Shown here in pieces: positions 1 to 33,122 of a stretch of 33,122 nucleotides of DNA. The position numbers were made by a program, and so were the translations under genes. The DNA is from Bacteroidota bacterium. Its GTDB lineage: Bacteria; Bacteroidota; Bacteroidia; Bacteroidales; F082. Every line of letters starts with the position of its first letter. Position 1 is the stretch's first letter. The stretch spans positions 1 through 33,122 of the forward strand of contig QIKE01000057.1 in the NCBI GenBank assembly GCA_003232915.1. Direction: 5' to 3'. The notes below the pieces were generated by a model, which saw nothing but the letters and a program-made list of their open reading frames with translations, made no database searches and was not told the origin of the DNA.

Positions 1-75
1 GGTGAACCTGTGGCTATTATTGTTTATCCGCCTTTGGCGGAAAATGGGGATTTACTTTCTGAGAACGAACATTAA
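1..75 (+). CDS. Possible C-terminal end of a gene cut by the window edge
   Basis: Frame 1 is open from the first base to a TAA at 73-75, reading GEPVAIIVYPPLAENGD and then LLSENEH. I do not recognise it. Against a real gene, the PPLAE stretch is encoded by a perfect small hairpin (TCCGCC, loop TTT, GGCGGA at 27-41) that resembles the intergenic hairpin repeats just downstream. It may therefore be repeat sequence rather than protein. Confidence 0.25.
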   Translation, partial: GEPVAIIVYPPLAENGDLLSENEH

Positions 76-104
76 CTCTTTAGTTTTTAGTTAAACTTGG
101 AAAC

Positions 105-123
105 CCACCGTCTTGGACGGTGG
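105..123. repeat. Perfect 8-bp hairpin, repeat-family member
   Basis: CCACCGTC (105-112), loop TTG, GACGGTGG (116-123). The same scaffold recurs at 244-262 as CCACCTTC, TTA, GAAGGTGG. The two differ by paired changes that keep the stem (G-C swapped for T-A). There is no T-tract, so it is not a typical terminator. Confidence 0.6.
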
Positions 124-216
124 TTATGTTCTGATGGCTATGCCTTAACTTTTATCATTAGTAAATATTAGAGTTCGTTGCATGTTTAATAGTTCTAATT
201 TTTGTGTCCCTTTTTG

Positions 217-268
217 AAGCCCCCTTTGGGGGCAAATCCAAAGCCACCTTCTTAGAAGGTGGATTTTT
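217..268. repeat. Double-hairpin intergenic repeat, copy 1
   Basis: Two adjacent perfect hairpins lie here: GCCCCC-TTT-GGGGGC (219-233) and CCACCTTC-TTA-GAAGGTGG (244-262), followed by ATTTTT. A diverged relative in the same orientation lies at 28835-28886, with the same spacing (GGCAAATC then AAAGCCAC) and its own first hairpin, GCCTC/GAGGC. It could act as a bidirectional terminator, but its presence in two unrelated gaps suggests a dispersed repeat. Confidence 0.6.
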
Positions 269-270
269 AC

Positions 271-714
271 TTATAAAAAAACTCTAAAGTTTTGTAAGGG
301 CTTTAATATATATTTTTTCCACACGATGCAATCGTGCGGTAGCGGGGGTATTTTCCGAAGGCTCTTATTTGTACATAAAAGCAGGCTCACCGGGTCGCCC
401 AAAGTATGAGGATTTACAATCCTCTCCAATGCTTCTGCCATACCGGGCTGACTCTCCTTTTGGGATTTCCTTCCACCACCAGCCTTTCGTATTCTTTTGC
501 CTTTATCTGCTTCAGAGGACTTTATACCGGATTCTAATTCTTTTATCCCCTTATTTATTCTTGCACGGCTAACACCGGCAAGTTTGGCCACTTTGACTTT
601 GTCTCCACGCTCCATACTTTTAGCTTCACTTGCCAGAAATAACCGGGCCGATTTTTCATCTAAATGCGGTAAGAGCATTTGATATTTTTCTTGTAATTGA
701 GTATCTGTTGACAT
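271..714 (-). pseudogene. Truncated ISAzo13-family transposase remnant
   Basis: The reading frame encodes 147 residues. About the first 120 match what I know of the N-terminus of ISAzo13-type transposases: KYQMLLPHLDEKSARLFLAS near the start, a helix-turn-helix region around residues 37-60 (KLAGVSRARINKGIKEL), a basic GKRIRKAGGGRKS segment, and NPHTLGDPVSLLLCTNKSLR. Full-length members are over 400 residues, so the DDE catalytic part is missing. Similarity stops near position 345; the last ~25 residues read through unrelated sequence containing a CACGAT-GCA-ATCGTG hairpin (322-336). It is a dead fragment. The family assignment is from memory of the motif pattern. Confidence 0.75.
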
Positions 715-937
715 TGTCCTGAATTTTGAACAAATGTACTACATATTTCCGAACAATCACTTAGCATTTTCGTTGTATAACATTTTATGCTTTTCGAATT
801 ATGTAAAATTTAAAAAATGAAGATAAAAGACAGTTTTGCAGAACAAAAAACATATTTTTTCTTCACCGTAAATTAAATGACGGATTGTGTTATTTTTACG
901 CCTTGAAATAAATATGATAATTAAACTTATATTGAAT

Positions 938-1951
938 ATGAATTTAACTATAAAATATCTCGGATTAGAACTGAAAAACCCAATTATTGTTGGAGCAAGT
1001 AATTTGGTAACAGATATTTCAATTCTAAAAAAGCTTGAAGAAGCAGGCGCTGCCGCAATTGTTTACAAATCGCTTTTTGAAGAACAAATTAATCTGGAAA
1101 ATCTTGAGATGATACAAGATATGACGGCCTATGACGACCGCAATGCCGAAATGACTTCATTGTTTCCACACGACATTTATGAAGCTGGTCCTGATGAATT
1201 TTTAATACATTTCGAGGAAGCAAAAAAAGCCATAACCATACCGTTGATTGCCAGCCTCAACGCCGTATTCGACGACACATGGTACGAATATGCCAAAAAG
1301 CTTGAAGAAGTAGGAGCTGATGCATTAGAGTTGAATTTTTATAACAATCCACGTGAATTCGACATCGAAGGCCGCGCTATTATCAACGAAGAACTTGATG
1401 TGATAAGAGGGGTAAAAGAATCTGTAAAAATTCCGGTAAGTGTAAAACTCAGTCCTTTCTACACTAATCCCCTCTACGTTTTTAATGAAATGGACAGAAG
1501 AGGCGTCGATAGTTTTGTTTTGTTTAACAAGCTGTTTCAGCCTGACATCAACATCGAAACCGAAAGCATGCACTTTCCTTATAATTTAAGTAGCGAAGCT
1601 GACTACCGCCTGCCTTTGCGATATGCAGGACTTATTTACGGTAATGTTAATGCTGATGTTTGTGCCAATACAGGGATTTTTACCGGTGCCGATGTAATAA
1701 AAATGATTCTTGCAGGAGCCAGTGCGGTTCAGGTTGTAAGTACTATTTATAAACATGGTCCGCAGCAAATAACCAAAATGCTCGAAGATATAGAAATTTG
1801 GATGGCCAATAAACAATACGAAAACATCAACGATTTTAAAGGTAATTTGTCGAAGAAAAACGTTAAAGATCCTTATGCTTATCGTCGAACACAATATGTT
1901 GATATTCTAATGAAATCGTCAAAGATTTTCGAAAAATATCCTTTGATATAA
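938..1951 (+). CDS. Dihydroorotate dehydrogenase-like flavoprotein lacking the usual catalytic Cys
   Basis: A 337-residue TIM-barrel protein of the DHOD family (FMN-binding). It opens with LTIKYLGLELKNPIIVGAS, has the flavin-site region IPVSVKLSPF (Lys170), and ends with ANTGIFTGADVIKMILAGAS and AVQVVSTIYKHG, where class 1 enzymes bind FMN phosphate. The C-terminus (YENINDFKGNLS) also resembles class 1A enzymes. The active-site loop, which in class 1 enzymes carries the catalytic Cys (NLSCPN-type), reads NFYNNPREFDIEG (133-145) with neither Cys nor Ser. It may therefore not oxidise dihydroorotate, and the substrate is unknown. I prefer the ATG at 938 to the one at 887, because homology starts there and a promoter-like TATTTTTA lies at 891-898. 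It is not obviously operonic with rnpA, 107 bp away. Confidence 0.85.
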   Translation: MNLTIKYLGLELKNPIIVGASNLVTDISILKKLEEAGAAAIVYKSLFEEQINLENLEMIQDMTAYDDRNAEMTSLFPHDIYEAGPDEFLIHFEEAKKAITIPLIASLNAVFDDTWYEYAKKLEEVGADALELNFYNNPREFDIEGRAIINEELDVIRGVKESVKIPVSVKLSPFYTNPLYVFNEMDRRGVDSFVLFNKLFQPDINIETESMHFPYNLSSEADYRLPLRYAGLIYGNVNADVCANTGIFTGADVIKMILAGASAVQVVSTIYKHGPQQITKMLEDIEIWMANKQYENINDFKGNLSKKNVKDPYAYRRTQYVDILMKSSKIFEKYPLI

Positions 1952-2058
1952 CTCGGTTATTTAATATAAAAATACCTGGACATTAATAAAATAGCATCAT
2001 TAACAACGGGATTAATGTGGTAGACGGCTTTTAGGGCTAATTCAAATCAAGGCAATAA

Positions 2059-2484
2059 TTGAAAATAACTAAAGATTTGACTGATAACCGAAACATAAAC
2101 ACTCAAGGCGAAATATTTGGAAAAGCCGAAAGACTACATAGCCGCAAACTTATCGAACGTTTGTTTAAGGAAGGGGATTTTTTTTTTAAATACCCTTTTA
2201 AGGTATTTTATTTTGAAACAGAAAAAGAAAAAATTGCACCGGTTGGGATACTTATCAGCGTATCTAAAAAAAATTTTAAAAAAGCTGTTGACAGGAACAA
2301 GATAAAAAGATTAATCCGTGAATCGTATCGCAAAAACAAATCAATATTATACGAATCGGATCATTTAAAAAAAGATAAAAGTCTGTTAATCGGATTGATA
2401 TACACAGCAAAAACTATTCTGCCTTTCAAGGTTTTAGAAAAGAAAATAATTCTAATTTTACGACAATTTTTTAAAGAGAAATGA
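2059..2484 (+). CDS. rnpA: Ribonuclease P protein component
   Basis: A small basic protein (141 residues) that binds RNase P RNA and assists 5' maturation of tRNAs. Hallmarks are the entry motif [18 protein letters not shown] and the family signature [19 protein letters not shown], whose RNR-type basic helix contacts the RNA. There is no in-frame ATG, so translation probably starts at TTG 2059. The residues before KAERL (~22) are longer than usual for the family. A run of ten T residues (2178-2187) encodes part of GDFFFKYPF and is a natural slippage spot, although the frame is intact here. The gene overlaps yidD by 4 bp (ATGA), indicating translational coupling. Confidence 0.95.
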
Positions 2485-2702
2485 GCAGGTTGATCGGCAA
2501 GTTTTTCATATTACTTATTCGGGTGTATCAATACACGCTTTCGCCATTTTTAGGGCGTTCTTGCCGCTATATTCCAACATGTTCGGTTTATAGTGTAGAA
2601 GCCTTAAAAAAACATGGTCCTTTCAAAGGTGGATGGCTGGCATTGAAGCGGGTGATATCGTGCAATCCTTGGGGAGGTAGTGGCTATGATCCTGTTCCTT
2701 AA
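2481..2702 (+). CDS. yidD: Membrane protein insertion efficiency factor YidD
   Basis: A 73-residue protein with the complete family pattern: an amphipathic N-terminal helix ([18 protein letters not shown]), [20 protein letters not shown] with its conserved cysteines, and the [20 protein letters not shown] tail. YidD sits at the inner membrane and assists YidC-dependent insertion of membrane proteins. The rnpA-yidD pair is a widely conserved arrangement. Its start codon overlaps the end of rnpA. The S41 peptidase follows 22 bp downstream and may be co-transcribed. Confidence 0.95.
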
Positions 2703-2724
2703 TTAATTTTAAAATAATATTCTT

Positions 2725-4416
2725 ATGATAATGATAAAAAAAGTTTGGATAGTTTTTGCTTTTGTGCTGATAGCCGCAGGCCTGCGGGCTCAGGAAGAAA
2801 ATAATTTTGAAATTGCAAAGAACATAGAGATATATTCCAATGTTTTGCGACAACTCAACATAAACTATGTAGAAGACATTAAACCTGGCAAACTTACTCA
2901 GACTGCTATTAATGCCATGCTGCAAAGTCTTGATCCGTATACGATTTACGTACCCGAATCGCGTCTCGAAGATTTTGAATTGATGACCAAAGGAGAATAT
3001 GGTGGCATAGGTTCGATGATTCAAAAACAGGGTTATTATGTAGTGATTACAGAACCTTACGAAGGCTTTCCCGCACAGAAAGCTGGATTGAGAGCAGGAG
3101 ATAAAATTATTGCTATTGATGGCGATTCGGCACGGGGAAAAAGTTCTGCGGATGTTAGTAAAAAGCTGAAAGGCACACCCAAATCGGTGGTGAAATTAAG
3201 AATCAGGCATTTCGGAGCTGATAAGGATACGATTATTGATATCACCCGCGAAAAAATTAAAATTCCCAACATCCCATATTATGGTGTAACGGACAACGAT
3301 ATAGGCTATATCATATTAAGCCAGTTTAATCCTAATGCTGCTCTTAACGTGAAACAAGCTTTTCTTAACTTAAAAAACAAGTATCATATAAAAGGGTTAA
3401 TATTCGACTTGCGAGGAAATGGGGGTGGGCTGCTCAAAGAAGCTGTGGACATAGTAAATCTTTGGATTCCTAAAGGACAGTTGGTCGTTACTACGAAGGG
3501 AAAATTAAAACGGAATTCCACTGTCAGCCGAACCCTCAACGAACCTGTTGACTTAAAAATGCCGCTTACAGTGCTTGTTAATGGTAACACAGCCTCTGCA
3601 TCTGAAATTGTATCAGGTTCGCTGCAAGATTTGGATAGGGCGGTCATTATCGGCCGTCGTACATTTGGCAAAGGCTTGGTTCAAAATATTGTATCGCTTC
3701 CATACAATTCAAAAATCAAAATCACTATAGCCAAATATTACATTCCGAGTGGCAGATGCATACAAGCTATTGACTATTTCAACAAAGACAAAAACGGCAA
3801 TCCCGACCACGTTCCCGATTCATTAATCCGCGCTTTTAAAACCAAAGACGGACGGACGGTTTACGATGGTAAAGGTATCAAACCCGATATTGTGGTTAAA
3901 GAAAGAAAATATAGTCAGGTAACTACCGACTTGTATGCCAAAAATTATATTTTCAACTTCGCCAACGAGTTTTATTTGCGACACCGGAGCATTGCACCTC
4001 CCGAAAGTTTTGTTATTAGCGACTCGACTTTCAACGCATTCGAAAACTATGTTGCCAAAAAAGGTTTCAATTATAATACCGAAACAGAAAGCCTTTTGAA
4101 GCAACTTGATAAAAGTGCACAACGTGAAAGATATCTCTCAGCCATCAAAGTACAGCTCGACACACTACAAAAAACCATTGAACAGGAAAAGAAAAACGAT
4201 ATTGAGAAGTATAAAAACGAGATTAAGAACTTACTAAAAATGGAAATCATTGGTAGATATTATTATCAAAAAGGAAAAATCAGAGCTTCGCTTGGCGATG
4301 ATTTAGATTTAAGAGAAGCTGAGAAAGTGCTCAACAGCAAAAAATTATATTCTTCCATCCTCAACGGTACTTACAAAACACCCAAATCAGAAAAAATAAT
4401 TATACGGAAAAAATAA
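2725..4416 (+). CDS. S41-family carboxyl-terminal processing peptidase (CtpA/Prc type)
   Basis: A 563-residue exported serine protease. It has a signal peptide (IVFAFVLIAAGLRAQ), an N-terminal helical region, a PDZ domain around residues 85-170 (GIGSMIQKQGYYVVITEP, KAGLRAGDKIIAIDGDSARG) and an S41 protease core. The catalytic pair is visible: Ser291 in NTASASEI and Lys316 in FGKGLVQ. They are 25 residues apart, as in Prc (430/455) and plant D1 processing protease (372/397). A helical C-terminal extension (~420-563) is rich in Lys and Glu. It probably trims or degrades periplasmic proteins from their C-termini. Two close ATGs (2725 and 2731) could both start it; the difference is two residues. 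It follows yidD by 22 bp. Confidence 0.93.
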   Translation: MIMIKKVWIVFAFVLIAAGLRAQEENNFEIAKNIEIYSNVLRQLNINYVEDIKPGKLTQTAINAMLQSLDPYTIYVPESRLEDFELMTKGEYGGIGSMIQKQGYYVVITEPYEGFPAQKAGLRAGDKIIAIDGDSARGKSSADVSKKLKGTPKSVVKLRIRHFGADKDTIIDITREKIKIPNIPYYGVTDNDIGYIILSQFNPNAALNVKQAFLNLKNKYHIKGLIFDLRGNGGGLLKEAVDIVNLWIPKGQLVVTTKGKLKRNSTVSRTLNEPVDLKMPLTVLVNGNTASASEIVSGSLQDLDRAVIIGRRTFGKGLVQNIVSLPYNSKIKITIAKYYIPSGRCIQAIDYFNKDKNGNPDHVPDSLIRAFKTKDGRTVYDGKGIKPDIVVKERKYSQVTTDLYAKNYIFNFANEFYLRHRSIAPPESFVISDSTFNAFENYVAKKGFNYNTETESLLKQLDKSAQRERYLSAIKVQLDTLQKTIEQEKKNDIEKYKNEIKNLLKMEIIGRYYYQKGKIRASLGDDLDLREAEKVLNSKKLYSSILNGTYKTPKSEKIIIRKK

Positions 4417-4440
4417 TTAAGAACTGAAAGCCGGTTTTTT

Positions 4441-6123
4441 ATGACCCTTGAATCAAAAAATATCCATTCCGATGCTTATATTGTAGCAATCATCATTATT
4501 GCTATCAGCATACCCCTTTCAAAATTTACTATGAGTATCAGCGAATTTATTTTGTTTGGGCTGTGGATATGGTCTGGTTTTCACTTTCGCATTGCAAAAC
4601 GTTTTTTTAAGTATCAAGGTTTTTGGGGCGGTAGTTATTATTTTTTCGGCTATATTTTTAAATTAACTTACAGCAATTTTGTAGAAAAAATGAAGCTGTT
4701 TTTTAAAAATAAAGCTGCATTGGTTTTGGCGTCTATTTATTTTTTACATATTGCAGGTCTAATTACAACCAACAATTTCGATTATGCCGCCAAAGATTTG
4801 CGCGTAAAATTGCCTCTGCTGCTATTTCCTGTAATTTTTTCAACCATCAACAAAGTAAACTACAAGACATTCAGGCAGATAATGCAGTTTTATATAGCGG
4901 CTATTTTTGCCGGTACGTTGATAAGCGCCGCTTTGTTTTTTAAAGGAGATTATTACGATATTCGTGAAATATCTCCTTTTATTTCTCCCATTCGTTTTGG
5001 GCTTAATATCACTTTTGCCATATTTATTTTACTCTATTTTATTGTAAAAGACAAATTTTTCAAAAAGTCTATAAAAATATTCTTTGGAGTTTTGATTGCA
5101 TGGTTTATAGAAATCCTTTTCCTAATGCAGTCTCTAACGGCTCTATCAGCTATTTTTATTCTCATTGTAGGTTTTCTGATTTATTTCGGTTTTAAAACAC
5201 GATTTCTCTATTTTAGATTAATTATAGCCAGTTTGTTGATTGCATTTCCGATAGGAATCGCTTATTATATTTATCATGATGTAAAACAGTCGATTACGCC
5301 ACCAAAAATAAATCCTGCCACACTTGATAAATATACCGCCCAAGGAAATCCTTATATTTTCGATACCATTCCACCGGTTGTTGAAGACGGGAAATATATC
5401 GGTTTGTATATTTGCTATAAAGAGATGAAAAAAGCATGGAATAAAAGAAGCCATTCCAGTTTTGACGGTAAGACGAAAACCGGTGAAAATATAAAAGATG
5501 TTCTTATTCGATATTTAACATCAAAAAATTTAAGAAAAGATGCAAAAGGTGTTAACGCACTTACAAAAAAAGACATCGTTATGATTGAAAATGGTGTGGC
5601 AAACTACAACTATATTGCAAACCCTGGCTTACATACTCGCCTTTTAATAATTATAAAAGGTTATAATAATTACGAGATTACCGGCGATCCCAGCGGTAAC
5701 TCTATTATGCAACGTGTCGAATATTTAAAAGCTGCATTACACATTATACATGATAATTTTTGGATAGGAGTTGGTACCGGCGATATCGAAGATGCATTTT
5801 ATAGCGAATTTAATAAAATGCATTCAAAACTCAAAGAAATATTCTGGTTTCATGCTCATAACCAGTTCCTTGCTTTTTTTGTCGCTTTTGGACTTTTCGG
5901 ATTTTTATTTTTCCTGTTTGCACTAATTTATCCGGTGATTATTACCCGGGCCTATCACGACTATTTTTTCATCGTTTTTTATGTTATTGCCCTTTTTTCA
6001 ATGCTCACAGACGATACGCTTGAAACGCAGGCAGGTGTTACCTTTTTTGCTTTCTTCTTTTCCTTTTTGATGTTTGGAAAAAAACCTAAAAAGAAAACTT
6101 TGACACATACATCAAAACTTTAA
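4441..6123 (+). CDS. O-antigen ligase-like polytopic membrane protein
   Basis: A 560-residue inner-membrane protein with about ten or more hydrophobic segments. A long hydrophilic stretch (roughly residues 285-425) is interrupted by few hydrophobic residues and is probably a large periplasmic loop. After it comes WIGVGTGDIEDAF and then WFHAHNQFLAFF (His471 and His473), followed by GLFGFLFFLFALIYP. This His-Asn motif at the start of a late membrane segment is the hallmark of the Wzy/WaaL-type O-antigen ligase fold. Such enzymes transfer or polymerise glycans on undecaprenyl carriers, or link them to lipid A or protein. Which of these it does cannot be told from sequence. It starts 24 bp after the S41 stop. 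No glycosyltransferase cluster is nearby. Confidence 0.8.
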   Translation: MTLESKNIHSDAYIVAIIIIAISIPLSKFTMSISEFILFGLWIWSGFHFRIAKRFFKYQGFWGGSYYFFGYIFKLTYSNFVEKMKLFFKNKAALVLASIYFLHIAGLITTNNFDYAAKDLRVKLPLLLFPVIFSTINKVNYKTFRQIMQFYIAAIFAGTLISAALFFKGDYYDIREISPFISPIRFGLNITFAIFILLYFIVKDKFFKKSIKIFFGVLIAWFIEILFLMQSLTALSAIFILIVGFLIYFGFKTRFLYFRLIIASLLIAFPIGIAYYIYHDVKQSITPPKINPATLDKYTAQGNPYIFDTIPPVVEDGKYIGLYICYKEMKKAWNKRSHSSFDGKTKTGENIKDVLIRYLTSKNLRKDAKGVNALTKKDIVMIENGVANYNYIANPGLHTRLLIIIKGYNNYEITGDPSGNSIMQRVEYLKAALHIIHDNFWIGVGTGDIEDAFYSEFNKMHSKLKEIFWFHAHNQFLAFFVAFGLFGFLFFLFALIYPVIITRAYHDYFFIVFYVIALFSMLTDDTLETQAGVTFFAFFFSFLMFGKKPKKKTLTHTSKL

Positions 6124-6417
6124 TAGTAAAATACACAACAAAAGCAAAATGATATTAAATTTGCACCTCTTAAATCTGCACAAAGTTATTAACATAGATA
6201 ATCACGGAATTTTAAATATGTTGATTTTTTCCTTTTTTCATTCAAAAATTCTGTAATTATCATGTAATCAGTAGAATGTCTATTTATTTTTTATTCTTTT
6301 TGTAAAAACATATATATCATACATTTTACTATTTAGTTTTGATAGGTTTCTATTTACACAGCAATTGACAAGTAAATATTTTTACTTAGTCATATGATAT
6401 ATTTAATATTTACAGCA
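6124..6417. other. AT-rich gap before the IS1380 remnant
   Basis: No gene is recognisable. The sequence is extremely T-rich and probably includes the left end of the decayed IS1380 element, but I could not pair a left terminal inverted repeat with a right one. Confidence 0.5.
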
Positions 6418-7150
6418 ATGAAAGTACAAAATTTATTTAAAACGCTAAGTCCTTTTGCAGGAATTTCTTTTGATAACGAATTGTTCGACAGGTCTGGTTT
6501 AAACGAATATATTGATAACGAGTTAGCTATTAGTTCAAAAATTGTTGGATATCCATACAGGGAAATAATTAGAAACGTAACTAATGGTTTTTTTTCGTGT
6601 GGAGGACCATATTGAAGACATCAATACACATTTAAAAAATTTTCTTACGATAAAACAATAGTGTGCCAAATCCCGCTACAGTATTAAGAGAAATAACCGA
6701 CCGGCAAACCGATTGAAATCAATTATAATAAACATGAAGTGGCCTCTTCTCCGATTTTATGAATAATGACTTTGGCTAAAAGGATTTGCCGTTTCCTTTT
6801 ATGAGTCCGATCTAAAAAGGTTACAATTTGGTTTCAGCCACTTTTACCCCTCAATCCCCTAAAGGGGAAGTGGCTGAAGATCAGTACAGTAAATACCGAT
6901 TTTCATTATTTACCCTAGTTAACCTTTTTAGACTGGACTCTTTTATGAATCAAAACAATGCTTTTATAATAATTATGACAATGAAAAAAAATTACAACTA
7001 TGTCGTTAGAAAAGTCCCGGAAGTGTTTGCGGATGTTAAACTTACAACACGCCTAAAAAGATTTATGTTCAGATTCATATCTGTAGCAGGTAAATGGAAA
7101 TATCAAGACTGAAGATGGATGTTGAAGTTATACACAAACAAGCCATATTA
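6418..7150 (+). pseudogene. Decayed IS1380-family transposase with internal deletion and nested insertion
   Basis: Pieces of one transposase lie in several frames. The N-terminus starts at ATG 6418 (MKVQNLFKTLSPFAGISFDN, then GYPYREIIRNVTNGFFSCGG). After a small indel near 6604 the frame shifts to HIEDINTHLKNFL, and after another to NNSVPNPATVLREITDR (ends ~6710). About 260 residues are then missing, judged from family length. The C-terminal part resumes with MNNDFG (6759), a stop, and DLPFPF; it is interrupted at 6803-6940 by the short element described separately and continues as MNQNNAFIII, NYNYVVRKVPEVFADVKL and FRFISVAGKW before TGA at 7110-7112. Weak similarity continues to ~7150. IS1380 assignment rests on these motifs. 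Clearly non-functional. Confidence 0.85.
6803..6940. mobile_element. MITE-like element, copy 1 (138 bp), inside the IS1380 pseudogene
   Basis: The ends are imperfect inverted repeats: GAGTCCGATCTAAAAAGGTT (6803-6822) against AACCTTTTTAGACTGGACTC (6921-6940), with 18 of 20 positions pairing. It is flanked by a perfect direct repeat TTTTAT (6797-6802 and 6941-6946), the expected target duplication. The interior has no coding capacity and forms a hairpin with CAGCCACTT / AAGTGGCTG arms around CCCCTAAAGGGG. Removing the element and one TTTTAT rejoins the transposase reading DLPFPF to MNQNNAF exactly. A second copy lies at 18075-18226. Confidence 0.9.
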
Positions 7151-7190
7151 CAGGCCGATATGCTGAACTATCTCCAAATAAATTGAAAAA

Positions 7191-7822
7191 CAAAGGACTG
7201 TTATGCCCATTTTTTTTCAATTAATTAATTGTCAATTATCTGATGATATGATTGTTAACATGTTTTGTTCCAATTCTTAAAATGGATTTTTATTTAAAAA
7301 GCATACGAGTAAATCAATCAAAGTAATCTGAAAACGGCAAGTCGAGTATTTCAAGCTTTTTTTTGTTGATTGCATCTTCAAATAAAGTAAAAATGTATGG
7401 TTTTACTCTAAGGATTCCAGAAATAGCATAAATAGGGTAATTGATTTTCCCCCGCTAAATACGTAAACAAGTGTATATCTAAATATTAAAAAGCATGCAA
7501 TATTTTTGTAATTCGCTGATCATCAAATTTTTTAACAAAACCACGGATCATGATCGAATACTCAGGTTAGTATAATTTTGAATTTACTTGCGGATTTAAG
7601 GGTAAGTTTAAAATCCATTTATTACAAAAATTACTCTTTATTAATACTAAGGTAAAGGATTTTATTAGCAATTTTGATTATATATTACCGAATCGGTTTA
7701 CTTTTGCAATAGCATTTTGGTGTTTAATCAAATAGAGACGAAAGTAAGAAAACAAAGCCAATAATACGTTTTCGATTAAAACCGGGATAAAACAAAAAAG
7801 GACAGGTTTAAAACATAATAAT
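7191..7822. other. Gene-free, AT-rich stretch upstream of pdxA
   Basis: I found no convincing ORF on either strand, no RNA gene and no terminator. It probably contains the right end of the IS1380 remnant and the pdxA promoter region. Short similar words recur, such as AAAAAGCATACGAG and AAAAAGCATGCAA near 7298 and 7488, but nothing larger is supported. Confidence 0.4.
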
Positions 7823-8947
7823 ATGGATAACAGAAGCATAGTAAGTAAAGAGAGAAAAGTTAGGGTTGCTATTACTCATGGTGACGTCAACGGGATTAAT
7901 TACGAAATTATCATCAAAGCTATTAAAGATAACCGGTTATACGAATTGTTTACACCCATTGTTTACGGTTTGTCAAAAGTTGTGGGATATCATCGAAAAA
8001 ATATGAATATTAACGACTTCAACTACAACGTAGTGAAGGATGCGCGGCAAGCATTAACCAACCATGCTAATATAGTAAACATCAGTAACCGTGAGGTAAA
8101 AATTGAGTTTGGAAAATCAACTGTTGAGGCTGGTATTCTTGCTTATGAAGCCCTTGAAAAAGCAGTAGCAGATTTAAAAGAGCAGAAAGTGGATGTACTG
8201 GTTACCGCACCTATCAATAAGGCAAATATTCATTCTGAAAATTTTCATTTTCCCGGGCACACCGAATATTTTTCAGACCGTTTTCAAATCAGCAACTATC
8301 TGATGCTGATGGTTGAAGGCGGGTTGCGTGTGGCAATGGTTACCGGACATATTCCACTAAAAGAGGTTGCGGAAACGCTTAGCAAAAAAATTATTAGTGA
8401 AAAGATTGCCGTTTTACATCATTCGTTGCAGCGCGATTTTCTTATTGATGCACCTAAAATTGCTGTTTTAGGACTAAATCCTCATGCCGGCGACAAAGGC
8501 CTTATCGGCGACGAAGACGAACTGATTATAAATCCGGCGATTATCTCGGCAAAAAAACACGGCAGTTTTATTTACGGACCATTTGCTGCCGACGGCTTTT
8601 TCGGTTCGGGAGAATATTGTAAGTACGATGCTATTCTGACTATGTATCACGATCAAGGCCTAATACCATTTAAATTGTTGTCAATGGAAAAAGGGGTTAA
8701 CTTTACTGCAGGTTTGCCTATTATACGTACTTCACCCGTACATGGTGTTGCTTACAATATTGCCGGTAAAAATATAGCTTCCTATACTTCTATTCGACAA
8801 GCTATTTATCTCGCACTTGATATTTATAATAATAGAAAAGTTTACGACAAAATACATGAAAATCCTTTGGATTTCAATCTGATGAGTGAAAATATCCACA
8901 ACGACACTAAAGACATTCCCGACGAAATGAAAGAGGTTCAGGACTAA
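7823..8947 (+). CDS. pdxA: 4-hydroxythreonine-4-phosphate dehydrogenase
   Basis: A 374-residue enzyme of the DXP-dependent pyridoxal phosphate pathway, which oxidises 4-phosphohydroxy-L-threonine with NAD. The start RVAITHGDVNGINYEI matches the family's GDPxGIGPE region. The three metal-binding histidines are present at their expected places: His146 (FPGHTEYF), His221 (GLNPHAGDKG) and His276 (YHDQGLIPFK). Further family signatures are VLVTAPINKANI and GPFAADGFF. It is longer than E. coli PdxA (329) because of inserts and a ~25-residue C-terminal tail. It is followed after one base by murF-alr. That is a sensible pairing because alanine racemase needs PLP. Confidence 0.93.
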   Translation: MDNRSIVSKERKVRVAITHGDVNGINYEIIIKAIKDNRLYELFTPIVYGLSKVVGYHRKNMNINDFNYNVVKDARQALTNHANIVNISNREVKIEFGKSTVEAGILAYEALEKAVADLKEQKVDVLVTAPINKANIHSENFHFPGHTEYFSDRFQISNYLMLMVEGGLRVAMVTGHIPLKEVAETLSKKIISEKIAVLHHSLQRDFLIDAPKIAVLGLNPHAGDKGLIGDEDELIINPAIISAKKHGSFIYGPFAADGFFGSGEYCKYDAILTMYHDQGLIPFKLLSMEKGVNFTAGLPIIRTSPVHGVAYNIAGKNIASYTSIRQAIYLALDIYNNRKVYDKIHENPLDFNLMSENIHNDTKDIPDEMKEVQD

Positions 8948-8948
8948 A

Positions 8949-11435
8949 ATGAAACATCAGGTATATACCGGAAAACAGCTTGCGCAAATTGTATCTGCCA
9001 TAAAAACTTGTGGTAGGATAAAGGATATGAGGGTAACCGATATCCTTATTGATAGTCGCCGTTTGATAAGTTCCGACAACTGCTTGTTTTTTGCATTAAC
9101 TACAAGGCGCAACGATGGACATAAATACATCGAAGGTCTGTATAAAAAGGGCGTTCGCTTTTTTATGGTAGATACGAAATTTAAAGATACCGGAAATTTT
9201 CCCGATGCTATATTTTTTATCGTCGCCAATACTCTTAAAGCTTTACAGGCTTTGGCAGCATATCACCGGGCGCAATTCAACATTCCCGTAATCGGTATTA
9301 CCGGCAGTAATGGCAAAACTGTAGTGAAAGAGTGGTTGTATCAGTTGTTGAATCCCGATAAAAAAATTATTCGCAGTCCTAAAAGTTACAATTCTCAAAT
9401 CGGTGTTCCGCTATCGGTTTGGCAAATCAACAACGACCACAAATTGGCCATTTTCGAAGCGGGTATCTCCGAACCTAACGAAATGGAAAATTTGCAGTCC
9501 ATCATTAATCCTACACTCGGAATATTTACCAACATAGGAGAAGCACATGGCGAAAATTTTATCAGCAACATTCAAAAAACCGGTGAAAAACTGAAACTTT
9601 TTACCAAAGTGGAAACACTAATTTATAATAGCGATCAAAAAGACATTCAGCAAGTGGTTATTCGCTCGGGGGTTCTCGAAAACATTAAAACTTTTGTTTG
9701 GGGCAAAGCTAACGACGACAACCTCAAAATAAGTGGAGTTGAAACAGGTGAAAACGAAACTCGTATTACGGGAACTTATAAAAACGAACTGATAAATATC
9801 ACAATTCCTTTTACTGACAGGGCGTCCGTTGAGAATGCCATTCATTGCTGGGCAATGATGTTATTACTCGGATATTCAAACGATATTATCCGGAAAAGAA
9901 TGCCTAAGTTAGCTCCTATTGCTATGCGCCTCGAACAAAAGGAAGGAATCAACAACTGTACTATCATCAACGATTCGTATAATTCCGATTTCAATTCGCT
10001 AAGCATTGCCATTGATTTTTTAAACCAACAAAATCAGCATCGCGAAAAAGTAGTAATTTTATCCGATATCTTACAAAGTGGTCGAAACGATGTAGATTTG
10101 TATTGCGATGTAGCGGCTTTATTCAAAAAGAAAAATATTGATAAACTCATTGGCATAGGTTCTACAATATCGAAATATGCTGATAAATTTTCGTGTGATA
10201 AAGTTTTTTATACTACCACTGCCGATTTTCTAACTAATTTTCAATTGACTTCGTTAAAAAATCAAGCCATATTGCTTAAGGGTGCCCGAATATTTGAATT
10301 TGAGCGTATTAGTCGTTTTATGCAGCAAAAAGTTCACGAAACTGTTTTGGAAATTAACCTTACGGCATTGGTAAACAATTTGAATTTCTTTCGCTCAAAA
10401 ATCAATAAAGAAACAAAAATTATGGCTATGGTTAAGGCTTTTTCGTACGGTAGCGGAAGTTTCGAGATTGCTAATGTATTGCAATATCATCAGGTTGATT
10501 ATCTTGCTGTTGCCTTTGCCGACGAAGGTGTGGAATTACGTAAAGCAGGAATTACCCTCCCGGTAATGGTAATGAATCCCGAAGAGTACGCCTTCGACCT
10601 TATGATAAAACACCAGCTTGAGCCTGAAATATTCAGTTTCAGAACTTTGAAGATGCTCGAAAAGGCCATAAAAAGGAATGCCTTACCAGAAAACAAACCT
10701 GTTAAAGTTCATATTAAATTAGAAACAGGAATGAACCGGCTTGGTTTTGTAGAAGAAGAAGTAGAACCGTTGATAGAGCGCCTGTTTAAAAACCCTTTTA
10801 TTTATGTACAATCGGTTTTTTCGCATCTTGCGGCTAGCGACAAACCCGAATTTGATAATTTTAGTAGAACACAAATAGAACGGTTTTCTACAATAGCTCA
10901 GCATATTATAAATGCCGCCGACCATCCCGTTATGATGCATATCCTTAACTCGGCAGGTATTCTTCACTTTCGCAATGCACAATTCGATATGGTTCGTCTC
11001 GGCATTGGCCTTTACGGAATTTCTAATACAAAAGAAATAGGTTTGCAGCAAGTTACATCTCTAAAATCAGAAATCGTAAGAATAAAAAATATTAAAAAAG
11101 GTGAGTCGGTGGGATATAATCGTAACTTTATTGCCGAACAAGATATGCAAATAGGTATTGTATCAATCGGTTATGCCGACGGCCTAATGCGATACCTCGG
11201 TAACGGCAAGCTGCAATTATGGTTGAAAAACCAAGCAGTGCCCGTTATCGGTGATATCTGTATGGATATGTGTTCCATCGATCTTAGTGGCACAAAAGCC
11301 AGAGAGGGCGAAATTGTTGTTGTATTCGACGAAAAACACCCTGTTGCCGAAGTAGCTACTATTGCTCAAACCATCCCTTACGAAATTCTTAGCCGCATTT
11401 CGCGACGCGTGAAAAGGGTTTATTTTCATGAATGA
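8949..11435 (+). CDS. murF-alr: Bifunctional MurF / alanine racemase fusion
   Basis: An 828-residue cytoplasmic protein. Residues ~1-455 are a Mur ligase (MurF, adds D-Ala-D-Ala to UDP-MurNAc-tripeptide) with the ATP loop GITGSNGKT (116-124), ESAGI-like FEAGISEPNEM, and INDSYNSDFNS. Residues ~459-828 are an alanine racemase. PLP is bound by Lys496 (MAMVKAFSYGSGSFEI), and the second catalytic base is Tyr742 in SIGYADG, followed by CMDMCSIDLS. The fusion is a recognised Bacteroidetes arrangement. It puts D-Ala production and its use in the wall precursor in one chain, with Ddl (12582-13568) supplying the intermediate step. Both active sites look intact. It is co-oriented with pdxA with a 1-bp gap. 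Confidence 0.95.
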   Translation: MKHQVYTGKQLAQIVSAIKTCGRIKDMRVTDILIDSRRLISSDNCLFFALTTRRNDGHKYIEGLYKKGVRFFMVDTKFKDTGNFPDAIFFIVANTLKALQALAAYHRAQFNIPVIGITGSNGKTVVKEWLYQLLNPDKKIIRSPKSYNSQIGVPLSVWQINNDHKLAIFEAGISEPNEMENLQSIINPTLGIFTNIGEAHGENFISNIQKTGEKLKLFTKVETLIYNSDQKDIQQVVIRSGVLENIKTFVWGKANDDNLKISGVETGENETRITGTYKNELINITIPFTDRASVENAIHCWAMMLLLGYSNDIIRKRMPKLAPIAMRLEQKEGINNCTIINDSYNSDFNSLSIAIDFLNQQNQHREKVVILSDILQSGRNDVDLYCDVAALFKKKNIDKLIGIGSTISKYADKFSCDKVFYTTTADFLTNFQLTSLKNQAILLKGARIFEFERISRFMQQKVHETVLEINLTALVNNLNFFRSKINKETKIMAMVKAFSYGSGSFEIANVLQYHQVDYLAVAFADEGVELRKAGITLPVMVMNPEEYAFDLMIKHQLEPEIFSFRTLKMLEKAIKRNALPENKPVKVHIKLETGMNRLGFVEEEVEPLIERLFKNPFIYVQSVFSHLAASDKPEFDNFSRTQIERFSTIAQHIINAADHPVMMHILNSAGILHFRNAQFDMVRLGIGLYGISNTKEIGLQQVTSLKSEIVRIKNIKKGESVGYNRNFIAEQDMQIGIVSIGYADGLMRYLGNGKLQLWLKNQAVPVIGDICMDMCSIDLSGTKAREGEIVVVFDEKHPVAEVATIAQTIPYEILSRISRRVKRVYFHE

Positions 11436-11586
11436 GTGACCGGCTCGAAAAGCATTGTTAATAATTTTTTAGCATCACAATTTCGTAACGATGTTGGTCA
11501 TAGATATTTCAGCACAAGATAAAAAGTGATTTTAATCTTTTTAACAAACCTAAGAAAAATTGGAGGGAAAAACACGAATAAGTCCT

Positions 11587-11883
11587 TTATTTCCCTTCTT
11601 TTTCCCTGATAACCACAAATATATCTTCATTGTCTTTTTTCATAAAATACTTTTCGCGGGCATATTTTTCAAGTTGGGCAGTGTCATATCGCAATGCTTT
11701 GATGGCTTTTTGAGTTTTGTGAATTTCGTCTTGGTAATAACGTTTTTGCTCTTTAAGCTTTTCAATGGTCCGCCTTTGGACAAAATGCCGATACAAACCG
11801 TTGTTTCTTGATAAAAGTAGCAACAACAAAAAAAGTAATGTTGCCCAAAAATAGCGATTCGTTATCATTTTTTTTAAACCCAT
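11587..11883 (-). CDS. FtsB/DivIC-like septum formation initiator protein
   Basis: A 98-residue bitopic protein. A short basic cytoplasmic N-terminus is followed by one membrane helix (residues ~12-26, FWATLLFLLLLLLS), then a heptad-like coiled coil (RRTIEKLKEQKRYYQDEIHK), and the conserved C-terminal box LEKYAREKYFMKKDNEDIFV. This is the DivIC/FtsB architecture, which links FtsQ and FtsL in the divisome. An alternative start is Met6. It stands alone on the minus strand, convergent with murF-alr. A role in division fits its cell-wall neighbours. Confidence 0.88.
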   Translation of the reverse strand: MGLKKMITNRYFWATLLFLLLLLLSRNNGLYRHFVQRRTIEKLKEQKRYYQDEIHKTQKAIKALRYDTAQLEKYAREKYFMKKDNEDIFVVIREKEGK

Positions 11884-12020
11884 ATTTTAGCTGATTCTTT
11901 GTAAGCAAAAGTACAATTTGCAAACTTATGAAATATAGTTTCTGTCCGTTTTTTTTTATTTTTTTGCTGGAACGCAATATATACAGATTTTATTTGCAAA
12001 TTTACAGCTGAATTCATCTT

Positions 12021-12050
12021 TATTTTAATCATCAATATTTTAATCATCAT
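12021..12050 (+). repeat. 15-bp tandem duplication over a start codon
   Basis: TATTTTAATCATCAA (12021-12035) is followed at once by TATTTTAATCATCAT (12036-12050). The second copy's last base belongs to the ATG of the next gene (12049-12051). The single mismatch is the base that creates the start codon. Confidence 0.8.
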
Positions 12051-12441
12051 GGAATACGAAAGTAACCTTACGGAAGAAAAATTTGTAAAAGAAGTCAGTT
12101 ATGTGTTATACAGTGGCAAAGGCTGGATGAAATTTTATGGCATTATCACCGTTATTGTCGGAATTCTTTCAGCAATATCAATTGTTGGAATACTATATGC
12201 TTGGCTTCCCATTTGGCTTGGCGTGTTGATATACGGTACTGCCAACAAAGTGGATATGGCCTATCGTACCGGCGACAAACAAGCTTTTATCGAAGCTCAA
12301 AAAAAACTCAATACTTTTTTTGTTATCAATTCGGTTATTATTTTAATAGGGATAATTATTTCGGCGGTGGTGTTAATTGCATTTTTCGGCGGTTTTATGC
12401 AGGGCTACTTAAGCCAAATTAATAGGCATAATTTTTATTAA
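12049..12441 (+). CDS. Small membrane protein, DUF5362-like
   Basis: A 130-residue protein with an acidic N-terminus, two hydrophobic stretches close together (about residues 27-65, YGIITVIVGILSAISIVGIL and AWLPIWLGVLIYGTA), a soluble loop (TGDKQAFIEAQKKLNTFF) and a further long hydrophobic segment (~88-115). The pattern, with ANKVDMAYRTGD between segments, resembles small Bacteroidetes membrane proteins annotated as DUF5362; I assign this tentatively. Function is unknown. It has its own AT-rich leader and no co-oriented partner. Confidence 0.75.
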   Translation: MEYESNLTEEKFVKEVSYVLYSGKGWMKFYGIITVIVGILSAISIVGILYAWLPIWLGVLIYGTANKVDMAYRTGDKQAFIEAQKKLNTFFVINSVIILIGIIISAVVLIAFFGGFMQGYLSQINRHNFY

Positions 12442-12581
12442 ATTCTTATAATAAATAAAATCGATCGGCATATTGTTAGCTTATTTAATGACGAAGTAAA
12501 ATAGTAGATAGCGGTATAAAAAGTGTGTTTTTTTGGAATGCGTTTTTTTTTTAAAATGCGGGAAACAACTGAGCTTAATTA

Positions 12582-13568
12582 TTATTGCCTTGTCTTTTGT
12601 TCCAAAGCTTCTTCAACAATCATCTCGAAAAAGTCGTTCATCGTAAGGCCGAAAGCTTGTGCTTGTTGCGGTATGATACTTGCTGCCGATATACCCGGAA
12701 TAGAGTTTAACTCCAAAAAATAGATATCTTCGTCAGTAAGGATAAAGTCGAAACGAACAAATCCACGGCAGTCCGTTTTGCGAAACAAAAATGACGATAG
12801 TGCTTTTATATCGTTGGCAATATATTCCTCAATAGGCGCAGGAGTAATTTCGTCGGATTTACCATGGTACTTGGCTTCGTAATCGAAAAAATCGTTTTCA
12901 CTTACAATTTCCGTCAACGGAAAAACAAGGAGTTCGTTTTTGTATTTCAGTAGGCCACAAGCAATTTCACGACCCACGATAGCTTCTTCAACAATTATTC
13001 TGTTGTCGTAACGAAAAGCTTCTGCAATGGCTTTTGGCAAATCATCGGCTTTTTTCACTTTCGACACTCCCACACTCGAACCACTCGACGAAGGTTTAAC
13101 AAAGACAGGAAGTCCGAGAGTTTCCACAACCTTTTTTATATCAATATTATCATCTTTTGTAAACGAAAAAGACTGGGCTGTTTTAATTCCGAAAGAATCT
13201 ACAAAGTGATTGCAATAATATTTGTTAAAACTCAATACCGAAGCATCAACTCCGCAGGAAGTATAAGGAATTTCTAATAAGTCGAAATAAGCCGGGAGAC
13301 GTCCATTTTCACCAGGATTGCCGTGTATCGCATTGAAAACCGCATCGAAGTAAATCGTTTTGTTTTCTAAAGTCAGGCTAAAATCAGCTTTGTTAAGCAA
13401 GCGTTTTTTTCCGTTTTCCATTGGGTAATACCATTTTTTTTCTTTAATAAAAAGAATGTAGCAATTGTATTTTTTGGGAGAAAGATGTTTTTTCACCATT
13501 TTGGCACTCTCAATTGAAATCTCGTATTCCCCCGAATTTCCTCCGCAAACGATGGCAATGTTTTTCAT
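12582..13568 (-). CDS. ddl: D-alanine--D-alanine ligase
   Basis: A 328-residue ATP-grasp enzyme that joins two D-Ala for peptidoglycan precursors. Features are IAIVCGGNSGEYEISI at the N-terminus (substrate-binding), the ATP-lid region VFVKPSSSGSSVGVSKV, and the metal site FVRFDFILTDEDIYFLELNSIPG, where Asp, Glu and Asn bind magnesium. The ATG at 13568 is chosen over the upstream one at 13613 because the family starts with this MKNIAIVCGG segment. The extra 15 residues would overlap the region just downstream of a likely promoter. Its product feeds the MurF part of the fusion at 8949. It is divergent from the PASTA gene. Confidence 0.95.
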   Translation of the reverse strand: MKNIAIVCGGNSGEYEISIESAKMVKKHLSPKKYNCYILFIKEKKWYYPMENGKKRLLNKADFSLTLENKTIYFDAVFNAIHGNPGENGRLPAYFDLLEIPYTSCGVDASVLSFNKYYCNHFVDSFGIKTAQSFSFTKDDNIDIKKVVETLGLPVFVKPSSSGSSVGVSKVKKADDLPKAIAEAFRYDNRIIVEEAIVGREIACGLLKYKNELLVFPLTEIVSENDFFDYEAKYHGKSDEITPAPIEEYIANDIKALSSFLFRKTDCRGFVRFDFILTDEDIYFLELNSIPGISAASIIPQQAQAFGLTMNDFFEMIVEEALEQKTRQ

Positions 13569-13627
13569 AATTCTATTCACAATAATTTTTACCTTTGTCG
13601 TTGTTTTGAACAATATATTTTATTGAA

Positions 13628-13635
13628 CAAAGTTA
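13628..13635 (-). promoter_or_regulatory. Probable ddl promoter -7 box
   Basis: On the minus strand this reads TAACTTTG, matching the Bacteroidetes -7 consensus TAnnTTTG. A TTG lies 22 bases upstream (13660-13658). It lies about 60 bases upstream of the ddl ATG. Confidence 0.5.
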
Positions 13636-13681
13636 AGGAGTTATAGCCGTATTTTAACAATTTACAGTTAAAAAATTTAAG

Positions 13682-14518
13682 ATGGGTTTTTTTTATTTCT
13701 TAGGTAAGAAAAAATTTTATCTTCACTTGTTGATAGCCATTGTGGTTACGGTAATTATTTTTTGGGCCACACTGGAAGCTCTAAGTGTTTATACGCGACA
13801 CGGTGAAGTATACCTTGTGCCCGATTTTTCGGGAAAAACCGTCAAAGAGTTACAAGAAAAAGGCTACAACGAATACTTCGACTTACTTGTTATTGACTCG
13901 GTTTACGATCGTCATAACAACAAAGGAGATATTGTTTTGCAGAATCCGGCTTCAGGTTCCAAAGTAAAAAAAGGACGACATGTTTATCTTACTGTTGTAG
14001 CGCAAGCTCCCGAAAAAGTTACAATGCCAAACCTTAGGAATCTATCTTTACGTCAAGCACTAGTTACACTTGATGGAAAAGGCCTACGTGTTGGCAAACT
14101 TGAATTTGTCGATTATTTTGCACGTAATGCTGTTGTGGACCAATTGCTTTCCGGCGAGCCGGTGGAAACGGGAACCGAATTACCCATAGGTACGGTTATC
14201 GACCTTGTTGTGGGTATCGGCAAGAGTAAAGTGGGTGTTAATATTCCGTTTTTGATAGGAAAAAAGTCCATTGATGCACGTGGAGAATTGCATTTTGCGT
14301 CGTTGAATGTGGGTAAAGAATATTTTCTCGACGGCAACGACACCACACATGCTCGGGTTTTTAAAACAGAACCTACATTTACAAAAAACGAAGAAGTTCC
14401 GCTCGGGACAGCAATAAATTTATGGTACAGATCAGATCAATTATTCGATTTTGACGCTTACATTCGCCAATTGCTTTCCGATACTTTACAAGGCGACACA
14501 ACAAATAATAATCAGTAA
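13682..14518 (+). CDS. Membrane-anchored PASTA-domain protein
   Basis: A 278-residue protein with one N-terminal membrane helix (~residues 13-35, FYLHLLIAIVVTVIIFW) and three consecutive PASTA-type repeats: about 40-107 (VPDFSGKTVKELQEKGY), 108-180 (MPNLRNLSLRQALVTLDGKG, ending in GTVIDLVVGIG) and 181-255 (IPFLIGKKSIDARGELHFAS, ending in GTAINLWY). PASTA domains bind peptidoglycan stems or beta-lactams in kinases and PBPs. Here there is no kinase or PBP domain, so it is probably a periplasmic wall-sensing or scaffold protein. It sits between ddl (divergent) and the T9SS protein/rluD genes; PASTA, ddl and rluD are often neighbours in Bacteroidetes. Confidence 0.88.
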   Translation: MGFFYFLGKKKFYLHLLIAIVVTVIIFWATLEALSVYTRHGEVYLVPDFSGKTVKELQEKGYNEYFDLLVIDSVYDRHNNKGDIVLQNPASGSKVKKGRHVYLTVVAQAPEKVTMPNLRNLSLRQALVTLDGKGLRVGKLEFVDYFARNAVVDQLLSGEPVETGTELPIGTVIDLVVGIGKSKVGVNIPFLIGKKSIDARGELHFASLNVGKEYFLDGNDTTHARVFKTEPTFTKNEEVPLGTAINLWYRSDQLFDFDAYIRQLLSDTLQGDTTNNNQ

Positions 14519-14525
14519 GACATTG

Positions 14526-16673
14526 ATGAAAATTTTTAAAATATTTTGTATAACGATATTTTTCTTTTCAGGGAATGTTTTTGGACAGGAAAGGTTAACC
14601 GGAATTCAAATCAACGAAAAAGTGGCAAAAGTTGCTGCCGGTATTGCCATTCGCAAAACTAAAAAGACTTACTCCGATGGCAGGCAAACACATAAAGAGG
14701 TTAAACAGCTTCCTTTTTTCGACGATTTTACCACCTCGAAAATTGTCCCCGACACTACCCTTTGGATCGACCATAGTGTTTTTATTAATAATGATTTTTC
14801 GTATTTTCCTCCCAACCTCAATGTAGCTACTTTCGACGCACTTGATTCTACGGGAAAAATATATGCCAATGCCGATTATATTGCTTTTCCTGCCGACGTG
14901 CTTACTTCGGTTCCCTTACGTACCGACTCGGTTTTCAGTCCCATAATACAAAAACTTTCTCCTTCCGATTCGCTTTATCTGAGTTTCTATTATCAGCCAC
15001 AAGGTAGAGGTAATGCACCCGAAGAATGGGATACCCTGATTTTGGAAATGAGTTATTTAACGGGCGATACCGTTTTTTCGCATATTGATTCCATTTGGGT
15101 TTCGGCAAGCATTTATCTCAAAAACGAACAAGATACAATCTTCCCTTTCGATACTTTATGGGCAACTCCCGGTTGCAGCCCAAATATGTATATTATTAAT
15201 TACAAAACACTTGTTTGGGGCGACTTGGTTAGAATGCCCTGCGACTCGGTGATGGTTCCCGAACGAAAATGGAAAGAAGTTTGGAAAGCCAATGGGATGA
15301 AACTCAGTGATTTTCAAAAAAAATATGGGAAAAATTTTGTTAGAGTGATGATACCGATTACCGACACCGATTTCTTTTTCAAGAGTTTTCAGTTCCGGTT
15401 TCGTAATTATGCCAGTATTGCCAACGACATTAACCCCTCTGAAAAAAGTAATTGCGATGAATGGAACGTCGATTTTGTTTATTTAAACTACAACCGGAGT
15501 ATCGGCGATACGACTTACCGGATGCTTACGTTTTCGGCACGGGCGCCATCTTTCCTAAAACACTATCAAGTAATGCCTTACCGGCAATATCGTGCCGATC
15601 CCACTAACTCTCTTCGCGAAACATTTCATATGTATATTGCCAACCTCGACAAGATAGAACACAACACAAAATACCGCTACGAAGTTTACGGCACCGACGG
15701 TACTTTTTATTATGACCACAACGGCGGAAGCTGCAATTTACCACCTTTTTATACATTCGGATTTCAAAATTGCAATACTTCTTGCGGCCGTGCACATGCT
15801 TGTCCCACCGTCGATTATGCATTTAATATTGATTATTCGGTTGATACCGCTTCTTTTGTTATCAAACACTACATCAGCGATTCTTCACAAGGCAATTTCT
15901 TGGTCGATTCGGCCATTTACCGTCAAGGGTTTTACAACTATTTTGCTTACGACGACGGCACACCCGAATTTGGTTATTTTCTTGAACCTACAGGTGCACA
16001 ATTGGCTTATCAGTTTAAGCTTACAATGGCCGATACTTTACAAGGAGTACAAATTTATTTCAGCCAACTTCAAGATGCCAACGATAGCAAATATTTTGAT
16101 CTGAAAGTTTGGGGAGACAATAACGGCAAACCCGGTGAACTTTTGTATTCGGAAGACAATAAACGTGTGAAATGGGAAAATGGCATTTACAGATTTTATC
16201 CTTATTTGTTTGAATACCCTTTTGTGGTTTCGGGAACTATTTATGTCGGCTACGAACAACAAGAAGGTGGAATAAATGTGGGTTTCGATGTAAACGACAA
16301 TGAAAAAAAACACATTTTTTATAATGTTGAAAATACTTGGTACCAGAGCAATTTCGATGGTGCTTTGCTCATTAGGCCTATTGTAGGAAGCCGGCTCGTT
16401 TTGGGTGAAAAAACATTTGGCAACTCCAGTAATCATCATCTGAAATTGTATCCGAATCCGGCAGACAACTACCTAAAATTTGATGCTTCTGTTCTTGTAA
16501 CAGGAAAACCTGCAGAGATGAAAATTTATTCTGTGTTCGGCCAATTGATACTACAAAAGCTTTTGAATAACAACACTATTGATATTGCCTTTTTGCGTGA
16601 AGGGATGTATATGCTTACACTTACAACTGACGGCAAATTGTACACAACAAAATTTTTGAAAAGAAGTAGATAA
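14526..16673 (+). CDS. Large secreted protein with T9SS type A sorting domain
   Basis: A 715-residue protein with a signal peptide (IFCITIFFFSGNVFGQ) and a C-terminal Por-sorting domain: KLYPNPADNYLKFDAS, MKIYSVFGQLILQK and GMYMLTLTTDGKLYTTKFL. This marks it for outer-membrane translocation by the type IX system and probably surface attachment or release. The ~600-residue middle is beta-rich, with many Asp/Tyr/Phe, a Cys-containing patch (NLPPFYTFGFQNCNTSCGR) and a segment (~530-600, LQGVQIYFSQL, GTIYVGYEQQ) typical of jelly-roll folds. I recognise no catalytic domain. The ATG at 14526, 7 bp after the PASTA stop, is chosen because it begins the signal peptide. It ends overlapping rluD by one base. 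Confidence 0.88.
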   Translation: MKIFKIFCITIFFFSGNVFGQERLTGIQINEKVAKVAAGIAIRKTKKTYSDGRQTHKEVKQLPFFDDFTTSKIVPDTTLWIDHSVFINNDFSYFPPNLNVATFDALDSTGKIYANADYIAFPADVLTSVPLRTDSVFSPIIQKLSPSDSLYLSFYYQPQGRGNAPEEWDTLILEMSYLTGDTVFSHIDSIWVSASIYLKNEQDTIFPFDTLWATPGCSPNMYIINYKTLVWGDLVRMPCDSVMVPERKWKEVWKANGMKLSDFQKKYGKNFVRVMIPITDTDFFFKSFQFRFRNYASIANDINPSEKSNCDEWNVDFVYLNYNRSIGDTTYRMLTFSARAPSFLKHYQVMPYRQYRADPTNSLRETFHMYIANLDKIEHNTKYRYEVYGTDGTFYYDHNGGSCNLPPFYTFGFQNCNTSCGRAHACPTVDYAFNIDYSVDTASFVIKHYISDSSQGNFLVDSAIYRQGFYNYFAYDDGTPEFGYFLEPTGAQLAYQFKLTMADTLQGVQIYFSQLQDANDSKYFDLKVWGDNNGKPGELLYSEDNKRVKWENGIYRFYPYLFEYPFVVSGTIYVGYEQQEGGINVGFDVNDNEKKHIFYNVENTWYQSNFDGALLIRPIVGSRLVLGEKTFGNSSNHHLKLYPNPADNYLKFDASVLVTGKPAEMKIYSVFGQLILQKLLNNNTIDIAFLREGMYMLTLTTDGKLYTTKFLKRSR

Positions 16674-17695
16674 TGTCAGAAAATCCCATAGAAGAAAATG
16701 CGATTTTGTACGAACATCATCGTATAACGATTGACCCAGGACAAATACCTTTGCGTATCGACAGATTTTTATTTAACCGCATCGAAAATGTGTCGCGCAA
16801 TAAAATACAAAACGCAGCCCGTGCAGGCAATATTCTTGTAAATGACAAGCCTGTAAAGCCCAATCATAAAATAAAGCCCGACGATGTTGTTTCGGTAGTG
16901 TTAAGTCATCCTCCGCGAAATGTGGAAATATTTCCCGAAGAAATACCTCTGCAAATTGTTTACGAAGATAAGGACGTAATTGTTGTAAACAAACAAGCCG
17001 GAATGGTTGTACATCCGGCACACGCCAATTATACAGGAACCTTGTTGAATGCGCTATCCGCACATTTTGCCAAAAATAATCGAGCCGAAGTGGAAAACGG
17101 TTTTGGATATCTTGTTCATCGTATTGATAAAGATACCAGTGGTTTACTACTTGTAGCCAAAAACGAATTGGCACAAAGTGTTTTGGCACGGCAATTTTTC
17201 GAACATACCGTTAAACGACTGTACAATGCAATGGTTTGGGGCGATTTTGAGGAAGATGATGGAACTATTAATGGAAATATTGGCCGTCATCCGAAAGATC
17301 GACGAAAGATGACTGTTTTTCCGAATGGAGAATATGGTCGTGAAGCAATTACAGAGTTTAAAATTTTAGAGCGATTCGGTTATGTAAGCCTTGTGGAGTG
17401 CCGATTAGAAACGGGTCGTACACATCAAATCAGGGCACATTTCCAATACATTGATCATCCGCTTTTCAATGATGAAAAATATGGCGGAAACCTAATCTTG
17501 AAAGGTACTACTTTCACCAAATACAAGCAGTTTGTACAAAATTGTTTTAAGATTATGCCACGACAATCTCTCCATGCTCGTTCACTTGGTTTTATTCATC
17601 CGTCCACGGGCAACGCAATGTTTTTTGATTCGGATTTGCCAGCCGATTTTCAAGAACTTGTTGAAAAATGGAAAAGTTATACCAACCAAAGATAA
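16673..17695 (+). CDS. rluD: RluD-type 23S rRNA pseudouridine synthase
   Basis: A 340-residue RNA-modifying enzyme. The N-terminal S4 domain (~22-85, LRIDRFLFNRIENVSRNKIQ and AGNILVNDKPVK) binds RNA. The catalytic domain has the RluA-family motif LVHRIDKDTSGLL with the nucleophile Asp152, plus LETGRTHQIRAHF and HPLFNDEKYGG. In E. coli RluD modifies helix 69 of 23S rRNA; the exact sites here are inferred. The start overlaps the T9SS gene's TAA (TAATG), so the two are translationally coupled. This is a chance operon mate rather than an obvious functional link. Confidence 0.92.
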   Translation: MSENPIEENAILYEHHRITIDPGQIPLRIDRFLFNRIENVSRNKIQNAARAGNILVNDKPVKPNHKIKPDDVVSVVLSHPPRNVEIFPEEIPLQIVYEDKDVIVVNKQAGMVVHPAHANYTGTLLNALSAHFAKNNRAEVENGFGYLVHRIDKDTSGLLLVAKNELAQSVLARQFFEHTVKRLYNAMVWGDFEEDDGTINGNIGRHPKDRRKMTVFPNGEYGREAITEFKILERFGYVSLVECRLETGRTHQIRAHFQYIDHPLFNDEKYGGNLILKGTTFTKYKQFVQNCFKIMPRQSLHARSLGFIHPSTGNAMFFDSDLPADFQELVEKWKSYTNQR

Positions 17696-18074
17696 TTGGG
17701 TTAAAAGAACAAGGGAGCAAGGGTGTGTAATGACGAGGGTCTGCCGCATGAAATGCGATGCTTACCCTATGAAATTTGAAGCACGAAAATATTTCTCAAT
17801 GGTAAGTAGGGTCTGCTGATTTTTTGAAAAACATAATTATAATATCGGTTATTCAAATAGATACTTCCAAACTAATCAATAGATCCGGGTTAAAAAATGC
17901 AGGGTTTTTTGTCCATTCGTTCAAAAACCTTTGTACTAATATTGAACAACTTTTTTCAAAATAAAAACATTTTAACAATACGTACCTGACGGCACTCAAC
18001 AAAAGGATACTTTTAATCTACTCCAACGAGACTAAAATGGCAGAATTAATATCTTAATAATCAAAATATTAAAT

Positions 18075-18226
18075 GAGTCCGGTGTAAAAAGGTTCTATAA
18101 TGATTTTAAGTAATTTTACCCCTAATTACCCTAAAGGGAAGTTGTTGAAAATAAGCTAATATTGTAGAGATGAGATAAGCTTTGATTTTAAATATTTACG
18201 CTTTTTTACCTTTTTAGACTGGACTC
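18075..18226. mobile_element. MITE-like element, copy 2 (152 bp)
   Basis: Same family as 6803-6940. The left end is GAGTCCGGTGTAAAAAGGTT (18075-18094); the right end is ACCTTTTTAGACTGGACTC (18208-18226). Seventeen of 20 end positions pair. A perfect 6-bp direct repeat TTAAAT flanks it (18069-18074 and 18227-18232). The interior shares TTTTACCCCT, CCCTAAAGGG and GAAGT with copy 1 but is otherwise diverged, and it is non-coding. Target duplications of 6 bp with different sequences in the two copies show independent insertions. Confidence 0.9.
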
Positions 18227-18259
18227 TTAAATAATAAAGAAACGATTTTACTGTGGCTT

Positions 18260-18325
18260 GTCCCGTAGGGACAACATTTTGGTAGTCAATAAATAAAGAA
18301 TAAAGAAGTGCCGTTAGGTACGACA
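18260..18325. repeat. Pair of related hairpin words
   Basis: GTCCC-GTA-GGGAC followed by AACATTTT (18260-18279) and GTGCC-GTT-AGGTAC followed by GACATATTTT (18308-18331) are related in structure and flanks, 48 bases apart. They resemble short palindromic repeats common between Bacteroidetes genes. No function is assigned. Confidence 0.5.
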
Positions 18326-18680
18326 TATTTTATTTTGAGGCGTGCCATGAAAATATCAGCAAACCCTAAGTAGCTATTTTACTGTGAGAAAAATAAAAGG
18401 GAAGATTACTGATTAACGGTTGACGATTTGATTCATTTTTTAATGAACCGCCCTAATAGCGGGAAAAAATTGTAATAGCCACATTATTTAAGACTTTTGC
18501 AGCGCAGAAAGTGCACAAAAACAAGTGTTGAAATGCTCAACAAATAGACGTGGACGGGTTATTTCGTTAAAATCTTTTTGGGAATACTTTTTGGAAATTT
18601 ACGTATTTCTACTGCAATGAAATTTATCAAGATTTGCGTTTTTTCAGCTGCACTTATTTATAAAATCCGATAGAATATTT

Positions 18681-20084
18681 TTATTTTTCGAGCAATACAA
18701 AACCCCAAGCCGGAAGATGGAAAACCAAACCGGGGACTGTGTTGTAGATTTCATTGCTAAACACGTCTTTAAACTTTCCATTCAAAACGTAATTGTCTAT
18801 TTTGAATTCCTGCTGACGATCTGAAAAATTAAGGATGCTTACCACAATATTTCCTTCTTTTTCGCGATAAAATGCAAAAATATTTTTATTATCTATAGCC
18901 GAAAGCAAGTGAAAACTGCCTCCCGAAAGTCCGTTCCATAGAGCTTTGTTGCCGTGTTTCATTTGGTTCAGCCGGGTATAAAAAGAGGCATAAGGTAGTT
19001 CGGACCAATTGATAGTATCTTTAGCGAAAAAGCGGAGGCGTTTTTTGTTTCCGGCCTCTTGTCCGCTGTAAGTCAAAGGCATACCGGGAATAGTATAATC
19101 GAAAACAGTGAAAACCTTAAATGCATCTCCAAGACGCTCAAAACAAGTTCCGTTCCACGAATTTTCGTCGTGGTTGCTCGTAAAATACATGCGGTACATA
19201 TACGGTTTGAAACGTGCCTTATTCCATTGCATATAGCCGTTTATGCTGTTTGCTTGTTTATTGCCTTTAGCTATATCGTTCATCAAGTGCATCATTTTCC
19301 ATGTATAATTCATATCGAAAGCTTTTTTCAGCAAATCCACATTGTCTTCGTCTTCGGCAAGCATAAACACCTGTTTGGTAGTGTCGAGTTCCCGTCTGGC
19401 TTCGTTCCAAAAATCAGTAGGCACCATCCCCGCCACATCGCAACGAAAACCGTCAACATCGGCATTAACTAACCAGTAGCGCATGGCCGAAATCATAGCG
19501 GCACGCATTTGCTTATTGTTGAAATTAAGCTCAATGACATCTGTCCAATCGTAAGGCGATTTAAAATTACCATGTTCATCTTTTTCATACCAGTCGGGGT
19601 GTTTTTTCGTCCATACATTGTCCCAGGCAGTATGGTTGGCCACCCAATCAAGAATAACATGCATTCCATTGCTATGTGCCTCATCAACAAGAGCTTTCAA
19701 GTCGTTGAGAGTGCCGAATTCAGGATTTACAGTGAGGTAGTCTTTTACGGCGTAATAACTACCGAGGCTTCCCTTTCGGTTTTTTTCACCTATGGGGAAA
19801 ACCGGCATCAGCCACAAAATGTCCACTCCCATTTTTTTCAATCGTGGCAAATGCCGCTCAAATGCTTTAAAAGTTCCTTCGGGGGTATATTGCCTGATGT
19901 TCACTTCATAAATATTGGCTTGCCTACTCCATTTCACATGTCTTAGTGTTGAGTTGTTGCTCATTTTTTTCGTTTTGTTTTCATTATTTCGACAACTCGT
20001 TGCCAAAGCTAAAAACAAGCTTAGCAACAAAACCGGCGAAAATAAGAAGAAAAAACTCTTATTTATCGTTTTCCCGTATTTCAT
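18681..20084 (-). CDS. GH13 alpha-amylase-family lipoprotein
   Basis: A 467-residue glycoside hydrolase. The N-terminus is a lipoprotein-type signal ending LFLALATSC (Cys31), so it is probably anchored at an outer membrane or periplasmic face. GH13 regions are all present: region I DWVANHTA (146-153), region II GFRCDVAG with the nucleophile Asp216, region III MLAEDED with the acid/base Glu244, and region IV TSNHDENSW with Asp306. It should cleave alpha-glucans; the exact specificity is not determinable. The C-terminal beta domain (VVSILNFSDRQQEFKI) closes the protein. I chose the ATG at 20084 over 20162 because it begins the signal peptide. No susCD or sus regulator is nearby, so it is not in a classical utilisation locus. 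Confidence 0.92.
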   Translation of the reverse strand: MKYGKTINKSFFFLFSPVLLLSLFLALATSCRNNENKTKKMSNNSTLRHVKWSRQANIYEVNIRQYTPEGTFKAFERHLPRLKKMGVDILWLMPVFPIGEKNRKGSLGSYYAVKDYLTVNPEFGTLNDLKALVDEAHSNGMHVILDWVANHTAWDNVWTKKHPDWYEKDEHGNFKSPYDWTDVIELNFNNKQMRAAMISAMRYWLVNADVDGFRCDVAGMVPTDFWNEARRELDTTKQVFMLAEDEDNVDLLKKAFDMNYTWKMMHLMNDIAKGNKQANSINGYMQWNKARFKPYMYRMYFTSNHDENSWNGTCFERLGDAFKVFTVFDYTIPGMPLTYSGQEAGNKKRLRFFAKDTINWSELPYASFYTRLNQMKHGNKALWNGLSGGSFHLLSAIDNKNIFAFYREKEGNIVVSILNFSDRQQEFKIDNYVLNGKFKDVFSNEIYNTVPGLVFHLPAWGFVLLEK

Positions 20085-20496
20085 TTCACAAGTTTTAAAA
20101 AACAATTTTATCACTATAAATATTATGTTGTAATATACAAAAATAGGCTTTTTTAATAACATGGATAAATAGGGCTAATAATTCTTTTGAGATACTGTCG
20201 TAAAAGATTATTCATAAATTATCTTTAGGACCACGCTGTGCTGGTCACAAACAGAAATAGCATTTTCAGCAAGCAAATCGCTTTGGCCATTTATTTATAG
20301 ATTTGCAAAATTGCAGTTTTGTTCTTAAACTGCTGTTGAACACAAAATCGTGTAGGCTGATGTTGGTGTTTAACTTTCTAGGGTGAAGTAATTTCTCGTA
20401 TAGCGGACCAGCTCCCCGTTGCCCACACGTTCCGTTGTTCCTTTCGTATTCTCGCTTTGTTACCCTATTACATATTGTTGTTATAAATTATTATAA
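20085..20496. other. Gap with structured sequence and a coding-like fragment
   Basis: No full gene. On the minus strand 20370-20456 reads an open stretch ending in NTKGTTERVGNGELVRYTRN then YFTLES and a TAA, which looks protein-like but is only ~28 codons with a stop just before it. Next to it are inverted repeats: GCAGTTT / AAACTGC (20313-20319 and 20327-20333, perfect, 7-base loop) and GCAAATC / GATTTGC (20274-20280 and 20301-20307). I suspect the end of an unidentified dispersed element. Confidence 0.45.
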
Positions 20497-21459
20497 TTAC
20501 CTTATTATCAGTTGTGTTCCATTGGCAACCTGTATTCCTGCCGGAAGATTATTGAGCTTGTAAATCCTACTTAGGCGCATACCGTAAAGTTGCGAAATGA
20601 AGCGGAGGGTTTCGCCTTGACGGACAATATGAACTTTATATTTGCGTTGTGGCTTGCGTTTTTTCTTTTGCAGGTAAACTATTTCGCCGATTTTGAGTAC
20701 ATGTTTTTTGTTAGTGTCGTTGTATTTATAAAGTTGCCAAATATACATCTCAAATTCATCGGCAATTTTTTTAAAAGTATCGCCTTTGGTAGCAATAATA
20801 AGCTTTTTGCCGTTATTTTTATAAATTTGATATAAACCGTTTGGGCTTTTACCATATTTTATAAAACCTGCAATGCTAGGTGGGGCAACTATTTTTCGCC
20901 GGCTACGATACTTTCTTTTTCCTTTTAAGGCTTGGTTATCATATTGATCGAGATGGTATTTTTTTATAATTTTGATGAGTAACTTAGGATATTTAGGGTT
21001 GGTTGCATATCCCGCTTTTTTTAGGCCATAAGCCCATTTGCGATAGTCGGTAATACGATAATCGAACAAAAAAGAATATCGTCCGCGTTTGGTAAGAAAC
21101 AGGGAGTGGTCGCGATACGAATCTTCGGGTTTTCTGTATTTTCTAAAACACTCGTGTCTTACATCATCATTCATATAAAAACGTTTACCCTTCCAATCTT
21201 TATGGCATTTTATCCCGAAATGGTTGTTTGCCTTACGTGCTAGCCTACTGTTGCCACTGCCCGATTCGAGTATGCCCTGTGCCAATGTAACGGAAGCTGG
21301 AATTTTGTATTGCTTCATTTTCATAATAGCCACCTTTTTGTATTTTTTAATATATTCACGGGTGGTCATCCTTCTGTGCTGTGCCAAAGCAAGAATAGCA
21401 ACAAAAAGGAATAGACTAGTAATAAGTGTTTTTAGAAATGTCTTCCGGTAACTTTGCAT
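20497..21459 (-). CDS. Exported glucosaminidase with two LysM domains
   Basis: A 320-residue peptidoglycan hydrolase. It has a signal peptide (TLITSLFLFVAILALAQ), a GH73-type glucosaminidase domain (~32-175) with the catalytic Glu65 in VTLAQGILESGSGNSRLA, followed by NNHFGIKCHKDWKG and FRKYRKPEDSYRDHSLFL. Two LysM modules sit at the C-terminus (~212-262, ATKGDTFKKIADEFEMYIWQ; ~272-320, VRQGETLRFISQLYGMRLSR), which bind glycan strands. A basic linker joins catalytic and LysM parts. Likely role: wall remodelling or daughter-cell separation. The ATG at 21459 is preferred to 21570, which would extend into the upstream lipoprotein gene. It lies 85 bp after that gene and may share its transcript. 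Confidence 0.92.
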   Translation of the reverse strand: MQSYRKTFLKTLITSLFLFVAILALAQHRRMTTREYIKKYKKVAIMKMKQYKIPASVTLAQGILESGSGNSRLARKANNHFGIKCHKDWKGKRFYMNDDVRHECFRKYRKPEDSYRDHSLFLTKRGRYSFLFDYRITDYRKWAYGLKKAGYATNPKYPKLLIKIIKKYHLDQYDNQALKGKRKYRSRRKIVAPPSIAGFIKYGKSPNGLYQIYKNNGKKLIIATKGDTFKKIADEFEMYIWQLYKYNDTNKKHVLKIGEIVYLQKKKRKPQRKYKVHIVRQGETLRFISQLYGMRLSRIYKLNNLPAGIQVANGTQLIIR

Positions 21460-21544
21460 AGATGGCAAAAATAAAGTTTTATGTTTGATAAGTTTTTTTA
21501 ACAAAATGGATTTATTCACAACAAAATGTTCGTAAAAAAAGGTC

Positions 21545-22108
21545 TTATCGTTTTTCCGATTCCGCCTCATCTTGCAATTGTTTTACAAACTTTTTATCGA
21601 AAAAAATCCAAAACAGCGGTTGCCAGTGTGCATTTCCCATTGCATCAATACGGCGCGCAACGGGACAGATACCTCTGATAATTTTTTCAAAATTCATAGT
21701 AGCGGGATTGGTTCGCCATTCTTCCATAAAACGAATTTTTTCGATGTCGCTGTTTCTGATACGGTGTATGATAAGGGTGTCGTAAAATTCGTACGGTGGT
21801 GAAGTATGTTGAAGTTTTCGTACTAGCGTGTCTGATAATATATCGGCTACCTTATCAGCACTAATAGGTTGATAATAATAGTTGTAAACTTTATATTTTC
21901 CATTTTTTGCTCCGTCGATAATCATATCGACAAGTTTTTCGCGGTCGGGGCCAACAAGATTTTGTATCCACCAATCGTATTCGGGGTTGGGACTTTTTAT
22001 GTTAACGTCGTACTGAATTTTTTTTGTTATCAACATCGGCTGATGCTTTTCGGTGCAGGACGTCATAATCACCGTTATTGCCAAGAGAGCAAAAAATATT
22101 TTTTTCAT
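21545..22108 (-). CDS. GldN/PorN-like lipoprotein
   Basis: A 187-residue lipoprotein with a signal peptide ending ITVIMTSC (Cys18). The C-terminal half carries FMEEWRTNPATMNFEKIIRG, then ICPVARRIDAMGN and QPLFWIFFDKKFV. This is the arrangement I associate with GldN/PorN of the type IX secretion and gliding machinery (a basic/acidic stretch, ICPI, then PLFWIYF). GldN itself is usually longer (~270-300) and sits in a gldKLMN cluster. None of those partners is here, so this is probably a paralogue with a GldN-like domain. It may interact with T9SS components, consistent with T9SS cargo at 14526 and 33042. The family link is by motif memory only. Confidence 0.65.
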   Translation of the reverse strand: MKKIFFALLAITVIMTSCTEKHQPMLITKKIQYDVNIKSPNPEYDWWIQNLVGPDREKLVDMIIDGAKNGKYKVYNYYYQPISADKVADILSDTLVRKLQHTSPPYEFYDTLIIHRIRNSDIEKIRFMEEWRTNPATMNFEKIIRGICPVARRIDAMGNAHWQPLFWIFFDKKFVKQLQDEAESEKR

Positions 22109-22154
22109 GTGTTAAAAATTCGGACTATAAAAATACAATAAATACCAATTATTC

Positions 22155-22162
22155 TACCTTTG
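22155..22162 (+). promoter_or_regulatory. Probable promoter -7 box of the DSD1-like gene
   Basis: TACCTTTG matches the Bacteroidetes TAnnTTTG box, 39 bases before the ATG at 22202. I see no clear TTG at the -33 position. Confidence 0.45.
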
Positions 22163-22201
22163 TGCAAATCAAAAACGAAAAATCAATAAAATTCGTGTAA
22201 T

Positions 22202-23272
22202 ATGGCATCAATAAAAGTACCGACCTTACTAATCGACAGGCAGAAAGTTCGAGACAACATCAATAAGATGGCTGAGAAAGCACGTTATTCGGGTAATATT
22301 TTTCGTCCTCATTTCAAAACGCATCAATCGGCCGGGGTAGCCAGAATTTTTCGTAATGCAGGTATTCGTCAAATTACGGTTTCTTCGGTAAGTATGGCAA
22401 CGAAATTTGCTGCGCTTGGGTGGAACGATATTACCATAGCTTTTTTGTTAAACCTGCGCGAAACGGAAGAAATCATTCAACTAACAAAAGGAATTCGGCT
22501 CAACATACTTTTGGATAATCAATTTGTTGCACGGAAGTTACGTGAACTTTGTCATTACTCTATTGGTGTTTTTTTAAAAATCGACACGGGTTATCACCGG
22601 ACGGGTTTGCTGCCCGAACAATCGGGGGAATTAGAATCTGTTTTAAAAGTTATAGAAACTTCGGGAAACTTGCATTTCAAAGGTTTTCTTACCCATGCCG
22701 GACATTCTTATAGTGCCAAAAGTACTATGGAGGTACTTAAAATAATGACAGATGCAAAAGATAAACTATTTGCTCTCAAACAAAAATACAAAAGCCGTTT
22801 TCCAGATATTATCACCTCATACGGCGACACGCCTTCGTGCACTATGGCAGCCGATTGTAAAGGTTTTGATGAAATACGTCCCGGAAATTTTGTTTATTTC
22901 GATGTAATGCAGTATCGTCTCGGTTCGTGTTCGTTGAACGAAATTGCTGTTGCGGTAGCTTGTCCGGTAGTGGCTGTTTATAACACAAATGAAGAAATTG
23001 TTGTTTATGGAGGTGCCGTACATGTTTCCAAAGAGTTTATCGAGGGTAATAATAATAATAAACTTTACGGTTATGTGGTTCGGTTAAACGAAAGCTATCA
23101 TTGGAGCAAACCTATAGCAGGAGCCTATGTTGCCTCACTTTCGCAAGAGCACGGCTTGATAAAAATACCAAGAAAGGAGATGGAAATTTTTAGTCCGGGC
23201 GATGTTTTGGGAATACTTCCGATTCATTCGTGCCTTACAGCTAATTTGTTGAAAAAACAAATATTTATTTAA
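22202..23272 (+). CDS. DSD1/D-threonine aldolase-family PLP enzyme
   Basis: A 356-residue fold-type III PLP enzyme. The N-terminal alanine-racemase-like barrel begins VPTLLIDRQKVRDNI; the PLP lysine is Lys39 in FRPHFKTHQS. The C-terminal beta domain carries the zinc-site pair His342 and Cys344 (LPIHSC), which corresponds to the His/Cys pair of eukaryotic D-serine dehydratase. It is therefore likely a D-serine dehydratase or D-threonine aldolase type enzyme acting on D-hydroxyamino acids. Exact substrate is not determinable. A short (AAT) run encodes Asn residues near 23048-23060. It stands alone, divergent from the GldN-like gene. Confidence 0.87.
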   Translation: MASIKVPTLLIDRQKVRDNINKMAEKARYSGNIFRPHFKTHQSAGVARIFRNAGIRQITVSSVSMATKFAALGWNDITIAFLLNLRETEEIIQLTKGIRLNILLDNQFVARKLRELCHYSIGVFLKIDTGYHRTGLLPEQSGELESVLKVIETSGNLHFKGFLTHAGHSYSAKSTMEVLKIMTDAKDKLFALKQKYKSRFPDIITSYGDTPSCTMAADCKGFDEIRPGNFVYFDVMQYRLGSCSLNEIAVAVACPVVAVYNTNEEIVVYGGAVHVSKEFIEGNNNNKLYGYVVRLNESYHWSKPIAGAYVASLSQEHGLIKIPRKEMEIFSPGDVLGILPIHSCLTANLLKKQIFI

Positions 23273-23723
23273 TAATAAGAACATATGTTGTCATTATTAA
23301 TGCATTTATCCTGTAATGGAATTTAACGAGATTTATCTTGTAATGAAATTACGTCCTCGTTAAAACCAAGGGGTCAATTTACTTCTGCATTTGCAAAGCC
23401 TAAAATTAATTATCTCAATGACGTTTGTTCTAATCTCAAAACTCCTGACTTACTGAAATTCATTTTGTTACATGTCCTCATCGAAAATACATTAACCGTT
23501 AACAGATAATCAACACTTTATCATTTGCAAAACTATGTTTTCGGTTTTGGAATTTAAAAAGTGCTTTTTAATATTGTTTGTCTGAAATACTACCAAATCA
23601 TCATACAGGGAGTTTCTACGTCGTTCACGTGGCAGACAAACTACAAGCAATTACGATAAATTACAACAGGCTATCACAATAGCATGATTTCGATTAATTA
23701 CGTAAGTGCCGGGTATTTGATGC
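23273..23723. other. Gene-free gap with small repeats
   Basis: No gene. ATTTATCCTGTAATGGAATTT (23304) is repeated 27 bases on as ATTTATCTTGTAATGAAATTA. GTTTGTCTG (23576-23584) and CAGACAAAC (23633-23641) form a perfect 9-bp inverted pair 48 bases apart. The structured repeat A begins at the right edge. Confidence 0.5.
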
Positions 23724-23875
23724 GGCAGGGATTGGAGTGGCAGCCCGCAGCGCCAAAGTTGATTGAGGCTTGCGGAGGCAGGGCTGACGATAGGAAGCCC
23801 CTGCAAACGCAATAGCCGAAACGACATTGGGGCGAGGACTATAACGGAAAGCCCGCCTGGCCGCCATAAAAAAAA
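23724..23875 (+). repeat. Structured ~150-bp repeat, copy A
   Basis: Architecture: unit 1 GGCAGGGATTGGAGTGG with GCCCGC (23724-23754); a central hairpin (arms GGCTTGCG at 23767-23774 and CGCAATAGCC at 23808-23817, inner arms GCAGGGCT and AGCCCCTGC); then unit 2 GGCGAGGACTATAACGGAAA, GCCCGCC and CCGCCATAAAAA (23829-23875). Units 1 and 2 are themselves similar. Copies B and C lie at 26959 and 30446. The A-rich end stops 11 bp from the stop codon of the 994-residue gene. Confidence 0.85.
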
Positions 23876-23886
23876 TACATAAATAA

Positions 23887-26871
23887 TCAAGTTCGGTTAT
23901 CAGCTTTTTCCACGATGCCTAAATTCTTTTTCCCGTCGATTTTTATTTTAACGGGTTTTTTAAAACGGACATGTCTGAGGGTTTCGTTTTCGAATATGGC
24001 AACTTGTGCGTCGAGATAGTCGATATCGAAAAAGCCTTCATTAATATAAGGGTTTACGGAAAAATATCCTACACGGAATGATGTAAGATTTTGGAAAAAA
24101 TGAGTTCCTTGACTCGGGTCGATACGATAGTTTTTAAGTCCTGCTTCCACAATAAGGCGTGTTGCCGAAATTTGCGGCCATTTTACGGGGATACCAAGCC
24201 ATGGGTCGCTCGAACCCCAACGACCGGGGCCTATCAGAATGTAATTTTTGCCTTCTTTGAGAAAGCCATCGTTTATTTCAGCCACCATTATAGCAGTGTT
24301 ATTGTTTTGCGAAGCATCGAATCTTTTTGGTTTGATGTAAACCACATCATAGATATCATCAATAACACCGTTGCCGAGTGCTGCATTTGATATTATAATA
24401 CAATTGTTATGTTTTATTTCTTCCGGTTCGAGATTTACGCTTTCGTCCTTAGAGGCGATAGGCCTGATTTGCAATAAGTTGAATTTTATATTTTGACCTT
24501 GTACGATGTTCAGATCAACAACGAATTCAATTTCCACCGGTTTGTCCATTTCTTTTTCACCTAGTTTCAACACTGTTTGTAGTATTTTGGATAGTGGAAA
24601 AGTATTGTGTTTTAGGATGGCCGAAAATGTGATAAGTTTCTTACCGTCGTAGTTATAGGCATCACGAATAATATGGTTAAGCATATCGTAAGTTGATGCA
24701 ATACGACGTACAGAGTTATCTTTTTCGGCTTGTTTTATAGAAAGTTCAATCAAGTTAATGCTATCGTCGGTATCGGGGTGGAAATGGTCGGGATTGAGGT
24801 CGAGAGCATAAAAATGTTTTTGGGTTTCTCTAAGTGCTACTTCGGGATTTGCGGTTTGCATCACCCTTTTGGGATGAACGGGAGAAAAACGTAGCGAAAG
24901 TCCTCCGTCGACAATGTATTTTCCAAGCCCCAAAGCAATATTGGCGGTACCGTCTTCGGGTTTTTCGGGTGGAACGGGATAATAATCAATGGAACGTGCT
25001 ACACCCGACAATGTTGGATAATAATAGGTACCATAAGTATTGCCACAGACTTCTTGTAATACTATGGCCATTTTTTCTTCATCAATTACGTTAGAAGTAG
25101 CCTGCATATATGCTTTGCTGTCTTTGTAAAACGCCGAAGCATAAACGCTTTTGATAGCGGTGAGAAGCATTTTAAACATTTTGTTGATATTGTTGACAAC
25201 CGGTGGAATCATATAAGTGCTATAAATGCCGGCAAAAGGCTGATAATGCGAGTCTTCGAGTAAACTTGATGAACGTACTGCCAAAGGATTTTTCATCCTA
25301 AGAAGCATCGCAAACAAATCGTCTTTTAGTTCGCCCGGAAGAAGGGCACTGACAAAACGTTTGAGAATTTGTTCATCACTAACATTATCGGACAAAGCCA
25401 CGGGATATAAATTATTTTGTTCCATAAAGTCATCGAAAAAATCGGTTCCGATAACTACGGTTTTCGGAATAATTATGTCAACTCCTTCGAAACGGTGATA
25501 GAGACGGTTGCGATTAATTAACGAATCAAGAAAAGCAAGCCCTCTTGCCTTTCCCCCGATGGAGCCTTCACCTATGCGTGCAATACTAAAATATTCGTCG
25601 AAAGTAGAACGATCGAATTTGGCAATAACCCCTCGCGATTTCGTAATCCGAAAGCTTGCAATAGTATTGAAGATAAACGACTTAATTTCGTTTGTATTTT
25701 TGAAATCATCTGCCGAAAATTGCTGAAATAGCAATGCTATAGGAAATAAAGCCCTAGCCCTTAGCCATTTCGAGAAATGATTGCGTTCAATGTGATATTG
25801 TAAAGAATTGGCAGGAATGCCATAAATTTTTTCTTGCAAATCTTTCAAATTATGTGCGCGGGCAACTTCCTTACCTGTTTTCGGATCTTTAAATACAAAG
25901 TCGCCGAAAGCGAAATAAGTTTTGATAAACTCACGTAACTCATAAGTTAACTTTTTGGAATTTTTATCAATAAAGCCGACTTTAAGTTTCTTGGCTTTTT
26001 CAAAATTTTCGGGATCTGACGACTGTAACAACATCGGCAGGTATTTGTTTTCTTTTTTTATCATGCGGAAAAGCCGCAGACCCGCTTCATCATCTTTTTT
26101 GCCATTGTGGGGATAGGATATGTCGGAAATGATGCCCAACAAATTGTCTTTGTATTTTTCGTACAAATCAATAGCTTCTTCGTAATCTGTTGCTAGCAAA
26201 ATTTTCGGTCGTCCACGTGCCCGCATCATTTTTTGATGTTCGTTAAGTGCTTCGGTGATAAGTAATTTCGACTGCTTAAGGATAATTTTATAAATATTTG
26301 GTAAATAGCTTGAATAAAACCTTATGCTATCTTCAACAAGAATAATTACCTGAACGTCAGCTTTTTCAACATCGTGGCGGGCATTCATTCTGTCCTCTAT
26401 CACTTTTATAATGGCTAGCAACAGATTGGCATTGCCGAGCCAGCTAAACACAAAGTCGAAAGGTTTCTTTTTTATTTCTTCGAGACGCAAATTGGCATCA
26501 CGCGAAAAAGGGGTTAGTAGCACGATAGGAATTTTTGGAAAAGATATTTTTATTTCGTTGGCAAGCGAAAAAGTCTCTTTTTCAGAAAGTGGAAGCATAG
26601 TGATTACGAGGTCGATTTTTTCTTCTTTTAACCTCCTCAACGCTTTTTCTTTTCCCGATGCTTTTAAAAAACGAGGTGGGTAGCGAAGGTTTAGCGACAT
26701 ATATTCATTGAAAATCTGTTCCTCTATTCGCCCGTCTTCTTCCAAAATAAAAGCATCGTAAACACTCGAAATCAACAGAATATTATATATCCGACGTCGC
26801 ATAAGCGAAGAAAAAGAAGTCTCGCTAAAATAATAACGTCGAAAATATATATCGGTTATTTTTGGAATCAT
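23887..26871 (-). CDS. Receiver-domain plus PEP-synthase-type (PPDK_N) nucleotide-binding protein
   Basis: A 994-residue soluble protein. Residues ~28-160 look like a degenerate receiver (VITMLPLSE where the phospho-Asp should be). Residues ~175-315 look like a second receiver with a full site: acidic pair Glu180/Asp181 (IILVEDS), phospho-acceptor Asp250 (LGIISDISY), Ser284/285 (LLQSSDP) and Lys303 (FIDKNS). From ~430 on it has the PPDK_N/PEP-synthase ATP-binding domain: GEGSIGGKARGLAFLDS (434-450), NPLAVRSSSLLEDSHYQPFAGIY-type loop, and a C-terminal GPGRWGSSDPWLGIPVKW block. The phosphohistidine swivel (GGxTxHxA) and PEP/pyruvate barrel of true PpsA are absent. Relatives occur across Bacteroidetes, usually as 'PEP/pyruvate-binding domain protein'. 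Probably a phospho-signalled ATP-dependent enzyme; its reaction is unknown. Flanked by inverted repeats A and B. Confidence 0.82.
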   Translation of the reverse strand: MIPKITDIYFRRYYFSETSFSSLMRRRIYNILLISSVYDAFILEEDGRIEEQIFNEYMSLNLRYPPRFLKASGKEKALRRLKEEKIDLVITMLPLSEKETFSLANEIKISFPKIPIVLLTPFSRDANLRLEEIKKKPFDFVFSWLGNANLLLAIIKVIEDRMNARHDVEKADVQVIILVEDSIRFYSSYLPNIYKIILKQSKLLITEALNEHQKMMRARGRPKILLATDYEEAIDLYEKYKDNLLGIISDISYPHNGKKDDEAGLRLFRMIKKENKYLPMLLQSSDPENFEKAKKLKVGFIDKNSKKLTYELREFIKTYFAFGDFVFKDPKTGKEVARAHNLKDLQEKIYGIPANSLQYHIERNHFSKWLRARALFPIALLFQQFSADDFKNTNEIKSFIFNTIASFRITKSRGVIAKFDRSTFDEYFSIARIGEGSIGGKARGLAFLDSLINRNRLYHRFEGVDIIIPKTVVIGTDFFDDFMEQNNLYPVALSDNVSDEQILKRFVSALLPGELKDDLFAMLLRMKNPLAVRSSSLLEDSHYQPFAGIYSTYMIPPVVNNINKMFKMLLTAIKSVYASAFYKDSKAYMQATSNVIDEEKMAIVLQEVCGNTYGTYYYPTLSGVARSIDYYPVPPEKPEDGTANIALGLGKYIVDGGLSLRFSPVHPKRVMQTANPEVALRETQKHFYALDLNPDHFHPDTDDSINLIELSIKQAEKDNSVRRIASTYDMLNHIIRDAYNYDGKKLITFSAILKHNTFPLSKILQTVLKLGEKEMDKPVEIEFVVDLNIVQGQNIKFNLLQIRPIASKDESVNLEPEEIKHNNCIIISNAALGNGVIDDIYDVVYIKPKRFDASQNNNTAIMVAEINDGFLKEGKNYILIGPGRWGSSDPWLGIPVKWPQISATRLIVEAGLKNYRIDPSQGTHFFQNLTSFRVGYFSVNPYINEGFFDIDYLDAQVAIFENETLRHVRFKKPVKIKIDGKKNLGIVEKADNRT

Positions 26872-26958
26872 TGCTAAATTTTGATATGTGCAAAGATACC
26901 AAAATGGTTTTGATTCGGATAGATATTATTCTTATGTAGAAAATATGTGATGTTAATC

Positions 26959-27107
26959 TTTTTATAGTGGCCGGGCCGGCTTTTCGTTATAGTCCTCGCC
27001 TCAAAACCTTTTCGGATATTGCTTTTGCAATAGAGATACAATGCATTGAGTTTCTACTGCAAAAGCAAATAAATAGGCGGCGGCGGGCCACCACTTTAAT
27101 CCCTGCC
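26959..27107 (-). repeat. Structured ~150-bp repeat, copy B (inverted relative to A)
   Basis: Read on the minus strand: GGCAGGGATTAAAGTGG with GCCCGCCGCCGCC (27107-27076), a long central hairpin (TGCTTTTGCA and TGCAAAAGCA, 27058-27067 and 27020-27029, enclosing palindrome CAATGCATTG), then GGCGAGGACTATAACGAAAA, GCCGGCCCGGCC and ACTATAAAAAG (27002-26959). The central hairpin differs in sequence from copy A but keeps a hairpin. The A-rich end faces the start of the 994-residue gene. Confidence 0.85.
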
Positions 27108-27276
27108 ATAACTCCCCCACTTCCACGACCTTATTGATCGTCGTATATGGTGGCGAAAAAATTTACGTCCGTGTGTCTCTACACTTTATCGCTCTCTTGT
27201 TCCATGTATTCCGGCACTACAAAATATTTTTTGTATAAAATTATTGCATAGTATTCTTTCGATTGTGATTCTTCAT

Positions 27277-27284
27277 TATCTTTG
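27277..27284 (+). promoter_or_regulatory. Probable trxA promoter -7 box
   Basis: TATCTTTG, a match to TAnnTTTG, 23 bases before the thioredoxin ATG. Spacing implies a short leader of roughly 15-20 bases. The -33 element is not clear. Confidence 0.55.
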
Positions 27285-27307
27285 CAGTTAGAATTAAATA
27301 AAAAATT

Positions 27308-27625
27308 ATGGCTTTAGAATTCACAGATGCTAATTTCGATGCACTTGTTTTAAACTCCGACAAACCTGTAATTGTCGATTTTTGGGCTGTTTGGTGCGGC
27401 CCTTGTCGTATAATCGGCCCTATTGTTCAGGAAATTGGTGAAGAATACGGCGACCAAGTAATCGTAGGAAAACTCGACGTTGACCATAATCCCAAAACGG
27501 CTCGCAAATACGGTATTCGTAATATTCCTACTTTGCTATTTTTCAAGAACGGTAAAGTAGTTGATAAAAAGGTAGGTTCGGTTCCAAAACAAGTATTAGT
27601 TAAACAATTAGAACAATATATTTAG
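27308..27625 (+). CDS. trxA: Thioredoxin
   Basis: A 105-residue cytoplasmic disulfide reductase, standard length for the family. The active site is VWCGPCR with Cys30 and Cys33, preceded by VIVDFWA. The conserved cis-proline is Pro74 in IRNIPTLLFFKNG, and KLDVDHNPKTARKYGI precedes it. There is no signal peptide. It has its own promoter-like box and precedes the DUF58 gene by 76 bp in the same direction. Confidence 0.96.
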   Translation: MALEFTDANFDALVLNSDKPVIVDFWAVWCGPCRIIGPIVQEIGEEYGDQVIVGKLDVDHNPKTARKYGIRNIPTLLFFKNGKVVDKKVGSVPKQVLVKQLEQYI

Positions 27626-27701
27626 CGAAATTTTAAAAATATTTCAAAAGAAAAAAGTCTTTTAATTTCAACAGCCTTTTTTCGATAACGGACAGGGCAA
27701 A

Positions 27702-28637
27702 TTGGAATACAAAATTAATCAAGATCGGTTAGAGCAGTTTAATTCACTGGAATTTTTAGCTCAACAGGTTGTAGAAGGCTTTATAACAGGTCTTCACAAA
27801 AGCCCTTTTCATGGGTTTTCGGTAGAATTCGCCGAACATCGTTTATACAATACCGGCGAATCTACACGCTTTATTGATTGGAAACTTTACGGCAAAACCG
27901 ACAAGCTTTTTGTTAAACGATTTGAAGAAGAAACTAACCTTCGTTGCCATATTATCATTGACAAATCGTCCTCAATGTATTTTCCCGTTCGTGATAAAAA
28001 CGATATTGATCACCCGAATAAACTTACATTTTCGGTATATGCTGCCGCTGCTCTCATTACTATGATGAAAAAACAACGAGATGCTGTTGGAATAAGTCTT
28101 TTTTCCGACAAAATAGAACTCAATACCCCTACCCGTTCGAGCATCGTACATCAAAAGTATTTATACACCGAATTGGAAAAAATGCTTGACAACTCGTTGT
28201 GGAGAGAGGGAGGTACAACCGATGTGGTAAAATCGCTTCACACGTTGTCGGAAATGATTCATAAACGCTCATTGGTGATTATTTTTAGTGATATGATGGA
28301 TAACACCGAACGTCTCCACGAGGTGTTTCAGGCACTTCAGCATTTTCGGCATTACAAACACGAAGTTGTTTTATTCCATATAAGCGATAAGAAGTTTGAA
28401 GAAAAGTTGCAATTTGAAGACCGCCCTTACAGATTTATTGATATGGAAACCGGCGAAAGCCTGAAACTTAATCCCATAGAAGTTCGTGCAAAATATTTTG
28501 AAGCCTTTCAAAGGCAGCGTAAAACCCTTGAACTACGTTGTGGCCGCTACGGTATTGATTATGTGGAAGCCGATATCAACAAAGGCTTTGAAGGAATCCT
28601 ACTACCTTATCTTCTAAAAAGGGAAAGACTTTTTTGA
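27702..28637 (+). CDS. DUF58-family protein with von Willebrand-type metal site
   Basis: A 311-residue protein with the DUF58 opening (GLHKSPFHGFSVEFAEHRLY, then GESTRFIDWKLYGKTDKLFV) and a vWA-like domain. The MIDAS motif is DKSSS (Asp87, Ser89, Ser91), with a later IIFSDMMD aspartate. DUF58 proteins usually pair with MoxR AAA ATPases and Bat proteins; none of these is adjacent here. The start is TTG at 27702: no in-frame ATG occurs before the MIDAS region, and the family's N-terminus begins close to this point. Function unknown; probably chaperone- or stress-related by association with the family. No transmembrane segment. Confidence 0.88.
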   Translation: MEYKINQDRLEQFNSLEFLAQQVVEGFITGLHKSPFHGFSVEFAEHRLYNTGESTRFIDWKLYGKTDKLFVKRFEEETNLRCHIIIDKSSSMYFPVRDKNDIDHPNKLTFSVYAAAALITMMKKQRDAVGISLFSDKIELNTPTRSSIVHQKYLYTELEKMLDNSLWREGGTTDVVKSLHTLSEMIHKRSLVIIFSDMMDNTERLHEVFQALQHFRHYKHEVVLFHISDKKFEEKLQFEDRPYRFIDMETGESLKLNPIEVRAKYFEAFQRQRKTLELRCGRYGIDYVEADINKGFEGILLPYLLKRERLF

Positions 28638-29016
28638 AGAGAATTTTTATTTCAAATGAAACACCACGTTCTTTTGGCATGATAATATTCTTTTGACTAT
28701 GTCCTTTTGTTTGTTGAGATAAATTGAATTCTGAATATCAATTAACGAATCACGCGTTAAGAAATAAATTAAAACTTCAAGATCCTTAAATCGTAAACCG
28801 GTGTTTTATTTAAAAAAAAATAGAAAATGCTCAAAAGCCTCCTATAGAGGCAAATCAAAGCCACTTTTTAAGAAGTTGGATTATTTATTGAAAATTTTCG
28901 CGTTTTTCTTTATAAGCATTTTGTTGATAACAAATCATATTCTTTGGTGAAAAATCTATCAGTTGAATAATAAAAAATATTTTTTTTGTAAAATGACTTA
29001 ACAATAACTATTTGTG
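28638..29016. other. Intergenic region with hairpin repeat
   Basis: No gene. A diverged copy of the double-hairpin repeat sits at 28835-28886. The remainder is AT-rich leader for the RRM gene, with a poly-A run near 28811-28820 and a poly-T run at 28979-28987. Confidence 0.5.
28835..28886. repeat. Double-hairpin intergenic repeat, copy 2
   Basis: AAGCCTCC, TATAGAGGC, AAATCAAAGCCACTTTTTAA and AAGTTGGATT follow the order and spacing of 217-268. The first stem is rebuilt with different bases (GCCTC/GAGGC instead of GCCCCC/GGGGGC). The second stem is weakened. Confidence 0.6.
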
Positions 29017-29024
29017 TACATTTG
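29017..29024 (+). promoter_or_regulatory. Probable promoter -7 box of the RRM gene
   Basis: TACATTTG matches TAnnTTTG. It would leave a leader of about 90 bases before the ATG at 29120, long enough for post-transcriptional control. Confidence 0.5.
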
Positions 29025-29119
29025 CAGCAGATTTCCATTTTTCATTTTAAACTAAGGTTAATATCTTGGTTTTAAAGAAGGGTTGGGAATTGTTTAGTAT
29101 TTATTTTATTTGTTTAATT

Positions 29120-29386
29120 ATGTCCAAAAAATTATTCGTTGGGAATATTGCATGGAGCGCATCGGAAGATGATCTGCATAATTTGTTTTCCCAACATGGA
29201 GAAGTCGAAGATTTAGTTATCTTAAAAGACAAGTTTACTAATCGCTCAAAAGGTTTTGGTTTTGTAACTTTTATAAATGACGAAGATGCCAGCAAAGCAA
29301 TTTCGGAGTTGAACGGTTATAACTTGAACGGACGCGATTTAGTTGTTAACGAAGCTAAACCACCAAGGCAGAGAAACCATTATTAG
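29120..29386 (+). CDS. Single-RRM RNA-binding protein
   Basis: An 88-residue protein that is one RNA recognition motif with a short basic tail. RNP2 is LFVGNI (5-10) and RNP1 is KGFGFVTF (44-51), with the conserved aromatic residues for base stacking. GYNLNGRDLVVNEAKPPRQR closes the domain. Bacterial proteins of this type are common in Bacteroidetes and cyanobacteria and often respond to cold; the target RNA is unknown. The ATG at 29120 is chosen over 29066 because the RRM begins there. A terminator hairpin follows, so it is probably monocistronic. Confidence 0.93.
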   Translation: MSKKLFVGNIAWSASEDDLHNLFSQHGEVEDLVILKDKFTNRSKGFGFVTFINDEDASKAISELNGYNLNGRDLVVNEAKPPRQRNHY

Positions 29387-29406
29387 TTTTATTTGCCAAT
29401 TATTAC

Positions 29407-29441
29407 AAAATGCCTTTCCGGATTGTGGTCAGGCATTTTTT
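29407..29441 (+). terminator. Rho-independent terminator of the RRM gene
   Basis: AAAATGCCT (29407-29415) pairs with AGGCATTTT (29431-29439) around a 15-base loop, with a T run at 29436-29441, 20 bases after the stop codon. Confidence 0.75.
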
Positions 29442-29710
29442 GTATAATATAGGGAAAAGCAGGCGCTACAAACTCAAACAATTGATAAATTTTACGAGGG
29501 AAACTTATCGGGTGTTGATTCTAACAAATTGTTCAGGCTTGTATTCAGAACGCAAGTGCCCGTTGAGGAGTAGATGTTTTGTATTTGCGACTGCACAAAA
29601 TAAAAAATCTGACTTGGTACATATTTCCGACGAATCAACAAATTTGAGCAGAACACTTAAAAACTGAATTCCGGTTGCCAGTTTGTCGTGTCATCTATAC
29701 TGTAATATTT

Positions 29711-29815
29711 TTATTTCGTCAAAGGAAATTTCACAGTATCTTTTACACCAAAGACATTGACAGGAAAAGTATAAGCCGTTAAATCATAATTATTTTCACG
29801 AATTATTCTGATCAA
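29711..29815 (-). other. Coding-like fragment after the acyltransferase
   Basis: An open frame of 34 codons reads LIRIIRENNYDLTAYTFPVN and then VFGVKDTVKFPLTK and TAA. It has no ATG; a TTG at 29815 is its first possible start, and it overlaps the last 20 bases of the acyltransferase. The residue mix looks protein-like, as if it were the C-terminus of a lost gene. I do not recognise it. Confidence 0.25.
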
Positions 29816-30374
29816 TTACCTCTTTTTGATACAAATTAAACTGTTTTGGATGTTTACCGTGAAACGGTTTGTAAAATTTTTCTATTTCTACTATATCTTT
29901 TTCAAAATTACCGGTAGGATAAAATACGGGGCCTAATCCTCCCTTCTTTTCTTTATAATCAATAAAAGCCAAAATAATGGGGACCTTGGTTTTGATGGCA
30001 ATTTGATAAAATCCTTTTTTCCAGTTTTCAACAAGTGCACGAGTTCCTTCGGGGGTGATAACCGTAAAAAATTCCTCATTATCTTGATACATTCGCAAAA
30101 TCTGAATAAGTAAATGTGCCGGTTTTCCCCGTTTTACAGGAACGCCACCTAATTTTCGCATAAAATAGCCAAACGGCCAAGTAAAAGCTTCCGACTTAAT
30201 CATAAACTTCACATTTGCTTGTAAATACCAAAAAGCAATTAGGCCTATAACAAAATCCCATAAACTGGTGTGTGGTGCAACAATGATTACCGCTTTTTTT
30301 ATCCCATCGGGAATACCTCCCTTTATTTTCCAATTGAAAACGTTGATTAAAAGAAAAATTAAGAATCGTTTCAT
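29796..30374 (-). CDS. 1-acyl-sn-glycerol-3-phosphate acyltransferase-like protein (PlsC family)
   Basis: A 192-residue membrane-associated acyltransferase. It carries the PlsC motifs: HTSLWD (His35 and Asp40, the HX4D catalytic site), GGVPVKRG (~76-83) and the substrate-binding TPEGTR (107-112). A hydrophobic N-terminus (FLIFLLINVFNW) precedes them. It likely acylates lysophosphatidate or a related glycerolipid. It is shorter than E. coli PlsC (245), closer to a compact Bacteroidetes subfamily. The ATG at 30374 is chosen over 30416, as it begins the hydrophobic segment. Confidence 0.87.
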   Translation of the reverse strand: MKRFLIFLLINVFNWKIKGGIPDGIKKAVIIVAPHTSLWDFVIGLIAFWYLQANVKFMIKSEAFTWPFGYFMRKLGGVPVKRGKPAHLLIQILRMYQDNEEFFTVITPEGTRALVENWKKGFYQIAIKTKVPIILAFIDYKEKKGGLGPVFYPTGNFEKDIVEIEKFYKPFHGKHPKQFNLYQKEVIDQNNS

Positions 30375-30445
30375 AACCTTTAAAAAATGAGAGGCAAAGT
30401 TATGAAAATAGGGCAATAGAAAGAAAAGAAAAATTTTGATTTCAA

Positions 30446-30524
30446 GGAGGGACTATAAAGTAAGAATGTGGCGAGGAAACTCAGGGAAGAGGACTATAAT
30501 GGAAAGGCCGACCGCCATAAAAAA
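30446..30524 (+). repeat. Structured repeat, copy C (short form)
   Basis: GGAGGGACTATAAAG, then GGCGAGG, then GAGGACTATAATGGAAAGGC, CGACCGCCATAAAAAA. Units 1 and 2 are present but the central hairpin of copies A and B is missing. The A-rich end faces recN, about 110 bp from its start. Confidence 0.7.
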
Positions 30525-30608
30525 TGATAAATATCCATTTTTTTTCTAACATTTTAAAATAATTTTTAACACTGTAAAATGTTCTTATCGAAAATTCAAC
30601 AGTTTTTT

Positions 30609-30616
30609 TATTTTTG
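30609..30616 (+). promoter_or_regulatory. Probable recN promoter -7 box
   Basis: TATTTTTG matches TAnnTTTG and lies 19 bases before the ATG at 30635. Its position argues against starting recN at the upstream TTG at 30614. Confidence 0.5.
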
Positions 30617-30634
30617 CCTTTAAAACCGAAAAGG

Positions 30635-32314
30635 ATGCTTCAATCGTTATATGTTAAAAACTACGCACTCATCGAAGAGTTGCAGGTAGATTTCTCGAAT
30701 GGGTTTACGGCTATTACCGGCGAAACCGGCGCCGGAAAAACCATCTTGCTCGGTGCACTTTCGTTGGTGCTTGGCAAACGTGCCGATCTTTCAGTTTTAC
30801 GCAATAGTTCGTTAAAATGTATTATTGAAGCCGGTTTTGATATTTCCAAGTTGCAATTGCAAGAATTTTTTACACATAACGATCTCGACTACGACAGTCA
30901 TAGTTTTTTGCGTCGCGAAATGCTTCCTTCCGGAAAATCGCGAGCTTTCATCAATGATACACCTGTTAGTCAATCTGTTTTAAAAGAAATAGGAGAACAG
31001 CTTGTTGATATACATTCGCAACACCAAACCTTGTTATTAGCAAAACCCGAATTTCAACTTTTGCTTTTCGATAGTTATATCAACCGTTCTAATCTTATCG
31101 AACAATACAGGCAAGTTTTTAAAATTTATCGTAGTCGAAAGCAACAGTTAAAACAACTGAAACTCGAAAAACAAAAAGTTACGTCCGAAGAGGATTATCT
31201 ACGGTTTCAGCTAAACGAAATAAAAGCTGCCGACACTGCTATTGCGGAATTCGAACAGTTGAAAAACGAAGAACAATTACTGTCGCATGCCGAGGAAATT
31301 GGCAATACCTTGTCGATTGCAGTGAATCTACTTTCCGAAAATGAGTTATCAGTACTTGAACATATCAAACAGCTTGAAGCAGCTTTTGCGAAGGTTGCCG
31401 GCTATCATTCCGGAATAGCACAATTGAGTCAACGTCTTGATTCGGTGTTTATCGAACTAAAAGACATTGTAGGTGAATCGGAAAAATTTGCTTCCGAAGT
31501 TGCTTACGATCCCGTTAAAGCTGAAAAAATCAACGAACAACTCAACACTATTTATCATTTATTGCAAAAGCACAATTTGACCAACACTGCTGATTTGCTT
31601 CGGCTTCGTGAAAAGTTCTCAGGAAGGTTAAACAATATAGAAAATGTAGATGCCGAAATCGAAGAGCTTGAAAAACAATTTTATAAGCAAGAAATGGATG
31701 CACGCAAAAAAGCGGAAGATCTTTCTTTGCTTCGAAAACAACGGCTTACAGCTTTCGAGAAACAAGCCCGAAATTTGTTGGCTTTATTGGGCATGCCCGA
31801 TGCCGTATTGAAAGTTGTTGTTGAAGAATCAACTCATCTTGACGAAAACGGTATAAATAAAGTGTATTTTTTGTTTTCGGCTAACAAAGGTAGCCAACCG
31901 GAAGAAATTTCGAAAACAGCTTCAGGTGGTGAACTTTCACGACTTATGTTAGCTTTAAAAGCCATGGTACAACAAAACAAACTTTTACCTACAATCATTT
32001 TCGATGAAATTGATGCCGGCGTTTCGGGAGAGATAGCCGGTAAAATCGGAGCTATTTTGCAGGAGATGGGCAAACGTTTGCAAGTAATAGCCATTACTCA
32101 TTTACCACAAATTGCAGCAAGAGCACAACTTCAACTTAAGGTTTTTAAAGAAAACAAGGGCGCAAAAACTACTTCCCGTATCGCACTACTTACCGAACAA
32201 GAACGCATTATCGAACTCGCCAGCCTCATTAGCGATGAAAAAATTACTGCCGCAGCCCTTCAAACTGCTAAAGATTTACTTAAAAATAAAAAAAAAATAT
32301 TTAATTATATTTAA
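30635..32314 (+). CDS. recN: DNA repair protein RecN
   Basis: A 559-residue SMC-like ATPase for double-strand-break repair. The N-terminus is LQSLYVKNYALIEELQVDF followed by Walker A GETGAGKT (29-36). A central coiled coil (~150-360, with EEDYLRFQLNEIKAADTAIA) is followed by the ABC signature ASGGELSRLMLALK and Walker B TIIFDEIDAGVSG with the switch AITHLPQIAARA. Length matches the family (~550). Bacteroidetes recN is often followed by a conserved outer-membrane gene; here only degraded ORFs follow. An A10 run at 32288-32297 lies in the last codons, where slippage would alter only the tail. Confidence 0.95.
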   Translation: MLQSLYVKNYALIEELQVDFSNGFTAITGETGAGKTILLGALSLVLGKRADLSVLRNSSLKCIIEAGFDISKLQLQEFFTHNDLDYDSHSFLRREMLPSGKSRAFINDTPVSQSVLKEIGEQLVDIHSQHQTLLLAKPEFQLLLFDSYINRSNLIEQYRQVFKIYRSRKQQLKQLKLEKQKVTSEEDYLRFQLNEIKAADTAIAEFEQLKNEEQLLSHAEEIGNTLSIAVNLLSENELSVLEHIKQLEAAFAKVAGYHSGIAQLSQRLDSVFIELKDIVGESEKFASEVAYDPVKAEKINEQLNTIYHLLQKHNLTNTADLLRLREKFSGRLNNIENVDAEIEELEKQFYKQEMDARKKAEDLSLLRKQRLTAFEKQARNLLALLGMPDAVLKVVVEESTHLDENGINKVYFLFSANKGSQPEEISKTASGGELSRLMLALKAMVQQNKLLPTIIFDEIDAGVSGEIAGKIGAILQEMGKRLQVIAITHLPQIAARAQLQLKVFKENKGAKTTSRIALLTEQERIIELASLISDEKITAAALQTAKDLLKNKKKIFNYI

Positions 32315-32321
32315 GAGAATC

Positions 32322-32622
32322 AGGTATATAAGGCTTTTACAAAAAAGAACTTACTTTGTGTTTTTTATTTTGCTTTCGTGTGCAAACAATAACGCAATCC
32401 AAATTTCCTATCTGAATACAAATGCTGAGTCCAATTGCTGATGCTAACTATTCTACCTTTACAAAAGAGTTGGTACCAGAAAACAAATATGCATCAATTT
32501 CGAAAAATAGCGATGTATGTTTGCGAGCCAAAATCACATTAATTTTCATTATTTGTAAAAATAGTTTTTCGATATTGTCAATGTGTCATTATTTACTATT
32601 AATGTTGCTTTCTTATTTGTAG
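32322..32622 (+). other. Possible broken small lipoprotein gene after recN
   Basis: Directly after recN an open stretch reads RYIRLLQKRTYFVFFILLSC then ANNNAIQISYLNTNAESNC and stops at 32441. It looks like a lipoprotein signal but has no ATG. The overlapping frame from ATG 32422 gives DANYSTFTKELVPENKYASI and then KNSDVCLRAKI. A single frameshift near 32425-32440 would join them. No family recognised. Confidence 0.3.
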
Positions 32623-32716
32623 AAACACATATCTTTTTATAACTATCATTTAAAATAGTTACCCAAGAATTTAATAACACAGAAGCTACAAGAAAGATTA
32701 CAATTTTAATTTTCAT
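32549..32716 (-). CDS. Small exported hypothetical protein
   Basis: A 55-residue ORF from the ATG at 32716: MKIKIVIFLVASVLLNSW is a plausible signal peptide, followed by a short mature region (NDSYKKICVSTNKKATLIVN, NDTLTISKNYFYK). It could be a truncated remnant of a longer exported protein. It converges with the fragment at 32322. Confidence 0.4.
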   Translation of the reverse strand: MKIKIVIFLVASVLLNSWVTILNDSYKKICVSTNKKATLIVNNDTLTISKNYFYK

Positions 32717-33041
32717 ATATCCATTTTTTTTGCTTTGTCTTACATTCAATTCCAACTAACACCAAAGCTATTTATTTTATTTACAATCATTTAACATTTT
32801 GTCAATTTCATTCATTTTTTCTATTTTTTTCCTACATTATCTTAAAAACTCAACTGTCTTTCCATAGTAAGGAATGCTTACCAACGCTTTGGCAATATGA
32901 AAAGTTGGGCATTTTGAAACACCAAACTTTCAGTTTACTACGTTCCGTGTTTAAAGTTAAAATGTTTATATATACTACTTTATGCTCAATTTTTTATATT
33001 GCGTGTTTATGGCTTGAAATGTCTTTTAAAGGCTTGATATT
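32717..33041. other. Gap before the last partial gene
   Basis: No gene, RNA or clear terminator. AT-rich with several T runs. Confidence 0.4.
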
Positions 33042-33122
33042 CTATCTTGTCAAAATAACTTTTCTACTCATTGCCGTACCGTTTAGTTCCATTACCCGCA
33101 CAATATATAAGCCTCTTTTCCA
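33042..33122 (-). CDS. C-terminal end of a T9SS-sorted secreted protein (cut by window edge)
   Basis: The minus strand from the window edge reads WKRGLYIVRVMELNGTAMSR then KVILTR and TAG (33042-33044). The G-L/M-Y-I-V ... K-V/F-I/L pattern and the terminal position match the last strands of the type A Por-sorting domain, as at the end of the 14526 gene. The rest lies beyond the window. Confidence 0.8.
   Translation of the reverse strand, partial: WKRGLYIVRVMELNGTAMSRKVILTR

Follow-up and report, generated by a model that had tools for sequence, protein, structure and literature searches.

A 138-bp segment lying inside a decayed IS1380-type transposase gene of a Bacteroidota bacterium is, very probably, a MITE that an IS1182-related transposase mobilized in trans and that was inserted after the host gene was already in place. 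The segment has limits fixed by a duplicated target, belongs to a family of copies, is nested in another transposase gene and shares its type of ends with transposase-bearing elements of other genomes. It was found in a 33,122-nucleotide stretch of DNA (contig QIKE01000057.1), hereafter the window, whose relevant features are collected in Table 1.

Table 1. Coordinates of the MITE copies and of the host gene in the window.
Feature	Positions	Strand	Evidence or remark
N-terminal remnant of IS1380-type transposase gene	6421..6606	+	tblastn: L192, E 8e-8; L189, E 2e-9
C-terminal remnant of IS1380-type gene, with internal stops	6753..7160	+	MITE after 6802, resumes at 6947
Left target duplication copy, TTTTAT	6797..6802		letters, 6-bp repeat scan, end pairing
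MITE copy, 138 bp	6803..6940	+	own-genome homologues, end pairing, copy alignment
Left terminal inverted repeat, GAGTCCGATCTAAAAAGGTTA	6803..6823	+	19/21 identical to opposite end
Right terminal inverted repeat, inward reading GAGTCCAGTCTAAAAAGGTTAA	6919..6940	-	
Right target duplication copy, TTTTAT	6941..6946		letters, 6-bp repeat scan, end pairing
Second MITE copy with target duplications	18069..18232	+	own-genome search, end pairing, window scan, copy alignment

A preliminary description of this DNA had proposed a MITE-like element of 138 bp with inverted ends of ~20 bp and TTTTAT on both sides, and this proved exact to the base, the end comparison giving 18/20 identical positions. When the window was scanned for direct repeats of 6 bp enclosing 60-200 bp whose inverted ends agree in at least 17/20, two places only were found, 6803-6940 and 18075-18226, and the same scan yielded none in 100 copies generated from the window by a first-order Markov model. 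The segment is short and has no transposase gene, a Pfam search of the frame crossing it giving no match; it has inverted ends and a 6/6 duplication, and its copies are dispersed, the features by which we class it as a MITE. It is 15 bp shorter than a 153-bp copy on contig C6, the gap lying in its second half. The second place in the window, absent from the preliminary description, is a 152-bp copy with the same ends between perfect TTAAAT duplications (18069-18074 and 18227-18232), and it belongs in the alignment to an interior subfamily other than that of the copy at 6803. Elsewhere in the window lies a frame (271-714, minus strand) the start of which we take to resemble an ISAzo13-type transposase.

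The genome to which the window belongs (G000) is a 2.53-Mb draft in 162 contigs, 86.6% complete. The genome-wide search for ends and copies suggested in the preliminary description was run on this draft and gave 30 matches, one of them the window copy; four matches fall on the opposite end of a copy that had been counted before, and one copy is split in two. The end motif matched 51 times at ≤3 mismatches, against 10 times for the reversed motif. Pairing the ends in 29 loci produced 21 pairs, from which three alternative pairings that reuse an end were set aside, leaving 18 paired copies of 73-171 bp at the chosen threshold. The target duplication is 6/6 in 10 of these 18, the copy at 6803 among them, and 5/6 in five more, and the remaining three show a 7-bp repeat out of register (C108:7106, read by eye), 4/6 (C83) and 3/6 (C74). 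As a control, the flanks of different copies were compared: of 420 such pairings 13 agree at 6/6 and 68 at ≥5/6, an agreement by chance that is high because the flanks are A/T-rich. An alignment of 13 chosen sequences resolves two interior subfamilies. The MITE reading and the limits given to it are thus supported by many homologous copies with matched ends and duplications, and a family devoid of either did not appear in G000. Six contigs start or end inside the element (C11, C27, C43, C75, C85 and C121). On two of these, C75 and C121 (L009 and L013), the element stands at the contig end after near-identical 30-base flanks, and the copy there may lie in a duplicated or mobile stretch.

Beyond G000, the 138-bp element has matches in 8 of the 60 relatives searched, its own genome counted. 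Among 393 genomes of the order, which we take to be Bacteroidales, 20 contain the exact end motif, GAGTCCNNTCTAAAAAGG; a class-wide scan (completeness ≥99%) found it in 1/394, the own genome, and within the genus of G012 it was found in one of six genomes, G012 itself. The loci taken from motif-bearing genomes are a chosen subset, and pairing of ends in 15 genomes gave 84 pairs, alternatives included, with a 6/6 repeat in 39 and a 7/7 repeat in one, against agreement in 109 of 6972 pairings of different copies. The 39 perfect repeats reveal a target preference, with base counts of A35 T34 N N A29 T38 (one right end being counted twice) and with ATNNAT as the commonest form (22/39); neither of the window targets, TTTTAT and TTAAAT, is of this form. 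The interiors beyond the ends differ between genomes when compared by eye, except in G002, G012 and G025, where they are partly common. In G012, a repeated element with GAGTCCACTCTAAAAAG ends occupies the ends of ten contigs (L102 and L105). These ends match, and 57 bp of the left one are common, at 74%, with loci of G165 and G363; as a complete partner this element was rejected, since its middle is absent from the G012 sequence. A scan of IMG/VR returned five contigs in which every match falls within a long frame, and these were taken for chance.

As for the enzyme, transposase genes were found beside GAGTCC-type ends in G264 and G165, the frames adjoining the ends. The G264 element measures 1973 bp with both ends present, and the complete elements of other genomes measure 1792-1974 bp, with GAGTCC-like ends around the transposase gene. 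The first 447 residues of the G264 frame, read from an upstream codon (P0001), were used to search the 393 genomes, of which 13 gave a match at E ≤ 1e-25 and five a close one of at least 62% identity (G264, G256, G426, G363 and G165). Of the 19 places found, the ends were inspected at 17, and each of these has one or more GAGTCC-like ends (≤3 mismatches of 14) near the gene. Exact 6-7-bp repeats bound 6 of the 13 complete elements, namely those of G310 and G311, one G264 element and, out of four in G369, three that are copies of a single element and whose repeats were read by eye; the other seven are without an exact repeat, including the G264 and G256 elements whose ends are closest to those of the MITE. 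An element of G165 has, upstream of its transposase gene, an end that is identical over 22 bp to the right end of the MITE and agrees with the left end of the MITE at 19/22. This G165 copy has an interrupted gene, the G165 and G257 frames having one stop each. On informal reading, no likeness was noticed between the interior of the MITE and the partner.

The proteins of these elements have IS1182 as their best NCBIfam family in 9/9 cases, with E-values from 7e-23 to 1e-41. Because all nine, at 81-143 bits, fall below the family cut-off of 270 bits, we call the group IS1182-related and not a member of IS1182. Two of the partner proteins were compared with Pfam, and both matched DUF772 only. Residues D185, D380 and E501 are invariant in 11/11 aligned partner proteins and would constitute the catalytic triad.

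The preliminary description had suggested looking for an autonomous IS with the same ends, and such elements do exist in other genomes of the order; none was found in the own genome, where P0001 detects no transposase of the group at E ≤ 1e-25 in the 86.6% complete draft. The transposase of G000 may have been lost, or it may be missing from the draft. Of the 20 genomes with the exact motif and the five with a close transposase, only two have both, and the sole motif match in G264 is the element's own end. The lack of a partner at home is one of two points in favor of a mover from another family, be it IS5, ISNCY or other, the second being that in G081 a GAGTCC end has an ISNCY-type transposase gene nearby. 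We nevertheless judge such a mover improbable: the G081 gene sits between different inverted repeats, inside the GAGTCC end, 30 of the 41 PF01609 places in 17 genomes were examined and none is bounded by a pair of ends at ≤4 mismatches, and IS1182-related elements do carry such ends. The ISNCY-type element (G081:C45) was accordingly rejected as partner for its other inverted repeats, and the 30 PF01609 places examined for want of bounding ends. Two further putative elements were set aside, one of 1.07 kb (G000:C39:29455-30524) whose longest frame is 79 aa, and one of 1.42 kb (G194:C24:19078-20498) with a long frame and, at one side, a 70-bp MITE-like pair. At locus L150, an ISNCY-type transposase gene lies at ~2389-4245 between inverted TATAGTGTCTGAAAG-type repeats, inside or beside a GAGTCC-ended element.

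Much less probable still is a structured repeat, a hairpin or RNA element flanked by direct repeats through chance. The segment does fold strongly (z -7.1 as DNA) and has an inner hairpin with CCCCTAAAGGGG, but much of the fold is made up by the inverted ends themselves, and the target duplications, far above the different-copy control, refute this explanation. In an Rfam search of 6300-7400 no family attained its gathering score, and two sub-threshold matches outside the element were taken as chance.

To examine the nested position, the flanks 6201-6802 and 6947-7400 were joined and queried by tblastn with PF13701 (IS1380-type) frames from ten loci of relatives, the E-values being valid for this short target stretch only. 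Four of the ten proteins (L189, L190, L192 and L196) align unbroken across the join without the segment at ≤1e-3. The best, L196, is from the same genus and shows 57% over 89 columns with one gap (E 3e-32), followed by L190 (6e-18), by L192 (2e-10), likewise from that genus, and by L189 (3e-7). With the flanks unjoined, matches start only at 6939 and are all weaker (L196, 1e-24; L190, 1e-12; L192, 2e-6), and L189 has no match at the C-terminal part at 1e-2. The other six proteins, including the best PF13701 scorer, L187, have no match to the remnant; the PF13701 Pfam model does not detect the remnant itself, and a protein scan of genome contigs with the IS1380 N-terminal piece gave one poor match. 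Around the remnant no IS1380 element ends were found, the longest inverted match being 11 bp, and the ends of that element appear eroded or truncated.

The evidence for an insertion is that the flanks, once joined, align to IS1380-type transposases without a break. The join of 6802 to 6947 is as the preliminary description gave it; the frame that it preserves is no evidence by itself, because insert plus one repeat amount to 138 + 6 = 144 bp, a multiple of three. A stop stands within the first codons of the insert. The idea that excision restores the transposase reading was too strong, since a stop is left before the join, the central part of the gene is largely missing and what remains is a decayed remnant. 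The proposed order of events, with the IS1380-type gene first and the element later, is upheld by the four foreign proteins that span the site without the segment. That this IS1380 lineage ordinarily contains the segment, as its location inside the gene and its frame-keeping length might suggest, is refuted by these same four relatives, none of which carries it, and by its copies in many other places, and we give this reading next to no credence.

A DDE transposase that recognizes certain ends could excise a short element that has nothing but those ends and insert it at another site. A MITE is a non-coding DNA transposon whose two ends are bound and cut by a transposase encoded at another place. 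Here the IS1380-type transposase gene was present before the MITE; a transposase of the IS1182-related group would then have bound the GAGTCC..TCTAAAAAGG ends, the element would have been inserted at TTTTAT inside the gene, and gap repair of a 6-base stagger would have produced the 6-bp duplication. More tentatively, and as a conjecture we consider possible without favoring it, the GAGTCC-ended elements could be an undescribed IS group, close to the models for IS1182 and ISNCY/IS5, which differs from the published palindrome-targeting members of IS1182 in that it duplicates a symmetric ATNNAT-like target, and which has repeatedly yielded MITEs with unrelated interiors in several families of the order.

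For a MITE family present in several families of one order, these results define the ends exactly, indicate which targets are preferred and point to a plausible transposase. They would aid annotation and account for breaks between contigs of draft assemblies, such as those of six contigs of G000, and they leave the general understanding of MITEs unchanged. Neither the family nor its partner group was found in print among open-licence papers, and a word search of a prokaryotic MITE review did not return IS1182. We consider the family to be new, and of a known kind, because an IS1182-type MITE (MITEPye1) is already in print and pairs of MITEs and ISs are known from Porphyromonas gingivalis.

MITEPye1 of Paracoccus yeei is non-coding, has ends of 18 bp that resemble the ends of IS1182-family elements and is thought to be moved in trans by these elements (PMC11578231). 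It resembles the family described here as a non-coding MITE tied to IS1182-type ends, and differs in its 4-bp direct repeats and its one to three copies per chromosome, as opposed to 6 bp and at least 18 paired copies here, as well as in its bacterium (PMC11578231). In P. gingivalis, BrickBuilt, MITE239, MITE464 and MITE700 have ends matching full-size ISs of the same species; their partners are of the IS5 family with 4-base duplications at the sites described, whereas ours are IS1182-related with 6 bp, and BrickBuilt has ends of GAGACC or GAGCCC.. and carries tandem repeats (PMC4596501). The partner transposases, which match the IS1182 model best, recall the IS1272/IS1182 family, in which IS1272 takes the place of a stem-loop and palindromes are reported as the target of some IS1182 members; in contrast, 6 of the 13 elements here show 6-7-bp direct repeats (PMC5678879). 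Finally, a survey covering elements of archaea and bacteria states that MITEs often resemble their partner at the borders alone, as the MITE described here appears to do.
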